The translations under genes and the position numbers were made by a program. Positions 1 to 64,000 of a stretch of 64,000 bases of DNA are shown here, in pieces. The DNA comes from an uncultured Clostridia bacterium (GTDB lineage: Bacteria; Bacillota; Clostridia; Christensenellales; Borkfalkiaceae), in NCBI GenBank assembly GCA_947629575.1, contig CANREF010000004.1:62001-126000 (forward strand). The letters run 5' to 3'. The notes beneath the pieces are model-generated. The model saw nothing but the letters and a program-made list of their open reading frames with translations, had not been told where the DNA came from and did no database searches. How positions within the stretch are numbered: position 1 is the first letter of the stretch; the number at the start of each line of letters is the position of its first letter.

Positions 1-175
1 GAGAGGAACTTCATTGCTTGCCTTACATTCGCATGAATTTATATTTATTCCGATTATATCATAAATTTGGGGAAAAGTCTATGAATAAAAGCGTAATTTG
101 TGTGAAATTTCATGTGAGGGCGAAAAAAGCGGCGGAAAAAAATTTCCCGAATCGGGAAAAACCGAGGCGAAACAT
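1..175. other. Intergenic region, no gene
   Basis: I see no coding sequence here. The region is AT-rich and carries one palindrome, TTTCCCGA-a-TCGGGAAA at 143-159, about 17 bases upstream of the prs -35 box. It could be an operator or the remnant of an upstream terminator; the sequence does not decide. Confidence 0.4.
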
Positions 176-204
176 TTGACTTGAATGGAAAAAAAAGATA
201 AAAT
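176..204 (+). promoter_or_regulatory. prs promoter
   Basis: TTGACT at 176-181 and TAAAAT at 199-204 with a 17-base spacer fit a housekeeping sigma promoter. The prs start codon is 31 bases downstream, leaving a short leader. Confidence 0.65.
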
Positions 205-234
205 GGAGAAGCGCAAAAACGAGCGAGGAATCCT

Positions 235-1182
235 ATGATCACACACGGAAACGAAATCAAGCTGTTTGCGGGAAACTCCAACCGCCCCCTTGCGGAGGCG
301 ATCGCCAAGAAGCTCAATACCGCCCTCGGCGACGTGGAGGTGAGCCGCTTCTCGGACGGAGAGACCAATGTGCACATTGCCGAGACGGTGCGCGGAAGAG
401 ACCTCTTCATCATCCAATCCACCTCTTCCCCCGTCAACGACAACCTCATGGAACTGCTCATCATGATAGACGCCGCAAAGCGTGCGTCGGCGGGAAGGAT
501 CACGGCAGTCATGCCCTATTTCGGATACGCCCGTCAAGACAGAAAGGCACGCTCGCGCGACCCCATTTCCGCAAAGCTCGTTGCAAACCTCCTCACTTCC
601 GCAGGCGCGGACAGAGTGCTCACGATGGACCTGCACGCAGCGCAGATACAGGGATTCTTCGATATCCCCGTGGATAACCTGCTCGGCGGTCCTACACTTT
701 ATAATTATTATGCAAACAAGCTCGGAGACGACTTCATCGTCGTCTCGCCGGACATCGGCTCGGTCAACCGTTCGCGGAAGGTGGCGGAAAGGCTTGGCTG
801 CCCGCTCGCCATCATCGACAAGCGCCGTCCCAAGGCGAACGTCATGGAAGTCATGAACATCATCGGAAACGTCGAGGGCAAGCGGTGTCTCCTCGTGGAC
901 GACATGATCGACACGGCGGGCACGATCGTACAGGGCGCGGAGGCGCTCGTCAAGGCGGGCGCGAAGGAGATCAAGGCCTGCTGCACCCATGCGGTGCTCT
1001 CCGGTCCCGCCATCGAACGGCTGAAGGGATCGCCCATCGACGAGCTCGTGATGCTCGACACCATCTTGCTTCCCGAGGAAAAGAGACTTCCGAAGATGAA
1101 GATCCTCTCTACGGCGGAGATATGGGCGGCGGCGATCGAGAACGTGTATCTCGACAAGCCGATGAGCAAGATCTACGACTGA
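235..1182 (+). CDS. prs: Ribose-phosphate pyrophosphokinase
   Basis: Makes 5-phosphoribosyl-1-pyrophosphate (PRPP) from ribose 5-phosphate and ATP, the activated ribose for purine, pyrimidine, NAD, histidine and tryptophan synthesis; cytosolic. The 315-residue length is that of class I bacterial PrsA. Visible family motifs are the catalytic flexible-loop region near residue 100 ([15 protein letters not shown]), the metal-binding [11 protein letters not shown] near 131 and the PRPP loop [11 protein letters not shown] near 222. It is followed by a terminator and then pth and mfd, the usual clostridial order. Confidence 0.97.
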
Positions 1183-1210
1183 ATTCACAGAACTACGGAT
1201 AAAAAAGTGT

Positions 1211-1235
1211 GCCGCCGCGGTGAGCGGCGGCTTTT
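1211..1235 (+). terminator. Intrinsic terminator after prs
   Basis: GCCGCCGC (1211-1218) pairs with GCGGCGGC (1224-1231) around a GGTGA loop, followed by four T. The short T run suggests partial read-through into pth. Confidence 0.7.
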
Positions 1236-1266
1236 CAAAATCAACTCTTCAATCAATAGGTAGAAT

Positions 1267-1830
1267 ATGTTTTTGATCGTCGGGCTCGGGAATCCCGAAA
1301 AAAAATACGAAAAGACCTTTCACAACATGGGCTTTCTCGCGGCGGGGGACGTCGCGGAGTTCCTCCATGTGAAGTTCAAGAAAAAGGAATGCGAGGCGAG
1401 CGTTGCGGAAGCCTTTCTCGGAGGGGAGAAGGTGATCGTTGCCCGCCCCGTGACGTATATGAACGCCTCGGGAAGGGCGGTGAAACAGCTCGTCGCAAAA
1501 TATAAAGTCTCTCCCGAAGAGCTCATTGTCATCTACGACGACTACGACCTTCCCAAGGGGCATGTGCGCGTCCGCCCCTCGGGCAGCGCAGGCACGCACA
1601 ACGGGATGCGCTCGGTGATCGCCGAGCTCGGTTTTTCGGACTTCGCGCGGGTGCGCATCGGCATACGCGATCCCGAGGTGGACATTCCGCTCATAGATTA
1701 TGTTCTCTCCGAAGTGCGGAAGGAGGACTACGCCCTTTTCACCGACGCCTGCAAGCGGGCGGCGGAGGCGGCGGTCTCCCTCGCGAAGGGGGAGAGCTTC
1801 GAGCTTGTCATGACGAGATATAACGGATGA
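1267..1830 (+). CDS. pth: Peptidyl-tRNA hydrolase
   Basis: Cleaves the ester bond of peptidyl-tRNA released from stalled ribosomes and so recycles tRNA. The 187-residue protein has the Pth fold signatures: VGLGNPEKKYEKTFHN at the N terminus with the catalytic histidine at position 19, and the YDDYDLPKGHVRVRPSGSAG block near residue 90-110 followed by HNGMRS. The start is preceded only by a weak Shine-Dalgarno. Its last codons overlap the mfd start by 4 bases (ATGA), so the two are probably translationally coupled. Confidence 0.96.
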   Translation: MFLIVGLGNPEKKYEKTFHNMGFLAAGDVAEFLHVKFKKKECEASVAEAFLGGEKVIVARPVTYMNASGRAVKQLVAKYKVSPEELIVIYDDYDLPKGHVRVRPSGSAGTHNGMRSVIAELGFSDFARVRIGIRDPEVDIPLIDYVLSEVRKEDYALFTDACKRAAEAAVSLAKGESFELVMTRYNG

Positions 1831-4800
1831 GCTTTTTTTCTTTTGAAAATTTAGGGGGAGATTACCCCCTTCTCAACGCGAGTGTGGAAAACGGCATCCC
1901 CACCGCGGCATTCGGGCTGTCGGATGCGCATAAATACCTCATCGCCTCTCTGTGGGCGCGCCCCGTCCTCTATCTCACGGCGGACGCGCTCTCCGCTCAG
2001 CGGGCGTTCGAGGCGATCTCCGTGCTCTCGGGGAAAAAGTGCGTGCGCCTTCCCGCCAAGGATGAGGTGCTCACCTATCGGAAGGCTCTCTCCAAGGACG
2101 CCCTCTTCCGCAGGCTCACCGCCCTTTACGAGTGGCAAAAGGGCGCAGACGTGCTCGTCGCCGACATCGAAGCGGCGATCCAGCTCATCCCGCGCACCCT
2201 CCCTTGCGTCCTTCTCAAAAAGGGGGAGGAGCGGGAGCTGAATGCCCTTGTGCGCGAGCTCGTGAACATGGGTTACGTGCGCGAGTACGAGGTGGAAGCC
2301 AAGGGCACGTTCGCCCTTCGCGGCGACATCCTCGACATCTATCCCGTGAACCATGAACACCCCGTCCGCATCGATTTCTTCGGGGACACGGTAGAGGCGG
2401 TAAAGCCCTACGACGAGATCACGGCGGAGCGCCTTCCGCAGCTTGCTCAGGTAGAGATCGCCGCGGCGACGGACGCCGTTCCCACGGAAGCGGACCGAAA
2501 ACACATCGGGGAAGTGTTCGCCCGCGAACTCAAGGGCGCGTTGAACGCGGAGGCATACGGCCGCATGAAGACGATCGCAGACGAAATTTCGTCGGGCGAA
2601 GTCACCGATTACGTCCTGCCCCTTCTCGAAAATTCCTGCGGGCTCTTTTCCGTACTTCCCGAAAATACCCTCGTGATCTTCGACGAATGTAAGCTGATAC
2701 GGGACAAAACGGACGGGCTCTATAAGGAACACGGCGAGCGCTTTTCACAGCTCTATGCGGGAGGGGAGGCGATGCGCTTTTCGCAGGGACAGTATCTCGG
2801 CCGCGAAGAGCTCCTGTCCGCGCTCTCCTCCTTCCGCGATCTTGCCTTGCAGACGTTCATGGGGGAACTCTTCTTTTTCGAGCCCTTAAGAACGTTCACA
2901 TTTACCTCCACGCCAGCGCGGAAATATCTCAATTCCCTGCCCGAGCTCATAGCCGACCTCAGGGTTTGGCAGAAGACGGGCTATCGCGTCATGCTCTGGT
3001 GCGGGAGCGGAGAACGCGCGGAAAAGTTGAGGGGAGAGCTCTCGGAGGAGGGGATCTATCCCCGCCCCGTTCCCGCGCACCTCAATGAGTTCACGGGGAT
3101 CGCGGTGCTCGGCGAGACGCTTGCAAGCGGATTTTTACTGCACGAATGCAAGCTCGCGGTCATCGGCACGGGGGAACTCTTCCTCAAGACGGTAAAGGAA
3201 CGCCGCGTAAAGAAGAGGAGGGGGGATCTCTTCCTCGCGCCCGAGATAGGGGACTATGCCGTACACGAGACTTACGGCATCGGCAAGATCACGGGCACAA
3301 AGAAGATCGAGACGACGGACGGGACGAAGGAATATATCGCCCTCGAGTACAAGGACGGCGACACTCTCTATGTGCCCGTCGAGCAGATGGACGTTCTGTC
3401 CAAATATATGGGCGGGGAGTCTCCCGCGCTCTCCAAGATCGGCGGCGGAGAATTCGAGCGGGTGAAGGCGCGGGTGCGCGCCTCTCTCAGGAAGATGTCC
3501 TTCGACCTCAAAGCCCTCTATGCCGAGCGGCAGGAGCGCAGGGGATATGTCTTTCCCCCTTACCGCGAGGAAATGGAGGAGTTTGAAGCGGCGTTTCCCT
3601 ACGAAGATACGCCCGACCAGCGCGCCTCCACCGACGAGATCCTCGCCGATATGTGTTCGGACAAGGTAATGGAGCGGCTGCTGTGCGGGGATGTGGGCTT
3701 CGGCAAGACGGAAGTCGCCCTCCGCGCGGCATATCTGTGTATCCTCGACGGGCGGCAGGCGGCGCTCATCTGCCCCTCCACCGTCTTGAGCGAACAGCAC
3801 TTCCGCACCGCCACGGAGCGGATGAAGGATTTCGGGGTGCGCGTCGCCTGTCTGAACCGTTTCCGCACCGAAAGAGAGCAGACCGCCATTCTCGGCGCGC
3901 TCAAAAGGGGGGAGATCGACCTTATCATAGGCACTCACCGTCTCCTTTCCAAGGACGTCGAATTCCACGATTTAGGACTTCTCGTTCTCGACGAGGAACA
4001 GCGCTTCGGGGTGGAACACAAGGAGAAGATCAAGAATGTCAAGCGCAATGTGGACTGCCTCACCATGACGGCAACGCCCATTCCGCGCACCCTTCACCTC
4101 TCCCTCTCGGGGATACGCGACATCTCCACAATTCAGACCCCTCCGCAGGCGCGTCTGCCCGTTCAGACATATGTCGCCGAGGAGACGGACGCTCTCATCC
4201 GCGACGCCTGTATGCGGGAGCTTGCCCGCAAGGGACAGGTCTTTCTGCTCTATAACCGCGTGGAGAGCATCCATACCTTTGCCAAGCGCGTGACCGATCT
4301 TCTGCCCGAAGCTCGCATCACCGTCGCCCATGGCAGAATGGACAAAGCCGTGCTCGAAAGGAACGTGTTCGGCTTCTACCGCGGGGAGTACGACGTCCTC
4401 GTCACGACGACCATCATCGAGAACGGCGTGGATCTTCCCAATGCGAATACCCTCATCGTCATCGACGCGGACAGGTTGGGGGTCTCCCAGCTCTATCAGC
4501 TCCGCGGCAGGGTGGGAAGGAGCTCGCGGCTCGCGCACGCCTATTTTACATTCAAGCCCGAGCGGGTCATGACGGCGAATGCGGCGGAACGGCTCAAGGC
4601 GCTCATGCAGTTCACCGAGCTCGGCAGCGGCTTCAAGATCGCGATGCGCGACCTCGAGATCAGGGGGGCGGGGAACGTCCTCGGCGCGGAACAGCACGGG
4701 CAGATGGATAAGGTCGGCTACGAACTGTACGCCAAGATCCTCAAGGAAGAACTCACGGGAGTGCGTCAGGAGACCGTCGACCTCGATATCAAGGCGGCGG

Positions 4801-5216
4801 CTTACATTCCCGAGAAGTATATCGAATCGAACGCAGGGCGGCTCGACTGCTATAAACAGATCGCGGAGATAGGCAGTAACGAGGATTACAAGCGGGTGTT
4901 CACTTCCATGGAGGAAGTTTACGGACCTCTTCCCTCGGAGACGGTGAACCTGCTCATCATCGCGCTCATGAAGAGCTATGCGGCGAAATTCAACGTAAAG
5001 AAGATATCGGTGGGGCAGAAGGGAGGCGCGCTCGAGTTCGCCGAACTCAATGCGCTCTCGGATGAAAAGCTCCATGCCGCCATGGATAAATACGGGCAAG
5101 TTGTCTCCCTCGATATGACGAGCGCGCCCGTTCTTCGCTTCCCTTACGGGGGCAGCGGAAGCAAAACCATGGTGCTCATGACGAAATTTCTTAAATTTGC
5201 GGCAACTTTTCACTGA
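1827..5216 (+). CDS. mfd: Transcription-repair coupling factor Mfd
   Basis: DNA translocase that pushes RNA polymerase off lesions and recruits UvrA for transcription-coupled nucleotide excision repair. At 1129 residues it is full length. Order of parts: UvrB-like N-terminal region (about 1-340), CarD-like RNA polymerase interacting domain beginning near residue 465 (GDYAVHETYGIGKI), superfamily 2 helicase core with Walker A GDVGFGKT near 622-629, DEEQRFG box, the TATPIPRTLHLS translocase motif and the RGRVGRS motif VI, and a C-terminal TRCF domain. It overlaps pth and is followed by its own downstream promoter for the foldase gene. Confidence 0.97.
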   Translation: MSFFSFENLGGDYPLLNASVENGIPTAAFGLSDAHKYLIASLWARPVLYLTADALSAQRAFEAISVLSGKKCVRLPAKDEVLTYRKALSKDALFRRLTALYEWQKGADVLVADIEAAIQLIPRTLPCVLLKKGEERELNALVRELVNMGYVREYEVEAKGTFALRGDILDIYPVNHEHPVRIDFFGDTVEAVKPYDEITAERLPQLAQVEIAAATDAVPTEADRKHIGEVFARELKGALNAEAYGRMKTIADEISSGEVTDYVLPLLENSCGLFSVLPENTLVIFDECKLIRDKTDGLYKEHGERFSQLYAGGEAMRFSQGQYLGREELLSALSSFRDLALQTFMGELFFFEPLRTFTFTSTPARKYLNSLPELIADLRVWQKTGYRVMLWCGSGERAEKLRGELSEEGIYPRPVPAHLNEFTGIAVLGETLASGFLLHECKLAVIGTGELFLKTVKERRVKKRRGDLFLAPEIGDYAVHETYGIGKITGTKKIETTDGTKEYIALEYKDGDTLYVPVEQMDVLSKYMGGESPALSKIGGGEFERVKARVRASLRKMSFDLKALYAERQERRGYVFPPYREEMEEFEAAFPYEDTPDQRASTDEILADMCSDKVMERLLCGDVGFGKTEVALRAAYLCILDGRQAALICPSTVLSEQHFRTATERMKDFGVRVACLNRFRTEREQTAILGALKRGEIDLIIGTHRLLSKDVEFHDLGLLVLDEEQRFGVEHKEKIKNVKRNVDCLTMTATPIPRTLHLSLSGIRDISTIQTPPQARLPVQTYVAEETDALIRDACMRELARKGQVFLLYNRVESIHTFAKRVTDLLPEARITVAHGRMDKAVLERNVFGFYRGEYDVLVTTTIIENGVDLPNANTLIVIDADRLGVSQLYQLRGRVGRSSRLAHAYFTFKPERVMTANAAERLKALMQFTELGSGFKIAMRDLEIRGAGNVLGAEQHGQMDKVGYELYAKILKEELTGVRQETVDLDIKAAAYIPEKYIESNAGRLDCYKQIAEIGSNEDYKRVFTSMEEVYGPLPSETVNLLIIALMKSYAAKFNVKKISVGQKGGALEFAELNALSDEKLHAAMDKYGQVVSLDMTSAPVLRFPYGGSGSKTMVLMTKFLKFAATFH

Positions 5217-5233
5217 TTTTCACCGAGAAATCA

Positions 5234-5262
5234 TTGCACTTTTTCCAAAAGTGCGGTATAAT
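5234..5262 (+). promoter_or_regulatory. Promoter of the PrsA-like lipoprotein gene
   Basis: TTGCAC (5234-5239), 17-base spacer, TATAAT (5257-5262). It lies directly after the mfd stop codon and gives a leader of about 60 bases. Confidence 0.8.
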
Positions 5263-5326
5263 AGTTTGGTATGAAACTGCGGGAGAGTATCCCCGCAAGA
5301 AAGATAACAAGTTCGGAGTGACAAAG

Positions 5327-7510
5327 ATGAAATTCAAAAAGACAAAGACAGCCGCGCTCGCGCTCGCAACCGTTCTCGCCGCAGGCAGCTTATCGGGATG
5401 CGCGTTCGTGACGACCAACATCCAGAAGGACCTCTCCCAAGTCGTCGCAGAGGTCAACATCATGAAGAAGCAGGATGCGTTTGCCAAAGAGTTCGGGGAA
5501 AACATCCAGGACGGGCTTCAAATCGAGACGAGCTACATCTACAAGCGCGATCTCGTCGCGGCGTATGCGAGCTACGGCTCGACCTACGTCAATTCCTACG
5601 GCTATACCGCAGAACAGGCGTACGACCTCATTAAGGACAACCTCATCAACCGCGCCATCTATCTGCAATATGCACAGGCATATTTCCTCAATAAGGGCAG
5701 TATCACCGATGTAGACAAAAATGGGAAACCCAACGACCGCGAGTGCAACATCAAGGGGTATAGGGATTATATCTCCGACGAGGTGGCGAAGGGTACCGAT
5801 CCCGAGGTTGCGAAGATCGCCTACTTCCTCAGCGAGCCTGAGCGCGAACAGGCGAAATACAATCTGAAGACCACCTTCAATTCCACCCTCGATTCCTTGG
5901 AGGCGCAGTACATCGAGGCGGAGGACGAGGAGCACGATCACGACGCCGCCCGCACGACCCCCACGGGCGTTGACGCGACGAACGAAGATTATTACGATCC
6001 TCAGTATAAGATCTATACGGCGACGGGCACTCCCCAGAGCGCGGATTCCGCATTCAGCGCCACCGCTACAGGCTGCGGCACATATGAAGCGCCCGAGGGC
6101 TCTACCCTCTCCACGAGAAGAAAGGCGTACAAGTCCCTTCTTTCAAATCTCTATTACTACGGGCTCATCTCCAAGGGCGAAGAGGACACGAGCGACATTA
6201 CCAAGCTCTCCTATTATGCGGAAGAGCGCGTCTCCCAGTACGAGACGGTCCTCATCAACAAGATCTCCGAAGTGTTCCGCGAACAGGCAAAGACGAAGGT
6301 CGAGGAAGATTGGATCAAGGATGACAGATTCCAGCAGACCTTCGACAAACAGAAGGAAGACTTTGCGGACAGCGAGTCGGAAGTGAACGACGCGCTCGAC
6401 GGCGCGTCCGACGAGAGCTTTGTGCTTTGGGCGCCCGCCAATTGGGGGTATGTCATCAACATCCTGCTTCCCTTTGACGCACTGCAGACGCAGGCCCTCA
6501 CCGACGCGCTCGCCGATCCGGGCGACGTGAAGGGCAATAAATTCGTCACCCGCGCCTCCCTGCTCGCGCAGATCACCGCGACCGACCAGCGCGGAACGTG
6601 GTTCACGGGGCATGAGGATTACTCCTACGTTCCCGAGGACAAAAAGATGTATACGAACAACGACGCGGGCAGACAGTACCTGTTCTTTGAAAACAACAGA
6701 GTAAAGTCTGCGGGGGACAATGCGCAGTACGAGCCTATCCCCAACTATTACGGCGAATACAGCTATAACGGAACGGTGGTATCCGAAGAGGGCGCGGGCG
6801 CGCACGGCAACAACAAGTATACGCTCAAGCCCAACAAGATCGATATCAACGGGTTCCTCGGCGAAATGGAAGGGTATCTTGAATACGCAGGTTTCACCGT
6901 GACGGTGGATACGCCCGCATCCCCGGCATATTTCACAAAGCCCCTCGAAGACTATTATAAAGGTAATGACGTCAACGGCGGCGTCGAATATTCGAGCTTC
7001 CTCTACTACAAGGCTCATATCAATGAACTGAAAAGCAGCTTCGATGCAAACAACCTCTTTAAGCAGGGTTCAAACGAGAATAAGGCTTTCTCCGTCATCA
7101 ACGAACTTTCCTTCGCATATAATACCGATACAGCGGGTCTCAACAGCTATCTCGGCTATGTGGTCACTCCGAACAAGACCGAATACGTGAATGAGTTTGA
7201 ATGGGCGGCGCAGGAAGCGGTCAGAGGCGGCGCGGGCACGATCACGGTAGCTCCCTCCGATTACGGCTGGCACATCATGTATTGCACGTTCAAGTACGAC
7301 GGCGGCGAGAACAGTCCCTTTACGTTCGATATGAACGACATCTACACCGAGGGCACTTTCTCCTACCTCTACTATCAGGCGCTCACTTCCTCGAGCTTCT
7401 CCTCCTATTCGAGCGAGCTCGAAACGACCGCACTCACCCGCTACAACGACGAAGAGGCGGGCAGCGTCAAAGTGTACCTCGATCGCTACAAAGATCTCTT
7501 CGAGGATTGA
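5327..7510 (+). CDS. PrsA/SurA-like foldase lipoprotein
   Basis: Probable extracytoplasmic chaperone or peptidyl-prolyl isomerase anchored to the outer face of the membrane. The start at 5327 is chosen because it gives a clean lipoprotein signal peptide (MKFKKTKTAALALA..., lipobox LSGC with the cysteine at 24); the longer reading frame would begin inside the promoter. The 727-residue protein has a SurA_N-like helical region after the signal (AEVNIMKKQDAFAKEFGEN) and a C-terminal segment, PSDYGWHIMYCTFKYDGG, that resembles the end of a parvulin domain. It is much longer than PrsA (about 290 residues), with a large acidic middle region I cannot assign. It sits between mfd and uppP, 5 bases before uppP. 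Confidence 0.7.
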   Translation: MKFKKTKTAALALATVLAAGSLSGCAFVTTNIQKDLSQVVAEVNIMKKQDAFAKEFGENIQDGLQIETSYIYKRDLVAAYASYGSTYVNSYGYTAEQAYDLIKDNLINRAIYLQYAQAYFLNKGSITDVDKNGKPNDRECNIKGYRDYISDEVAKGTDPEVAKIAYFLSEPEREQAKYNLKTTFNSTLDSLEAQYIEAEDEEHDHDAARTTPTGVDATNEDYYDPQYKIYTATGTPQSADSAFSATATGCGTYEAPEGSTLSTRRKAYKSLLSNLYYYGLISKGEEDTSDITKLSYYAEERVSQYETVLINKISEVFREQAKTKVEEDWIKDDRFQQTFDKQKEDFADSESEVNDALDGASDESFVLWAPANWGYVINILLPFDALQTQALTDALADPGDVKGNKFVTRASLLAQITATDQRGTWFTGHEDYSYVPEDKKMYTNNDAGRQYLFFENNRVKSAGDNAQYEPIPNYYGEYSYNGTVVSEEGAGAHGNNKYTLKPNKIDINGFLGEMEGYLEYAGFTVTVDTPASPAYFTKPLEDYYKGNDVNGGVEYSSFLYYKAHINELKSSFDANNLFKQGSNENKAFSVINELSFAYNTDTAGLNSYLGYVVTPNKTEYVNEFEWAAQEAVRGGAGTITVAPSDYGWHIMYCTFKYDGGENSPFTFDMNDIYTEGTFSYLYYQALTSSSFSSYSSELETTALTRYNDEEAGSVKVYLDRYKDLFED

Positions 7511-7515
7511 TCGGA

Positions 7516-8340
7516 ATGGAATATTTTGAGGCGATTTGGAAATCTATCATCTTAGGCACGGTGCAGGGACTCACAGAGTTCCTTCCCGTTTCATCAAGCG
7601 GACATTTGTCTCTCTTGCAGCGCGTCCTCAACTACCGTGTGGGGGAGATGGGCATGATGTTCGTCAATGTAATGCTCCACCTCGGCACGCTGTTTGCGGT
7701 CGTGTGGGTATTCCGCAGGGACATCCTTGCCCTCTTCAAGAAGCCCTTCAAAACCCTGCTCATGCTCATCGCGGCAACGATCCCCGCAGGCGTCGTGGGG
7801 CTGCTGTTCAACGACAAGATAGACGCGCTGTTTGGGGGAGACAGGGGAGTTGCCTATCTCGCGCTCTGCTTTGCCGTCACCGCGCTGCTGCTGCTCGTGT
7901 GCGAATACGTGGCGCTGAAGCGCAAAAACACCTCTCCGTTGAATTGGAGGCACGCCGCGGCGATGGGGTGTATGCAGGCGGTCGCGCTCTTCCCCGGGAT
8001 CTCGCGGAGCGGTTCAACCATCGTAGCGGGGACGGTCGCGGGAGCGAAGCGGGAGGATGTCGCAAAGTTCTCCTTCCTCATGAGCGTCCCCGTCATCTTG
8101 GGAAGCGTCGCCGTCGAACTCAAGGATGTGATCTTCCGCGACGCGGGCGTCTCCGCCGCCCTTACGGGGGCTGAGATCGTCGGTATGATCTTCGGCGTCG
8201 TGTTTGCGGCGGTCGCGGGTTTCTTTGCCGTGAAGGCGATGCTCAAAGTCATCCGCAAGGCGAATTATAAATGGTTCTCCGTCTATCTCATCCTCCTGTC
8301 GCTCACCTGTTTTTGGCTGGACATCGCAGGCATCCTGTGA
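7516..8340 (+). CDS. uppP: Undecaprenyl-diphosphatase UppP/BacA
   Basis: Integral membrane phosphatase that converts undecaprenyl pyrophosphate to the monophosphate, recycling the lipid carrier for peptidoglycan and giving bacitracin tolerance. Start 7516 yields MEYFEAIWKSIILG, the normal family N terminus, and a 274-residue protein of usual size. The two active-site motifs are visible: GLTEFLPVSSSGHL near residues 18-31 and PGISRSGST near 160. Seven or so hydrophobic segments follow. GAGGA about ten bases upstream serves as ribosome site, inside the end of the foldase gene. Confidence 0.96.
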   Translation: MEYFEAIWKSIILGTVQGLTEFLPVSSSGHLSLLQRVLNYRVGEMGMMFVNVMLHLGTLFAVVWVFRRDILALFKKPFKTLLMLIAATIPAGVVGLLFNDKIDALFGGDRGVAYLALCFAVTALLLLVCEYVALKRKNTSPLNWRHAAAMGCMQAVALFPGISRSGSTIVAGTVAGAKREDVAKFSFLMSVPVILGSVAVELKDVIFRDAGVSAALTGAEIVGMIFGVVFAAVAGFFAVKAMLKVIRKANYKWFSVYLILLSLTCFWLDIAGIL

Positions 8341-8415
8341 GCCGTTTCCCTTCCCGCTGCTTTCTTGCATAAAATTTTCTCTCCGTAACAAAATAAGAGT
8401 ATCGGAGGTGAAAAT

Positions 8416-8568
8416 ATGAGACTGAATTGCGGCGATGTATGCCCCAAGACCGGTTCTTACAAGGTCGTCAACGAGGAAGGCAAGGTCGTGAACACCATCT
8501 ATGTGGGCGAAGGCGAAACGATGCCCCCCACACAGTACACGGGCTGCCATTATGAGTTCGACAACTGA
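8416..8568 (+). CDS. YjzC-like small protein
   Basis: A 50-residue reading frame with an excellent ribosome site (ATCGGAGGTGAAAAT before ATG). The product starts MRLNCGDVCPKTGSYKVVNE, has a GEGETMPPTQYTG segment and ends CHYEFDN. It resembles the short YjzC family of Bacillota, in which a GxxxPxTGxY start is followed by a conserved basic/acidic strand and a PP...YTG-like end. Function is unknown. It stands alone, with a weak TTGCAT/CAAAAT promoter at 8365-8394 and a terminator behind it. The three cysteines (two near the start, one near the end) could bind metal, which is inference. Confidence 0.75.
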   Translation: MRLNCGDVCPKTGSYKVVNEEGKVVNTIYVGEGETMPPTQYTGCHYEFDN

Positions 8569-8584
8569 ACAAGCCGATAGCAAG

Positions 8585-8612
8585 AAGGGGCGAGCCTGAC
8601 GGTTTGCCCCTT
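8585..8612 (+). terminator. Terminator after the small YjzC-like gene
   Basis: AAGGGGC (8585-8591) pairs with GCCCCTT (8606-8612); the following TTCCATATTTT is only moderately T-rich. Confidence 0.5.
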
Positions 8613-8644
8613 TCCATATTTTGGAAAAAATTTTTGGTTTTTCC

Positions 8645-8670
8645 GTCACAAAAGGATGCCGAAAAACGTT
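8645..8670 (+). promoter_or_regulatory. ECF-type autoregulatory promoter
   Basis: GTCAC followed by AAAA (8645-8653) and CGTT (8667-8670) have the spacing of extracytoplasmic-function sigma promoters (an AAC/CAC -35 element about 17 bases from a CGT -10 element). No sigma-70 type box is seen before the sigma factor gene, so autoregulation is likely. A palindrome GTAACGGTTAC at 8679-8689 lies just downstream. Confidence 0.4.
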
Positions 8671-8707
8671 TTACGGGTGTAACGGTTACATTCCATGGAA
8701 TGATCAG

Positions 8708-9169
8708 ATGAAGGGATACGACAAAGAGACGACCGAGCAGGTGCTGGAAAATTACGGCGACACCATCTATCGCCTTGCTCTGCATTATGTGAAAGACGCT
8801 GCCGACGCAGAGGATGTCGTGCAGGAGGTTTTGCTTGCCTTTTTTACGCGGGAGATCCCCGAAGAGAGGCGCAAGGCATGGCTCTTGCGGGTCACCGTGA
8901 ACAAAAGTCTCGATATCCTGCGCAAGCGCAAGCGGCAGACGCCCTTGAGCGAAGAGCCGCCCGATCCTTCCGCACAGGAAAGGACCTCGCTTGCGGAGGA
9001 GCTCAAAGAGCTGTCTCCTCTCGATCGGGAGATCATCTACCTGTTTTACTTCGAGGGGTATACCTCGAAGGAGATCGCGCGGTTCGTCAAAAAGACGGAC
9101 GGCGCCGTTCGGAAGCGGCTCGAGCGGGCCAAGAGCAAGCTCAAGCGCATTTTGGAGGACAAAACATGA
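8708..9169 (+). CDS. ECF RNA polymerase sigma factor
   Basis: Small sigma-70 family regulator of 153 residues. Region 2 is visible at the N terminus (LENYGDTIYRLALHYVKDAADAEDVVQEVLLAFF) and region 4 at the C terminus (LDREIIYLFYFEGYTSKEIARF), with no region 3 between, which defines the ECF group. The start at 8708 matches the family N terminus; an in-frame upstream ATG at 8621 would add an unlikely 29 residues and has no ribosome site. Its stop overlaps the start of the next gene (ATGA), the usual arrangement of sigma and anti-sigma factors. The signal sensed is unknown. Confidence 0.88.
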   Translation: MKGYDKETTEQVLENYGDTIYRLALHYVKDAADAEDVVQEVLLAFFTREIPEERRKAWLLRVTVNKSLDILRKRKRQTPLSEEPPDPSAQERTSLAEELKELSPLDREIIYLFYFEGYTSKEIARFVKKTDGAVRKRLERAKSKLKRILEDKT

Positions 9170-10038
9170 ATTATAAGCAATATATGGAGAACAGTTCCCT
9201 CACGGAGGAGGCGAAGGGGCGCATCCTCTCGCGGTTGGAAGAAGCTGGAAGGAAGACGGAGCAAAAGCGGCTTTCCCCCGCATGGAAGGGAGCGATCGCG
9301 GTCGGCGCGACGCTCGCGCTCGCCTGCGTCGCCATCCCCGTCGGGCTCTCCCTTTCGGCAAGGGACGGGGCGGTCTCGGGCGATCTCATTTCGGGGAACA
9401 GCATCATGTCCGATCTCGGCTTCGGCGGCGGCGCGCTCGGAAGAGAGGAGGGAACGGAGAGTTCCGCCCCCCAAATATTCTCCCCCCTCTATTGCGGGTA
9501 TCTGTTTCAAACCGACGTCTATGAAAAGTCGGAGGTAAAAGCGACCCTTCTCTTCGGGATCGACGAGGAGCAATTCTCCTGTTTGGCGGAGCAGGAATTC
9601 GGCCGCCGCGGCGAAATGGTGGAATTTTCCTTGGTCGTCGGGGTGTATAACTACGACGTCCGCGGCAATGATTCCTTTGACGGCGCGACGGAAGGGGACT
9701 ATGCGGACGGCGCGCAAATTTATTATGCAGAGACCTTTTCGGACTATTCCAAGCTCGATCTTGCCGACTTTGCCGTAGATTTGGAGACGAAGGAGACGGG
9801 CGAGGGGATCGTCTGCGGGAACAAGACCTATTATGTGTCCTATTCCAAACAGCTCGAAGTTTCCGTTCCCGAAGAACTCTTTGCGGGAACAAGCGGAAGG
9901 ATAGACTTCTTCTTTTACAATTATATAAAGTATGCCGACGGCACAGAAGGTTTTTATGCGCATTCATACAACGAAGGTCCGCCCTGCTTTTTCTACAGAG
10001 TGGAGGGGGACAGAGTTCGTCTTTCCCAAAACGGTTAA
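9166..10038 (+). CDS. Membrane-anchored anti-sigma-like protein
   Basis: A 290-residue protein translated by ATGA overlap with the ECF sigma factor. A cytoplasmic segment of about 37 residues (MNYKQYMENSSLTEEAKGRI...) is followed by one transmembrane helix (about 40-62, GAIAVGATLALACVAIPVGL) and an extracellular domain of about 225 residues rich in acidic and aromatic residues. This topology and position fit an anti-sigma factor that holds the sigma factor at the membrane, as RsiV or RsgI do. I see no zinc-binding HxxxCxxC motif and cannot name the outer domain, so the role is inferred from context. Confidence 0.65.
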   Translation: MNYKQYMENSSLTEEAKGRILSRLEEAGRKTEQKRLSPAWKGAIAVGATLALACVAIPVGLSLSARDGAVSGDLISGNSIMSDLGFGGGALGREEGTESSAPQIFSPLYCGYLFQTDVYEKSEVKATLLFGIDEEQFSCLAEQEFGRRGEMVEFSLVVGVYNYDVRGNDSFDGATEGDYADGAQIYYAETFSDYSKLDLADFAVDLETKETGEGIVCGNKTYYVSYSKQLEVSVPEELFAGTSGRIDFFFYNYIKYADGTEGFYAHSYNEGPPCFFYRVEGDRVRLSQNG

Positions 10039-10040
10039 AA

Positions 10041-10078
10041 AAGCGCCGCCCGCGTTCAAAAGAACGCGGGCGGCGCTT
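10041..10078 (+). terminator. Long perfect hairpin terminator
   Basis: A 17-base left arm (10041-10057) pairs perfectly with 10062-10078 around an AAAA loop and is followed by CCTTTT. It ends the sigma/anti-sigma operon. Confidence 0.75.
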
Positions 10079-10127
10079 CCTTTTCGGGCTCGGACGGGTG
10101 CGAATTGCAAAAGGAAACGCGAAACGC

Positions 10128-10156
10128 TTGCTTTCCTCTTTTGGAAGTGATATAAT
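10128..10156 (+). promoter_or_regulatory. Promoter of the structured leader RNA
   Basis: TTGCTT (10128-10133), 17-base spacer, TATAAT (10151-10156). Predicted start near 10163. Confidence 0.75.
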
Positions 10157-10162
10157 AAAAAC

Positions 10163-10310
10163 TGCTCCACAATTTTATATCTTTCGGCATACGGGCTATA
10201 ACGGGCAATTTGTGTGTTCTTTTTCCATATGCCGGAAAATTGTGGGGCAAAACAATCGGGGACACTCATTTTGCGGGGTGCACCCCGGGTTGGTGCACCC
10301 TTATTTTTTT
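10163..10310 (+). ncRNA. Structured small RNA or attenuator leader
   Basis: The predicted transcript begins near 10163 and reaches a strong intrinsic terminator: GGGTGCACC (10276-10284) pairs with GGTGCACCC (10292-10300), followed by TTATTTTTTT. Upstream, a 13-pair helix joins 10164-10176 to 10236-10248, continuing after a 7-base one-sided bulge into a second helix CGGCATA (10185-10191) with TATGCCG (10228-10234) that closes a 36-base loop. The next gene's ribosome site follows the T run immediately. It could be a free small RNA of about 145 bases or a terminator-controlled leader. I do not recognise it as any riboswitch class I know. Confidence 0.55.
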
Positions 10311-10323
10311 ACGGAGGTAACTT

Positions 10324-12078
10324 ATGTCCGAAATTTCCAAAGAAGGAGAGGAAAGCGCGGTCCGCAAGCGTTCTTCTGTCGGCGCTTTTTTATCCCTTCT
10401 CTTTTTGCAGCCCCATCTGAACGTCGCCCGTAAACGGCAAGAACGCCGCGATCTTCTTCGTTCTACCTCGCTGTGGATGTTTTTATGCGCCACCGTTCTG
10501 GCGCTCTGTTTCGCATTTCTGCCCTTTGCGGGCGGGGAAGGGCAAACGCTCTCGCTGTACGATCTCTTCCATGCAGAAAGCCTTACGCGCATCGGGTACG
10601 TAAAGAGCGCAAAGCCTTGGGTCGCCCTCTCTTATCTCACGGTCATCTTTGCGGCGGTCTCCCTTCTGCTCGCCATTGCCGCCCTCTTCTGCGACCGCAG
10701 AAAGATCGGCAGGGGCAGCCTTTTGATCGTTGCGGGCTATCTGTTCGGCGCACTGACGCTCGGTTTTGCCGCCGCCTTTCGCGTCGGATTCGGCGCATAT
10801 CTCGGTTCGACGCTCATGCTCGTTCTGACCTGCGTGCTCCTGCTTCTTCTTGTCTCCCTCTCCGCATTGGGCTTCTACTTTGTGAAGGCTTCGCAGCTGA
10901 GGGCATACGAGGGCGAGAACGAGAAGTTGATGAAGCGCGCTTCGTGCGTTAATTCGATCTCCGCGAAGGGTATTCGTCTCTTCCGCACGGTACTGCATCA
11001 TACTCCCGTGATCCTCTTTTCCCTGATCTGTATCGCAGCCCTCGTCCTCATGTTCCTCCCCGTTTGCCGTTACACGGTGGAAGGGGGAACGGCGAACGGG
11101 AGCATGGGAAATCTGTTTGCCTTTTTGAAGGACGTATGTTCGGCAAAGGGGGAATGCGCAACTCTGATCTCCGTCTTCAAGGATTCGCAGCAGAACGTTC
11201 CCGCCGCGCTCGAGAGATATTCGGAGGTCTCCTCCTCTCTCGCAGGGTCGTATATCACGCTCGCAGTCTTTCTGTTTTTGTCGGCGGCCGCCGCAGTGGC
11301 AGGGGTCGTTCTGCACTTCTCGAAGCTCCGCTTCCGCGGCAAGAAGTTTCTCACCGCACTGCCCTATGTGTTTGCGGCGCTCCTCTTCATCGTCTCGGTC
11401 ACCATGTATCAAAACATCGCGGAAGACGCCGTTCAGCTGCTTCAAGCGTCGGACGCCTTTCACGCCGAGCAGGAGGGGCTGTCTCAGGCGGGGAAGATAA
11501 CCGCCGAGGCGGGGGGAGCGTTTACGTCGTTGATGTGGCTCGGAACTTTATGCAACGGGCTCTGCGCTCTTCTGTGCCTCGTCGGCTATGGCGTCGCACG
11601 GTTTTTGGACGATTCCTTTGACTACCTGTTCCTCGGCGAAAAGGAAACGGGCTACATCGGAACTCCCGCCCATTTCCACATCCTTTCGGGGGAACGGTGC
11701 GTTGCGGACAACGCCTTTGAAGATTGCCATACGCTCACTTCGCTCATCTGCGCGGACACCGTTACTTCCATCGGGAAGAGCGCTTTCGAGAACTGTTCCG
11801 CGCTCGGCAGGGCGATCGTCGGCAGATCGGTGAAGGAGATCGGCGATTACGCCTTCGTCGGCTGTACTTCTCTGGAAGAGATCGTGCTCCCCGAGACGCT
11901 CGAGCGGATCGGCGAGTATGCCTTTTTCGGATGCGAGAGGCTGAAGTGCATCGTGTTTGAAGGGACGACGGAAGCATGGGGCCGGCTCGTCAAGGGGATG
12001 GATTTCGACGGCGAAACGGGCAGATATTGCGTCCGTTGCCGCGACGGACTTCTCGTCTCGGGGGAAGACGCCTGCTGA
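10324..12078 (+). CDS. Polytopic membrane protein with BspA-type leucine-rich repeats
   Basis: A 584-residue protein I cannot name. The first 45 residues are basic and polar, then about eight hydrophobic helices follow (near 47-67, 98-120, 130-152, 158-185, 228-248, 300-325, 338-360 and 400-425). The C-terminal 130 residues are LRR_5/BspA-type repeats: CVADNAFEDCHTLTSLICA, SIGKSAFENCSAL, EIGDYAFVGCTSLEEIVLP and RIGEYAFFGCERLKCIVF, each about 23 residues. Such repeats mostly mediate protein contacts. ACGGAGGTAACTT before ATG is a strong ribosome site directly behind the leader terminator, so expression may depend on read-through of that hairpin. Confidence 0.75.
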   Translation: MSEISKEGEESAVRKRSSVGAFLSLLFLQPHLNVARKRQERRDLLRSTSLWMFLCATVLALCFAFLPFAGGEGQTLSLYDLFHAESLTRIGYVKSAKPWVALSYLTVIFAAVSLLLAIAALFCDRRKIGRGSLLIVAGYLFGALTLGFAAAFRVGFGAYLGSTLMLVLTCVLLLLLVSLSALGFYFVKASQLRAYEGENEKLMKRASCVNSISAKGIRLFRTVLHHTPVILFSLICIAALVLMFLPVCRYTVEGGTANGSMGNLFAFLKDVCSAKGECATLISVFKDSQQNVPAALERYSEVSSSLAGSYITLAVFLFLSAAAAVAGVVLHFSKLRFRGKKFLTALPYVFAALLFIVSVTMYQNIAEDAVQLLQASDAFHAEQEGLSQAGKITAEAGGAFTSLMWLGTLCNGLCALLCLVGYGVARFLDDSFDYLFLGEKETGYIGTPAHFHILSGERCVADNAFEDCHTLTSLICADTVTSIGKSAFENCSALGRAIVGRSVKEIGDYAFVGCTSLEEIVLPETLERIGEYAFFGCERLKCIVFEGTTEAWGRLVKGMDFDGETGRYCVRCRDGLLVSGEDAC

Positions 12079-12153
12079 TCTTCGCCGCCCATTGGGAACT
12101 TATTTCTCCCGCCCCGCATAAGCTGAAAGAAAACAGCATCGGGGGAAACCAAT

Positions 12154-12642
12154 ATGACCGAAATGTCCGCTTCTACGCTCAACGAGATCAAGGAGGACTT
12201 TGCGACTTTGCGCCTCATCGCGCCCGCCTATGCGGGCAAGGACGGCGAACTCACGGCAGTTTTGCAGTACGTGTATCAGTCGGTCATATTCGGCGAAGCG
12301 GGCAAGACGGACGTTGCCCGCGCGATCGTGAAGATCGCCGTAGAGGAAATGCACCACCTCGAGATCCTTGCAACGGTGATCGCAAAGTTGGGCGCTCCGC
12401 CCGTCTATACCGCCTGCCCGCCCTACCCTGTGGGGTACTATTCGGCTTCCTGCGTGAACTATAACAAGAATCCCCGCCAGATGCTCTGTGCGGACATCTG
12501 CGCCGAGGAGAACGCGGTCATGGGGTATGAAAACATCCTGCTTCGTCTCAAAAATCCTCCCGTTGCGGCGGTCGTCACCCGCATTCTGGAACAGGAAAAG
12601 GAGCACCTGAAGACCTTCAACGAACTTTTGACGCAGTTATAA
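12154..12642 (+). CDS. Ferritin-like di-metal protein
   Basis: A 162-residue four-helix-bundle protein of the ferritin-like superfamily, closest in pattern to manganese-catalase/CotJC-like and rubrerythrin-like proteins. The four metal-ligand segments are visible: E32 in KDGELTAVLQY, E65xxH68 in AVEEMHHLEIL, glutamates near 117 in AEENAVMGYENIL, and E148xxH151 in LEQEKEHLKTF. A CPPYP segment and several cysteines lie between helices 2 and 3. Probable role is peroxide or iron handling, but substrate is not determined by the sequence. It is followed by a bidirectional terminator. Confidence 0.8.
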   Translation: MTEMSASTLNEIKEDFATLRLIAPAYAGKDGELTAVLQYVYQSVIFGEAGKTDVARAIVKIAVEEMHHLEILATVIAKLGAPPVYTACPPYPVGYYSASCVNYNKNPRQMLCADICAEENAVMGYENILLRLKNPPVAAVVTRILEQEKEHLKTFNELLTQL

Positions 12643-12643
12643 A

Positions 12644-12720
12644 AAACGCCGCTTGTACGGCGTTTGAAAAAGAGATGAGCGCAAAAGGCTTTCAAAAAGC
12701 CCATTCGCCCATCTCTTTTC
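12644..12720. terminator. Bidirectional terminator hairpins between convergent genes
   Basis: AAACGCCG (12644-12651) pairs with CGGCGTTT (12658-12665); on the minus strand it is followed by six T. A second, larger hairpin has AAAAGAGATG and CATCTCTTTT as outer arms (about 12667-12720) with GGCTTT/AAAGCC inside. They serve the ferritin-like gene and the convergent minus-strand operon. Confidence 0.65.
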
Positions 12721-12740
12721 TAATACAAAGAAAGGAAAAA

Positions 12741-13466
12741 CTAAAAAGAATCGAATTCGGGCATGAACTTCCAATAGCGCACGGGCATGTAGCCGCGCAT
12801 CTGTTTGAGCCGCTCCCGCTCGGGGATATTAACGCTCTTGTAATACCTCTGCCAGAGTTCCTGCCAGCCCTTTTCATCGGCAGAGAGGATGATGTTCGCC
12901 TGTTCCAGCGGGGCGAGGAAGGTATTCTTCCCGTCATAGACGGCCGCCTTTTTGCGCTTGACGTCGTGCAGGACAAAGGGATATTCGGTCAGCCGCGCAC
13001 GGAAGTGAGGGACGAGCAGGTCCACGACGTCGTTGTCGGGGGAGAGGGGAGAGTAGAGAGCGCCGCTCGCGGTCTCCATAAACCGCACGAATCCGTGCAG
13101 GCGGTGGATCTCGAAGGTCACTCTGCGGATGCACTCCGTGGCCTCGGTCACAGCTTCCTCGGCAAACATCTTGCTCACGGGCTCTTTTTTTTCGGCGAGC
13201 AGATGCAGATATCTGTTTGCGATCTGTTCGCGGTTTTCCTGCCCGCTGCGCAAGAGGAGGGAGAGGTCGTCCATGCAGTTCTTGTCAAAGGAAAGCAGCC
13301 GCTTCCTCGCCCGTTCCGCCTTCTCCCCGTCCGCCGCAACGAAAACCGTCTTTTGCCCGAGCGAGAGCTGTTTTTGGGTGGATGTGATGTAGCTTTCCCC
13401 GTCTTTGAAGGCAAGCCAAAAGGCGGTGAGGAAGCTCTCGGCAGTGCCGTCCGTGAAATAGATCAT
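12741..13466 (-). CDS. DUF4130 protein, partner of the radical SAM DNA-repair enzyme
   Basis: A 241-residue protein of the TIGR03915/DUF4130 family (SAM-linked, distantly related to the uracil-DNA glycosylase region). The family features seen are the N terminus IYFTDGTAESFLTAFWLAF, a histidine-rich central FEIHRLHGFVRF, the LLVPHFRARL segment and the C-terminal block WQELWQRYYKSVNIPERERLKQMRGYMPVRYWK. It is always found beside the radical SAM protein encoded just upstream, here with a 4-base overlap. The pair is predicted to repair or modify DNA; no reaction is proven to my knowledge. Confidence 0.85.
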   Translation of the reverse strand: MIYFTDGTAESFLTAFWLAFKDGESYITSTQKQLSLGQKTVFVAADGEKAERARKRLLSFDKNCMDDLSLLLRSGQENREQIANRYLHLLAEKKEPVSKMFAEEAVTEATECIRRVTFEIHRLHGFVRFMETASGALYSPLSPDNDVVDLLVPHFRARLTEYPFVLHDVKRKKAAVYDGKNTFLAPLEQANIILSADEKGWQELWQRYYKSVNIPERERLKQMRGYMPVRYWKFMPEFDSF

Positions 13467-14713
13467 AGTTCCCCCGTGAGCGCGGAAAGCGCCGTCTCCG
13501 ATGTCCCGAACAGCGAGAGCTGTTCGGCGTTTTCGTTTTTCTCTCCCGCCGTGAGCAATCCCCGCACGGCTGTCTCATTCTCCGCCCCGTAAAATTTTCC
13601 GTTTGCCGTGATGAAGTGGCGCGCCCGCTTGAGCACCACCCGCATCCGCGCAAGATGTTCGAAACCGAGCTTGGTGTACCGCCGCGCCTCCAAAATTTTC
13701 TGCGCGCTCCGCCCGCCGATCCCCGGCACACGCAGCAGCATTTCGAGGGGAGCGCGGTTGACTTCCACGGGAAAGAGGTGCATATTTCTGAGCGCCCACG
13801 CGCACTTGGGGTCTAAATCGAGGGGAAGGTTCTCGTTTTCGGGCGCGATCTCCTCGGCGGTGAATCCGTAAAAGCGCAGCAGCCAATCCGCCTGATAGAG
13901 CCGATGCTCGCGGAGCTGTCCCGCGGGAAGGTCGGGCAGGAGGGAGTCGTGCACCACGGGCACATAGGAAGAATAGTACACCCGCTTGAGCCCCATGTTT
14001 CGGTAGAGGCTCTGGGTGAGGCGGACGATCTGCCCGTCGGGTTCGGGAGAAGCGCCCACGATCATCTGCGTGGTCTGTCCCGCAGGCAGGAAGAGCCCTT
14101 TGCGCTTTTCTTCGCGAAAGACCGCCTTTTCGCGGGCGAGCTGTTTCATGGGCAGGAGCAGGCTCTCCTTGCTCTTTTGGGGGGCAAGCAGTTTGAGGCT
14201 CGCCTCCGAGGGCAGTTCGATGTTGTAGCTCATGCGGTCGGCATAGCTCGCCGCTTCACGGATGAGAGCCTCGTCGGCGCGCGGGATGCCTTTGAGGTGG
14301 ATATACCCGTGGAAGCGGTACTGCGTGCGCAGCAGCTTCACCGTGCGCACCAAGCGCTCCATCGTATCGTTCGGGCTCTTTTCCACGGCGGAAGAGAGGA
14401 ACAGCCCCTCGATATAGTTGCGCTTGTAAAAGTCGATCGTAAGCTGCGCGATCTCTTCGGGAGTCGCGCTCACCCGTCTCACGTCTGCGTCGAGGCGGTT
14501 CGGGCAATACTTGCAGTTATAGATGCAGTTGTTGCTCATTAAAATTTTGAGCAGGGAAATACATCTCCCGTCGGGCGTGAAGGAGTGACAGCACCCTGCG
14601 GCATAGCCGTTTCCCATGCCGCCCTCGTTCTTCCGCTTGCTGCCCGAGGAAGAGCAGGAGACGTCGTACTTCGCCCCCTCCGTCAAAATTTTCAACCGCA
14701 TCTCGTCGATCAT
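13463..14713 (-). CDS. Radical SAM DNA modification/repair protein (TIGR03916)
   Basis: A 416-residue radical SAM enzyme. The iron-sulfur ligand motif is C63-x3-C67-x2-C70 (NNCIYNCKYCPNR). Extra cysteines precede it (VSCSSSGS, AAGCCHSF). The C terminus has a helix-hairpin-helix segment, MLLRVPGIGGRSAQKILEAR, typical of DNA-binding repair proteins. It is the first gene of a two-gene operon with the DUF4130 partner. The promoter on the minus strand is TTGACA (14753-14748) and TAAAAT (14730-14725) with 17 bases between. Confidence 0.88.
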   Translation of the reverse strand: MIDEMRLKILTEGAKYDVSCSSSGSKRKNEGGMGNGYAAGCCHSFTPDGRCISLLKILMSNNCIYNCKYCPNRLDADVRRVSATPEEIAQLTIDFYKRNYIEGLFLSSAVEKSPNDTMERLVRTVKLLRTQYRFHGYIHLKGIPRADEALIREAASYADRMSYNIELPSEASLKLLAPQKSKESLLLPMKQLAREKAVFREEKRKGLFLPAGQTTQMIVGASPEPDGQIVRLTQSLYRNMGLKRVYYSSYVPVVHDSLLPDLPAGQLREHRLYQADWLLRFYGFTAEEIAPENENLPLDLDPKCAWALRNMHLFPVEVNRAPLEMLLRVPGIGGRSAQKILEARRYTKLGFEHLARMRVVLKRARHFITANGKFYGAENETAVRGLLTAGEKNENAEQLSLFGTSETALSALTGEL

Positions 14714-14724
14714 ATCCGTCCCTT

Positions 14725-14753
14725 ATTTTAGCACATATGTTTGGGTTTGTCAA
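14725..14753 (-). promoter_or_regulatory. Promoter of the radical SAM operon
   Basis: Read on the minus strand: TTGACA (14753-14748), 17-base spacer, TAAAAT (14730-14725). Consensus quality is high. Confidence 0.75.
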
Positions 14754-14786
14754 ACGTTTGTTTGCAAATAATTACGAAAATTTGGA

Positions 14787-14815
14787 TTGCAAAGCGGCGG
14801 GCGGTGTGTTATAAT
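14787..14815 (+). promoter_or_regulatory. Two-component operon promoter
   Basis: TTGCAA (14787-14792), 17-base spacer, TATAAT (14810-14815). Just downstream, TTTCAC occurs twice (in GATTTCACGG and AATTTCACGC) and once inverted (GGTGAAAATTTC), giving a candidate response-regulator binding region at about 14824-14862. Confidence 0.65.
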
Positions 14816-14898
14816 GGGAAAGGGATTTCACGGAAATTTCACGCACCGGTGAAAATTTCATAAAAGAGGGATGATAGGATAGAGAAAGGAGGAAGATC

Positions 14899-15567
14899 AT
14901 GAAAGTACTGATCGTAGACGATGAAGAAATGATCCGCGCGGTCTTGCGGGAATATATCGAATTCGAGGGGGGCGAGGCGGACGAGGCGCAGGACGGAATG
15001 GAAGCAGTGAAGAAGTGCCGCGAGAATTTTTACGACGTCCTCTTGATGGATGTGATGATGCCCAAGCTCGACGGGTTTTCCGCCGTCAAGGAGATCCGCA
15101 AATTTTCGCAAGTGCCCGTCATCATGCTCTCCGCGCGCGGGGAGGAATATGACAAGCTGTTCGGATTCGAGATCGGCTCGGACGACTATGTGACCAAGCC
15201 TTTTTCTCCCAAGGAAGTGATGGCGCGCATCCATGCCGTTGTGAAGCGTTCGAGCGGAGCGGAGAAAAAGAAGGGGGAGATCCTCGAATACGGGGGTCTC
15301 AAGATCGACATGGTGGGCAGAAACGTATATGTGGACGGGCAGCGCGCCGAACTTACCCCCAAGGAGTACGAACTTCTCTTTTACTTTGTGGAGAACGAGG
15401 GGGTCGCGCTCACCCGCGAGAAACTGCTCAACAAGGTTTGGGGGTACGATTTTTACGGCGACGACCGCACGGTGGATACCCATGTGAAGATGCTCCGCGG
15501 GAATTTGAAGGAATACCGTAAATACATTGTCACCCTGCGCGGGCTGGGCTATAAATTCGAAACGTAA
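14899..15567 (+). CDS. OmpR-family response regulator
   Basis: A 222-residue DNA-binding regulator. The receiver domain (1-118) has the acidic pair near D8/D9 (IVDDEEM), phospho-acceptor D51 (LLMDVMMPKLDG), conserved threonine/serine in VIMLSARGEE and lysine in YVTKPFSP. The C-terminal winged helix (about 128-222) carries ELTPKEYELLFYFVEN and the recognition region DRTVDTHVKMLRGNL. AAAGGAGGAAGATC precedes ATG. The sensor kinase begins 6 bases after its stop codon. Signal unknown. Confidence 0.93.
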   Translation: MKVLIVDDEEMIRAVLREYIEFEGGEADEAQDGMEAVKKCRENFYDVLLMDVMMPKLDGFSAVKEIRKFSQVPVIMLSARGEEYDKLFGFEIGSDDYVTKPFSPKEVMARIHAVVKRSSGAEKKKGEILEYGGLKIDMVGRNVYVDGQRAELTPKEYELLFYFVENEGVALTREKLLNKVWGYDFYGDDRTVDTHVKMLRGNLKEYRKYIVTLRGLGYKFET

Positions 15568-15573
15568 ACCGAC

Positions 15574-17043
15574 ATGCGAAAGACAAAAAAGACGCGCCGC
15601 GTCAATCTCAACCTCAATCTCATACTTTGGTTTACCTTTCTGCTCTTCGCGATCCTGCTCATCGCGCTCTTCACCCTCGTGCAGAACTATCAGATGAACA
15701 AGCAATACCGCGAGCAGATCAAGAGCAATCTCGTGAAGGCGGGGCGCACGATCAGCACCTCCCTTCTGGATTCCGCTTACCCGTTCAAAGATATTAACCG
15801 CATCATGTTCTCCGCCGCAAACCAATACGGCGTGAGCGCCTATCTCTTCATGGATGAGGAGGGAGATGGGAATGAAGCGATCCTGCTCTATCCCGATCTT
15901 CCGAACGAAGAGCAGTCGGAGGAATTCAAGGCGGTCATCGAGAGGGTAAAGGAGGAATATGAGAAGGAGCAAGCCACCGTCGGCGGAACGGAAGCGGCGG
16001 GATGGCTGCTCTATTCGGACGACTTTGCGGGCTATGCCTGCCGCATCGAACTTGGCGGGCGGGTGCACTTTATCTACTGTTCGAGTTCTTTCGAACTCAT
16101 CAACAGCATGTCGAGGGACATGGCGTGGTATTCCCTCATCACGGCGCTGTTCGCTGTGGCGCTCTCCTTTGTGGTGAGCGGATTCGTCTCGATGCTCATC
16201 ACAAAGCCCGTCACCGCGGTCACGGAGCGGGCGAGACAGTTGGCGCGCGGGAATTACGACTTCGGCGAGAGCGGTTCTTATTTTTGCACCGAAGTGAACG
16301 ATCTGAGCAAGGCGCTCGATTATGCGGGCAAGGAGATCTCCAAGACGGACAAGATGCAGAAAGAGCTCATCGCAAATGTCTCGCACGATTTCAAGACCCC
16401 GCTTACCATGATCAAGGCATATGCCGCGATGATACGGGAGATCTCGGGGGACGACCCCGAAAAGCGGGCGAAGCATACGCAGATCATCATCGACGAGACG
16501 GACCGTCTCGCCGCGCTTGTGGAAGACGTGCTCGATCTGTCCCGCCTGCAAACGGACGCCGACAACGTGGAGAGGACAGTGTTCAATCTCACGGAGGACG
16601 TTTACAGCGTCGTGGGCAGATTCGGATATCTGTCCGAAACGCAGGGCTATGTATTCGAAACGGACATCGATGAAGATCTCTATACCTACGCGGGGAAGGC
16701 GCGCGTCGAGCAGGTGCTCTATAACCTCATCGGCAATGCGGTCAACTACACGGGGGAGGACAAAAAGGTCGTTGTCCGCTTAAAGAAGAGGGAGAGGGAA
16801 GCGCGGTTCGAAGTCATCGACAGCGGGCGGGGCATCCCGCCCGAGGAGATCGATACGATCTGGGAGCGCTATTACCGCTCGTCGGAGATGCACAAACGCC
16901 CCGTCAAGGGCACGGGGCTGGGGCTCTCCATTGTCAAGGAAGTTTTGAAGAAGTACAACATACCGTTCGGGGTCACTTCCGAACAGGGGAAGGGCAGTTG
17001 CTTCTGGGTGGATTTCCCCGCCCCGCCCGACGGACAAAATTGA
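15574..17043 (+). CDS. Sensor histidine kinase
   Basis: A 489-residue membrane kinase paired with the preceding response regulator. Two transmembrane helices (about 16-38 and 186-210) enclose an extracellular sensor of about 145 residues. A HAMP linker follows (MLITKPVTAVTERARQLARGNYDF), then the HisKA domain with phospho-histidine H271 in ANVSHDFKTPLTMIK, and a HATPase domain with N box LYNLIGNAVNYTGE, G1 DSGRGIPPEEID and G2 KGTGLGLSIVKEVL. The kinase is complete. The following gene, 52 bases on, may be part of the regulon. Confidence 0.93.
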   Translation: MRKTKKTRRVNLNLNLILWFTFLLFAILLIALFTLVQNYQMNKQYREQIKSNLVKAGRTISTSLLDSAYPFKDINRIMFSAANQYGVSAYLFMDEEGDGNEAILLYPDLPNEEQSEEFKAVIERVKEEYEKEQATVGGTEAAGWLLYSDDFAGYACRIELGGRVHFIYCSSSFELINSMSRDMAWYSLITALFAVALSFVVSGFVSMLITKPVTAVTERARQLARGNYDFGESGSYFCTEVNDLSKALDYAGKEISKTDKMQKELIANVSHDFKTPLTMIKAYAAMIREISGDDPEKRAKHTQIIIDETDRLAALVEDVLDLSRLQTDADNVERTVFNLTEDVYSVVGRFGYLSETQGYVFETDIDEDLYTYAGKARVEQVLYNLIGNAVNYTGEDKKVVVRLKKREREARFEVIDSGRGIPPEEIDTIWERYYRSSEMHKRPVKGTGLGLSIVKEVLKKYNIPFGVTSEQGKGSCFWVDFPAPPDGQN

Positions 17044-17095
17044 AAAAGAGCAATTTTCCTTTTTGCCGCGTCTTATATGTGAGGAGACAGAGAAT

Positions 17096-18535
17096 ATGAA
17101 AAAATCGGCAGGACTGCTTCTTGTCGCGGGCGCGCTGCTTTTGGGCGGCGTGCGGCCCGCCGTCGGAGCGCAAGCCAATTCGGCGCAGAGCTATTGGAGC
17201 GGAAGGGACGCCTTCGGCGCATACGTCAAAGAGGAGAACTGTCCCGTCACGGTGACGGGGGAGAAGCTCACGCTGCGCATCCCCGATTTCCCGAATAACT
17301 ACTACGAGACGATCGAAGATTTCGAGGCTTATCAGGCAAACGTCACGGCGGAGTACACCTTTCACAACCCCGCCTCTTACGACGTGGACATGACGCTCGT
17401 CTTTCCCTTCGGCAGGAAGCCCGATTACCTCTACGATCTTTACGACGGCGAGGGAAACCGCGTCGAGCCGGACGACACGGCGGGGTATCTCATCACCGCG
17501 GACGGGGAGGAGATCGAAAGGACGATCCGCCACACCCTCGACAGGTGGACGGGCGACCCTTCGAAGGACATTCCCCGCCTTGCGGAGACGAAGAGAGCGA
17601 GCGGGAATTTCTCCGAAAATACGCCCGTGACCATATATTATTACCGTCAGGTCACGGGTCAAAGCGGTTTTACCGCGGCAACGTTCAAGGGCTTGGGGAA
17701 CGCCGAAAGGACGAAGGTGATGCTTGAGGGCTTTTCGGGTTACGATTCGGCGGAAGAACGCGCGGGGCGGTGGGGGAACAGGAATAATTTCTCGGAACCC
17801 TTCGCGCTCTATGTCATCGGCGAGCCCCTTTCGGGAGCGCCCGAATGGAAGGTCTACGAAAACGCCGCGTGTAAAAAATTGACGGAAGGCATCGTCGAAC
17901 GAGTGCCCGAGGAGAAACTTCCCACAGAGCAGACGACGCTCGGCGAACTCCTTATGAGCAAGTACGATGAAAAGTACGGCGTCGGAAAGACCGACTGGTT
18001 CAACGCCGCGTTCGACGCGCTTTTGGAGAATGAGGAAGGGCTCACCTTGAAGAAGTCGCCGCAGGAGCTCGATGTCTCCGAACGCCTCATGCGTTGGTAC
18101 GAATATAAACTTTCCGTTCCCGCGGGGAAAAGCGTTGTCAACTCCGTCACCGCGCCCCTCTATCCCGACATCGACATCGGTTACACTCCGCCGATCTATT
18201 CCTACACCTACCTTCTCTCTCCCGCCTCCACATGGGCGGAATTCGGGAGCTTCGAGCTCGCCATTGAGACGCCCTATTTCCTCACGGCGGGAAGTCTGCA
18301 ATTCGAGAAGGGAGAGGGGGGATATACCTATTCGCAGCAGGGACTTCCCGAGGGCGAGCTCACTTTCACCCTGTCCACGGAGGAAAGCCCCGCGCGGAAT
18401 TCCCAATTCAAGAAGAATGCAAATTTCTTCTTCACCTATTTTTGGTGGCTGCTCCTCATTCCGCTCCTGCTCTTGATCGGCGCGATCGTCGCCGTCGTGT
18501 ACCTGTGCAAAAAACGGAAAAAAGTCAACCGATAA
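17096..18535 (+). CDS. Surface protein anchored by a C-terminal membrane helix
   Basis: A 479-residue protein of unknown function. Start 17096 gives a clear signal peptide (MKKSAGLLLVAGALLLGG, cleavage near VGAQA) and has GAGGAGAC as ribosome site. The mature part is a long extracellular region with strand-rich sequence (AEYTFHNPASYDVDMTLVFPF) that resembles the DUF4424-like or immunoglobulin-like folds of outer-face proteins. A single transmembrane helix (about 447-470) precedes a basic tail KKRKKVNR. It follows the two-component system and may be controlled by it. Confidence 0.7.
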   Translation: MKKSAGLLLVAGALLLGGVRPAVGAQANSAQSYWSGRDAFGAYVKEENCPVTVTGEKLTLRIPDFPNNYYETIEDFEAYQANVTAEYTFHNPASYDVDMTLVFPFGRKPDYLYDLYDGEGNRVEPDDTAGYLITADGEEIERTIRHTLDRWTGDPSKDIPRLAETKRASGNFSENTPVTIYYYRQVTGQSGFTAATFKGLGNAERTKVMLEGFSGYDSAEERAGRWGNRNNFSEPFALYVIGEPLSGAPEWKVYENAACKKLTEGIVERVPEEKLPTEQTTLGELLMSKYDEKYGVGKTDWFNAAFDALLENEEGLTLKKSPQELDVSERLMRWYEYKLSVPAGKSVVNSVTAPLYPDIDIGYTPPIYSYTYLLSPASTWAEFGSFELAIETPYFLTAGSLQFEKGEGGYTYSQQGLPEGELTFTLSTEESPARNSQFKKNANFFFTYFWWLLLIPLLLLIGAIVAVVYLCKKRKKVNR

Positions 18536-18572
18536 AAAAACAGTCTGCATTTTGCAGACTGTTTTTTTATCG
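18530..18572. terminator. Bidirectional terminator
   Basis: Arms 18530-18549 and 18553-18572 are perfect inverted repeats with a TTT loop, with seven A before and seven T after the GC core CAGTCTGCA. It terminates both convergent genes. Confidence 0.9.
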
Positions 18573-18573
18573 A

Positions 18574-19371
18574 TTATTTCTCCCGCACGCGGGCGGTGTT
18601 AAGTTGGGCGATGCGCTCGGTAAAGCGCAGCCGCGGCTCTTGTCTTTTGAGATCTTCCCGCCACCGTGCCGAGACGAGCACATAAATACAGTAAATGGGC
18701 ACTGCGCCGAGGTTGGTCTCGAGAAGGGAATTGACGACGAGCGTGGTGAGTTTTTGTCCCCAGCTTGTGATCTCGGCGCTTCGGATACCACCGAGGAGCA
18801 GCGAGAATTCCCACGCAAATTGCACGAGCACGCCGATCGCGAGCATCCAAAGAAGGGGGAATCGCTTTTCCCTGTCCTTTTGAAAGAGGTTATATCCGAT
18901 CGCCGCCGCATATCCCACAAAGAGGATGAGCGCCATATAGCCGTGGTAAGAGCCCGTCGTGCGGCTGACCTTGATCGGGGCGAGGTTTTGCCCGAAGGTG
19001 TTCGCGAGCATGGGCGCAGAGACCCACCAGACGACGATGAGCATTGACCATTCGAAGAGGTGCTTGTCCTTCGCGTACCACAGCCATATCCAGACAAAGT
19101 TCGTGATGCCGTAGCTCATGCTCATCCACAGCAACACCCAAAAAAGATTTCCGCCTTCGATCGAGCGGGAATGGGTGAGAAGGTGGAAAATGCCGTAATC
19201 GACGATCATATAGAGCACTCCGCCCGCGAGCCCGAACAGCAGGGTGAGATACTTCTTTTTGAAAAAGAGCAAGAGACACAGCCCTGCGAGAAAAACGATG
19301 TCGAGATAGATATACAGCGGGTTGAATACCCGCTGGGCGATGATCTCCGTCGCAAGTAAAGAATTTGACAT
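18574..19371 (-). CDS. Seven-helix membrane protein of unknown function
   Basis: A 265-residue protein with about seven hydrophobic helices, for example YLDIVFLAGLCLLLFF, LFGLAGGVLYMIVDYGIF, FWVLLWMSMSYGITNFVWIW, WSMLIVVWWVSAPML, YMALILFVGYAAAIGYNLF and LLWMLAIGVLVQFAWEFSLLL. I do not recognise the family. The start at 19371 has no Shine-Dalgarno; the -10 hexamer TAAAAT (19383-19378) ends only six bases before ATG, predicting a leaderless mRNA. Confidence 0.8.
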   Translation of the reverse strand: MSNSLLATEIIAQRVFNPLYIYLDIVFLAGLCLLLFFKKKYLTLLFGLAGGVLYMIVDYGIFHLLTHSRSIEGGNLFWVLLWMSMSYGITNFVWIWLWYAKDKHLFEWSMLIVVWWVSAPMLANTFGQNLAPIKVSRTTGSYHGYMALILFVGYAAAIGYNLFQKDREKRFPLLWMLAIGVLVQFAWEFSLLLGGIRSAEITSWGQKLTTLVVNSLLETNLGAVPIYCIYVLVSARWREDLKRQEPRLRFTERIAQLNTARVREK

Positions 19372-19377
19372 ATTGTC

Positions 19378-19406
19378 ATTTTATCATATTACATTTCACA
19401 TGTCAA
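19378..19406 (-). promoter_or_regulatory. Promoter giving a leaderless transcript
   Basis: On the minus strand TTGACA (19406-19401), 17-base spacer, TAAAAT (19383-19378), then GACAAT and the ATG at 19371. Initiation seven bases after the hexamer would put +1 on the A of ATG. Confidence 0.7.
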
Positions 19407-19456
19407 GTACTTTGCCTTGCGCATACCCCCCTGATGTCAAGTTATTTTATTTGACA

Positions 19457-19864
19457 TCATAAGGTCGGCTTGATGACGGGCGGAACGGGGCGGATGGGCG
19501 GATGGGGGCGAAGCCTTTTCGGCGGAAGTTTCGGAAGGGGATCTTCCGTCGTCTTGGGCAATTTTTTCGGACGCTGCGCGTCCTCTTCCGTCTTCGGGCA
19601 GTTCCCGTCGGGACATTCGTCGGAAGGCTTGTCGGGGCAATTCCCGTCTGGGCATTCGTCGGAAGGCTTGTCGGGACAGTTCCCGTCTGGGCATTCGTCG
19701 GAAGGCTTGTCGGGGCAGTTCCCGTCGGGACATTCGTCGGACGCCGACACATGATCGCCTTCGGTGGAATTATCGGACGTAGAGCCGCCGGGAACGGAGC
19801 AAGCGGCGCAGCAGAAAAGCGTGAGAGAAAGTAAAATCGTTGACAAGATCTTTTTGCGTTTCAT
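19457..19864 (-). CDS. Lipoprotein with tandem DECPDGNCPDKPS repeats
   Basis: A 135-residue secreted lipoprotein of unknown role. The signal peptide MKRKKILSTILLSLTLF ends in CCAAC with the lipid-bearing cysteine at 22. Residues 43-90 hold three full 13-residue repeats DECPDGNCPDKPS and one partial copy, so cysteines recur in a C-x4-C pattern. The tail is proline and lysine rich (PKLPPKRLRPHPPIRP), suggesting wall spanning or binding. No good ribosome site is seen before ATG. The gene is divergent from the TM1266 regulator. Confidence 0.7.
   Translation of the reverse strand: MKRKKILSTILLSLTLFCCAACSVPGGSTSDNSTEGDHVSASDECPDGNCPDKPSDECPDGNCPDKPSDECPDGNCPDKPSDECPDGNCPKTEEDAQRPKKLPKTTEDPLPKLPPKRLRPHPPIRPVPPVIKPTL
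19595..19738 (-). repeat. 39-base tandem repeats inside the lipoprotein gene
   Basis: Three complete and one partial in-frame 39-base units encode the DECPDGNCPDKPS repeats. The copies are nearly identical at DNA level, so copy number probably changes by slippage. Confidence 0.85.
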
Positions 19865-19899
19865 GCAAGCAGTATGGGGAAATTTTTTATGAATATTCC

Positions 19900-19928
19900 T
19901 TGCTTTTTTGCGCGGCGTGTGCTATAAT
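19900..19928 (+). promoter_or_regulatory. Promoter of the TM1266 regulator leader
   Basis: TTGCTT (19900-19905), 17-base spacer, TATAAT (19923-19928). It gives a leader of about 105 bases. Confidence 0.75.
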
Positions 19929-19934
19929 GACCTC

Positions 19935-20040
19935 GTTCCTGAGCGGAAAGAGTATTCTGACGGCAAAGGCGAAGAAGAGTAGCATTTATGCGCATTTATT
20001 TGCGCCGTTCTCCTTTGCCATGCCGCAAAGGAGATTTTTT
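19935..20040 (+). promoter_or_regulatory. Switch-like leader with alternative pairings at the ribosome site
   Basis: The sequence CTCCTTTGC (20010-20018) can pair perfectly with GCAAAGGAG (20025-20033), which contains the Shine-Dalgarno of the next gene. The same stretch, as CCTTTGCC (20012-20019), can instead pair with GGCAAAGG (19962-19969) far upstream, enclosing a small hairpin GCGCA/TGCGC (19990-20005). The two folds exclude each other, so the leader looks like a translational on/off switch. No known riboswitch consensus is recognised. Confidence 0.55.
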
Positions 20041-20289
20041 ATGGAAGAAAAGCGGATCGCGGTTTTATCCGTCATTTTGGAAAAGCGGGAAGAGGCGGCA
20101 AAGCTCAACGCGCTCCTCTCGGAGTACGGGGAATACATCGTCGGTAGAATGGGGATACCTTATCATGAAAAGGGGGTATCGGTCATCTGCGTCGTTATGG
20201 ACGCCCCCGCTGGCGCGATCAACGCTCTCACTGGCAAGATCGGTCAGCTCCAAGGCGTCACGGCAAAGACGCTGTTCAGTAAATATTAA
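20041..20289 (+). CDS. TM1266-family iron-only hydrogenase system regulator
   Basis: An 82-residue protein with a single ferredoxin-like ACT/NikR-C fold (EKRIAVLSVILEKREEAAKLNALLSEYGEYIVGRMGIPY). It ends TLFSKY. This matches the putative iron-only hydrogenase regulator family (TIGR03959, TM1266), which usually lies near hydrogenase maturation genes; none are in the window. It has no DNA-binding domain of its own. The start is fixed by AAAGGAG seven bases upstream. Confidence 0.85.
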   Translation: MEEKRIAVLSVILEKREEAAKLNALLSEYGEYIVGRMGIPYHEKGVSVICVVMDAPAGAINALTGKIGQLQGVTAKTLFSKY

Positions 20290-20291
20290 TT

Positions 20292-20412
20292 CGCACATTT
20301 CTTTGCTCACTCCACCCGCTCACCGATACGTCATCCCGAGCATAGCGAAGCGAAGTCGAGGGATCTCGTCCTATGAGCAAACTGTGGGGTGTCGTTCGAA
20401 AAGAAATGTGCG
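20292..20412. repeat. MITE-like hairpin element, copy 1
   Basis: Ends are perfect 13-base inverted repeats CGCACATTTCTTT (20292-20304) and AAAGAAATGTGCG (20400-20412), with further sub-terminal matches to copy 2 (GCTCACTCCACCC and GGGGTGTCGTTCG). The core differs from copy 2. No open reading frame. Confidence 0.65.
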
Positions 20413-20440
20413 AGGGGTTAAGTTGTCTGCTCCGCAGTCA

Positions 20441-20945
20441 CTATCTGCCCGCCCGATATCTGCTTCGTAAAAACGAAAAGCCGCAAGTGTGCGGCAAATT
20501 GGGGGCGCTGCCGCAGGGAAACCCTGCTCCGCGCAGTAATTGAGAATAGTTTCGCGGAAAATCTTTTGCTTGCGCAAAATCTTTTCCGCGAGGAAATGGG
20601 CTTATCTGCCTTAACTTTCTTGTCCTCTCGTTCGTTTCAAAGGACAATAAGCCGTAGGTGTGCGGCAAATTGAGTGCGCTTATGGAAAAGTGTGATTTTC
20701 CAACGCGCAGTAATGGAGAATGGTTTCGCACATTTCTTTGCTCACTCCACCCCCTTGGCTCCCCCTTGAGGGGGAGCTCCGCCAAAGGCGGTGAGGGGGT
20801 GTCGTTCGAAAAGAAATGTGCAAGGAAACGTGTTATTCGCCTTAACTTTCTTGTCCTCTCATTCGTTTCAAAGGACAATAAGGCAAAAGTAATTGCCAAA
20901 TTGGGGCGCCAACGGCGGAAGTGAATTCCGCCTAAGGCAAGTGAT
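20441..20945. repeat. Intergenic hairpin repeat cluster before the importer operon
   Basis: The 20290-20976 gap holds no gene. It contains three copies of a hairpin unit ending in AAATTGGGGCGC-like sequence: GCCGCAAGTGTGCGGC (20480-20495), GCCGTAGGTGTGCGGC (20651-20666) and the diverged GGCAAAAGTAATTGCC (20882-20897). Two copies also share TTAACTTTCTTGTCCTCTC (from 20611 and 20842) 231 bases apart. Related units occur at 43544 and 43720. The last unit ends about 30 bases before the next ribosome site. Confidence 0.6.
20728..20821. repeat. MITE-like hairpin element, copy 2
   Basis: Terminal inverted repeats GCACATTTCTTT (20728-20739) and AAAGAAATGTGC (20810-20821) are the same as in copy 1. 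The core is CCCCCTTGAGGGGG plus GCCAAAGGC, a GC-rich hairpin that recurs in other gaps of this window (23470, 50240, 55770, 60400). Confidence 0.65.
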
Positions 20946-20976
20946 TGAGACAAAAAATCTTTTTAGGAGTAACGAT

Positions 20977-22005
20977 ATGAAAAAATTATTGACGGGAATT
21001 TTAACGGCTGCGCTCCTTGCGGGCGCAATGGCAGGCGTTACCGCTTGCGGTAAAGAGGGCACGGGACAGGGAACAAACTCTCTCAAAGTATTCGCGCCCG
21101 ACGGCGCGCCCGCGCTCGCCCTTGCGAGTCTCTTGGCGGACGAAGAGGCCGCTTCCGCCTACGACGTGGAGATCGTCAACGCAACGACCATTCAGACCTA
21201 TGTCACGGGCGAGACGCCCGAGGCGGATTTCTGCATTCTTCCCATCAATGCGGCGGGAAAGCTGCTCGGCACGGGCACGGTCTATCAGATGCTCGGCACG
21301 GTGACGAACGGTAACCTCTATTTCCTCAAAGACGGCACGAAGGAGCTTCCCGACCTCACCGCCGAAAACTTCGGCACGGCGCTCCTCGGCAAGACGCTGG
21401 GCGTCATCCAATACGAACAAGTGCCCGGGCTCACGCTGCGCGTCGTGCTCGACGGCGCGGAAGTTGCCTATCAGACGGTGGAGAGCGTCGAAAATCCCGC
21501 TGCGGATAAGGTAAACATCCTGCCCTGCACGCCGCAGACGGTCGCGCCCGTCACGGGGTGCGATTACTACCTCTGTCCCGAACCCGCCCGCACGACCAAG
21601 ATCGGTGCGACGCAGGGAAAACTCGCGGCGGCAGGGTCTCTGCAAGAACTCTACGGGGGGAACAACGGCTATCCACAGGCGGTCCTCGTCGTCAAAAAGA
21701 CGGTGATCTCTGAACACAAACAAGCCGTCGTGGACATGATCTCCCACATGGAGAGCGCGCACGACTTTCTCATGCAGACAGAGGCAAAGACGCTCGATTC
21801 TCTGCTTTCCTCCAAGCGGACGAAGGGGATGGACGCGGCGTTCACCGAGGCGCAGCTCAATTCCACGGTGCTCGAAAACTGCTCTGTGCGCTTCACGAAG
21901 GCCGCAGACTGCAAGACAGCGGCGATCGAGTTCCTCACGAAGTTCAAGGCGGTAAGCCCCGCTTCGACGGAGATCCCCGCGGACGCCTTCTTTTATGTCG
22001 GTTAA
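20977..22005 (+). CDS. ABC importer substrate-binding lipoprotein (NitT/TauT type)
   Basis: A 342-residue lipoprotein that captures a small solute for the permease encoded next. Start 20977 gives MKKLLTGILTAALLAGAM and a lipobox ending VTAC (cysteine 25). The mature protein has the two-lobe NMT1/SsuA-like pattern (LKVFAPDGAPALALASLLAD, then TPEADFCILPINAAGKLLG). Ligand is unknown; sulfonates, nitrate-like anions and thiamine precursors are typical of the class. TTAGGAGTAACGAT is the ribosome site. The permease begins immediately after its stop codon. Confidence 0.85.
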   Translation: MKKLLTGILTAALLAGAMAGVTACGKEGTGQGTNSLKVFAPDGAPALALASLLADEEAASAYDVEIVNATTIQTYVTGETPEADFCILPINAAGKLLGTGTVYQMLGTVTNGNLYFLKDGTKELPDLTAENFGTALLGKTLGVIQYEQVPGLTLRVVLDGAEVAYQTVESVENPAADKVNILPCTPQTVAPVTGCDYYLCPEPARTTKIGATQGKLAAAGSLQELYGGNNGYPQAVLVVKKTVISEHKQAVVDMISHMESAHDFLMQTEAKTLDSLLSSKRTKGMDAAFTEAQLNSTVLENCSVRFTKAADCKTAAIEFLTKFKAVSPASTEIPADAFFYVG

Positions 22006-22776
22006 ATGACAAAGCGGGATAAGCTCTTCAACTGCATCGCCTCCGTGCTTGCGCTCGGTGCGATCTGGCTCGCGTGGATCATCGCCTATTTTGCGGTGAA
22101 AAACGACACCGTGATCCCGTCTGTGGGCGACACCTTTGCGGAAATGGGGCGGCTTCTTTTCGGGCAGGAGAGGGCCGCCTTTTGGCGCGCCTTCGGGAAC
22201 ACGCTTTTGCGCGCGGTCGAGGCGTTTGCGCTCTCCTTTGCGCTCGGGCTCGTCCTTGCGCTCTTTGCGTTTTTTGTGAAGTACGTCCGCGCTTTTTTTG
22301 CACCGATCGTGTCCGTGCTTCGCACCGTTCCCACGCTCGCGCTCGTGCTCATCCTGCTCCTTTGGACGTCGCCCTTTGCCGCGACCGTGATCATCGCACT
22401 GCTCGTTCTCTTTCCCGTCTTTTATGTCTCTATCCTCTCCGCGCTCGACGAGGTGAGGGAAGAACACGGGGAGACAGTGCGCTCGTTCTGCGTTTCGCCC
22501 CTCAGGCAGACGCTGTGGATGTACCTGCCACTCGCCGCGCCGCCCGTGCTCAAACAGATGGGGGCGGATCTCTCCCTCGGGCTCAAGGTCACCGTCTCGG
22601 GCGAAGTGCTCGCCCTTACCGCTGAAAGCCTCGGGCGTATGATGCAATATGCGGCGACCATGCTGATCGATATGCCGCAGCTCATGGCGCTCACCCTGCT
22701 TACGGTCGCCACGGGGTTTTTCTTCGAAGGGATCTTCTGGCTCTTATCCAAGGCAGTCGTGAGGTGGCGTACATGA
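22006..22776 (+). CDS. ABC importer permease (SsuC/TauC type)
   Basis: A 256-residue integral membrane protein with about six helices and the BPD_transp_1 coupling motif around residues 150-180 (EEHGETVRSFCVSPLRQTLWMYLPLAAP). It starts at the base following the substrate-binding gene stop and ends by overlapping the ATPase start, so the three genes form one operon. The length is normal for SsuC-like permeases. Confidence 0.9.
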   Translation: MTKRDKLFNCIASVLALGAIWLAWIIAYFAVKNDTVIPSVGDTFAEMGRLLFGQERAAFWRAFGNTLLRAVEAFALSFALGLVLALFAFFVKYVRAFFAPIVSVLRTVPTLALVLILLLWTSPFAATVIIALLVLFPVFYVSILSALDEVREEHGETVRSFCVSPLRQTLWMYLPLAAPPVLKQMGADLSLGLKVTVSGEVLALTAESLGRMMQYAATMLIDMPQLMALTLLTVATGFFFEGIFWLLSKAVVRWRT

Positions 22777-23462
22777 TTTTATGTAACGTTACAAAGAATT
22801 TTGGACAAAAGACCGTTTTCGACGGGCTTTCTTATACCTTTGAAGAGGGGAAGATCACCGCGGTTTTGGGCGAGAGCGGCGTGGGAAAGACGACCCTTCT
22901 CAATATCATCGCAGGGCTCATTCCCTACGGCGGAACGGTGGACGGAAGGGAGGGCGTGCGCCCCAAGCGCAGGGAAAACTGTTCGTTTTTGTTCCAGGAG
23001 AGCACTCTTCTTCCCAATCTCACGGCGGAGGGGAACTGTAAGTTCGTCCTGCCCAAGAGCGAATGGGGGAAGATCGGCGGTATGCTCGCCCGCGTGGGAC
23101 TTTCGGGACGGGAGCGCGCCTATCCGCACGAGCTTTCGGGCGGCGAAAAGCGGCGGGTCGCCATCGCGCGCGCGTTTCTGTACCCGCATGACCTCTTGCT
23201 CATGGACGAGCCTTTTTCCTCCCTCGATCTTGCCTTAAAGCGGTCGCTCATCTCCCTTGTGTATGAACTTTGGGAGGAGAAGAGGAGCACTGTCGTATTC
23301 GTCACCCACGACGTGCGCGAGGCGGTGCTGCTCTCCCACCGCGCGGTCGTGCTGAAGGAGGGAACGTTTTTTGCCGATATTCCTATCAACGCACCTTTCC
23401 CGCGCGATTTTCTCTCTCCTCCTCCCGAGGAAGTGCAACTCACACAGGCGTTGCTGAAATAA
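22773..23462 (+). CDS. ABC importer ATP-binding protein (SsuB type)
   Basis: A 229-residue ATPase that powers the importer. Walker A GESGVGKTT near residue 34, Q-loop FLFQEST, signature LSGGEKRRVAIARAF, Walker B LLLMDEPFSSLD and H-switch FVTHDVREAV are all present. I chose the ATG at 22773, which overlaps the permease stop (ATGA) and has GAGGTGG as ribosome site; a GTG three codons upstream is less likely. It is shorter at the C terminus than SsuB, lacking a regulatory tail. Confidence 0.92.
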   Translation: MILCNVTKNFGQKTVFDGLSYTFEEGKITAVLGESGVGKTTLLNIIAGLIPYGGTVDGREGVRPKRRENCSFLFQESTLLPNLTAEGNCKFVLPKSEWGKIGGMLARVGLSGRERAYPHELSGGEKRRVAIARAFLYPHDLLLMDEPFSSLDLALKRSLISLVYELWEEKRSTVVFVTHDVREAVLLSHRAVVLKEGTFFADIPINAPFPRDFLSPPPEEVQLTQALLK

Positions 23463-23590
23463 CGCGCTGTGCACCCCCTCCTTAGGAGGGGGGTAGGGAG
23501 GTGGTGTCCTTGGTTTCTGATATTTCACCACCTCAGTCACCTGCGGTGACAGCTCCTCCTAAGGAGGAGCCAAGGACCTTTACGGGCGCA
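23463..23590. repeat. GC-rich intergenic hairpin repeat
   Basis: Contains CACCCCCTCCTTAGGAGGGGG, CACCACCTCAGTCACCTGCGGTGACAGCTCC and CTCCTCCTAAGGAGGAG-type palindromes, the same family as at 55770-55980 and 60400-60510. It lies between the importer operon and the tRNA-Thr region. No gene is seen. Confidence 0.55.
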
Positions 23591-23659
23591 AGGTCGGCGG
23601 TCCGAGTGCTTTACTATTTTCATGCAAAAGGGGGAACGCTTTGCGTTCCCCCTTTTGCA

Positions 23660-23661
<2 letters not shown>
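23591..23661. repeat. Inverted copy of the tRNA-Thr T-arm plus hairpin
   Basis: A 16-base segment at 23591-23606 is the exact reverse complement of 23677-23692, which is the T-arm side of the tRNA-Thr gene. Between them lies a perfect 19-base hairpin (arms 23621-23639 and 23643-23661, TTT loop) whose right arm runs into the tRNA CCA end. The hairpin probably terminates the tRNA; the origin of the inverted T-arm is unexplained. Confidence 0.7.
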
Positions 23662-23735
<74 letters not shown>

Positions 23736-23844
23736 ATATTTATTTGTCGCACCGTTTATTAGCATACCAAAATCGGCAGGACAAGTCAAGCGATAATCGA
23801 AAAAAATTCCAAAAAAACAAAAAGAAATTTTGATCTGCCCTTTC

Positions 23845-24672
23845 CTATTTGGGCGCAAACTTTTTTCGGTATGCCCGCGGGGAAAGGGAATACCGCGCGC
23901 GGAAGAGCTTGGAGAAATAATTATAATCGTATAGCCCGACTTTCGCCGCGATCCCGGCGACGGGGAGGGAAGTCTCTTTGAGCAGTTCGGCGGCTCTTCT
24001 CAGACGGGCGTGGCGGACGTACAGCGCGGGCGTGGCGGAAAAGGCTTCTTTGCAGCAGGCGTACAGATTTACGCGGGAGAGATGAAAATTGCGGCAAAGC
24101 ACATCCACCGAAAGATCTCCGTTTAAGTTTTCATCCACATACTTTGCGATCTCCCCGCTCATACTTTCCCCCGCCTCGATGAGACGGTTGAGGTAGAGAT
24201 AGCTCGCGCAGGCGTCCATGATCGCCGCCGCGGCGTGCATGTTCTCTTCCTGCGTCTGTCCGATCTCCGAATACAGGGAGAGCAGTTTTTCCCCGTCCAG
24301 CCCGTATTCCGCCGCCCGCACCCGAAGCGCGTCCCGCTCTTCCTTTCCCGTGCGCGATTGCCCGCAGGCAATGTACCCGATGCACTTCCCCTGCTGCATA
24401 ATGGGGGAATAGCACTCCGCGAGCCCCATGTGGCAGGTGTACAGATAGAGCTTTCCCGTTCTTCGGCAGATCTCCATTGCCTGTCTGTCGCACTGTTCGC
24501 ACGCCGCCTGTCCCGCGGGAGAAGTGCGCACATACGCACAAAACCCGCAGTGCCGCTCGGGCACATTGTAGCATTCTACGCCCTCGTCGTCTAAGATCGC
24601 GATCTTGACGCCCGTGAGCCTGTAAAAATCTTTGAGCAAGGATAGCAGTTGTTGTTTGTCGATCTTGAGCAT
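23845..24672 (-). CDS. AraC-family regulator with PocR sensor domain
   Basis: A 275-residue regulator, divergent from the sugar operon it probably controls. The N-terminal PocR domain (about 8-165) has its cysteine cluster C42, C45 (ERHCGFCAYVR), C58 and C61 (AACEQCDR), then YTCHMGLAECYSPI; such domains sense small hydroxylated ligands or bind metal. The C-terminal AraC domain (about 170-270) has two helix-turn-helix units (LSVDVLCRNFHLSRVNLYACCKE and LPVAGIAAKVGLYDYNYFSKLFR). The likely minus-strand promoter is TTGATT-17-TATAAT ending at 24714. Confidence 0.9.
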   Translation of the reverse strand: MLKIDKQQLLSLLKDFYRLTGVKIAILDDEGVECYNVPERHCGFCAYVRTSPAGQAACEQCDRQAMEICRRTGKLYLYTCHMGLAECYSPIMQQGKCIGYIACGQSRTGKEERDALRVRAAEYGLDGEKLLSLYSEIGQTQEENMHAAAAIMDACASYLYLNRLIEAGESMSGEIAKYVDENLNGDLSVDVLCRNFHLSRVNLYACCKEAFSATPALYVRHARLRRAAELLKETSLPVAGIAAKVGLYDYNYFSKLFRARYSLSPRAYRKKFAPK

Positions 24673-24743
24673 GTTGGTAAAAAGAAATACGGATCTCCCA
24701 TATTTTCATTCAAATTATACTATATTCTCCCTCAAAAATCAAG

Positions 24744-24766
24744 TAGAATGGGGTAAAAAGGAGAAT
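24744..24766 (+). promoter_or_regulatory. Sugar operon start region
   Basis: TAGAAT (24744-24749) is a possible -10 box without a clear -35 box, as expected for an activator-dependent promoter. AAGGAG (24758-24763) is the ribosome site. Confidence 0.35.
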
Positions 24767-26239
24767 ATGATGCAAGTTCTCGGTCTGGATGTCGGCACTA
24801 CCCGGATGAAGTGCGGGGTATATGACGAAAACGGCACGCTTCTGTATTCGGACGGGCGGGATTACGGCGTGAAGGAATGGGGCAGGGAAGTCTGTCTCGA
24901 TCTTCCCGCGATGCTCTCCTGCGCGGCGGCGCTTCTGAAAAACGCCTATGCGGCCGCGCCCTTTTCGGCGATCGCCATCTCTTCGCTGGGGGAATCCTTT
25001 GCGCTCCTCGGCGAGGAGGACGAACTCCTTCTGCCGCCCATGTCTTTCGGCGATCTGAGGGGAGAGGCGGAGGCGGGCGAATATGCCTCCCGCGCAAGGG
25101 AGATCTTTACGGTCTCGGGGACGTCGCCGCAGGCGATGTATTCCGCCTATCGGCTCGCATGGCTCAAAAATCACCGCCCCGACCTCTTCAAAAGGGCAAG
25201 GAAGCTGTTGCTCATCGCCGATTACATCGGCTACTTTCTCACGGGAGAACGCCTCTGCGACCGCTCCTCCGCCGCCCGCACGGGGCTCTACGATATTCGC
25301 AGTTACCGCTTCTCTCCCGCGCTGTGCGAACTGTTCGGCATAGACCTTGGGCTGTTCTCTCCGACCGCTCCGAGCGGCGCCGTTGTGGGACAGGTGCGGC
25401 GGACGTTCCTTGCGGAATGGGGGGCAAAAGAGCCCGTCTTTGTCGTGACGGGCGGGCACGATCAGATCTGCGCCACCCTCGGCGCGGGCGGGCTCGCTTC
25501 GGGCGTGTGCGTGGACGGGCTCGGCACGGTGGAGTGCATGACCGCACTCTACGACGCGCCCTCCTCCGATTTCGGAATGGGAGCGGCGGGGTATCCGAAC
25601 GTTCCCTTCGCCGTGGACGGACTGTACGCCACCTACCTTCTCAACTACTCCTGCGGGTCGCTCGTGCATTGGTGGCTGGATACGGCTTGGCGGGGAGAGC
25701 GAGATCCCTTCTCCGCGGCGGAAGCGGGCTTTTCGCCGTCGCCCACGGGGCTGTATGTCCTGCCCTATTTTTCGGGTGCGGCGACCCCATTTCAGGATGT
25801 GAACGCGAGCGGCGCCGTTCTCAATCTGCGGCTTTCCACTTCCCCCTCGGACGTGTACAAAGGGATCTTGGAGGGGTTGAGCTATGAGATGCGGCTCAAT
25901 CTCGAGGAAGTGAAAAAGTACGGGATCTCTCCCAAGCGGCTGCTGGCTGCGGGGGGCGGAGCTTCCTCAAAGGCTTGGCTGCAGATCAAGGCGGACGTCA
26001 CGGGGCTTCCCGTCTATCCGCCCAAGGTCAAGGAGACGGGGGTATGCGGCGCGGCGATCCTTGCCCTTTCCGCACTGCAAGAAAGACCGATCCCATCGGT
26101 CGCGGAAAGGTTCGTCCGTCTCGGCGAGCCGATACTTCCCGACGGGGAAAACGCCGCCCGTTACAGCGAACTTTACGCGGGTTACAGACAATTATATAAG
26201 ACTTTGAAACCATTTCAAAAGAAAGGAGTTGAGATATGA
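24767..26239 (+). CDS. FGGY-family sugar kinase
   Basis: A 490-residue carbohydrate kinase. The N-terminal phosphate-1 motif LGLDVGTTRMKCGVYDENG, the adenosine motif near VTGGHDQICATLGAG and the C-terminal ATP-binding LAAGGGASSKAWLQIKADV identify the FGGY fold (xylulokinase, fuculokinase, rhamnulokinase group). It probably phosphorylates the ketose made by the next enzyme. Two adjacent ATG codons (24767 and 24770) could start it. It overlaps the isomerase gene by 4 bases. Exact sugar cannot be read from the sequence. Confidence 0.88.
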   Translation: MMQVLGLDVGTTRMKCGVYDENGTLLYSDGRDYGVKEWGREVCLDLPAMLSCAAALLKNAYAAAPFSAIAISSLGESFALLGEEDELLLPPMSFGDLRGEAEAGEYASRAREIFTVSGTSPQAMYSAYRLAWLKNHRPDLFKRARKLLLIADYIGYFLTGERLCDRSSAARTGLYDIRSYRFSPALCELFGIDLGLFSPTAPSGAVVGQVRRTFLAEWGAKEPVFVVTGGHDQICATLGAGGLASGVCVDGLGTVECMTALYDAPSSDFGMGAAGYPNVPFAVDGLYATYLLNYSCGSLVHWWLDTAWRGERDPFSAAEAGFSPSPTGLYVLPYFSGAATPFQDVNASGAVLNLRLSTSPSDVYKGILEGLSYEMRLNLEEVKKYGISPKRLLAAGGGASSKAWLQIKADVTGLPVYPPKVKETGVCGAAILALSALQERPIPSVAERFVRLGEPILPDGENAARYSELYAGYRQLYKTLKPFQKKGVEI

Positions 26240-27630
26240 AATTTGCACTGTTTTTCGGCAACCGCGGGTTCATGCCCGGGGAACTCATCGAGGGGGCACG
26301 CGCCGGCCTCATCAAGGCGGTCACGGACGCGGGATACGGCTATATCGCCATGGACCCGTCCCTCACCCGCTACGGCGCGGTCGAAACGCGCGAAGAGGGG
26401 AGACTGTATCATGATTGGCTCAGATCGCACGAGGGCGAATACGACGGGGTGATCCTGTGTATGCCCATCTTCATCGACGAGAACGGCGCGGTCGCCGCCC
26501 TTCAGGACGCGGGCGTGCCCATTCTCATGCAGGCTTATCCCGATGAGATCGGAAAGTTGGACTTTGCGCACCGCCGCGACGCCTTCTGCGGAAAATTTTC
26601 GGTGACGGACGTGTTCTATCAGTACAAGATCCCGTTCACGGTGATGAAGCCGCACGTCGTACATCCGCTGAGCGAGGAATTCGGACAGAACTTGAGGGAC
26701 TTCGCCGCGATCTGCCGTGTGGTGAAGGGGATGAAGCGGTTCAACCTCGGCTGCATCGGCGCGCGCACGACGGCATTCAAGACGGTGCGGTTCGACGAAG
26801 TGGCTCTCCAGCGCTACGGGATCAACGTGGAAAGTTTCGATCTTTCCGAACTCATCGACTTCGTGAACAAGAAGAGGGAGGACGATCCCGCCGTGCTCGC
26901 GAAGATCGACCGCTTGAAGGGCTATGCCGATTTTACAAAAGTTCCCGCGGGCAATCTGCTCACCCTTGCGAAGATCTCCGTCGTCCTCGACGAGTATATC
27001 GAGAATTACCGCCTCGACGCGCTTACGCTCCGTTGCTGGAACGAGCTTGAGACGATCTTACGGGTGTGCCCTTGCGTGCTCATCTCCGAGCTCAACGACC
27101 GCGGCGTCGTTTGTTCCTGCGAGATCGATCTCACGAGCGCGATCACCATGCGCGCCATTGCGCTTGCGAGCGGACAGCCTGCCGCCTGTCTCGACTGGAA
27201 CAACAACTACGGCGGCGACGAGGATAAGGTCATCCTTTTCCATTGCGGACCTGTCGCCCAAAGCCTCATGGCGGGAAAGGGCACAGTGACCGAGCACAAG
27301 ATGTTCGCGAAGGGAGATCCGGGCAGCGGATGGGGGACGAACGAAGGAAGGATCAAGGCGATGGACATGACCTTTTCCAACGGCTTTACCGAGAACGGCA
27401 AGTTCAAGGTGTATGTGAGCGAAGGGCGGTTTACGGACGACCCCATCGAGAGAGAATTCTTCGGCTGCGGCGGCGTCGCGGAGATCCTCGACCTTCAAAA
27501 CAAGCTCATCCGCCTTGCGCGCGGCGGGTTCAAACACCATACGACGGTGGGAACGGGACACATGAAGGCGGTGCTCGAGGAGGCCTTCAGGACCTATCTC
27601 GGCTATGAATTCGTCGATATCGAGAGGTGA
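26236..27630 (+). CDS. L-fucose/L-arabinose isomerase-like enzyme
   Basis: A 464-residue protein of the fucose/arabinose isomerase superfamily, which interconverts aldoses and ketoses with a bound divalent metal. Family marks are the N-terminal receptor-like fold (MKFALFFGNRGFMPGELIEG), a VVKGMKRFNLGCIGARTTAFKTVRFDE block, the C-terminal CEIDLTSAITMRAIALASGQPA and GTGHMKAVLEEA. It is shorter than FucI (about 590) and close to the shorter clostridial members. AAAGGAGTTGAGAT is the ribosome site. The aldolase follows after 3 bases. Confidence 0.82.
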   Translation: MKFALFFGNRGFMPGELIEGARAGLIKAVTDAGYGYIAMDPSLTRYGAVETREEGRLYHDWLRSHEGEYDGVILCMPIFIDENGAVAALQDAGVPILMQAYPDEIGKLDFAHRRDAFCGKFSVTDVFYQYKIPFTVMKPHVVHPLSEEFGQNLRDFAAICRVVKGMKRFNLGCIGARTTAFKTVRFDEVALQRYGINVESFDLSELIDFVNKKREDDPAVLAKIDRLKGYADFTKVPAGNLLTLAKISVVLDEYIENYRLDALTLRCWNELETILRVCPCVLISELNDRGVVCSCEIDLTSAITMRAIALASGQPAACLDWNNNYGGDEDKVILFHCGPVAQSLMAGKGTVTEHKMFAKGDPGSGWGTNEGRIKAMDMTFSNGFTENGKFKVYVSEGRFTDDPIEREFFGCGGVAEILDLQNKLIRLARGGFKHHTTVGTGHMKAVLEEAFRTYLGYEFVDIER

Positions 27631-27633
27631 GAG

Positions 27634-28482
27634 ATGATCGCAGGGCTCAAAGAAGTGATCTCCGAGGCAAGGAAGAGAGGGGGCGCAGTCGCTGCGTTCA
27701 ATACCCCCAATCTCGAAAATCTGCTCGCCGCGCTCGAGGCGGCGGAGGAACTCGGTGTTCCGCTCATTATCTCCCATGCGCAGATCCATGAGGGGTTCGC
27801 GCCCCTCGGGCGGGTGGGACGGATGATGCGCGCGCTGGCGGAGGGAAGTTCCGCCAAAGTGTGCGTCCACCTCGACCACGGCGAGGACGAGGAGTACTGC
27901 AAGCGGGCGATCGGGCTCGGGTTCAATTCCGTCATGATCGACTATTCCGCTCTTTCCTACGAAGAGAACATCGCTGGTACTCGCCGCATGGTGGAATACG
28001 CCCACCGCAATGGCGTGGAGGTGGAAGCCGAGCTCGGCAGGCTGCCTCAGCGCGAGGGGGGAGGGGAGGCGCAGGAACGCCCCCAAGACCTCTACACCGA
28101 CCCCGCCCTCGTTCCCGTATTTTTGAAGGAGACGGGCGTTGACGCGCTCGCCATTGCCTTCGGGACGGCGCACGGCATCTATAAGACTAAGCCCGTGCTC
28201 AACTTCGATATCATCCGAAGGGTGCGCGCGCTCACCGATGTGCCCCTCGTCATGCACGGCGGGAGCGGCATTTCCCGCGACGAATATCTGAGAGCGATCG
28301 AATGCGGGATCGGCAAGATCAACTATTATACGTACATGTCCTATGCGGGGTATGCCGCGGCGGCGGAGTATGTCGGAAAAGTCCCCGCGGACTTCTTCCA
28401 CAACCTTGCCGCGGAGGCGCAGCGCGCCATGAAAGAAAACTTGCTCGCAACGCTGAAAGTATTTTCTGGAGGAAATTTATGA
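27634..28482 (+). CDS. Class II ketose-phosphate aldolase
   Basis: A 282-residue zinc-dependent aldolase of the FbaA/GatY/KbaY family that splits a ketose phosphate into dihydroxyacetone phosphate and an aldehyde. Zinc and phosphate motifs are visible: VCVHLDHGEDEEYC near residue 72-85, EAELGRLPQREGG near 138, AIAFGTAHGIYK near 175, MHGGSGIS near 206 and GIGKINYYTYM near 226. The insertion after GxLG is short. It overlaps the next gene by 4 bases. A canonical fucose pathway would use a different (FucA-type) aldolase. Confidence 0.88.
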   Translation: MIAGLKEVISEARKRGGAVAAFNTPNLENLLAALEAAEELGVPLIISHAQIHEGFAPLGRVGRMMRALAEGSSAKVCVHLDHGEDEEYCKRAIGLGFNSVMIDYSALSYEENIAGTRRMVEYAHRNGVEVEAELGRLPQREGGGEAQERPQDLYTDPALVPVFLKETGVDALAIAFGTAHGIYKTKPVLNFDIIRRVRALTDVPLVMHGGSGISRDEYLRAIECGIGKINYYTYMSYAGYAAAAEYVGKVPADFFHNLAAEAQRAMKENLLATLKVFSGGNL

Positions 28483-29429
28483 AAAAGGAATATGTCGCTT
28501 CGCCCGCGTCTCTCTGCGGGACAGAACGCTTCACCCTGTCGGAGGGAAAGGGGAAGGGCACGGAAATGATGCGCGTGTACAACGGCGTTCTCGATCTCAC
28601 CCTCTCCCTCGACCGCGGTATGGACGTCTTCCGCCTCTTTTACCGCGGATGCCCCGTAGGCTATCTCTCAAAGAACGGAATGGTCTCTCCCCAACTTGCG
28701 GGGAGCTGTTCCTATCCGTTTGCGAGCAATTTTCCCGCGGGATTTCTCTACACCTGCGGACTTGACAACGTGGGCGCAGCCGTTGAGGAAAACGGGCGCA
28801 TACTGCCTCAGCACGGGAGCGCGTCCTATCTTCCCGCCGAAAATGTGACTGTCGAGGCGGAGGAGCGGGAGGGGGAATACCTTCTCCATATTACGGGGCA
28901 GACCGCCCATACCTCCCTGTTCGGGAACACCCTTCTTCTCAAGCGGAAATACACCCTTCGCGAGGGGGGAAGCGAGCTCAAGCTGCAAGACGAGATCGTA
29001 AACGAAGGCGGAACGGAAGAGGGGTATCTTCTCATGTATCACTGCAATCTCGGATATCCCGTTCTCGACGAACATGCCCGTTTGGAGCTCGAAGAAATTG
29101 ACTGCCGCCTTGTTTCCGCGGTGGGGGACAGGGCGCGCTGTCTGCGCTTCGAGCCGCCCACGCCCGCCCGCAATGAGGAGGTATACCTGCATACGCTCAA
29201 AGGGGGAAGGGGGGTCAAAGCCAAACTGAAGGGACAAAAAATCTCGGTCTCCTTCGAATTCGACGCGGAGGAGCTTCCCTACCTCGTCGAGTGGAAGAGC
29301 ATGGCGTGCGGAGACTACGTGCTCGGCGTCGAACCCACGATGATGCCCATGCCCGAGCGCCGCAAGCGCGTCCTCAAACCGGGTGATAAAGCCGTGCATA
29401 CCCTCACTTGGAGATTCGAAGAGGAGTAG
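28479..29429 (+). CDS. DUF4432/aldose 1-epimerase-like protein
   Basis: A 316-residue protein of the galactose mutarotase-like superfamily (DUF4432 type). Seen: LSLDRGMDVFRLFYRG near residue 45, a YMYHCN-like LLMYHCNLGYPVLDE near 190 and the C-terminal YLVEWKSMACGDYVLGVEPTM. The start overlaps the aldolase stop (ATGA) and has TGGAGGAAATTT upstream. It probably interconverts sugar anomers for the isomerase. It is the last gene of the operon, before a bidirectional terminator. Confidence 0.82.
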   Translation: MKKEYVASPASLCGTERFTLSEGKGKGTEMMRVYNGVLDLTLSLDRGMDVFRLFYRGCPVGYLSKNGMVSPQLAGSCSYPFASNFPAGFLYTCGLDNVGAAVEENGRILPQHGSASYLPAENVTVEAEEREGEYLLHITGQTAHTSLFGNTLLLKRKYTLREGGSELKLQDEIVNEGGTEEGYLLMYHCNLGYPVLDEHARLELEEIDCRLVSAVGDRARCLRFEPPTPARNEEVYLHTLKGGRGVKAKLKGQKISVSFEFDAEELPYLVEWKSMACGDYVLGVEPTMMPMPERRKRVLKPGDKAVHTLTWRFEEE

Positions 29430-29438
29430 AATTTTGAA

Positions 29439-29475
29439 AAAGCAGCCGCTCGGGCATTGCCCGAGCGGCTGCTTT
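29439..29475. terminator. Bidirectional terminator
   Basis: A 17-base stem (29439-29455 and 29459-29475, ATT loop). The T run is stronger on the minus strand, for the alcohol dehydrogenase gene. Confidence 0.8.
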
Positions 29476-29537
29476 CCTGCCCGAAGGGCAGTGGAAAATG
29501 TTACAAATTTTGGTATACGTATGCCATTTTTTTGACA

Positions 29538-30701
29538 TTACAGGCTCTCTTTCAGGATTTTTACGATCTCCTCGCGGGTGAGCACGTGATAGCCGCCGTC
29601 CATGACGAGGGTGGCGTCGGCAATGCCCTCGATCATCTCTTCACTCACACCGAGTTCCTTGAGCCCCATTGCAACGCCCAGTTCCCTCATCCAGCTTTCG
29701 AGCGCCTTCAATCCGCTTTGGGCGATCTCCTCGTCCGTGCCGCGCTCCTCGACCTTCCACACCTCCACGGCAAAGCGGCGGAACTTTTTCAGCCCGTAGG
29801 GGAGGATGTGGCGGTAGTAGGGCAGAGAGACGGCGGAGAGCGTCATGCCGTGCGTGGCGTCGGTGTATGCGCCGACCGCCTGCCCCAACATGTGCACTTC
29901 CCAGTCGGTGCTCTTCCCCGCCGCGATGAGGGTATTGAGCGCCCATGTCGCCGCCCACATGATGTTCGAGCGCGCCTCGTAATTTTCGGGATCTTTGAGC
30001 GCAACGCGGGAATTTGCGATGAGGCTCTTCATGAGCGCTTCCGAAAGATAGTCGCTCACGTTGTCGTCCGTGCCCGAGAAATACTGCTCGCAGATGTGGT
30101 TGAACGCGTCGTAGATTCCCGCCACCATCTGACGGCGGGGGACGGTGTAGGTGAATTCGGGGTCGAGCACGGTGAACTTCGGCATGACTTCACTGCCGAA
30201 CACATGCCCGATCTTGAGCTTCTGCGCGTGATTCGTGATGACCGAGCCCCCGTTCATCTCGCTTCCCGTTCCCACCATAGTGAGCACGCACCCGACGGGA
30301 AGGAGCTTGCAGGAGGGCTCTTCGAAGCGGATGAAGTACTTCTCCCACGGGTCTTCGTCGCAGTATACGGAGACGGAGACCGCCTTTGCATAATCGCAGA
30401 CCGAGCCGCCGCCGACGGCGAGCAGCAGGTCCACTTCGTTTTCCCGCGCGATCTTCACCCCCTCGTAGAGCTTTTCCACGGTGGGGTTGGGCATGACGCC
30501 GCCGTCTTCCACGATCTTTTTCCCGCTCTCTTTGAGAAGGGAAACGACCTGATCGTAGATACCGTTTTTCTTGACGGAACCGCCGCCGTAGATGAGCTGG
30601 ACGGTCTTTCCATAGGCTTTGAGCGCCTCTTTCAAATCGGCAAGCGCGCCCTTTCCGAAGTAGATCTTTGTGGGGTTTTGATAGGTAAAGTTTCCGAGCA
30701 T
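29538..30701 (-). CDS. Iron-containing alcohol dehydrogenase (butanol dehydrogenase type)
   Basis: A 387-residue cytosolic enzyme of the BdhA/YugJ type that reduces aldehydes to alcohols with NAD(P)H. Cofactor motif GGGSVCDYAKAVS near residue 93, metal-ligand region VLDPEFTYTVPRRQMVAGIYDAFNHICEQYF and ATHGMTLSAVSLPYYRHI are typical. The start at 30701 has AAGGAGGT six bases upstream. Promoter on the minus strand: TTGACA (30763-30758) with TAAATT 18 bases on. It is convergent with the sugar operon and could reduce the aldehyde released by the aldolase. Confidence 0.93.
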   Translation of the reverse strand: MLGNFTYQNPTKIYFGKGALADLKEALKAYGKTVQLIYGGGSVKKNGIYDQVVSLLKESGKKIVEDGGVMPNPTVEKLYEGVKIARENEVDLLLAVGGGSVCDYAKAVSVSVYCDEDPWEKYFIRFEEPSCKLLPVGCVLTMVGTGSEMNGGSVITNHAQKLKIGHVFGSEVMPKFTVLDPEFTYTVPRRQMVAGIYDAFNHICEQYFSGTDDNVSDYLSEALMKSLIANSRVALKDPENYEARSNIMWAATWALNTLIAAGKSTDWEVHMLGQAVGAYTDATHGMTLSAVSLPYYRHILPYGLKKFRRFAVEVWKVEERGTDEEIAQSGLKALESWMRELGVAMGLKELGVSEEMIEGIADATLVMDGGYHVLTREEIVKILKESL

Positions 30702-30803
30702 GATGTTACCTCCTTGATGTCCGATCTGCCTATAATTTACCATATCCGAGGGGGAAATGTCAACCGCTCGCAAAAAATTGCCGCGGAATTGCCCGCCGCG
30801 CAT

Positions 30804-30832
30804 TTGCTTTTCCGCTCTGCAGGTGATATAAT
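30804..30832 (+). promoter_or_regulatory. Promoter of the Nudix-HAD pair
   Basis: TTGCTT (30804-30809), 17-base spacer, TATAAT (30827-30832); ATG of the Nudix gene is 20 bases on, behind AAGGAGGCGG. Confidence 0.75.
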
Positions 30833-30852
30833 ACATAAAAAAGGAGGCGGAT

Positions 30853-31248
30853 ATGCAGAGAACGGTCGTTGCGGCGCTTTTGCGGAGAGAGGGGAAGATC
30901 CTCATCTGCCGCCGCCCCGAGGGCAAGGCGCGGGCGCTTTTGTGGGAATTTGCGGGCGGGAAGGTCGAACCGAACGAGACGCCCGAGGAGGCGCTCGTGC
31001 GCGAATGCAGAGAAGAACTCGGCGTCACGGTCAAGGTGGGGGAAGTCTATGCCCGTCTCACCCATACCTATCCCGATATCACCGTCCGCCTCATTCTCTT
31101 TTCCTGCACGCTCGAAGAGGGTGAGCCCCAAAGGCTCGAGCACGCGGCGCTCAAGTGGGTCGCTCCCGCCGAGCTTTTGCAGTACGAATTTTGTCCCGCG
31201 GATGCCGCGATCGTCGAAAAATTGTCCCGCGAAGGAGGGGAAGGATGA
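30853..31248 (+). CDS. Nudix hydrolase, MutT type
   Basis: A 131-residue pyrophosphohydrolase. The Nudix box G-x5-E-x7-REUxEE-xGU is intact (GGKVEPNETPEEALVRECREELGV, residues about 36-59). Family members of this size hydrolyse 8-oxo-dGTP or dCTP to protect DNA; substrate is inferred. It overlaps the HAD gene start (ATGA). Confidence 0.9.
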   Translation: MQRTVVAALLRREGKILICRRPEGKARALLWEFAGGKVEPNETPEEALVRECREELGVTVKVGEVYARLTHTYPDITVRLILFSCTLEEGEPQRLEHAALKWVAPAELLQYEFCPADAAIVEKLSREGGEG

Positions 31249-31952
31249 TAAAAACAGTGCTCTTCGACATGGACGGAACTCTCTTGCCCATGGAGCAGGA
31301 TAAGTTTGTGGAGGCATATTTCGCGCGGCTCGCAGTAAAGCTCGCCCCGCGCGGCTATGTGCCAGAAACGCTCTTCCCCGCGATTTGGAAGGGAGTTGCC
31401 GCCATGGTGAAAAACGACGGAAAGCGCACCAACGATGTTCTGTTTTGGGAGACCTTTTCCAAAATTTTGGGAGAGCATGTTATGAGCGATCTGCCGCTCT
31501 TCGAGGAATTCTACCGCGTCGAATTCAACGGGGCAAAAGAAGTGTGCGGATTTGCTCCCATGGCGAAGGAAGCGGTGCGCCGTCTCGAAGAAAAGGGCAT
31601 AGAGCGCGTCCTTGCCTCCAACCCGATCTTTCCCATGACGGCACAGGAAAACCGCATCCGCTGGGCGGGACTTTCCCCGCAGGATTTCCGCTACATCACT
31701 TCCTACGAGAACTCCCGTTTCTGCAAGCCCGATCCCCGCTACTACACCGAGATCGCCCAAAAACTTTCTCTCGACCCCAAGGAGTGCCTCATGGTGGGCA
31801 ACGACGTGAAGGAGGACGGCGCCGCGCTCTATGCGGGAATGTCCGTCTTCTTGCTCACCGATTGCCTCATCAATGCGGAAAATCTCGACTATTCCGCCCT
31901 TCCCCACGGAGATTACGCCGCTCTGATAGAATTTTTCAATCGCTTGCCTTAG
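31245..31952 (+). CDS. HAD-superfamily phosphatase
   Basis: A 235-residue HAD hydrolase. Motif I DMDGTLLP (catalytic D8 and D10), motif II ASNP near residue 121, motif III KPDPRYY near 162 and motif IV MVGNDVKEDGAAL are all visible, with a helical cap domain between motifs I and II (subfamily I). Substrate unknown. The start overlaps the Nudix stop and has GAAGGAGGGGAAGG as ribosome site. Confidence 0.9.
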   Translation: MIKTVLFDMDGTLLPMEQDKFVEAYFARLAVKLAPRGYVPETLFPAIWKGVAAMVKNDGKRTNDVLFWETFSKILGEHVMSDLPLFEEFYRVEFNGAKEVCGFAPMAKEAVRRLEEKGIERVLASNPIFPMTAQENRIRWAGLSPQDFRYITSYENSRFCKPDPRYYTEIAQKLSLDPKECLMVGNDVKEDGAALYAGMSVFLLTDCLINAENLDYSALPHGDYAALIEFFNRLP

Positions 31953-32069
31953 AGGAATTTATTTCCGCCGCCCCGCGCGCAGGGCGATCGTTCCCTTATA
32001 AAATTTTTTGAAAACTCAATACGGTTGGCACTTTTTTTGCAAATTCTTAAAAAATTTTTGAAAAAACCT

Positions 32070-32098
32070 TTGACAATTTGGGATGTTCGTGATATAAT
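32070..32098 (+). promoter_or_regulatory. Consensus promoter with a 145-base leader
   Basis: TTGACA (32070-32075), 17-base spacer, TATAAT (32093-32098): a full consensus match. The 31953-32249 gap holds no gene. Confidence 0.85.
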
Positions 32099-32249
32099 CA
32101 TATCGTATAATTCGACAAAAGGGCGTATTATGTCCCGAATTTTGCCGAACGTTACGGAAAAATGTGTTCAAGGAACGGTTTTTCCGCACTCTCCGTAGAA
32201 TGAAGGAGAGCGCAGTTTTCGAAGGCGGAAACCAAAAAGGAGAGCAAAG

Positions 32250-33707
32250 ATGTTATTCAACCTTGCGAAAGTCGATCTTTTCGGCAACATTCTCGATTGG
32301 GATGCTGCCACAACGATGGTTTGGTTGCTCATCATCGTCGGCGTAATGGTCATCATTACCTTCATCGTGCTGTCCATCCTCATCGTCCGCACAAGAGCGG
32401 CGAAAGAGGAACCCGAGACAGAACCGGAGCCCGAGCCCGAACCTATCCCCGAACCGGAGCCCGAGCCCGTTGTCGTTCCCGAACCCGAGCCCGAACCTGT
32501 TCCCGAACCTGTAATTGTTCCCGAACCCGTGATCGTCGAGGAGACTTTCACGAGCACGCTCCGTTACGACAAGAGTTTTACCGCAAAGCTCATCCAGTCG
32601 GACGACGAGACCAAACATTGGTATACCGAGCTCAAAAACGAGCTTCTTTCGTGGAAGAAAGTGCACGACCGCATGAGCTGGAAGCGCGAGACTTACCGCT
32701 TCGGCCGCGAGCCCGTGGTGAAGATGGTATTCCGCGGCAAGACGCTCTGCCTGCTCTTCCCGCTCGACCCGAAGGACTATGCGGAGAGCAAATACAAGGT
32801 GGAAGATATCTCCGATATGGCTTCCGCCGAGGAAACTCCCTGCATGTACCGTATCAAGAACGACCGCCGCACGAAGTACGCAAAGGAACTCATCGCGGTC
32901 GTTATGGAGCGTTTGGGCGGAGTGCGCATCGAGCGCGAATCGGTCGATTATTATCTTCCCTATGAGGGCTTGGTCGAACTCATCGACAAGGGGCTCATCA
33001 AGCGCAAGATCACGCAGGGCGAAGCGTTCGTCCCCGGCACTCCCGCAGAGGCAGCTCCCGCAGAGGCGGCCGCCGAGACCGAGCCGTCCGCGCCCGTTAC
33101 CGTCGTTCAAGTTCCCGCAGAACCCATCATCGTCGAGGAAGAATCTTATGAAGCCGGCTCTCTTCGCTATGACAGGAGTTTCCGCGCAAAGCTTATCCAG
33201 TCCGAGGACGAGATCAAACATTGGTATACCGAACTCAAGAACTATCTGCTGTCGTGGAAGAAGGTGCACGACCGCGAGAGCTGGAAGCACGAGACCTACC
33301 GTCTCGGTCGCAATCCCGTCGCGCGGGTCGCCTTCCGCGGCAAGACGCTGTGCATCTTCCTGCCCCTCAATCCGCAGGATTATGCCGATAGCAAGTACAA
33401 GGTGGAGGACGTGTCGGACATGGCGTCCGCTGCGGAACTGCCCTGCATGTACCGCATCAAGAACGACCGCCGCTTGAAGTACGCGCTGGAACTTCTGGAG
33501 ATCGTTCTCAACGGCTATGGTGCGGTCCGCACCGAGATCGAGACGGTGGACTATTACCAGCCCTATGAGGGGCTTGTCGAGCTCATCGGGAAGGGACTTA
33601 TCAAGCGCAAGATCTCCACGCGCGCGGAGGATGACTTCCTTCGCTCCCGCACCGAGGAAGCGGCTGTCGCCGAGAGCGCAGACGGGACTACCGAAGAAAA
33701 TAAATGA
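32250..33707 (+). CDS. Membrane protein with Glu-Pro linker and duplicated domain
   Basis: A 485-residue protein of unknown function. One transmembrane helix (about 21-47, TTMVWLLIIVGVMVIITFIV) is followed by an extended linker of alternating Glu-Pro and Val-Pro units (about 53-105), then two copies of a domain of about 135 residues (near 108-250 and 292-440). The copies share LRYDxSFxAKLIQSxDExKHWYTELKN, VHDRxSW, FRGKTLC, SKYKVEDxSDMAS and CMYRIKNDRR. A low-complexity Ala-Pro-Glu segment joins them. The strong promoter suggests an abundant protein. Cytoplasmic or external placement of the domains is unclear. Confidence 0.75.
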   Translation: MLFNLAKVDLFGNILDWDAATTMVWLLIIVGVMVIITFIVLSILIVRTRAAKEEPETEPEPEPEPIPEPEPEPVVVPEPEPEPVPEPVIVPEPVIVEETFTSTLRYDKSFTAKLIQSDDETKHWYTELKNELLSWKKVHDRMSWKRETYRFGREPVVKMVFRGKTLCLLFPLDPKDYAESKYKVEDISDMASAEETPCMYRIKNDRRTKYAKELIAVVMERLGGVRIERESVDYYLPYEGLVELIDKGLIKRKITQGEAFVPGTPAEAAPAEAAAETEPSAPVTVVQVPAEPIIVEEESYEAGSLRYDRSFRAKLIQSEDEIKHWYTELKNYLLSWKKVHDRESWKHETYRLGRNPVARVAFRGKTLCIFLPLNPQDYADSKYKVEDVSDMASAAELPCMYRIKNDRRLKYALELLEIVLNGYGAVRTEIETVDYYQPYEGLVELIGKGLIKRKISTRAEDDFLRSRTEEAAVAESADGTTEENK

Positions 33708-33723
33708 TCCGAAAGCAGATCCG

Positions 33724-33761
33724 AACTCCTTCAAAGCCTCAAACTTTGGAGGAGTTTTTTT
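33724..33761 (+). terminator. Intrinsic terminator
   Basis: Stem 33724-33736 with 33744-33756 (one G-T pair), followed by seven T. Confidence 0.88.
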
Positions 33762-33870
33762 GTACGGATATTTTCCCATTTGTCCAAAAACGACAAAACT
33801 TCCCGAAATGTTCCCATTCCGACCTGCTATGATTTTCAAGAAGGTAAAATGAAATGTGCGGAGGCGAAAT

Positions 33871-34623
33871 ATGGCGAAGAAAATCGTGGTTACATCCGGG
33901 AAGGGCGGAGTCGGCAAGACGACGGTCACGGCGAACCTCGGCGTGCAGCTCGCCAAGAACGGATGCAGGGTGATCGTCTGCGATCTCGACTTCGGGCTCA
34001 ATAACATCGACGTCGTACTCGGGGTGGAGAATCTGGCGACCTTCGACGTCGTGGACGCGGTGGAAGGCAGGTGCCGCCCCAAACAGGCGCTTGTGCGCCA
34101 TCCCCGCTATCCCACCCTCTATTCCCTCGCCAGCAACCGCATTTCCGAACGTTATATCTCTCCGCAGGCGGTCCGCCTCATCCTCGATTCCCTCTCCCCT
34201 CAGTTCGATTTTATTCTGATCGACTGTCCCGCGGGGATCGACGAAGGGTTTCACAGGGCAGTTGCCTGTGCGGAGGAGGCACTGCTCGTCACCACGCCGC
34301 ATATTTCCGCCATGCGGGACGCCGCCCGCGTCGCCGACATGCTCAAGAGCTACCGACTGCAACGGGTGGGGTTGGTCGTCAATATGGTGAGAGGGGATCT
34401 TGTGCGGAAGGGGGAACTTTTGAGGCCCGAGGAGATTTCCGAGACATTGCATGTTCCGCTCGCCTGCGTTGTTCCCGAAGAGGATAAGATTTTTCTCGAT
34501 AACGTTGCGGACCGCTATCGGGCGTTCCGCAGTCTTGCGGAATTTTATGTGTGCGGAAAGCCGAATACCGAATTCAGAAGGAAGAGCTTTTTCGGCGGAT
34601 TGCTCTGCGCATTGAGGAGGTAA
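33871..34623 (+). CDS. minD: Septum site-determining ATPase MinD
   Basis: A 250-residue membrane-targeted ATPase of the ParA/MinD family that positions the division septum. The deviant Walker A KGGVGKTT (residues about 11-18), the DLDFGLNNID motif and FILIDCPAGIDEGF are visible. The C-terminal FRRKSFFGGLLCALRR fits a short amphipathic membrane-targeting helix. GGAGGCGAAAT precedes ATG at 33871. minE follows 1 base after the stop. No minC is in the window. Confidence 0.9.
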   Translation: MAKKIVVTSGKGGVGKTTVTANLGVQLAKNGCRVIVCDLDFGLNNIDVVLGVENLATFDVVDAVEGRCRPKQALVRHPRYPTLYSLASNRISERYISPQAVRLILDSLSPQFDFILIDCPAGIDEGFHRAVACAEEALLVTTPHISAMRDAARVADMLKSYRLQRVGLVVNMVRGDLVRKGELLRPEEISETLHVPLACVVPEEDKIFLDNVADRYRAFRSLAEFYVCGKPNTEFRRKSFFGGLLCALRR

Positions 34624-34624
34624 T

Positions 34625-34855
34625 ATGCTCAAACGGGAAACGACAAAAAACAGGCTCAAAAAGATGCTCAACGAAGAGAGGGAGGAGCTTACCGACGCGA
34701 CGCGGGCTGCCGCGCTTGCCGATCTCACCCATGTGGCGCAGGAATATTTTGAAGCGGAAAATCCTTCCCTGCAGGTCAAAAAGGGGAAAAACGGTTCGGA
34801 AGTCCTCTTCAGCTTCCGTGCGGTCCGTGCGAAAAATTTTACTACCCTAAAATGA
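34625..34855 (+). CDS. minE: Cell division topological specificity factor MinE
   Basis: A 76-residue protein that stimulates MinD ATPase and drives pole-to-pole oscillation. The N-terminal MinD-binding helix region (TTKNRLKKMLNEEREELTD) and the C-terminal dimer region (VAQEYFEAENPSLQVKKG...EVLFSF) follow the MinE pattern, although similarity is modest. Location behind minD supports the call. Confidence 0.82.
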   Translation: MLKRETTKNRLKKMLNEEREELTDATRAAALADLTHVAQEYFEAENPSLQVKKGKNGSEVLFSFRAVRAKNFTTLK

Positions 34856-34865
34856 GAGGAAGTGA

Positions 34866-34894
34866 TTGACATTTGTGTAAATGTTTTGTATAAT
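34866..34894 (+). promoter_or_regulatory. DegV gene promoter
   Basis: TTGACA (34866-34871), 17-base spacer, TATAAT (34889-34894); full consensus. Confidence 0.85.
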
Positions 34895-34948
34895 ACTTAA
34901 TACTTAGAAAAAGATAAGGGAAGATTTCTTCCGTGAAAGGGAAAATAC

Positions 34949-35821
34949 ATGAACAGACTTTTTGAGATCATCACAGATTCTGCTTCCGATCTGCCCGAAG
35001 AGTACTATCGGGAACAGGATGTAAAATGTATCCGTTTGGGATTCAATATGAACGGCGTTCTCTATGAAGGGGAAGATGGGGAACACCTCGATGTGAAAGA
35101 CTTTTATGCGCAACTGCGCAACGGCTCCATGCCCACTACATTTCAGGCGTCGCCCGAACAAGTGAAGCGGGCGATCGAGCCGCTTGTTTCCGCGGGAAAG
35201 GACGTGCTCGCCATTGCATTCTCGTCGGGACTTTCGGGAACTTACAACAGTTATTTGCTTGCAGCACAGGAGCTTACCAAGGCATATCCCGGGCGGAAGA
35301 TCTTGGTGGTCGATTCCCTCTGCGCTTCGTTCGGGCAGGGACTTCTTGTGGACTATGTAGTAAAGAAGGCGGATACTGGCGCTGCGATCGAGGAGACCCG
35401 CGATTATGCGGAAGCGCTCAAACAGCATATTTGCCATTATTTTACGGTGGATAATCTCTTCCACCTCAAGCGGGGCGGCAGAGTTTCCGCCACGACTGCC
35501 GTCATCGGCTCTATTTTGAAAATAAAGCCCGTCCTGCACGTGGATGAGGAAGGGCATCTCATTGCCATCGGAAAGGCAATGGGGCGGAAGAAGTCGATCT
35601 CAGCGCTTGTCGAGCATATGAAGGAATTGCAGATCCTCGATCACGACGATCCGATCTACATCAGCCATGGCGACTGCGAGGAGGATGTTAAATTTTTGAT
35701 CGAGCTGCTTCGCGCCGCTTACGGGAATCGGAAGATCGTTGTCGCGGAGATCGGTAGCGTGATCGGCGCGCATTCGGGCGCGGGGACGCTGGCGGTATTT
35801 TTCCGCGGCAAGAGGAGATGA
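34949..35821 (+). CDS. DegV-family fatty-acid-binding protein
   Basis: A 290-residue EDD-fold protein. DegV/FakB proteins bind a fatty acid and present it to the FakA kinase for phosphorylation. Family signs: IITDSASDLPEEYY at the start, FQASPEQ near residue 68, IAFSSGLSGTYNS near 90, VDSLCASFGQGLLV near 128 and FHLKRGGRVS near 170. Complete length. No fakA nearby. Confidence 0.93.
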   Translation: MNRLFEIITDSASDLPEEYYREQDVKCIRLGFNMNGVLYEGEDGEHLDVKDFYAQLRNGSMPTTFQASPEQVKRAIEPLVSAGKDVLAIAFSSGLSGTYNSYLLAAQELTKAYPGRKILVVDSLCASFGQGLLVDYVVKKADTGAAIEETRDYAEALKQHICHYFTVDNLFHLKRGGRVSATTAVIGSILKIKPVLHVDEEGHLIAIGKAMGRKKSISALVEHMKELQILDHDDPIYISHGDCEEDVKFLIELLRAAYGNRKIVVAEIGSVIGAHSGAGTLAVFFRGKRR

Positions 35822-35875
35822 GAAAGCTGCCGCACGGCGAAGAGCAGGCTGCGGGAAAGAGCGATACAGAAGAAC

Positions 35876-35963
35876 GGACGGTTGGCGGAGCGGTTTAACG
35901 CGGCGGTCTTGAAAACCGTTGAAGTGAGAGCTTCCGGGGGTTCGAATCCCTCACCGTCCGCCA
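35876..35963 (+). tRNA. tRNA-Ser (TGA)
   Basis: Starts GGACGGTTGGCGGAGC; the acceptor GGACGGT pairs with ACCGTCC, the anticodon loop CTTGAAA contains TGA (serine), a long variable arm (GAAGTGAGAGCTTC) is present, the T-loop reads GGTTCGAATCC and CCA is encoded. 88 bases. Confidence 0.95.
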
Positions 35964-36010
35964 CCGAAGGCACCCAGAGGGTGCCTTTTTTCGGTGGCGG
36001 ACGGTGAGGG
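35948..36010 (+). terminator. tRNA-Ser terminator inside a 63-base palindrome
   Basis: GGCACCC (35969-35975) pairs with GGGTGCC (35979-35985) and is followed by six T. The whole unit is embedded in perfect 21-base outer arms: 35948-35968, which is the tRNA 3' end, and its inverted copy 35990-36010. Confidence 0.85.
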
Positions 36011-36340
36011 TAGAAGGAAACCCCGCGGGGTTCGCCCCGCCCGCACGTTCTTTATACTGCCGAAGGGCGGCACGAGCGCGTAGCGCGAAGTAATCCCTCA
36101 CCGTCCGCCAGACAAGCAGCGGCGGGGTACTTTTGTACCCCGCCGCTGCTTGTGAGAACGAATGTAGTGAGGGATTCGAGGGTGGAGGCGATTGCGGGAG
36201 CAATCGGTTTGCGGTCGAATTGCAGGATAGTGGTCAAGTTTGCCGCAAACTCGACAATTGATAATTGTCGACCGGGGCGCGCCGCCAAAGGCGCGAATCC
36301 CTCACGCATTGGCGGAGTTCGTGCGCCAATGCGTCATGTG
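35990..36340. repeat. Array of tRNA-Ser 3'-end copies with hairpins
   Basis: Copies of the tRNA 3' end recur: inverted 35990-36010 (21 bases), direct 36092-36110 (19 bases, to CCA), inverted partial 36167-36179 and direct partial 36294-36305 (CGAATCCCTCAC). Both direct copies run straight into hairpins, 36112-36153 (19-base stem, TTTT loop) and 36305-36333 (CGCATTGGCG/CGCCAATGCG). The inverted 36167 copy starts 13 bases after the 36112-36153 hairpin. There is no gene between the tRNA and feoA. Confidence 0.75.
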
Positions 36341-36470
36341 GTTCAAATGTCAGCGCCTATGTGCCGCCACGCAAAGGACGATAGACATGTTTCGACTACG
36401 GCTTGCACCTTCGCTCAACATGACGTGATTCGGGAAATAGTTCCCACCCCCTTAGTCCCCCTCCAGTGGA

Positions 36471-36545
36471 GGGGGTTTCGCTACATGCTCCCTTCCTATG
36501 AGGGGGTTTCGCTACATGTCCCTTCCCATGAAGGGGTTTCGCTAC
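36471..36545. repeat. GGGGTTTCGCTAC short repeats
   Basis: The core GGGGTTTCGCTAC occurs three times about 30 bases apart with TCCCTTCC-type spacers. It belongs to the 36340-36600 intergenic stretch, where I see no gene. Confidence 0.6.
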
Positions 36546-36600
36546 TGCCCACTCCTTAGGGGGCAGGGGGTTGGGGTGTTCTCTCCCCACAAAAAAATCA

Positions 36601-36616
36601 GTTAGCAATGGCGAAC
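36601..36616. promoter_or_regulatory. feo palindrome, site 1
   Basis: GTTAGCAATGGCGAAC, a near palindrome of form GTTNGC-N4-GCNAAC, 29 bases upstream of the -35 box. Confidence 0.5.
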
Positions 36617-36644
36617 TTTTTTTTGAAAAACGGCCTTCAAACGG

Positions 36645-36673
36645 TTGACAGCGGAAAAAATTCGTGATAGAAT
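36645..36673 (+). promoter_or_regulatory. feo operon promoter
   Basis: TTGACA (36645-36650), 17-base spacer, TAGAAT (36668-36673). Leader of about 140 bases to the first feoA. Confidence 0.75.
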
Positions 36674-36717
36674 AGCTTGCGGAAAGCGCAAAAAGAGCGC
36701 TTTTTCATCGGAAGACA

Positions 36718-36733
36718 GTTCGCAATGCCGAAC
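36718..36733. promoter_or_regulatory. feo palindrome, site 2
   Basis: GTTCGCAATGCCGAAC; GTTCG and CGAAC are inverted repeats with a 6-base spacer. Lies in the early transcribed region. Confidence 0.5.
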
Positions 36734-36769
36734 TTATTGAACGGACTGCGAATTTTTTTCGGGAGACGG

Positions 36770-36785
36770 GTTCGCACCGCCGAAC
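36770..36785. promoter_or_regulatory. feo palindrome, site 3
   Basis: GTTCGCACCGCCGAAC, the same 16-base pattern as site 2, 35 bases before the first feoA start. Confidence 0.5.
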
Positions 36786-36819
36786 TCCCACATATATTAT
36801 ATCGGTAAGGAATATACAT

Positions 36820-37032
36820 ATGCCGCTGTTGCTTGCGCCCGTAGGGCAGGAAATGAAGATCATCAAGATCATTGTAGACGAAAAGACAAAGAAGCATCTT
36901 GCGAATCTCGGCGTGATCGCCGATTCCGCGATCACCGTTCTTTCCACAAGCGGTGGCAGCGCGGTGTGCATCGTCAAGGAAGGGCGTCTTGCGCTCGATA
37001 AAAATCTTGCAAGCCGTATCTATGTCGCTTGA
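36820..37032 (+). CDS. feoA: FeoA-type iron transport protein (first copy)
   Basis: A 70-residue SH3-like protein that assists ferrous iron uptake by FeoB. Seen: KTKKHLANLGVIADSAITVLS and GGSAVCIVKEGRLALDKNLASRIYV, the FeoA core. AAGGAATATACAT precedes ATG. A second feoA follows, separated by a hairpin (CCCTCTC/GAGAGGG at 37040-37059) and palindrome site 4. Confidence 0.87.
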   Translation: MPLLLAPVGQEMKIIKIIVDEKTKKHLANLGVIADSAITVLSTSGGSAVCIVKEGRLALDKNLASRIYVA

Positions 37033-37075
37033 AACTTGCCCCTCTCCCCGCGAGAGGGGATAAAAAAGCCATATG

Positions 37076-37091
37076 GTTAGCGGCTGCTAAC
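37076..37091. promoter_or_regulatory. feo palindrome, site 4
   Basis: GTTAGCGGCTGCTAAC, a perfect palindrome with GTTAGC arms and 4-base spacer, between the two feoA genes. Confidence 0.5.
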
Positions 37092-37120
37092 TCGCAAAGT
37101 TATCGGAGGTACATATAGAA

Positions 37121-37354
37121 ATGACAAAATTGCTCAATGAATTTTCCGTCGGCGAGAGGGGGGTCATCAAGACCGTCTCGGGCGAGGGAAAGATCAGAAG
37201 GAGGCTTTTTGACATGGGGGTAACGCCCGGTGCGGAAGTCTTGCTTCGCAAGAAGGCGCCGCTCGGAGATCCTTTGGAACTCACCATCCGCGGCTATGAA
37301 CTCACTCTGCGCAAGACGGAGGCGGCGTGCGTGCTCATGGAGGTGAAAGAATGA
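37121..37354 (+). CDS. feoA: FeoA-type iron transport protein (second copy)
   Basis: A 77-residue FeoA domain protein with EFSVGERGVIKTVSGEGKIRRRLFDMGV and KKAPLGDPLELTIRGYELTLRKTEA, closer to the consensus than the first copy. TATCGGAGGTACATATAGAA is the ribosome region. It overlaps feoB by 4 bases. Confidence 0.93.
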   Translation: MTKLLNEFSVGERGVIKTVSGEGKIRRRLFDMGVTPGAEVLLRKKAPLGDPLELTIRGYELTLRKTEAACVLMEVKE

Positions 37355-39753
37355 AGAAGTTTGCCTTGGCGGGCAATCCCAACTGCGGCAAGACGACGCT
37401 GTTCAACCTTTTGACCGGCTCGACCGCCTATGTGGGGAACTGGCCCGGGGTCACGGTGGATAAGCGCGAGGGGACGTATAAGCGCGGAGAAGAACCTGTG
37501 AAGATCGTGGACCTTCCCGGGATCTATTCCCTCTCGCCCTACACGCCCGAGGAGGTGATCTCCCGCAACTTCATCCTCGATGAAAAGCCTGATTGCGTCA
37601 TCAACATCGTGGACGCGACCAATCTCGAGCGCAACCTCTACCTCACGACCCAGCTCATGGAGATCGACGTTCCCGTCATCATCGCTCTCAACATGATGGA
37701 CGCGGTGGAGAAGGCGGGCGACAGGATCGACGCCAAAGAGCTCGAAAAGAAGATCGGGCTTCCCGTCGTGCAGATCTCGGCGCTCAAGAACACGGGGATC
37801 AAGGAACTCATGGACAGGGCGATCAAGATCTCCGACGAGCCGCGTGAGGGGAAGACGGTTTTACACGATTCTCCGCTCGCACACCTCGTGCGGGACGTGA
37901 GCATCGCCTTAAAGGGCGCAAAGGTGGAAGCGCCTCTCTTCCACGCGGTGAAGCTCGCCGAAATGGACGAGATCGAAGTGAAGATGCACCCCGAGCTCGT
38001 CTCCATGGTGGACGCGTTCAAAGCGACCTTCAAAGACGATACTTTCGGGAGCGATCTCGAGGCGGTCGTGGCGGACGCGCGTTATAAGTACATTTCCGCC
38101 AATTATTCCACCGCCTACGAGCGGAGAAAGCGGGGAGAAGTCCTTACTAAAAGCGATAAGGCGGATAAGATCCTCACCCATAAGATATGGGGCATTCCCA
38201 TCTTCCTCGTCATTCTGTTTGCGATCTTTCATCTGACTTTCTCGGAGGACCTCTTCTTCATCGGCGCTATGTCGGGCGGAAGGCTTCCTACGCTGTTCGG
38301 CGCTGTCGAAGAGGGCGGGCTCGGGCTCGAAGAGAACGCATGGACGACCCTCCTTGCCTGCTTCTATGACGGTGCGGTCTTTTCCCCGGGGGTAATGATC
38401 ACCAACCTATGGACGTGGTGTCTCGACTGGGTGGGCGAGCTTTTGGGGCTTGCCACCGCCAATGCGCCCCTTTGGGTGGGCAGCTTTGTGGGCGACGGCA
38501 TTTGGGGCGGTCTTTCCGCCGTCCTCGGCTTCCTGCCGCAAATTCTTGTGCTCTTCCTCTTCTTCTCCATTTTGGAGGACAGCGGCTATATGGCGCGCGT
38601 CGCGTTCATCCTCGACCGCATTTTCCGTCGCTTCGGGCTCTCGGGAAGGGCGTTCATGCCCATGATCATGGGCTTCGGCTGCAGCTTGCCCGCCATGATC
38701 AACACCCGTACTCTTGCCGACGACAATGAGCGAACGGCGACCATCCGCGTCATCCCGATGTTCTCGTGCGGCGCAAAACTGCCCATTCTCACCGCGATCG
38801 CGGGGGGCATCGTGCAGTATTTCGGCGTGGGGAATGCCGACCTCATCACTTACGGCATGTATCTCGTCGGGATCGTGACGGCGATCGTGTGCGTCATCCT
38901 GATGCGCTCGACTACGATGCGCGGCGAAGTTCCGCCCTTCATCATGGAACTTCCCGCCTACCACCTGCCGCTTTTCAAGGGGCTCATGATCCACCTTTGG
39001 GATAAGACGAAACACTTCGTCAAGAAGGCGTTCACCATCATCTTCGCCTCGACGATCGTCATCTGGTTCCTCTCCTCGTTCAGCTGGAATTGGAAGTTCC
39101 TTCTTCAAGACGCACAGGAACTGTTTGAGAGCGATCCAGTGCTGTACGCCTCCCTCGAGGGTGTGGAGGGGCTCGTCAATATGCACATGGAAAACAGCAT
39201 CCTCGGCTCGATCGGAATGCTCATCCAGCCGCTGTTCACCCCCTTGGGCTTCGGTTCGCAGCTCGGAAAAGCGGGCTGGGTGTTCGCGGTCGCGGCGCTC
39301 ACGGGGCTCGTTGCGAAGGAGAACGTCATCGCGACGTTCGGAACGCTCGCCGCGTCCGTTGCGGGCGCATATATCGCCACGGACGAGGGGATCGCGGAAG
39401 CGGTCGCAATGATCTCGGCAACGGGCATCACCATTCCCGCGCTCATCTCCTTCATTGCCTTCAACATGGTGACGATCCCCTGTTTTGCGGCATGTGCCAC
39501 CGCGAAGAGCGAACTTCCCAAGGGGAAATTTTCATGGACGCTCCTGTTTTGGCTCGTCACTTCTTACATCGTCGGCACGGTCATCTATCTTGTCGGTTCG
39601 TGGTGGTGGACGGTCTTCATCGTGCTCGCCGTGATCGCTGCTGCGGTCTTGGGACTGGTCCTTTGGAACAGAAAACATCCCGTTGCCTTAAGCGCAGAAG
39701 AGAGCGAAGAGGCGCTTTTGGAGGAGGCGGCTGTCGCCGAAGAGGAGAAGTAA
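37351..39753 (+). CDS. feoB: Ferrous iron transporter FeoB
   Basis: An 800-residue inner-membrane Fe2+ transporter with an N-terminal G domain: G1 GNPNCGKTT (about 8-16), G3 DLPGIYSLSPYTPEE, G4 NMMD. A helical GDI region follows, then about nine transmembrane helices with the Gate motifs (GFGCSLPAMINTR near 450 and SCGAKLPILTA near 480). Start 37351 is chosen because it overlaps the feoA stop and begins MKKFALAGNPNC. A small Cys-rich partner follows directly. Confidence 0.97.
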   Translation: MKKFALAGNPNCGKTTLFNLLTGSTAYVGNWPGVTVDKREGTYKRGEEPVKIVDLPGIYSLSPYTPEEVISRNFILDEKPDCVINIVDATNLERNLYLTTQLMEIDVPVIIALNMMDAVEKAGDRIDAKELEKKIGLPVVQISALKNTGIKELMDRAIKISDEPREGKTVLHDSPLAHLVRDVSIALKGAKVEAPLFHAVKLAEMDEIEVKMHPELVSMVDAFKATFKDDTFGSDLEAVVADARYKYISANYSTAYERRKRGEVLTKSDKADKILTHKIWGIPIFLVILFAIFHLTFSEDLFFIGAMSGGRLPTLFGAVEEGGLGLEENAWTTLLACFYDGAVFSPGVMITNLWTWCLDWVGELLGLATANAPLWVGSFVGDGIWGGLSAVLGFLPQILVLFLFFSILEDSGYMARVAFILDRIFRRFGLSGRAFMPMIMGFGCSLPAMINTRTLADDNERTATIRVIPMFSCGAKLPILTAIAGGIVQYFGVGNADLITYGMYLVGIVTAIVCVILMRSTTMRGEVPPFIMELPAYHLPLFKGLMIHLWDKTKHFVKKAFTIIFASTIVIWFLSSFSWNWKFLLQDAQELFESDPVLYASLEGVEGLVNMHMENSILGSIGMLIQPLFTPLGFGSQLGKAGWVFAVAALTGLVAKENVIATFGTLAASVAGAYIATDEGIAEAVAMISATGITIPALISFIAFNMVTIPCFAACATAKSELPKGKFSWTLLFWLVTSYIVGTVIYLVGSWWWTVFIVLAVIAAAVLGLVLWNRKHPVALSAEESEEALLEEAAVAEEEK

Positions 39754-39918
39754 ATGGCTTGGTATGAAATTCTCATCATCGTGCTTGCGGTCTGTTTTGT
39801 GGCTGCGGTCATCGTGTGGCAGATCGTGAGAAGGGTGCAGGGCAAGGGCGGTTGCGACTGCGGCTGCGGAAATTGCGGCGGAGCTTGCCCGCACTGCGCG
39901 CAAAAAAAGAAAAAGTAG
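39754..39918 (+). CDS. FeoB-associated Cys-rich membrane protein
   Basis: A 54-residue protein starting on the base after the feoB stop. One transmembrane helix (ILIIVLAVCFVAAVIVWQIV) is followed by GGCDCGCGNCGGACPHCAQ and a lysine tail. This is the FeoB-associated Cys-rich family (PF12669), probably acting with FeoB in iron transfer across the membrane. Confidence 0.9.
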   Translation: MAWYEILIIVLAVCFVAAVIVWQIVRRVQGKGGCDCGCGNCGGACPHCAQKKKK

Positions 39919-39995
39919 TTCACTCATAATCTCCATAAATCTTCGGAAGGGGAGGGCGCACGCCCTCTCTTTTCGATAAAATTTTCTTCGGGATA

Positions 39996-40024
39996 TTTAC
40001 AAATGTTCCTTTCGGTGTTATAAT
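39996..40024 (+). promoter_or_regulatory. Promoter with very short leader
   Basis: TTTACA (39996-40001), 17-base spacer, TATAAT (40019-40024). The next start codon is 10 bases after the hexamer, without a Shine-Dalgarno. Confidence 0.7.
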
Positions 40025-40034
40025 AAAATAGTAT

Positions 40035-40814
40035 ATGAAAAGGAAAAGAGCAAACAAGGAAGGGGAAAAGGAGAGCAAAAGGGAGAAGAGGCGAAGTCCG
40101 TTCCGTTTTTTGGCATGGGGCGCGTTCTTTCCCATACTCGCCGAGGCGGGGATCGGCATCCTGCTCCTCGCTCTTCCCGAAAATTCTCTTGAAGTTCTGA
40201 GCATCTCCGTGGGGGTGCTCTTCTGCGTGCTCGCCGTCTTCCTTCTTGCGACCGCATTCCTGCACGCCAAGGCGGGGATCTTGCGGCTCGCCTTCGGTGC
40301 CGCTTTCATCGGCGCGGCGGTATGGCTGTTCATTGGGCGCAGCGAAGCCGCCGTCATCCTCTTGTACATCCTCTTGGGACTGCTCATTCTGCGCACCCTG
40401 CTCGGGATGTGGAACGCCCTTTCCCGCAACAAGGAACTGACGGGACGGCGGCGCCGCGAGATCGGCTTTACCGTCTGCCTCGCCCTGTTTATATGCGCCT
40501 TTGTGCTGTTCTTCCCGATATTCTCTTTCACCGTCCGCTGTATCGTGACGGGAGTGCTCTATGTCATCCTTGCGGCGACGGGGCTGTGTTCCCACTTTGC
40601 CCGCCTGTTTGCGCCGAAGCCCTTTCCCGAAGCGGTGGAAAAGAAAGGAGAAAAGCAAGAAGAAAAGAAAAAGAAGAGGGGGAAGGGAAAGGAAGATCCC
40701 GAGGCGCAGCCGCCCCAAGAGCCCCAAGCGCAGGAAGAGCCCCAAGGGCCCGAGAAGAAGCGCCGCTCTTTCTTCAGACGGAAAAAGAAGAGCGATGGGG
40801 ACGAAGGACAGTAA
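40035..40814 (+). CDS. HdeD/DUF308-like membrane protein with charged tail
   Basis: A 259-residue protein with a basic head (KRKRANKEGEKESKREKRR), six hydrophobic helices in three pairs (about 25-180) and a highly charged tail of about 70 residues (EKKGEKQEEKKKKRGKG...PEKKRRSFFRRKKKSDGDE). The helix pattern resembles DUF308/HdeD acid-resistance proteins; function unknown. It is the first gene after the feo operon and has its own promoter. Confidence 0.65.
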   Translation: MKRKRANKEGEKESKREKRRSPFRFLAWGAFFPILAEAGIGILLLALPENSLEVLSISVGVLFCVLAVFLLATAFLHAKAGILRLAFGAAFIGAAVWLFIGRSEAAVILLYILLGLLILRTLLGMWNALSRNKELTGRRRREIGFTVCLALFICAFVLFFPIFSFTVRCIVTGVLYVILAATGLCSHFARLFAPKPFPEAVEKKGEKQEEKKKKRGKGKEDPEAQPPQEPQAQEEPQGPEKKRRSFFRRKKKSDGDEGQ

Positions 40815-40831
40815 AATACGCACGAAAACAG

Positions 40832-40860
40832 TTGCAATTTTGCGCGCGTTGTAGTAAAAT
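40832..40860 (+). promoter_or_regulatory. Promoter of yitT-like operon
   Basis: TTGCAA (40832-40837), 17-base spacer, TAAAAT (40855-40860). Confidence 0.65.
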
Positions 40861-40883
40861 CGTAACTGTTTTCGGGGAATTAT

Positions 40884-41804
40884 ATGCAAGAAGATCAAAA
40901 GGAAAAGAAACTCTCGGCGCTCATCATTTCCGCAGTCATCGCCGTACTCTTGTCGGGGATCGTGCGCGCGCTCGGGATCTATATCTTCGTCTCGCCCAAT
41001 AAGTTCGCACCGGGCGGGATCAACGGGATCGCAGTCATGCTCGAGTACGGCACCAAGCTGAGTTCGGGCTGGTTTCTGCTCATGATCAACGTGCCCCTCT
41101 TCTTTTTGGCGTTCTTTCTGCTCGGGAAGAGGGAGGCGATCGTCTCCACCCTCTCCATGCTGCTCACTTCGGGGCTTCTGATCGTCTTTGACTATATCCC
41201 GGGATTCAAGGACGCCCGTTTCGACGGGTCTGTCTCCGCCGAGCCGATCGCCTACGGGCTGGTCGCCGCCGTGGCGGGGGGGATCTTCCTCGGGATCGCG
41301 CTCGCGGTCATGATCAAGAACTGCGGAACGGCGGGCGGAACGGCGGTGCTCGCTTCCATCGTCAATAAAAAGTGGAAATTTCTGAGCGTGAGCTGGCTCA
41401 CCTCGGGCTTCGACGCAGTCGTCGTGTTCGCCTCGATCTTTACGTATTACAAGGCGGGCGCGACCTTTGCGGTCAATCTGCTCCCCGTGCTGCTCGCGCT
41501 TGTCTCCCTCTATGTCACGAGCAAGACGAGCGATCTCATTCTGCAGGGCTTCAAGGTGGCGTACCGCTTTGAGATCGTCACCAATCATGCCGAGGAGATC
41601 GCGCAGGAGATCATGCAGCGCACCCACCACGGCGTCACCGAAGTTCCCGGCATCGGCATGTACTCCCATTCAGAGCACAAGGTCCTCGTGTGCATCATCC
41701 GCAAGCGCCATATCGCCGAGATCCAGCGTATCATCCGCAAATATCCCGATACGTTCGCGTCCTTCACCCCGACGTCGGAAGTGTACGGTAAATTTATCAA
41801 GTAA
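40884..41804 (+). CDS. YitT-family membrane protein
   Basis: A 306-residue integral membrane protein of the YitT/DUF2179 family. About five helices (IISAVIAVLLSGIVRALGIYIF onwards, with APGGINGIAVML and the NCGTAGGTAVLA loop) precede the C-terminal DUF2179 domain (YRFEIVTNHAEEIAQEIMQRTHHGVTEVPG). Transported ligand is not established. The CPBP gene starts 2 bases after its stop. Confidence 0.92.
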   Translation: MQEDQKEKKLSALIISAVIAVLLSGIVRALGIYIFVSPNKFAPGGINGIAVMLEYGTKLSSGWFLLMINVPLFFLAFFLLGKREAIVSTLSMLLTSGLLIVFDYIPGFKDARFDGSVSAEPIAYGLVAAVAGGIFLGIALAVMIKNCGTAGGTAVLASIVNKKWKFLSVSWLTSGFDAVVVFASIFTYYKAGATFAVNLLPVLLALVSLYVTSKTSDLILQGFKVAYRFEIVTNHAEEIAQEIMQRTHHGVTEVPGIGMYSHSEHKVLVCIIRKRHIAEIQRIIRKYPDTFASFTPTSEVYGKFIK

Positions 41805-41806
41805 GT

Positions 41807-42613
41807 ATGGAAGAGGAACGGAACACCAACCAAACGGCATCGCGCACAAAGCGCGCGGTGCTTTTTGTGCTGTTTGCGATCTGCGTGGCGGTCTCGGTCG
41901 TGTTCTACATCCCCGAGCTCTTTTCCTGCTTGGGGGAAAGGACCCGCAAGCTGGTCACCGATACCGTTCCCCGTCTCGCCGTTTCGGCATTTCTCTTCTA
42001 TCTGCTCTTTACGACCCCCGAATATCGCGGCGGGCTCGCCGTCAAAAAGAAGGGCTGGACGGGCGATCTTCTGTGGAGCATTCCCTGTCTTCTCGTCGCG
42101 TTCGCGAATTTCCCCTATAGCGCGCTCATCCTCGGGAAAGCCAAGATCGATCTTGTAAGACTTATTTGGCTCTTCCTGCTCAAATGCCTCGGCGTGGCGC
42201 TCCTCGAAGAGCTGTTTTTCCGCGCCCTGCTCGTGCCGTTTGTACGCGCGCGGGTGAAGGGAAAACTTGCCGCAGGGTGGACGGTCCTCATCACCGCCGC
42301 CGTATTCGGGCTCTCTCATCTTTTGAATCTCTTCTTCGGCGCGGGGGTGGGACCCACCTTTTTGCAGGTCGGCTATACCTTCCTTTTGGGCTGTATGTTC
42401 GCGACGATCTTCCTCAAGACGGGGAACGTTTGGATGTGCGTGATCGTGCATTTCCTCTTCGACATCGGCGGCGTCATCGTCACCGACCTCGGCTGGGGAG
42501 CTTTTCAGGATACGACCTTCTGGATCCTTACCGTCACGACGGGCGTGCTGTGCGCGGTACATATCATTTATACCGTCTTTAAGCTCATGAAAAAAGAGGA
42601 CGGACAGGAGTAA
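41807..42613 (+). CDS. CPBP-family intramembrane metalloprotease
   Basis: A 268-residue protein with about eight helices and the Abi/CAAX-like catalytic motifs: EELFFRALL (glutamate pair near residue 130), FGLSHLLNL and HFLFDIGG. These proteases cleave membrane substrates or mature peptides, and many act in bacteriocin immunity. It has no Shine-Dalgarno and probably depends on coupling with the upstream gene. Confidence 0.88.
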   Translation: MEEERNTNQTASRTKRAVLFVLFAICVAVSVVFYIPELFSCLGERTRKLVTDTVPRLAVSAFLFYLLFTTPEYRGGLAVKKKGWTGDLLWSIPCLLVAFANFPYSALILGKAKIDLVRLIWLFLLKCLGVALLEELFFRALLVPFVRARVKGKLAAGWTVLITAAVFGLSHLLNLFFGAGVGPTFLQVGYTFLLGCMFATIFLKTGNVWMCVIVHFLFDIGGVIVTDLGWGAFQDTTFWILTVTTGVLCAVHIIYTVFKLMKKEDGQE

Positions 42614-42616
42614 AGA

Positions 42617-43477
42617 GTGGATACGGTCTATGACGTTGCCGTTGTCGGCGGAGGGATCGCGGGCTACACCGCAGCGCTCACCCTCGTTCATTTCAAAAGA
42701 GAAGTTCTGTGGATCGGCACGACGCCGTTCGGAGAGAAGCTGCGCGCCGCGGAGCGGGTCAATAATTTCCCGTCCTTTATGGGCACGGGAGAGGAATTTG
42801 CCGCGCTTTTAACGCGGCAGGCAGAGCGCGAACAGGTGCCGTTCACGAAGGGGCGCGTCGATGGGATATACGCCGTTGGTAACGAATTTTTGATAACGTG
42901 CGGCAAAATTTCGTACAAAGCCCGCTGCGTCGTGCTCGCTACGGGGGTGGACTTCCGCCGCATGAAGGGGGAGGACGAATTCCTCGGAAGGGGAGTGAGT
43001 TACTGCGCCGTATGCGACGGCGCGCTCTACAAAGGGAAGCGGATCGCCTGCGTGCTCGCTTCCCCCGAGTATGAGGAGGAGACGGAATATCTTGCGGGGT
43101 TTGCAAGGGAAGTGCTCGCCTTTCCCCTGTATCGCGGAGCGAACTTCCGCGCTCCCAACATCGTAATAATGGACGATGAGCCCGTCTCGGTAAAGGGAGA
43201 CAGCCGCGCGACCGCGCTTGCCTGCAAGCGGGAAGAATATCCCGTGGACGGTGTGTTCCTGCTCAAAGACGCCTCGCTCAAGGCGCTCGTGGGCGGGCTC
43301 GAAACGGAGGGCGGGCATGTCAGGGTCGGGCTCGATATGTCCACCAACCTCAAGGGGCTTTACGCCGCGGGGGATGTGACGGGAAAGCCCTACCAATACG
43401 TGAAAGCGGCGGGAGAAGGATCGAAGGCGGCGTATTCTGTTCACGATTTTCTTTTGCGGGCAAAAGAAAATCCGTGA
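42617..43477 (+). CDS. Thioredoxin-reductase-like flavoprotein lacking the NAD(P)H motif
   Basis: A 286-residue FAD protein of the thioredoxin reductase fold. FAD motif GGGIAGYTAAL (about 11-21), redox pair C130-x2-C133 (SYCAVCDG) and the C-terminal FAD contact LYAAGDVTGKPYQYVKAAGEG are intact. In the central domain the usual GGGDSA nucleotide-binding motif is replaced by VLASPEYEEET, and the domain is about 25 residues short. This is the pattern of clostridial ferredoxin-dependent flavin thioredoxin reductases. GTG start with AGGAG six bases upstream. Confidence 0.85.
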   Translation: MDTVYDVAVVGGGIAGYTAALTLVHFKREVLWIGTTPFGEKLRAAERVNNFPSFMGTGEEFAALLTRQAEREQVPFTKGRVDGIYAVGNEFLITCGKISYKARCVVLATGVDFRRMKGEDEFLGRGVSYCAVCDGALYKGKRIACVLASPEYEEETEYLAGFAREVLAFPLYRGANFRAPNIVIMDDEPVSVKGDSRATALACKREEYPVDGVFLLKDASLKALVGGLETEGGHVRVGLDMSTNLKGLYAAGDVTGKPYQYVKAAGEGSKAAYSVHDFLLRAKENP

Positions 43478-43660
43478 GGGGTAAAGTTACGAATCTATAA
43501 GTTGCTATCTGCCCGCCTGCGATCTGCCTTGCGCAGACAATGAGCCGCAAGCGTGCGGCAAATTGGGGCGCGCAGCGCAGAAGCGTGGTTCTGCTCGCGC
43601 AAGCGATTATACTCTGTTCACGATTTTCTTTTGCGGGCAAAAGAAAATGCGTGAGGGGTA
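43436..43660. repeat. 177-base tandem duplication including the gene 3' end
   Basis: The last codons of the flavoprotein gene (from 43436) reappear from 43613, about 177 bases away, including GATTTTCTTTTGCGGGCAAAAG and GTGAGGGGTAAAGT. Each copy is followed by a GCCGCAAG-hairpin unit (43544-43559 and 43720-43734) like those at 20480-20900. The second unit ends just before the ribosome site of the next gene. Confidence 0.75.
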
Positions 43661-43751
43661 AAGTAACGGATTTTAAGTTGTAATCCGCCCGTCTGCGATC
43701 TGCCTTGCGCAGACAATGAGCCGAAGCGTGCGGCAAATAAGGAGAGACAAG

Positions 43752-44348
43752 ATGAGAAAATTGCTTTTTATCGATTGCTGTATCCGCGGAGAGATCTCGC
43801 GGACGAGGAGGCTCGCGGAGGCGTTCCTGAATGGGCTGCCCGTGGGGGAATTTGAAGTCGAGCGGGTGGATCTGGGAACGCTTGAGCTCTTTCCCCTCGA
43901 CAGGGCGCGCTATTTCGTCCGCGAAAATCTGCTCGCGGAAGATAGGCTCGGCGATCCGCTCTTTTCCCTTGCCAAGCAGCTCGCCGCGGCGGATATAGTC
44001 CTTCTCGCCGCTCCCTTCTGGGATATGGGCATCCCCGCCCAACTCAAGACTTATATCGAAAACGTCTCCATTGCGGGCGTCACCTTTTCCTGCGATGAAG
44101 AGGGGCGCTTCTCGGGGCTCTGCCGCGCGGAGCGGATGGTGTACCTCACGACCCGCGGCATGGAGATCGCGGACGGAAGCGAGATGGAACAGGCGTCGCC
44201 CTATCTGAAGGCGATCTGCAAATTCTTCGGCATCGGGGGATTGGATATGGTGTCGGCGTGGGGGATGGACGTTCAACCCGCAGAGGAGGCTGAAAGAAGG
44301 CTTTCCCTCGCGGAGGAAGGCGCGCGGGAGCTTGCAAAGAGCATATAG
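43752..44348 (+). CDS. Flavodoxin-fold NAD(P)H oxidoreductase
   Basis: A 198-residue protein of the Flavodoxin_2 group (FMN-dependent azoreductase/quinone reductase). The opening strand KLLFIDCCIRGEISRTRRLAEAFL and the central loop LLAAPFWDMGIPAQLKTYIENVS bind FMN in this family. AAATAAGGAGAGACAAG lies before ATG at 43752. Physiological substrate unknown. Confidence 0.85.
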   Translation: MRKLLFIDCCIRGEISRTRRLAEAFLNGLPVGEFEVERVDLGTLELFPLDRARYFVRENLLAEDRLGDPLFSLAKQLAAADIVLLAAPFWDMGIPAQLKTYIENVSIAGVTFSCDEEGRFSGLCRAERMVYLTTRGMEIADGSEMEQASPYLKAICKFFGIGGLDMVSAWGMDVQPAEEAERRLSLAEEGARELAKSI

Positions 44349-44381
44349 CACAAAAAATTGCCAAATTTTGCCTGTGTTTGC

Positions 44382-44410
44382 TTGTAAGCGGCGGGCAAAA
44401 TGTGTATAAT
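44382..44410 (+). promoter_or_regulatory. Promoter of CBS-domain protein gene
   Basis: TTGTAA (44382-44387), 17-base spacer, TATAAT (44405-44410). Confidence 0.65.
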
Positions 44411-44458
44411 AATAAATGAAGCGGTAATTTCCGCAAAAAGGAGACTATTTTATCTTTT

Positions 44459-45571
44459 ATGGATGCGTACCCATCTGAGGGCATTGTCCCATTGCTCAAC
44501 GCCGCCGGGACGGGCGGCATTTCGATCGCGCTCATCATCGTGCTCGTTGTACTTATCTTTCTCTCGGGGTTTTTCAGTGCAACGGAAACGGCATACACGA
44601 GCTTTTCCACCGTGCGGATGCGCCGCTTCGCCGCAAAGAAGCGGACGGCACAGATCGCGCTGAAGATGAGCCGCAACTACAACAACGTCCTCACTACGCT
44701 TCTTATCGGAAATAATATCGTGAACATTGCCGCCGCGTCCATCGCAACGGTGCTGTTCACGAGTTTGATCGGCGAAGAACTCGGTCCTACCGTCTCCACG
44801 ATCGTGCTCACCGTTTTGGTGCTCATCTTCGGGGAAGTCACACCCAAGACGCTCGCCAAGGAATCGCCCGAGAAGTTCGCCTGTTTCGCGGCATATCCGC
44901 TCTACATCTTTTCCTTCATCTGCCTTCCCCTCAACTGGGTGTTCGGCGGCTGGAAAAAGCTCATCTTCCTCGTGTTCGGGCTCAATAAGAAGAAGCCGAA
45001 ATATACCGAGGAAGAATTCAAAATGATCGTCACCGACGTCAAGAAGGAGGGCGTGCTCAACGAGACGGAGCACGATCTCATCGAAAAGACGCTGCGCTAT
45101 GACGAACTGCACGTCGGCTCTTGCATGATCCCGCTCGACAGAGTTGTCGCGGTCGAGATCCGCGACGATTCGCGGCTCATTTTGCGGCTCTTCCGCGAGA
45201 CCAATTTCTCGCGTATCCCCGTATACAAGGGAACAAAGCCGAACATCATCGGCATCCTGTATCGGGCGGATTTCTATGAAAATATGCTCGCCGGCAGGAC
45301 GAATTTTGAAAATATCATCCGCCCGATCGCCCGCACGACGACGGACGAAAAGATCTCCGAACTCATGAAACGGATGCAGGGGATGAAGGAACATATGGTC
45401 ATGGTCGGCTCGGAGGGGAATGTGCTCGGCATCATCACCCGCGAGGATATGATCGAGGAGCTCCTCGGCGACATCGACGACAAGTACGACTTAACTCCCG
45501 TTACATCGCCGCTGCAGCCCTTCATTCCAGAACCCGAAAAACCCGAGCCCGTGGACGAAACGGAAGAGTGA
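44459..45571 (+). CDS. CNNM/HlyC-CorC family membrane protein
   Basis: A 370-residue protein with the DUF21 membrane domain (about 20-190, including SGFFSATETAYTSF and EVTPKTLAKESPEK) and a pair of CBS domains (about 210-335, VGSCMIPLDRVVAV and NVLGIITREDMIEELLGDI). Relatives export magnesium or affect cobalt resistance. The C-terminal transporter-associated domain of the usual 430-residue members is missing and replaced by a short EPEKPEPVDETEE tail. Confidence 0.9.
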   Translation: MDAYPSEGIVPLLNAAGTGGISIALIIVLVVLIFLSGFFSATETAYTSFSTVRMRRFAAKKRTAQIALKMSRNYNNVLTTLLIGNNIVNIAAASIATVLFTSLIGEELGPTVSTIVLTVLVLIFGEVTPKTLAKESPEKFACFAAYPLYIFSFICLPLNWVFGGWKKLIFLVFGLNKKKPKYTEEEFKMIVTDVKKEGVLNETEHDLIEKTLRYDELHVGSCMIPLDRVVAVEIRDDSRLILRLFRETNFSRIPVYKGTKPNIIGILYRADFYENMLAGRTNFENIIRPIARTTTDEKISELMKRMQGMKEHMVMVGSEGNVLGIITREDMIEELLGDIDDKYDLTPVTSPLQPFIPEPEKPEPVDETEE

Positions 45572-45596
45572 ATCCCATTTTGTCCCATTCCTCCTT

Positions 45597-46718
45597 ATGC
45601 GCCTTTTGATCCCATGTGCGGCGGGGGTGGAAGCCTCCGTCAAGCGACAACTGAAAGATCTCGGATACGGTGAATGTCCCGCTCTGAACGGCAGAATTGC
45701 CCTCGAGGGGGACTTTTACGATATTGCCCGTCTCAACGTCTTCCTGCGCTCGGGCGAGCGCGTTCTCATCGAGCTCGGGAATTTCCCCGCTTCCGCATTC
45801 GACGAACTCTACGACGGCGTTTATGCCCTTCCGTGGGAGGAATTTCTCTCCGCACATTCCCTCATCCGCATGGACGGGAAGAGCTTCAAGAGCGCCTTAG
45901 GCGCGATCAAAGCGGCGGGCGGGGTCGCCAAAAAGGCGATCGTTTCCCGCTTGAAGGAAAAACTGCACACCCGCACCCTCGACGAGAAGGGGGAGCGCGC
46001 GATCGTCGGCGTGAGCCTCTTTGAAAACAATGCGAGCGTCACTCTCGACACCTCGGGGGAGGGACTGCATAAGCGCGGGTATCGCAACCTCTCCTATGAA
46101 GCGCCGCTCAAGGAGACGGTCGCGGCGGCAATGGTGGAGAGCAGCGTCTTCCGTGCGGGAAAGCCCTTTGCCGACCTCTTTTGCGGCAGCGGCACGATCC
46201 CCATCGAGGCGGCGCTCTATGCGCTGAACATCGCTCCGAACGCAAGGCGGGAGTTCGATTTTACCAAATGGAAGTGCGCGCCCGATGTGCTTTCCCGTGC
46301 GAGAGAGGAAGCGGGGGACGTGCGGAAGAAGGGGATCAAGCTCTCCCTCCTTGCCTCAGACCTCTCCGAAAAGGCGGTCTCCATCGCCCGCTACCATGCC
46401 AAAAGGGCGGGGGTGGAGGAGCACATCCGCTTTTCCTGCGCAGACATGCGCACATTTTCCGCGGAGGAAAAGTACGGCGTTCTCATCTCCAATCCGCCCT
46501 ACGGAGAGCGGCTCAAGGAGGAAGATCTTGCCGCCCTTTACCGCGATTTCGGAAAGCTCTACCGCAGCCTTCCCGATTGGAGCTGCTACTTTCTTTCGGG
46601 CTTCGAGGGCGCGGAGCGCGCCTTCGGGGGAAGGGCGGATAAGCGCAGGAAACTCTACAATGCGAATATCCCCTGCGGGTTTTACGGCTATCTCGGAGCT
46701 CCGCCGCCGAGATCATGA
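45597..46718 (+). CDS. THUMP-containing RNA guanine-N2 methyltransferase (RlmL/YpsC type)
   Basis: A 373-residue SAM-dependent methyltransferase. N-terminal THUMP-type RNA-binding region (1-160), SAM motif I LFCGSGTIPIEAA near 190-205, motif II LLASDLSEKAVSIA and catalytic motif IV SNPPYGERL near 300. Likely substrate is 23S rRNA, by analogy with RlmL/YpsC. It lies after the CBS protein gene and ends before a terminator overlapping the marR promoter. Confidence 0.9.
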   Translation: MRLLIPCAAGVEASVKRQLKDLGYGECPALNGRIALEGDFYDIARLNVFLRSGERVLIELGNFPASAFDELYDGVYALPWEEFLSAHSLIRMDGKSFKSALGAIKAAGGVAKKAIVSRLKEKLHTRTLDEKGERAIVGVSLFENNASVTLDTSGEGLHKRGYRNLSYEAPLKETVAAAMVESSVFRAGKPFADLFCGSGTIPIEAALYALNIAPNARREFDFTKWKCAPDVLSRAREEAGDVRKKGIKLSLLASDLSEKAVSIARYHAKRAGVEEHIRFSCADMRTFSAEEKYGVLISNPPYGERLKEEDLAALYRDFGKLYRSLPDWSCYFLSGFEGAERAFGGRADKRRKLYNANIPCGFYGYLGAPPPRS

Positions 46719-46737
46719 TATTATTGTGAAAATTTGC

Positions 46738-46778
46738 AAAGCGCGCTTTATGTTTCTTGACAGCGCGCTTTTTTTTGC
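46738..46778 (+). terminator. Terminator overlapping the next -35 box
   Basis: AAAGCGCGCT (46738-46747) pairs with AGCGCGCTTT (46762-46771), followed by eight T. The loop contains the TTGACA of the marR promoter. Confidence 0.75.
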
Positions 46779-46785
46779 ATATAAT
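46757..46785 (+). promoter_or_regulatory. Consensus marR promoter
   Basis: TTGACA (46757-46762), 17-base spacer, TATAAT (46780-46785). Confidence 0.85.
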
Positions 46786-46788
46786 AGT

Positions 46789-46809
46789 TACGGTTTGTTT
46801 AGGACCGTA
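46789..46809. promoter_or_regulatory. Probable MarR operator
   Basis: TACGGT and ACCGTA are perfect inverted repeats separated by 9 bases, directly downstream of the -10 box and before the ribosome site. Autoregulation is inferred. Confidence 0.55.
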
Positions 46810-46824
46810 CAAAAGGAGGATGGT

Positions 46825-47277
46825 ATGGAAATCAATCAATATCTCGTGAAACTGATCGAAGCCTCAAAGGGGATGGAAAGTCTCGACCTGTTCATGGGCA
46901 AAGCGACGCTCAATAAGACGGAGTTCCGTCTTCTGCAGGAGGTCATCACGCGGCGGGAAATGCAGCAGAACATCATCTCTTCCGAGCTTGCCAAAAAGCT
47001 CGGCATCACCCGTTCCGCCGTGTCGCAGATCGTCACCAAGTTGGAGGGGAAGAACCTCGTCAAACGCACTCCGTCCGATTATGACAGGAAGATCGCCTAT
47101 ATCTGCCTCTCCGATTACGCCGCCTCGATGTTCGAGCAGCACTGCGAGCGCGCCAATGCCCTCATGGAGAAGGTGGTGGAGCGCTTCGGAAAGAAGAAAT
47201 TGGATAAATTCATTGCCGATTACGATGAACTGAGGGAGATTTTCCGCTCGGTCATCGAGGAGAACAAACCCGAGTAA
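46825..47277 (+). CDS. MarR-family regulator
   Basis: A 150-residue winged-helix repressor. The recognition region is SELAKKLGITRSAVSQIVTKLEGKNLVKRTPSDYDRKIAYI (residues about 53-93), the classic MarR DNA-binding wing. AAAAGGAGGATGGT precedes ATG. It lies 28 bases before a large ABC exporter and probably controls it in response to a small molecule. Confidence 0.92.
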   Translation: MEINQYLVKLIEASKGMESLDLFMGKATLNKTEFRLLQEVITRREMQQNIISSELAKKLGITRSAVSQIVTKLEGKNLVKRTPSDYDRKIAYICLSDYAASMFEQHCERANALMEKVVERFGKKKLDKFIADYDELREIFRSVIEENKPE

Positions 47278-47305
47278 CCTCTACACTTAACGGAGAGTAT
47301 TGAAC

Positions 47306-50056
<2,751 letters not shown>

Positions 50057-50107
50057 AAGGGGCGGGGAAGGGGCATACTCCTTCCAAACGAACGAGAGGT
50101 GTTTTTT

Positions 50108-50185
50108 ATGGCAAAGAAAAAGAAACTACCCAAACTTACCGATGAAGAGTATGAAGAATATCTCAGATCGCTATTGAATAAGTAA
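50108..50185 (+). CDS. 25-residue basic-acidic microprotein
   Basis: A very short reading frame, MAKKKKLPKLTDEEYEEYL plus RSLLNK, with an AGAGGTGTTTTTT ribosome site and its own terminator. The codons encode a lysine-rich head and an amphipathic acidic helix. It follows the ABC exporter by 51 bases and may be cotranscribed. Function unknown; it could be real because of the ordered ribosome site-ORF-terminator layout. Confidence 0.5.
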   Translation: MAKKKKLPKLTDEEYEEYLRSLLNK

Positions 50186-50216
50186 AAAATCGGGAGCTCG
50201 TCTCCCGATTTTTTTA
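50184..50216 (+). terminator. Terminator of the exporter operon
   Basis: A 13-base stem, 50184-50196 with 50202-50214, has CGGGAG/CTCCCG core and a T run of seven. Confidence 0.85.
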
Positions 50217-50229
50217 CTGGAAGCGTTGG

Positions 50230-50355
50230 GGCGGCGTATAACTTCCCCTTGCTGTCCCTTTTAGGGAAAGTGGCACGCAGTGCCGAAAGGGTTCTCTAAA
50301 ACTCCTCAGTCGCGCAAGCGCGCCAGCTCCCCTGTAAGGGACGCCGAGAATAAGG
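50230..50355. repeat. Intergenic hairpin repeat
   Basis: GCCAGCTCCCCTGTAAGGG and GGGAAAGTGGCACGCAGTGCC palindromes of the same general family as at 55770-55980. No gene. Confidence 0.45.
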
Positions 50356-50361
50356 ACTTAC

Positions 50362-50856
50362 TTATCCCTCTTTCCGCACGCCCAAAATGTGCAGACCGCG
50401 CGTGACGGGGGCACGGTAGGAGGCAAGGGTCCTTCCGAATGCGTCATAGGAGTGCGCCGCAACGAGGATATTTCCTCCCGAAAACCCCACCACGACGGGA
50501 GAATGATAAAAATCGCCCGTCTCCCGCCCGAGCTGCACAATGTCGCCGAGTTCCAATTTTTCGAGGGGAACGACCTCCGCAAATGGTCCTGCGCCCTCGT
50601 TGCTTACCAAAAAGTTATAGAGATATTCCACCCCCGTCCATGAGGCCGTCCGATCGCTCGCCGAGCGGTAGAACCACCCATAGACGGGGGTAAAATTCAT
50701 TACGCCCGCACCCGCAAAGATACATTGCGAGGCGAAATTGGTGCAGTCGCCGCCGATCGCGCTGAAATCGTAATAGGCGGGGTTTCTCGAAAACGCCCAG
50801 CGGCGGGCGTAGGCAACGGCTTTTTCTCTGTCAAAGGGAAGAAGTTCATAAGGCAT
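50362..50856 (-). CDS. Amidase_6-type cell-wall hydrolase domain protein
   Basis: A 164-residue protein of the putative amidase family PF12671. The catalytic-type C38 lies in IGGDCTNFASQCIFAGAG, followed by FYRSASDRTASWTGVEYLY and a histidine in FYHSPVVVGF and ILVAAHSYD. No signal peptide is seen, so it may be released into the forespore or mother cell. A sigma-E-like -10 (CATAGAAT, 50869-50862) stands 5 bases before its ATG, suggesting sporulation expression. Confidence 0.8.
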   Translation of the reverse strand: MPYELLPFDREKAVAYARRWAFSRNPAYYDFSAIGGDCTNFASQCIFAGAGVMNFTPVYGWFYRSASDRTASWTGVEYLYNFLVSNEGAGPFAEVVPLEKLELGDIVQLGRETGDFYHSPVVVGFSGGNILVAAHSYDAFGRTLASYRAPVTRGLHILGVRKEG

Positions 50857-50934
50857 AGTCCATTCTATGCCGTAATCGCATACATCGGTGCGGGCATACC
50901 GAAGTCATACAGGGAACGGGACAAGGCATAGAAT
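50852..50934. promoter_or_regulatory. Divergent sigma-E-like promoters
   Basis: On the plus strand GTCATACA (50904-50911) and CATAGAAT (50927-50934) are separated by 15 bases, matching the sigma-E consensus. The same GGCATAGAAT occurs on the minus strand (50871-50862) for the amidase. GGCATAG and CTATGCC also form an inverted repeat at 50852-50871. Confidence 0.55.
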
Positions 50935-50939
50935 AGAGC

Positions 50940-51599
50940 GTGAGATATCGCCGTCCCAAAAACAAAGTGCGGCGGCGCATCATCCTTGCGCTCGTCGCAC
51001 TTTCATTCATAGGGCTCGTCATTTTCCTGCACTTCAATATCACGCACGTCCTCATCTCCGTTGCGGAGGCGTCCATGCGCTCCATTACGACGGTCGCCGT
51101 CAACGACGCCATCTATTACACCCTCTCCGACAGCGTGCGCTACGAGGAACTTGTCAACGTCCTGCGCGACGAAGAGGGGAACATCACTGCGATCACTTCC
51201 AACCCCTTTCAGATCAACCGCATCGCGCGGGATACCGCGTATGTCTCCCAGCAAAATCTCACCAAAATGAGCGAAGGGGGCGTGGAGATCCCGCTCGGCG
51301 CATTCACGGGCATAGAGGCATGGGCGGGCTTCGGACCGCGCATCCACATCAAGATCATCCCCATTTCCAATGTGGAATGCCGCTTTGCCTCCTCCTTCAC
51401 CGCGGCGGGCGTCAATCAAACCAAGCATTCGATCTATCTCGAGATCGTCGCAGACATCTCCATCGTCATGCCCTCGGGAACGCGCAATTTCGCCTCCCGA
51501 ACGGAAGTGCTCATCTGCGAGAGCATACTCCTCGGCAAAGTGCCGGACACTTATTTGCAGGCGGACATCTTCGGGAACGGTTACGATTTAGTCCCCTGA
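50940..51599 (+). CDS. yunB: Sporulation protein YunB
   Basis: A 219-residue protein with one N-terminal transmembrane helix (RRIILALVALSFIGLVIFLHF) and the YunB domain: SMRSITTVAVNDAIYYTLSD, the GAFTGIEAWAGFGPRIHIKI segment and VMPSGTRNFASRTEVLICESILLGKVPDTYL. In Bacillus subtilis yunB is in the mother-cell sigma-E regulon. GTG start is 5 bases after a sigma-E-like -10 box with no ribosome site. Its end overlaps the convergent murG end by 12 bases. Confidence 0.9.
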   Translation: MRYRRPKNKVRRRIILALVALSFIGLVIFLHFNITHVLISVAEASMRSITTVAVNDAIYYTLSDSVRYEELVNVLRDEEGNITAITSNPFQINRIARDTAYVSQQNLTKMSEGGVEIPLGAFTGIEAWAGFGPRIHIKIIPISNVECRFASSFTAAGVNQTKHSIYLEIVADISIVMPSGTRNFASRTEVLICESILLGKVPDTYLQADIFGNGYDLVP

Positions 51600-52622
51600 G
51601 ACCGTCTTTATAAGGTCGAGGATGGCGGGCGTGCCGCTCTGAATTTCGCAGGCGGAGAGGGCGAAGCGCAGAGAGCCGTCCTTGCAAAGTTCGCCGAGCG
51701 CTGTGGGCAGGGAGGAAAGTTCGCTCTCCCTCAAGATCCTGCACAGTCCGCGCTTTTCAAAGTAGGCGGCATTCTGCAGTTGGTCTCCCCGCGAGCCCCG
51801 CTCGAGGGGGACAAAGAGCGCGGGCTTTTTGAGCGCGATCACCTCGAATACCGTATTGCTTCCCGCGCGGCAGAGCACACAGTCGCACGCGGCATAGGCA
51901 CTGCCCATATCTTTCTCGAATTCCCTCCGCACATAGCCGCTCCGAAGAATCTCCTCTCCGTTGCCCTTTCCCGTGATATGCAGGATATGAAAGCGCTTCA
52001 AAAGCGTCGGAAGATGGGCAATGACCGCCTCGTTGAGCGCGCGGCTGCCGCTCCCTCCGCCGAGCACGAGCAGGACGGGTTTGTCGTCGGGAAGAGAGTA
52101 TTTTTTCCGCGCCCGCGCCCGTTCGCCGCGGAAGAGCTCCTTGCGCATGGGCGAGCCCACATATTTTCCGTTGGGGAAGAGCCCCGCAGTCTCGGGGAAG
52201 GAAGTCAGAACGTATTTACACTTTTTTGCCATGAGCTTTGTCGCAAGCCCGGGGGAGAGGTCGCTCTCGTGGGTGAGGGCGGGAATTCCGAGCTTATGCG
52301 CCGCCCACACCGCGGGATAGCTCGCAAATCCGCCTTTGGAAAAGACGAGGTCGGGCTTTTCCTCCTCCAAGATGCGCATCGCCGCTTTCTTCGCTGCCCG
52401 CAGGCGGAAGGGGATCTTGAGATTCTCGAGGGTGAACGAGCGGACGAGCTTGGGACAGTCCACTTCAAAGAAGGGGTATCCCGCTTCCGAGACGAGGGCT
52501 TTTTCGATGCCGCCCGTGCCCATGTAGGCGAGTTTGTGAGAGAATTTGAGTTCGTTCATCACGGCGAGATTGGGTACGACGTGCCCCGCGCTCCCGCCGC
52601 CGCAAAAGAGAAAATATTGCAT
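51588..52622 (-). CDS. murG: UDP-GlcNAc:undecaprenyl-pyrophosphoryl-MurNAc-pentapeptide transferase MurG
   Basis: A 344-residue glycosyltransferase that makes lipid II from lipid I on the cytoplasmic face of the membrane. The donor and acceptor motifs are present: FCGGGSAGHVVPNLAVMNEL near the N terminus, GGFASYPAVWAAHKLGIPALTHESDLSPG, and VLGGGSGSRALNEAV with RAGSNTVFEVIALKKPALFVPLERGSRGDQLQNA. The gene stands away from the dcw cluster. Its ribosome site GAAGG lies within the right arm of a hairpin. Confidence 0.9.
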   Translation of the reverse strand: MQYFLFCGGGSAGHVVPNLAVMNELKFSHKLAYMGTGGIEKALVSEAGYPFFEVDCPKLVRSFTLENLKIPFRLRAAKKAAMRILEEEKPDLVFSKGGFASYPAVWAAHKLGIPALTHESDLSPGLATKLMAKKCKYVLTSFPETAGLFPNGKYVGSPMRKELFRGERARARKKYSLPDDKPVLLVLGGGSGSRALNEAVIAHLPTLLKRFHILHITGKGNGEEILRSGYVRREFEKDMGSAYAACDCVLCRAGSNTVFEVIALKKPALFVPLERGSRGDQLQNAAYFEKRGLCRILRESELSSLPTALGELCKDGSLRFALSACEIQSGTPAILDLIKTVSGD

Positions 52623-52627
52623 AAAAA

Positions 52628-52660
52628 ATACCCTTCCTACATTATATGCAACGGAAGGGC
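52628..52660 (-). terminator. Hairpin between the WYL gene and murG
   Basis: On the minus strand CCCTTCC and GGAAGGG arms enclose GTTGCATATAATGTA and run into TATTTTTTATG, the murG start. It may terminate the WYL transcript and also mask the murG ribosome site. Confidence 0.5.
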
Positions 52661-52679
52661 GTTTTATTGAATTACACGG

Positions 52680-53597
52680 TCAATATGCGTCCGCAATGCG
52701 CTTTGCCTCTTGTCTGACCCGCTCGGCGAGGGAGAGAGGGGAGAGCACCTTTAAGCCCGCGCCGACGGATAAGATCGTACCGACGAGGGATTCGTCGTCG
52801 GGAAGGGAGACTTCCGCATAATATTTGTCTCCCTGTTTATGCAGATTTTCTATCCCGAGCCAGCCCTCGGCAAAGGGAAGCGCCTCGCTCGAGATCTCGA
52901 ACCGCGCGAGGGTCACATTGTCGTCATACCAGAACTTGAGGGGAACGTCTTCCCGCTTGAAGGGGATGCGCTCGAAACGTTCCTCCGTCTCGAGGATGGT
53001 GCGCATCCGCCCGAGCTTGAAGAGGCGGAAAGCGTCCCTCGACGTACAGAAGGCGTATACATACCAGATGTTCTGCTTATAGACGAGCAAATGGGGATAG
53101 ATCTTTCGCTGGCTGCGTTCCCCCTCGCGGGAGACATAATCGATCTCAAGCACTTCCCGCTCCTCGATGGCGCGCTCCATGAGGGAAAGTTTTTCGGAAA
53201 AACTCCTTTCGTCCCCCCAACTGCCGCAATCCACGAGGATGTTTCCCGATACGGTGAGGTCGAACTTCTCGCTCTTCACCTGCGCGCGCAGTTTTTCAAT
53301 GGCGGAGGCAAGGTCGGGATCTTTGAATTGGGCGTTCATGGTGAGCATCGCCTCGATCGCCTTGGAGTATTCCTCCTTTGTCATGAGCCCCTTGGGCAGC
53401 TTGAAGGCGTCCGATATGTATATTCCGCCTCCCGCGCCCCTTGCAACGTCGATGGGAATCCCCGCGATCGTCAGCTCATCCACGTAGCGGTAGATGGAAC
53501 GCACCGATACGTCGTACTTCGCGGCGAGCTCTCCCGCGCTCACTTTGCGCTTGGCGAGCAGGGTGAATAAAATTCCCGTCATGATCTGATACTTCAT
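52680..53597 (-). CDS. WYL-domain transcriptional regulator (YafY type)
   Basis: A 305-residue regulator: N-terminal HTH_11 (MTGILFTLLAKRKVSAGELAAKYDVSVRSIYRYVDELT) and a central to C-terminal WYL domain (LVYKQNIWYVYAFCTSRDAFRLFKLGRMR), with a C-terminal WCX-like extension. WYL domains sense nucleic-acid or nucleotide ligands. The gene is divergent from a small charged protein and shares with it a palindrome, TGACA-GCTAT-TGTCA at 53646-53660. Confidence 0.9.
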   Translation of the reverse strand: MKYQIMTGILFTLLAKRKVSAGELAAKYDVSVRSIYRYVDELTIAGIPIDVARGAGGGIYISDAFKLPKGLMTKEEYSKAIEAMLTMNAQFKDPDLASAIEKLRAQVKSEKFDLTVSGNILVDCGSWGDERSFSEKLSLMERAIEEREVLEIDYVSREGERSQRKIYPHLLVYKQNIWYVYAFCTSRDAFRLFKLGRMRTILETEERFERIPFKREDVPLKFWYDDNVTLARFEISSEALPFAEGWLGIENLHKQGDKYYAEVSLPDDESLVGTILSVGAGLKVLSPLSLAERVRQEAKRIADAY

Positions 53598-53645
53598 CCG
53601 TTTTCTCCGAAAATTTTTATTTTTCGAAAATTATTTTACCAAATA

Positions 53646-53660
53646 TGACAGCTATTGTCA
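53646..53660. promoter_or_regulatory. Palindrome between WYL gene and small protein
   Basis: TGACA-GCTAT-TGTCA, a 15-base inverted repeat just upstream of a TATAAT (53673-53678) for the small gene; candidate WYL operator. Confidence 0.5.
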
Positions 53661-53700
53661 ACAATTCTCGTCTATAATAGGGGACGAAAAGGAGCGGAAA

Positions 53701-53871
53701 ATGAACGAGTTCGAACGGTTTGTGGAAGAGGAAAGGCAAAGAAGAGAGGAACAGAGGAATGAAGAACTGCGCCGCCGCGTGCTGCTGCGCCTGAAGGCGG
53801 CAAAGGAGAAGACCGCTTCCGAAGCGTCCGCCGCGTTCGCGCGGGAGGAGCGCACCCTCGCGGCAATTTGA
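53701..53871 (+). CDS. Small charged coiled-coil-like protein
   Basis: A 56-residue protein MNEFERFVEEERQRREEQRN... with an almost continuous Glu/Arg/Lys helix and an Ala-rich end. AAAAGGAGCGGAAA precedes ATG. The family is unknown to me. It sits between the WYL regulator and tyrS and has a -10 box but no good -35 box. Confidence 0.65.
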   Translation: MNEFERFVEEERQRREEQRNEELRRRVLLRLKAAKEKTASEASAAFAREERTLAAI

Positions 53872-53890
53872 TTTTTCTTTGCTTCTTTCG

Positions 53891-53919
53891 TTGACAAAAT
53901 ATGCCTCCGCGTGTAAAAT
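53891..53919 (+). promoter_or_regulatory. tyrS promoter
   Basis: TTGACA (53891-53896), 17-base spacer, TAAAAT (53914-53919); short leader with AAAGGAGTTTCTT. Confidence 0.8.
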
Positions 53920-53945
53920 AGAGGGGAATACAAAAGGAGTTTCTT

Positions 53946-55139
53946 ATGCAAAACGTCATGGATACCCTGCGCGCGCGGGGTTTTATCAAACAGACCGTCT
54001 ATGAAGACGAACTCTACGAACTCTTGGGGAAAGAGAGCGTTCCCTTCTATATCGGCTTCGACCCGACCGCCGATTCCCTGCACGTGGGACACTTCATGCA
54101 GCTCGTCGCGATGCGGCACATGCAGCTCGCGGGGCACAAGCCCATCATTTTGATCGGCGGCGGCACCGCCATGGTGGGAGACCCCTCGGGCAGAACGGAC
54201 ATGCGCTCGATGATGACCAAGGAGACCATCGCCTATCACGTGGAATGCTTCAAAAAGCAGATGTCGAAGTTCATCTCCTTCGAAGGGGAGAACGCGGCGA
54301 TCATCGTCAACAACGCCGATTGGCTCTTGAACCTCAACTACATCGACTTTTTGCGGGACATCGGCGTGCATTTTTCCGTCAATAAAATGCTCACGGCGGA
54401 GTGCTTCAAGGCGCGCATGGAGCGGGGGCTTTCCTTCCTCGAATTCAACTACATGCTCATGCAGGCCTACGACTTCCTCGTTCTGCACCAAAAATACGGC
54501 TGTTCCTTGGAACTTGGCGGCGACGACCAGTGGAGCAATATTCTCGCGGGCGCGGATCTCATCAGAAGGAAGGAGAGGAAGCCCGCCTTTGCGATGACCT
54601 TTCAGCTCCTCACCACGAGCGAGGGCAAGAAAATGGGCAAGACGCAGAAGGGCGCGGTTTGGCTGGACGCGAACAAGACGAGCCCCTACGAATTCTACCA
54701 ATATTGGCGGAACACGGCGGACGACGACGTGGAAAAATGCTTCTGCCTTTTGACGTTCGTTCCGCTCGAAGAGGTCAAGGAGCTCTGCCGCTACCGCGAC
54801 GAGCGCATGAATGCCGCAAAGGAGCGGCTCGCCTTCGAGCTCACCCAAATGGTGCATGGCAAGGAGGCGGCGGAGCTTGCGCAGTCGCAGGCGCGGGCGG
54901 CGTTCGGCGGCGAGGGGGAGATGCCCGAAAGGGAGATCCCCGCCGAAACTTCCACCCTTCTCGGCGCGCTCGTTGCAACGGGGCTCTGTAAGTCCAACGG
55001 CGAGGCGCGGCGGCTCGTGGAGCAGGGCGGCGTCTCCGTCGGAGACGAAAAGGCGACGGACGTCAATATGCCCCTTCCCGCGGGCGAATTTGTCCTTCAC
55101 AAGGGGAAGAAAGTGCACATCAAGGTCGTGCGCAAATAA
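53946..55139 (+). CDS. tyrS: Tyrosyl-tRNA synthetase
   Basis: A 397-residue class I aminoacyl-tRNA synthetase charging tRNA-Tyr. HIGH-like HVGH at 46-49, KMSKS-like KKMGKT near 229, [24 protein letters not shown] and the C-terminal S4 RNA-binding domain ([23 protein letters not shown]) are visible. It is of the TyrZ-like subtype. No T-box leader fits in the short upstream region. YigZ gene begins on the next base. Confidence 0.95.
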
Positions 55140-55754
55140 ATGGAATACAGAAGCGTCGTCGGGGAGACGGTCACCGAAAAAGTCATCGAAAAGAGCAGGT
55201 TTTTGACCTACGTTTCGCACACGGAGGGCGAGGAAGAGGCGAAAGGCTTTCTTGTCCGTATCCGCGCGCTTCACCCCACGGCGACCCATGTCTGCTACGG
55301 CTATATTGCCGATAAGCTCGGCAACGAACAGCGCTTTTCGGACGACGGAGAGCCGCAGGGAACGGCGGGTATGCCCATTTTGGGGGTGATCAAGGCGCAG
55401 AACCTTCGGGAGACGGCGATCGCCGTGGTGCGCTACTTCGGCGGCATCAAGCTCGGCGCGGGGGGCTTAACGCGGGCATACGCGGGCGGCGCTGCCGAGG
55501 GCGTGGAAGCCGCTGAAAAGAAGGTCTACACCACGGGCGTCGAGGTGACGCTCGAGGTGGACTATCCCGACGTGAACGCCGCACTGCGCTTTTTGGAAGG
55601 GGAGATCGTGCTCTCGCGCGAATTTTCCGACAAGGCGCGCTTCACCGTGATGATAAAGGAGAGCGAAGAGGAAACCTTCACCGCCCGCGCATGGGACTTT
55701 TTCAACGGAAAGGTCTTTCTTGCAAGCGGAAAAACTTACTTTTATCCGTTTTAA
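55140..55754 (+). CDS. YigZ/IMPACT-family protein
   Basis: A 204-residue protein of the YigZ (UPF0029) family, linked in yeast to Gcn2 control. Seen: FLTYVSHTEGEEEAKGFLVRI, HPTATHVCYGYI, ERFSDDGEPQGTAGMPIL and VVRYFGGIKLGAGGLTRAYA. A C-terminal RNA-binding-like DUF1949 region follows. It starts immediately after the tyrS stop. Confidence 0.9.
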   Translation: MEYRSVVGETVTEKVIEKSRFLTYVSHTEGEEEAKGFLVRIRALHPTATHVCYGYIADKLGNEQRFSDDGEPQGTAGMPILGVIKAQNLRETAIAVVRYFGGIKLGAGGLTRAYAGGAAEGVEAAEKKVYTTGVEVTLEVDYPDVNAALRFLEGEIVLSREFSDKARFTVMIKESEEETFTARAWDFFNGKVFLASGKTYFYPF

Positions 55755-55772
55755 GTTTCGCATAGCTTTGCT

Positions 55773-55979
55773 CGTACCCCCCTTGGCTCCCCCTTGAGGG
55801 GGAGCTGTCACGAAGTGACTGAGGGGGTGTTTGTTTTACGACACCCCTTCCGCCTCCTTCAAAGAGGGCAGCGCTTGCCCCCTCCTCAGGAGGGGGGTAG
55901 GGGGTGGTGTCCTTTGCTCTGAATGTTCACCACCTCAGTCGCCTGCGGCGACAGCTCCTCCTAAGGAGGAGCTTTTTTT
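55773..55979. repeat. Double GC-rich hairpin repeat with terminator
   Basis: Two units: CCCTTGAGGGGGAGCTGTCACGAAGTGACTGAGGGGG-type (55790-55828) and a CCCCTCCTCAGGAGGGGG to CTCCTAAGGAGGAG unit (55878-55973). The latter ends in AGCTCCTCC-TAA-GGAGGAGCT (55953-55973) plus seven T, a full intrinsic terminator. No gene. Confidence 0.65.
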
Positions 55980-56013
55980 GTCGGAAAAAATTCCGACTTT
56001 TTTCTTCAAATGC

Positions 56014-56063
56014 TTGACAAGTTTACTTGGCAGTGCTATGATAGACATACCAAGTTTACTTGG
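56014..56063 (+). promoter_or_regulatory. Promoter with paired XRE-type operators
   Basis: TTGACA (56014-56019), 17-base spacer, TATGAT (56037-56042). ACAAGTTTACTTGG (56017-56030) lies in the spacer and CCAAGTTTACTTGG (56050-56063), a perfect palindrome, lies at the start of the transcript. Both fit repression by the XRE protein encoded at the end of the operon. Confidence 0.65.
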
Positions 56064-56077
56064 CAAAGGAGAGGAAT

Positions 56078-56476
56078 ATGGACGAAAAGCAGGAACAAAC
56101 CGAGACCGACGGAAGCGAACAGCCGCTCTCCAAAGAGGAGATCTTAGCGCGCAGCCGCAAGGAAAACGAAAGAAGCGGCGATGAGCGGGAACAGGCGAGG
56201 TGGAAGTGGGTGACCTACAGCGGCTATCTCGCCACGATCATTACCGTCGTCGCCATCGAATTTTGTTATATTCTGCTCCATCGGGCGGAAGAGTTTTTCT
56301 ATCCGATATACGTTCTGCTTGGAACAAGCATGAGCGCACAGACGACCTGTCAGGCAGTCGTCATGAAGAAGGGGAAGGGGAAGACGATCTCCATTGTCTG
56401 TGCCGCCGTGCTCATCGCGGTCACGATCGCCCTGTGGGTGCTGTTCGCCCTCTCCCTTGCGGGGATAGAACTTTGA
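56078..56476 (+). CDS. DUF6442-like membrane protein, first copy
   Basis: A 132-residue protein with a charged head sharing LSKEEILARSRKENE and GDEREQ with the next gene, and three or more hydrophobic helices (TYSGYLATIITVVAIEFCYILL, YVLLGTSMSAQTTCQAVVM, ISIVCAAVLIAVTIALWVLFALSL). ATG 56078 has AAAGGAG upstream; an in-frame TTG at 56060 falls in the operator. Function unknown. Confidence 0.75.
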   Translation: MDEKQEQTETDGSEQPLSKEEILARSRKENERSGDEREQARWKWVTYSGYLATIITVVAIEFCYILLHRAEEFFYPIYVLLGTSMSAQTTCQAVVMKKGKGKTISIVCAAVLIAVTIALWVLFALSLAGIEL

Positions 56477-56486
56477 GGAGTGTGTC

Positions 56487-56876
56487 ATGGAAGAAAATTT
56501 CAATAGCGAAGAAGAATTGAACGCCGAAGAGCCCGCGCTCTCCAAAGAGGAGATCTTAGCGCGCAGCCGCAAGGAAAACGAAAGATGCGGCGATGAGCGG
56601 GAACAGGGGCGCAAGTTGCGGGCGAAATACCTCGGATTTGTGGCGGTGGTGCTTGCGTGCGGCGTCGTTATGATGGTGCGGCTGCTTACGGAAGACGTCG
56701 TCCCTTACGATCTCATGGCGATCATGCTCACGGGTCTTGTGGCGCAGAATACCGTGGAACTGTTCGTCACCACAAATAAGACGCTGCGGGCGGTCTCGAT
56801 CGTCGCAGAAATCGTTGTTCTCGCGGCGGCGATCATGTACTGGGTGGAATGGGGCTTGTCCCTTGCGGGGAAATAG
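56487..56876 (+). CDS. DUF6442-like membrane protein, second copy
   Basis: A 129-residue paralogue of the preceding gene with the same EEILARSRKENERCGDEREQ head and three helices (LGFVAVVLACGVVMMVRLL, DLMAIMLTGLVAQNTVELFV, AVSIVAEIVVLAAAIMYWVEW). TTTGAGGAGTGTGTC is the ribosome region. The two copies share parts at near-DNA identity (56119-56167 with 56535-56583), indicating recent duplication. Confidence 0.75.
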   Translation: MEENFNSEEELNAEEPALSKEEILARSRKENERCGDEREQGRKLRAKYLGFVAVVLACGVVMMVRLLTEDVVPYDLMAIMLTGLVAQNTVELFVTTNKTLRAVSIVAEIVVLAAAIMYWVEWGLSLAGK

Positions 56877-56886
56877 GTCGGGCGAA

Positions 56887-57093
56887 ATGGACGAAAAACT
56901 TGTGCTCCGCAACCGTTTGAAAGAGGTTCGGGCGGAAAAAAATCTATCGCAGGGGGAGCTCGCCGCGCTCGTGGGCGTCTCGCGCAATACGATCTCCTCA
57001 ATCGAGACGGGACAGTTCTGCCCCACGGCGAAGCTCGCCCTCATTCTCTGCACCGCGCTCGATAAAAAGTTTGAAGAATTGTTCTATTTTTAG
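56887..57093 (+). CDS. XRE-family regulator
   Basis: A 68-residue helix-turn-helix protein (LKEVRAEKNLSQGELAALVGVSRNTISSIETGQFCPTAKLALILCTALDKKFEELFYF) that is a single Cro/CI-type domain. Probably the repressor of its own operon via the ACTTGG palindromes at 56017-56063. It follows the second membrane gene by 10 bases. Confidence 0.9.
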   Translation: MDEKLVLRNRLKEVRAEKNLSQGELAALVGVSRNTISSIETGQFCPTAKLALILCTALDKKFEELFYF

Positions 57094-57111
57094 TTTTTTG
57101 CAGGAAAGACA

Positions 57112-57145
57112 GCTGCGCCCCGCAACTTTCGTTGCGGGGCGCAGC
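57112..57145. terminator. Hairpin between convergent genes
   Basis: A 15-base perfect stem (57112-57126 with 57131-57145, TTTC loop) without a clear T run; probably shared by both convergent operons. Confidence 0.6.
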
Positions 57146-57158
57146 ACATATATGAAGT

Positions 57159-57896
57159 TTACTTTTTCCTGCGTTCTTTGCGCTCGGAGAGCGCTTTTTC
57201 CGCATAACCCTCAAGTTCCTCGGCAAACTTCCGCGCCGACTTGAAGGGGAAGCAGAAACTCGCGTGCTTTGCTTCGAAGTTCTCCACGTGCTCCTTGACG
57301 CACTCTTTCAAATGTTCAAAGTGGACGACGATCTGCTTCTCCTGGGCGAACTTTCTGATCTTCATCGAAAGGTTCAGCGAGTGGGCGAGGTCTACGAGGA
57401 ACACGCCGAGAACGAGCCCCACAAAGAAGGCGAATTCCATGTGACCCACAAACCACGTCACCGCTTTGAGCACGGGCTCGTTCATGAGGAAATAGAATCC
57501 CGCCGCCACGAGCAGCCACAAAAAGGAGAAGAGGGGACAGATGATGCCCTGAATGTTTCCCCATTGGTCGGAGTAGTCCCACAGCTTGATCTTCATACCC
57601 TTGATGAAGATAAGCCCCGCGATGTATTCGATCACCGTCATCATCGCGCCCATGATGAGAATGAGAAGGAGGGCGTCGAGCCACTCATGCCCCGTATGGA
57701 TGGGGATGAGGGAGATCGCGAACATGAGGGAGAGCCCGAATCCGTAGAGGGGGATATAAGGTCCGGTCAGAAAGCCGGGGTTGATCCATTTCTTTGCGGA
57801 AAAGAATCTGCGGAAGAACACTTCGAGCACCCAGCCGAGCATACTTCCCACAATGAAGAGAAACGCCGCCACCAAAAGTCCGTCCAAAAATCTCAT
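57159..57896 (-). CDS. Putative ABC transporter permease (PF06541)
   Basis: A 245-residue membrane protein of the CmpB-like ABC_trans_CmpB family. About six helices, with the family signature KWINPGFLTGPYIPLYGFG near residue 37 and KLWDYSDQWGNIQGIICP near 105. A long charged C-terminal tail follows. No ATPase partner is nearby. Confidence 0.85.
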   Translation of the reverse strand: MRFLDGLLVAAFLFIVGSMLGWVLEVFFRRFFSAKKWINPGFLTGPYIPLYGFGLSLMFAISLIPIHTGHEWLDALLLILIMGAMMTVIEYIAGLIFIKGMKIKLWDYSDQWGNIQGIICPLFSFLWLLVAAGFYFLMNEPVLKAVTWFVGHMEFAFFVGLVLGVFLVDLAHSLNLSMKIRKFAQEKQIVVHFEHLKECVKEHVENFEAKHASFCFPFKSARKFAEELEGYAEKALSERKERRKK

Positions 57897-57949
57897 CGGT
57901 AAGCTCCTTTGTCTTTGGGAATTATATCACACTTTCTCTGTTCATGCAA

Positions 57950-57978
57950 GAAAAAACTCCCTTGCGGGAGCTCTTTTT
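57950..57978 (-). terminator. Terminator of the small XRE gene
   Basis: CTCCC (57959-57963) and GGGAG (57968-57972) around TTGC; on the minus strand the hairpin is followed by six T. Confidence 0.55.
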
Positions 57979-58195
57979 ATTTGTGGGGATAGGGGAGATC
58001 GTAGTCGGTCAGCCCCACGAGATAATCCAAGGAAGTATCGTAGATCTGCGCAAGCTGCACGAGCGTCTCCAACGGGATCTCCCGCTTGCCCGTTTCATAT
58101 TGCGAATAGGTGTTTTGCCCGATGTTGAGACGGTGCGATAGCTCTACTTGCGTTATGCTTCGCTCTTTTCGCAGTTCCTTTAACCGAAGTTCCAT
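57977..58195 (-). CDS. XRE-family regulator, candidate restriction controller
   Basis: A 72-residue one-domain helix-turn-helix protein (LKELRKERSITQVELSHRLNIGQNTYSQYETGKREIPLETLVQLAQIYDTSLDYLVGL). It is the size and layout of restriction-modification C proteins and is divergent from a methyltransferase gene 80 bases away. Palindromes in the shared gap (ATATCT-N7-AGATAT at 58210-58228 and TTATC-N9-GATAA at 58235-58253) are likely binding sites. Confidence 0.85.
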   Translation of the reverse strand: MELRLKELRKERSITQVELSHRLNIGQNTYSQYETGKREIPLETLVQLAQIYDTSLDYLVGLTDYDLPYPHK

Positions 58196-58209
58196 ATTTT
58201 TTATTCTAA

Positions 58210-58256
58210 ATATCTCAAAAAAAGATATTGCTATTTATCTCATTTTGTGATAAAAT
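58210..58256 (+). promoter_or_regulatory. Methyltransferase promoter with two palindromes
   Basis: TTGCTA (58228-58233), 17-base spacer, TAAAAT (58251-58256). The first palindrome (58210-58228) ends on the -35 box and the second (58235-58253) covers the spacer and the start of the -10 box, so a bound repressor would block transcription. Confidence 0.6.
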
Positions 58257-58275
58257 GTAGATCACGGAGGAGATC

Positions 58276-59238
58276 ATGGCAAGGAACGAAAGCCTGCACA
58301 AGGCGAGCGTGGCAAAGCAGGACGAATTTTATACACAGATCGCCGACATCGAGAGGGAGCTTGTCCATTACGAAGAACATTTTCGCGATAAAGTTATCTT
58401 CTGTAATTGCGACGACCCTGCATACAGTAACTTTTGGCGTTACTTTCAGCTCAAATTTTATCAACTCGGGTTAAATAAACTTGTCTCTACCCATTTCGAG
58501 CCGAACGCGCCGAGCTACAAAATGGAGATCGTGCGCAAGGAGAGGGGAGAGCAGATCGGCATCCCCGACTATGTGCAAACGCCATTAAAGGGGAACGGCG
58601 ATTTCCGGAGCGAAGAGTGCATCGAGATTTTGGAGGAGGCGGATATCGTCGTCACAAACCCGCCCTTTTCCCTGTTCCGCGAATACCTCGCGCAGCTCAT
58701 AGAGTACGAAAAGAAGTTTGTTATCATTGCGCCGCTCAACTGTGTTACCTATAAAGAAGTGTTCCCCCTTTTCAAAGGAAACAGGATTTGGTGCGGTTAT
58801 GGTTTTTTGGGCGGAAACGCATATTTTGCGACAGAGCCGAAGTACGACTATGCCGACGGAGTATATGACAGCAAGACGGGGCTTGTTAAATTTCGGAATG
58901 TTCTATGGGTGACAAATCTTGATATTCCAAAGCGCCATGAGGAATTGTCGCTTGTGAAGCAATATTGCGGTCACGAAGAGAATTATCCGAAGTATGACAA
59001 TTACGATGCAATCGAAGTCGGGAAACTTGTCGATATCCCGTGCGACTACGACGGCGTGATGGGCGTGCCGATTACCTTTCTCGATAAATATAACCCAGAA
59101 CAATTTGAAATTTTGGACATGAACCCACACTTCTTTATGTTGATACAACGAGGAGAGCCAAAGCCGAAACAACTTACATTAAAAAGTATAGGGGCGAAAG
59201 ATCCGTATGCACGTATTTTAATCAGGAGGAAATCATGA
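58276..59238 (+). CDS. EcoRI-type adenine-specific DNA methyltransferase
   Basis: A 320-residue N6-adenine methyltransferase of the EcoRI_methylase family (PF13651). The catalytic NPPF motif is at 128-131 (IVVTNPPFSLF), preceded by VIFCNCDDPAYSNFW near residue 40, FRSEECIEIL and followed by KRIWCGYG-like [25 protein letters not shown] precedes ATG. It overlaps the DUF262-HNH gene by 4 bases and has a probable controller gene on the other strand. Base and codon use look somewhat more AT-rich than the neighbours, in line with transfer. Confidence 0.9.
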   Translation: MARNESLHKASVAKQDEFYTQIADIERELVHYEEHFRDKVIFCNCDDPAYSNFWRYFQLKFYQLGLNKLVSTHFEPNAPSYKMEIVRKERGEQIGIPDYVQTPLKGNGDFRSEECIEILEEADIVVTNPPFSLFREYLAQLIEYEKKFVIIAPLNCVTYKEVFPLFKGNRIWCGYGFLGGNAYFATEPKYDYADGVYDSKTGLVKFRNVLWVTNLDIPKRHEELSLVKQYCGHEENYPKYDNYDAIEVGKLVDIPCDYDGVMGVPITFLDKYNPEQFEILDMNPHFFMLIQRGEPKPKQLTLKSIGAKDPYARILIRRKS

Positions 59239-60314
59239 AAATAGAACTGCAAATGATCCCCGTGCGGGAGGTGTTCGAGGGGTACAAAAACAGCGATGAA
59301 GAGGGGGTCGTAGGCTTCGGCGGGAAGCTGAATATCCGCCCCAAATACCAGCGCGAGTTCGTCTATAAGGACAAACAGCGCGACGCCGTTGTGGAAACTG
59401 TCCGTAAGAATTTCCCGCTCAATGTCATGTATTGGGTGAAAAACGGCGACGAGTACGAAGTCCTCGACGGACAGCAGCGGACGCTCTCCCTCTGCGAATA
59501 TATCAAGGGGAATTTCTCCATTGACTATCGCTATTTTTTCAACCTCGAAAGAGAGGAACAAGAGCAAATTCTCGGTTATGAACTCATGGTCTACTTCTGC
59601 GAGGGAACGGATCGTGAGAAGCTCGATTGGTTTCGCATTGTGAACATCGCGGGGGAAAAGCTCACCGAGCAGGAACTCCGCAACGCCGTGTATGCGGGGC
59701 CGTGGCTCTCGGACGCAAAAAGATATTTCAGCAAGACGAACTGTCCCGCAAAACTCCTCGGGGAGGACTTCATGAGCGGAAGCCCCATTCGGCAGGACTA
59801 TCTCGAAAGGGTGCTCCTTTGGATCTCGGAGGGGAAGATCGAGGACTATATGTCCCTTCATCAGTTCGCCTCCAACGCCAACGAGTTGTGGCTGTATTTT
59901 ACCAACGTCATAAATTGGGCGAAGGTGCTTTTTCCCACCGTCAGGCGGGAGATGAAAGATGTGCCGTGGGGGACGCTCTATCATAAATTCCACCAAAACG
60001 CCTATGACGCCGCCGAACTCGAAGCGCGCATTTCCGGGCTCATGGCGGACGACGATGTGACCAAGAAATCGGGGATCTATGAATATCTCTTTGACGGCGA
60101 GGAAAAGCATTTGAGCATCCGCGCTTTCACTCCTGGAATGAAGCGGGGAGCGTATGAACGGCAGGGCGGCTTCTGCGCACATTGCAAAAAGCAATTTGCA
60201 CTCTCTGAAATGGAGGCCGACCATATCACGCCATGGCACGCGGGCGGGAGGACGGTCGCGGAGAACTGTCAGATGCTCTGTAAGGCATGTAACAGGATCA
60301 AATCGGGAAAGTAA
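59235..60314 (+). CDS. DUF262 and HNH endonuclease protein
   Basis: A 359-residue nuclease candidate. The N-terminal DUF262/ParB-like domain has D78-G-Q-Q-R82 (VLDGQQRTLSL) and GEKLTEQELRNAVYAG, as in GmrS-type modification-dependent restriction enzymes. The C terminus is an HNH domain with zinc-type cysteines C314/C317 and C349/C352 around EADHITPWHAGG. GmrSD enzymes use DUF1524 rather than this HNH. Overlap with a methyltransferase gene suggests a two-gene restriction system. Confidence 0.87.
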   Translation: MKIELQMIPVREVFEGYKNSDEEGVVGFGGKLNIRPKYQREFVYKDKQRDAVVETVRKNFPLNVMYWVKNGDEYEVLDGQQRTLSLCEYIKGNFSIDYRYFFNLEREEQEQILGYELMVYFCEGTDREKLDWFRIVNIAGEKLTEQELRNAVYAGPWLSDAKRYFSKTNCPAKLLGEDFMSGSPIRQDYLERVLLWISEGKIEDYMSLHQFASNANELWLYFTNVINWAKVLFPTVRREMKDVPWGTLYHKFHQNAYDAAELEARISGLMADDDVTKKSGIYEYLFDGEEKHLSIRAFTPGMKRGAYERQGGFCAHCKKQFALSEMEADHITPWHAGGRTVAENCQMLCKACNRIKSGK

Positions 60315-60622
60315 AAACAAGGCCGAGGTCACTCGGCTTTTTTGTTTACCGCTTTTGATTTTGGGTATATATAAGGTGAGAAATACGGGAAAAGAAAGTT
60401 CACTAAGCCCTCTCCAAGGAGAGGGTGCCCCCGCAGGGGGCGGGTGTGGTGTTCTTCCACCCACCACCTCAGTCTCGCTCCGCTCGCCAGCTCCTCCTTA
60501 GGAGGAGCCGAGAACTCCCATGGGCGTCACGCCTTTTTCCGTCACGGGTCCTCGGTGGCTCGACATGACAAAAAGCCCAACTACATACCAATTAACATCC
60601 TATTTCAAAAAGGAGGAAAAAT
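60315..60622. repeat. Intergenic repeat region, no gene
   Basis: Contains GCCGAGGTCACTCGGC (60323-60338) with T run as a terminator for the nuclease gene, then CCTCTCCAAGGAGAGG, GCCCCCGCAGGGGGC and GCTCCTCCTTAGGAGGAGC hairpins of the family seen at 55773-55979. The clpB ribosome site AAAAAGGAGGAAAAAT follows. No CIRCE element is seen. Confidence 0.6.
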
Positions 60623-63196
60623 ATGGACGCGAATAAATATACCCAAAAATCGCTTGCGGCGGTGCAGGAGGCGCAGAACACGGCAATGGAATACGGCAAT
60701 TCCGAGCTCACCTGCACCCACCTCTGTCTCGCTCTTTTGGAGCGGGACGGACTTGTATACCGCATTTTGAGCCGTTCGGGAGCAGATCCTGCGGGGCTTT
60801 CCCGCGCCGTCAAGGAAGAGGTGGAACGCCTTCCCCGTGTTTCGGGCAGCGGTGCGGGACAGGTCTATGCCACCCCTGCGCTCGCGCGCACTCTCTCCGA
60901 GGCGGAAAAGCTCGCCGCGAACATGAAGGACGACTATGTTTCGGTAGAGCACCTCTTCCTCTGTCTCTTCGACAATGCGGAGAGCCGCTTGACGGACGTT
61001 TTCAAGCGCTTCGGCGTGACTAAGGACAGCTTCCTCAAGGGGATGAAGGAAGTGCGCGGCAATCAAAATGTGAAGAGCGACAATCCCGAAGATTCCTATG
61101 AGGCGCTCGAAAAATACGGCATGGATCTCACCAAGCGGGCGAGAGAGCACAAGCTCGAACCCGTCATCGGCAGGGACGAGGAGATCCGCAACGTCATCCG
61201 CATTCTCTCCCGCAAGACCAAGAACAATCCCGTGCTCATCGGCGAACCGGGCGTCGGCAAGACGGCGATCGCCGAAGGGCTCGCCCAGCGCATTGCGAAG
61301 GGGGACGTTCCCGAGGGCTTGAAGAATAAGACCCTCTTCTCCCTCGACATGGGGGCGCTCATCGCGGGGGCGAAGTACCGCGGCGAATTCGAGGAGCGCT
61401 TAAAAGCTGTGCTGCAGGAAGTCACGAAGTCGGAGGGGAATATCCTCCTCTTCATCGATGAGCTCCATACCGTTGTCGGCGCGGGCAAGAGCGAGGGCGC
61501 GATGGACGCGGGCAACCTCTTAAAGCCCCTGCTTGCGCGCGGGGAATTGCATTGCATCGGGGCGACCACCCTCGACGAATACCGCAAATACATCGAAAAG
61601 GACGCCGCACTCGAACGGCGCTTCCAGCCCGTGCTCGTGGGAGAGCCCACGGTTGAGGACACGATCTCCATTCTCCGCGGCTTAAAAGAGCGGTTTGAGA
61701 TCTTCCACGGCGTGCGCATCCACGATGACGCTCTCATTTCTGCCGCAACTTTGAGCAACCGCTATATCACCGACCGCTTCCTGCCCGATAAGGCGATCGA
61801 CCTTGTGGACGAAGCGGCGGCGATGATCCGCACGGAGATCGACTCCATGCCCGCCGAAATGGACGCGCTGCACCGCAGGATCGTTCAGCTCGAGGTGGAG
61901 GAGAACGCCCTTCAGAAGGAGCGGGACAATCTCTCGCAGGCACGGCTCGAGACCCTCAAACGGGAACTTGCCGACTGCAAGGAAAAGTTCAACGGCATGA
62001 AGGCGAAATGGGAGGACGAGAAGGCGAAGATCAAAGAGGAGAAGGACCTCAAGGAAAAGTTAGACGCCTTCCGCGGCGAGCTGGAAAGCGCCAAACAGCG
62101 CGGCGACTACAATACCGCGGGACGGCTCGAATACGGGGCGATCCCCTCGCTCGAGAAGAAACTCGCCGCCGCCAAACAGGCGCAGCGGGAGGGCGCTCTT
62201 TTGCAGGACGAAGTGACGAAGGAGCAGATAGAGGAGATCGTCTCCCGCTGGACGGGTATCCCCGTCACCCGCCTCAAAGAGGGGGAGAAAGCCAAGCTCC
62301 TGCGCCTGCCCGAGGAGATCCACAAGAGGGTCGTGGGGCAGGAAGAGGCGGTGGAGAAGGTCTCCGAGGCGATCTTGCGCGCACGGGCGGGCATTTCCGA
62401 CCCCAACCGTCCCATCGGCTCATTCCTCTTTTTGGGCCCTACGGGCGTGGGGAAGACGGAACTCAGCAAGTCCCTCGCCGTAAATCTCTTCGACGACGAG
62501 AAGAACCTCATCCGCATCGATATGAGCGAATACATGGAGAAGTTCTCCGTGTCGCGGCTCATCGGCGCGCCTCCCGGATATGTGGGCTATGAGGAGGGGG
62601 GAACGCTCACCGAGGCGGTGCGGCGGCATCCCTATTCTATCGTCCTCTTCGACGAGATCGAAAAGGCGCACCCCGACGTCTTCAACCTTCTTTTGCAGGT
62701 GCTCGACGACGGGCGTCTCACCGATTCTCAGGGCAGAACGGTGGATTTCAAAAATACCATTCTCATCATGACCTCCAACCTCGGTTCGGACATCATTTCG
62801 GACGGGATCGAGAACGGGGAGGTGACGAACGGCGCGCGCATGGAAGTGGACGCCCTGTTAAAGCGCTCCTTCCGCCCCGAATTTTTGAACAGGCTGGACG
62901 AGATCGTCCTCTTCAAGCCGCTCACGCGGGAAAATATTTCGGGGATCGTAGATATCTTGCTCGACAAGCTCAAAGCGCGGCTCAAGGCGGAGGGGGTCGT
63001 GCTCGAAGTGACAAATGCCGCCAAGGAATATATCTGCGACTTCGGCTACGATCCCATCTTCGGCGCTCGCCCTCTGAAGCGCTTTTTGCAAAAGAATGCG
63101 GAGACGCAGATCGCGCGCTATCTCATCGAGAAAGATCCGCCCGCCGATTCCGTCATCACCCTCGACAGGGGTGCGCAAGGACTGTATCTCAAATAA
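60623..63196 (+). CDS. clpB: ATP-dependent disaggregase ClpB
   Basis: An 857-residue Hsp100 chaperone that extracts proteins from aggregates with DnaK. N-terminal Clp_N repeats (about 1-145), first AAA domain with Walker A GEPGVGKT at 207-214, coiled-coil middle domain (about 405-525) that distinguishes ClpB from ClpC/ClpA, second AAA domain with Walker A GPTGVGKT at 605-612 and arginine finger region. C-terminal D2-small domain is complete. No promoter or CIRCE site is obvious within 200 bases. Confidence 0.97.
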
Positions 63197-63231
63197 AATC
63201 ATCCGCATGTAGCTTGTCTGCGCCGAATTTC

Positions 63232-63260
63232 TTGCATTGCATTTCAATTCATGGTATAAT
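63232..63260 (+). promoter_or_regulatory. recX promoter giving a leaderless mRNA
   Basis: TTGCAT (63232-63237), 17-base spacer, TATAAT (63255-63260), then GAAGAC and ATG at 63267. +1 is expected on or next to the start codon. Confidence 0.7.
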
Positions 63261-63266
63261 GAAGAC

Positions 63267-63875
63267 ATGGAAATCACGGCGATCACCGAGCAAGTCAAGG
63301 ACAAGACGAGGTGCAATATCGAGGTGGACGGAAGATTCTTTTGCGGAATGAAGCTCGAGACCGTCATGCAGAACAGGCTCAAGGTCGGCATGGCGGTCAC
63401 GGCGGAGGCGCTTTCCGCGATGCAAACGGAGAGCGAGAAGCAAACTGCGCTCGATAAGGCGCTCAGCCACATTTCCGCGTCCATGAAGACGGAGCGGGAA
63501 GTAAGGGACTTTCTCAAAAAGAAGGGCTACCTTCCGGAAGTTACGGAATATGTGATCGGCAAGATGAAAGAACACCGCTTTCTCGACGACAGGGCATATG
63601 CGCTCTCCTATGCGCAAAGCCTCTCTTCGCGGAAGGGAAAGCGGCTCATCGCCGCGGAACTTCGGCGCAAGGGAGTGAAGGAAGAGGACATCGAAGAGGC
63701 GCTTTCAGCCGTTGAAGGCGAAGAGGAGAGCGCCAAGGCGATATTGGAAAAATATTTACGCGGAAAGGAACTCGATCAAAAGACGCTGCACAGGGCATAT
63801 GCCTATCTCTTGGGAAAGGGATTCGATTATGACGCCGCCCGTTCGGCGCTTTCCGCTCTCGGAGAGGACGAATGA
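63267..63875 (+). CDS. recX: RecA regulator RecX
   Basis: A 202-residue RecX protein that inhibits or modulates RecA filaments. Three RecX helical repeats are seen (ALSHISASMKTEREVRDFLKKKGYLPEVTEYVI, HRFLDDRAYALSYAQSLSSRKGKRLIAAELRRKGVKEEDIEEAL, RAYAYLLGKGFDYDAARSAL). The start 63267 is used because it gives the usual N terminus MEITAITEQ and lies six bases after the -10 box. It overlaps birA by 4 bases. Confidence 0.9.
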   Translation: MEITAITEQVKDKTRCNIEVDGRFFCGMKLETVMQNRLKVGMAVTAEALSAMQTESEKQTALDKALSHISASMKTEREVRDFLKKKGYLPEVTEYVIGKMKEHRFLDDRAYALSYAQSLSSRKGKRLIAAELRRKGVKEEDIEEALSAVEGEEESAKAILEKYLRGKELDQKTLHRAYAYLLGKGFDYDAARSALSALGEDE

Positions 63876-64000
63876 GAACCGTCTTTCTGAAAGAGACTTC
63901 CTCCACAAACGACGATATCAAGCAGTATCTTTCGGAAGGAGAAAACACCGTCGTCTGCGCCGAGCGTCAGACGAAGGGAAGGGGGACGAAGGGAAGGAGC
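63872..64000 (+). CDS. birA: Biotin-protein ligase, partial
   Basis: The window ends after 43 codons. The N terminus MRTVFLKETSSTNDDIKQY reaches the biotin-loop sequence ERQTKGRGTKGR, which is the conserved GRGRxGR region of BirA/BPL catalytic domains. It starts directly with the catalytic domain, so the DNA-binding N-terminal helix-turn-helix of BirA is absent. It overlaps recX by 4 bases. Confidence 0.85.
   Translation, partial: MRTVFLKETSSTNDDIKQYLSEGENTVVCAERQTKGRGTKGRS

Follow-up and report, generated by a model that had tools for sequence, protein, structure and literature searches.

How does a compact nuclease of the DUF262 family learn where to cut when it is encoded directly behind a DNA methyltransferase with variable segments? 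This question is raised by a three-gene locus in the window, by which we mean the whole stretch of 64,000 nucleotides analysed here, from an uncultured Clostridia bacterium. The locus encodes an XRE regulator, an EcoRI-family adenine DNA methyltransferase (M) and a DUF262-HNH nuclease (R), and we have compared it with related loci in other genomes. The explanation that we favour, with a probability of roughly 0.58, is a mobile two-gene restriction-modification system, repressed by the XRE protein, in which R would take its target from a modular M, a division of labour resembling that of Type III systems.

Genes and control region of the module

A preliminary description of this locus had proposed the gene order XRE (minus strand), EcoRI-type methylase and DUF262-HNH protein (both plus strand), and the coordinates (Table 1) and domain matches confirm it. 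In domain profile searches M matches EcoRI_methylase (PF13651) over its full length (residues 7-319, E 6.3e-121), and R matches GmrSD_N (PF03235) at residues 34-98 (E 3.4e-18) and HNH (PF01844) at residues 314-357 (E 2.4e-12). The same searches reported no GmrD-type DUF1524 domain in R at E 0.01 and no helicase domain. The catalytic motif NPPF is intact in the M of the window and invariant in 82 M sequences. Like DGQQR, which is the NTP-hydrolysis motif of GmrS and BrxU, the DH pair and both asparagines of R are invariant among the 95 aligned sequences, as are the other HNH residues except C317, which is conserved in at least 90% of them and invariant in a set of 76. The four-base overlap that had been noted between the M and R genes is the sequence ATGA (59235-59238), in which the M stop and the R start overlap.

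Table 1. Positions of the genes, motifs and candidate control elements of the module in the window
Feature	Position	Strand	Details
XRE/Cro-type HTH regulator	57977..58195	-	72 aa; HTH_3 E 1.4e-17
Operator-like palindrome 1, AATATCT-7-AGATATT	58209..58229	.	inverted-repeat search
Promoter-like -35 TTGCTA, 17-base spacer, -10 TAAAAT for M-R	58228..58256	+	by eye
Operator-like palindrome 2, TTTATC-9-GATAAA	58234..58254	.	takes in the -35/-10 spacer and, partly, the -10
M, EcoRI-family adenine DNA methyltransferase	58276..59238	+	320 aa; NPPF at residues 128-131
M middle variable segment ("TRD1")	58792..58914	+	residues 173-213; 1 of 14 types
M C-terminal variable cassette ("TRD2")	59107..59235	+	residues 278-320, after GVPITFLDKYNPEQF; 1 of 40 types
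R, DUF262 (GmrSD_N, ParB/Srx fold)-helical-HNH nuclease	59235..60314	+	359 aa
DGQQR motif of R	59466..59480	+	residues 78-82; invariant in 95 aligned R
HNH nuclease domain of R	60174..60305	+	C314, C317, D329, H330, N344, C349, N353
Intrinsic-terminator-like hairpin and T run, 3' of R	60322..60343	+	sequence

The two palindromes claimed for the methyltransferase promoter were also found. This region holds 8 exact inverted repeats of at least 6 bases within 100 bases, overlapping ones being counted apart; the mean in 200 mononucleotide shuffles was 0.8, and 0.5% of the shuffles reached 8. By eye, two palindromes of other sequence occupy the equivalent place in the relatives L003, L004, L005 and L134 (L134 being the same as L003), and in L003, L004 and L134 an XRE gene again lies upstream of M and divergent from the operon. 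Among the features of C-protein-type control, an HTH protein and operator-like palindromes are present; the regulator is divergent from the M-R operon. The XRE protein is likely to be a repressor of the M-R promoter. The controlled restriction-modification design that had been suggested for the locus is supported, as is the presence of a regulator with operator-like sites.

Import of the module had also been suggested, and two results agree with it. Third-position GC is lower in M (0.564), the XRE gene (0.644) and R (0.694) than in the tyrS (0.817), UPF0029 (0.746), CmpB-like (0.76) and clpB (0.784) genes. Secondly, 6 of 9 congeners have a strong match to both flanking genes, and in each of these six the matches are on separate contigs. 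Beyond the module there is a hairpin-rich stretch at 60395-60600. Parts of it recur at 23526 and 55928 in the window, so it is a dispersed element and not confined to the surroundings of the module.

Linkage of M and R in other genomes

The M-R gene pair is not itself new: it is catalogued in PADLOC and has appeared in print (PMC9025767). PADLOC models match both proteins over their full length (REase_II PDLC03418, E 1.8e-144, for R; MTase_II PDLC03297, E 9.8e-114, for M); their Type II label is an annotation, silent on a modular M and on any dependence of R on M. According to the accessible part of PMC9025767, the target of M.EcoRI is GAATTC, and plasmid pDSM14862_g of Sulfitobacter indolifex carries an EcoRI-methylase/HNH pair, its M 52% identical to M.EcoRI, that the authors consider a possible novel restriction-modification system; GAATTC is not methylated in this bacterium and the unique motif GGCATC is a candidate. 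That part of the paper describes neither a modular M nor slippage nor guidance of R for the pair. The S. indolifex pair (L082) consists of the same genes, M and then an annotated DUF262 protein, and its R is 57.9% identical to that of the window.

A scan of GTDB species genomes gave at least 563 relatives of R, and the best 80 were kept as loci. All but three of these best 80 (77 loci) contain M, or the C-terminal part of it, in the fetched DNA. Two of the three (L007 and L075) have no more than ~200 bases upstream; in the third (L027) 2.3 kb of upstream sequence is without M, and an M lies on a different contig of the same genome. M and R abut, with gaps of -17 to +19 bases, in 65 of the 77 loci and are more than 60 bases apart in 12, often with one intervening gene. 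When 398 genomes of the phylum were sampled without regard to R, 7 full-length R were found, all 7 adjoining M; an eighth genome (G159) has a broken R alone, without M and with flank on both sides, and the match in a ninth is weak and to a different DUF262 protein. M scored above the cut-off in 8 genomes of this sample, 7 with R and the eighth with an M fragment. Among 248 genomes of the window's order, R adjoins M in 24 of 25, the remaining R being at a contig end; M was found in 29 of these genomes and R in 25, so that M without R also exists. The family of Selenomonas flueggei (151 genomes) yielded 33 distinct R, 31 of which share a contig with M and are within 3.4 kb of it. Of the other two, G757:C81 is a fragment, and G798:C33 is intact and has no M in the 382 bases to the contig end.

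Linkage in nearly all sampled R loci is the conserved pairing that the preliminary description had looked for, and not the unlinked genes that it had named as the contrary outcome. Identity to the R of the window is mostly 55-68%, with one group at ~40%. The pair is found on plasmids and in many phyla, and therefore moves widely. TGA stops are seen in the M of L010, L016 and L041, and in the R of the last two as well; these records are from bacteria of the Gracilibacteria type, where TGA codes for glycine. One genome of the order sample (G647) has one TGA in M and one in R.

These counts bear on the idea that R is a Type IV-like enzyme, which attacks modified foreign DNA, with M either as a passenger or as the source of a mark that R avoids. 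R shares DUF262 and the ParB/Srx fold with GmrSD, BrxU and SspE, its DUF262 domain has the DGQQR of the GmrS type, and BrxU degraded modified but not unmodified DNA, as far as the available part of PMC8565348 goes. However, R differs from these proteins in its length (359 aa), in carrying an HNH domain of PF01844 and no reported DUF1524, and in being nearly always accompanied by an EcoRI-family methylase; of the traits of Type IV GmrSD, neither the DUF1524 domain nor the absence of a resident methyltransferase is seen in the window. With M linkage near-obligate, and the M-less R of G159 a broken remnant, we consider a Type IV-like role very improbable. The conflict that had been expected between a DUF262 nuclease reading modified bases and a resident methyltransferase accordingly receives no support.

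Several features of the locus are those of conventional Type II systems, in which an HNH nuclease would have its own fixed site. Methyltransferase and nuclease genes are linked, and the order M then R, an ATGA overlap and a controller-like gene, all of them usual for Type II, are present here; PADLOC models both proteins as Type II. In addition, a relative of M (L102, 49% identical to that of the window) stands beside an annotated R.EcoRI on an E. coli plasmid, and the M family therefore has at least two unrelated nuclease partners. L102, the M.EcoRI relative, shares the core, layout and C-terminal motif of the window's M; the latter differs in both TRD1 and TRD2 and in its pairing with a DUF262-HNH nuclease.

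A few loci depart from one M and one R. Tandem M genes precede a single R in L084/G361, L105 and L155/G776, which could mean either that one R serves two targets or that the site is asymmetric. In L035 and L036, both among the 77, a stop-free R match comes after an interrupted M, which contains a TAG in L035 and is split between two frames in L036; the present frame of L131 gives a truncated M; these three loci may indicate that R tolerates loss of M, or may be assembly errors. Along with the intact R of G798:C33 they count against guidance of R by M, as does the fact that no M-R fusion was seen among the relatives.

Variable methyltransferase segments beside a near-constant nuclease

In an alignment with its nearest relatives (L134, L003, L004 and L005), the R of the window differs by scattered substitutions, and M is replaced near-totally at residues ~173-213 and at the C-terminus after GVPITFLDKYNPEQF. 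Sixteen duplicate loci were excluded from the tests by hand. Among 140 loci that had an M start, 105 offered R, M core and cassette, and 104 stayed within the length limits. L134 equals L003 in M core and R, and the tests were rerun without it (n=103 distinct). Thirteen of the 80 best-R loci were dropped, their M being missing, cut at a contig edge, stop-interrupted, or outside the length or motif limits, and L010, L016 and L041 are among these thirteen; the set was partly picked for similarity of R to the window (best 80 of at least 563), which narrowed the range of R. Four of the 11 repeat-bearing loci described below (L050, L074, L122 and L131) were included, using the R-adjacent cassette.

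The 104 M-R pairs (103 distinct) contain 14 types of TRD1 and 40 types of TRD2 in 74 combinations, cassette type counts depending on the similarity cut of 0.45. An EcoRI-like cassette, KFRKGxDDKDL, is found in five systems with four middle types. From this variability and swapping we infer that TRD1 and TRD2 are target-recognition segments; TRD2 is modelled at low confidence.

R identity follows that of the M core (Spearman 0.54 with 104 pairs and with n=103). No covariation of R was detected with TRD1 (partial 0.05, permutation p 0.21; 0.05, p 0.18 at n=103) or with TRD2 (partial -0.03, p 0.68; -0.03, p 0.66 at n=103). Of 22 windows of 30 residues along R, three gave low uncorrected p values with TRD1 (0.04 twice and 0.05 once; partial r no higher than 0.09) and a single window did so with TRD2 (p 0.05; 0.08); these few count against the guidance reading. 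No single R column exceeded the permutation maximum (p 0.11 and 0.34). M residue 241 was picked up against TRD2 (0.41, with 95% of permutation maxima below 0.25) and the column test therefore has some power, although this positive control is circular for TRD1 and independent only for residue 241 against TRD2. The same pattern is seen in individual pairs. Among the 55 locus pairs with R identity of at least 0.85, TRD2 is swapped in 45, both segments in 32, and both are alike in 10. Thus L004 and L005 (R 95%, core 96%) have TRD1 alike and TRD2 different, and both segments differ between L008 and L018 (R 94%) and between the window and L134 of the same genus (R 88%).

For a conventional Type II enzyme to account for these data, the M segments would have to drift or have no part in the target, or a few R residues would have to suffice for retargeting. 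The lack of R covariation at the whole-protein, window and column levels, together with R proteins 94-95% identical beside M proteins of different segments, makes this unlikely in our judgement. Segments that are swappable in M and to which R is indifferent point instead to M as the supplier of R's specificity, and guidance of R by M is favoured because a fixed-target R could hardly stay near-constant while M swaps both segments. This argument holds unless TRD1 and TRD2 do not set the target. The preliminary description had offered a choice between a type II-like system with an uncommon nuclease and a new use of the methyl mark; this dichotomy misses the most striking feature, the swappable segments of M and the indifference of R to them.

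A nuclease so constant also bears on whether self-methylation by M primes or licenses R, as reviewed for SspE and phosphorothioate. R belongs to the same class of DUF262 nucleases, but such activation would require R, constant as it is, to detect m6A within many different sequences. Nothing in the sequences calls for it, and we regard it as very improbable.

Guidance by M is closer to the Mod-Res arrangement of Type III. Movement of TRDs in Type I S genes and Type III M genes is described in the available portion of PMC3983042, and the exchangeable M segments beside a constant R match that trait at the sequence level. As the specificity segments of Type III lie in M and are exchangeable, so, apparently, do those of the window system; the latter differs in having no helicase-type Res, a DUF262-HNH nuclease and an M of the EcoRI family.

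Repeat tracts and alternative cassettes in relatives

No simple non-triplet repeat was seen in the M of the window, which has one cassette. In S. flueggei (L050), 32 copies of GACA lie in the 3' part of M, inside the first cassette, and three frames are open from the repeat. One frame completes the first cassette; the remaining two read through into further full cassettes, the second and the third, and both of these finish with the usual C-terminal motif. The stop of the last frame overlaps the start of the single R. Three cassette-ending frames are found in eight loci: L050, L063 and L002 (the contigs of the latter two begin inside the repeat), L122 (ACAG x12), L124 (GACA x12), L144 (AACGG x21), L168 (CTCAG x12) and L151 (CACCGGA x4). 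L074, L131 and L142 have a repeat and two cassette ends. Units of 4, 5 and 7 bases each shift the reading frame. R follows M in 10 of the 11 repeat loci within the fetched DNA, and a single R in 7 of the 8 three-frame loci; none was found in the 1.05 kb following the M of L151. In L168 there are masked bases upstream of the repeat.

Among the loci scanned for repeats of 3-6-base units in at least six copies, four had them, always in M. Of the 29 genomes with M in the sample of the window's order, four (G421, G431, G460 and G490) have a repeat-bearing M, and the R of L002 is 89% identical to that of the window. In the seven loci with a complete M body, the present frame is the first in L050 and L144, the second in L122 and L151, and the last in L124 and L074; that of L131 joins no cassette and gives the truncated M. 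Such variety is as expected if the tract moves. Phasevarion methyltransferases share with these relatives, and not with the window copy, a non-triplet repeat in M; they differ in switching ON/OFF, whereas each of the three frames here leads to an alternative cassette end. In the literature searched, we did not meet M modularity, R indifference or a three-frame selector.

A single R behind three cassettes is again difficult for a conventional Type II nuclease, and guidance by M is further favoured because a fixed-target R could hardly serve three alternative methylases in one genome. The main alternative in the switching loci is that the site of R matches the adjacent cassette only, with R translationally coupled to the last frame and the other frames giving methylase-only states. 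The last-frame stop does overlap the R ATG, by 4 bases in L050, L002, L124 and L144 and by 11 in L063 and L122, and the other frames stop well upstream of R; since the last frame alone overlaps the start of R, translation of R may differ between states. However, the tests, which used this adjacent (last) cassette, showed no covariation of R with it, and the cassettes next to R differ from one another in the window, L004 and L005, whose R proteins are 84-95% identical. We therefore hold this coupling to be quite unlikely.

If R is guided by M, the system might operate as follows. M would methylate adenine in the host copies of a target set by TRD1 and TRD2, and R would be an NTP-dependent HNH endonuclease with no specificity matched to these segments. 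Either in a complex with M or after being loaded by M at unmethylated sites, R would use NTP through DUF262 and then cut through HNH; methylation by M would block the cut. DUF262 would serve as a ParB/Srx-type NTP switch between target binding and HNH cutting, so that a GmrSD-type nuclease stands in for the helicase-nuclease of Type III. In the relatives, a slippage repeat in M would choose among up to three TRD2 cassettes in three frames, with R unchanged. In its fullest form, to which we give somewhat less than even odds, a constant ParB/GmrSD-fold NTPase-HNH protein is loaded by a two-segment M and the 4-, 5- or 7-base repeat is a three-position selector; should switching occur within the cell, a clonal population would hold three methylomes and restriction barriers with one nuclease and no recombination. 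It is speculative, by analogy with CTP-gated ParB/Noc clamps, that R loads at unmethylated M sites and moves before cutting.

Two questions follow from these observations: how DUF262 nucleases learn their cut sites, and whether the reading of DNA by EcoRI-type methylases is divided between two separable segments. A three-frame selector, if true, would be a new DNA-specificity switch that picks complete alternatives and not ON or OFF. Should R indeed follow M, a single compact nuclease would serve natural specificities by the dozen, and a change of target would take no more than the swap of one or two short M segments. This would help to explain the presence of similar nucleases across many phyla, and retargetable restriction enzymes could be built on a simple platform.

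Neighbours and partners of the methyltransferase

A single DUF262-HNH nuclease gene (R) is preceded by two complete tandem EcoRI-type methyltransferases (M) in the related loci L084 (genome G361), L105 and L155 (genome G776). Extra genes, identified by eye, separate M from R in four other loci (see table); the two with the T5orf172/GIY-YIG-like gene belong to two distant phyla. The M core is shared by L102, from E. coli pU90-3, with a different nuclease partner, an annotated R.EcoRI.

Coordinates of features in the related loci and the window
Locus	Position	Feature
L009	1324-1926	T5orf172/GIY-YIG-like gene
L048	1959-2564	T5orf172/GIY-YIG-like gene
L019	5147-6001	DinD-like protein
L055	5148-5996	DinD-like protein
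L035	125-769	M interrupted by TAG
L036	4939-5996	M interrupted by frame change
L175	2239-3095	Broken R remnant containing stops
L050	4314-6004	M with non-triplet repeat
Window	60395-60600	Hairpin-rich dispersed repeat
Window	23526-23577, 55928-55972	Partial copies of repeat
Window	56060-56476, 56487-56876	DUF6442 proteins, tandem paralogues
Window	end near 57093	Second small XRE-like frame (by eye), after paralogues

Interrupted genes

The M matches of the Gracilibacteria-type records L010, L016 and L041 are full of in-frame TGA, as are the R matches of L016 and L041; this is the pattern expected under a code in which TGA stands for glycine. The interrupted M genes of L035 and L036 each lie upstream of an R match without stops. 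In L175 (G159, contig C26) M is absent, and a transposase-like gene, judged by eye, adjoins the R remnant.

Alternative cassette ends

In L050 the repeat is followed by up to three ends of the exchangeable C-terminal cassette, in three open frames; L002, L063, L122, L124, L144, L151 and L168 also carry a non-triplet repeat in M and up to three such ends in three open frames. Although the window's M copy has neither the non-triplet repeat nor this layout, the multi-frame cassettes of its relatives are the chief surprise of this analysis.
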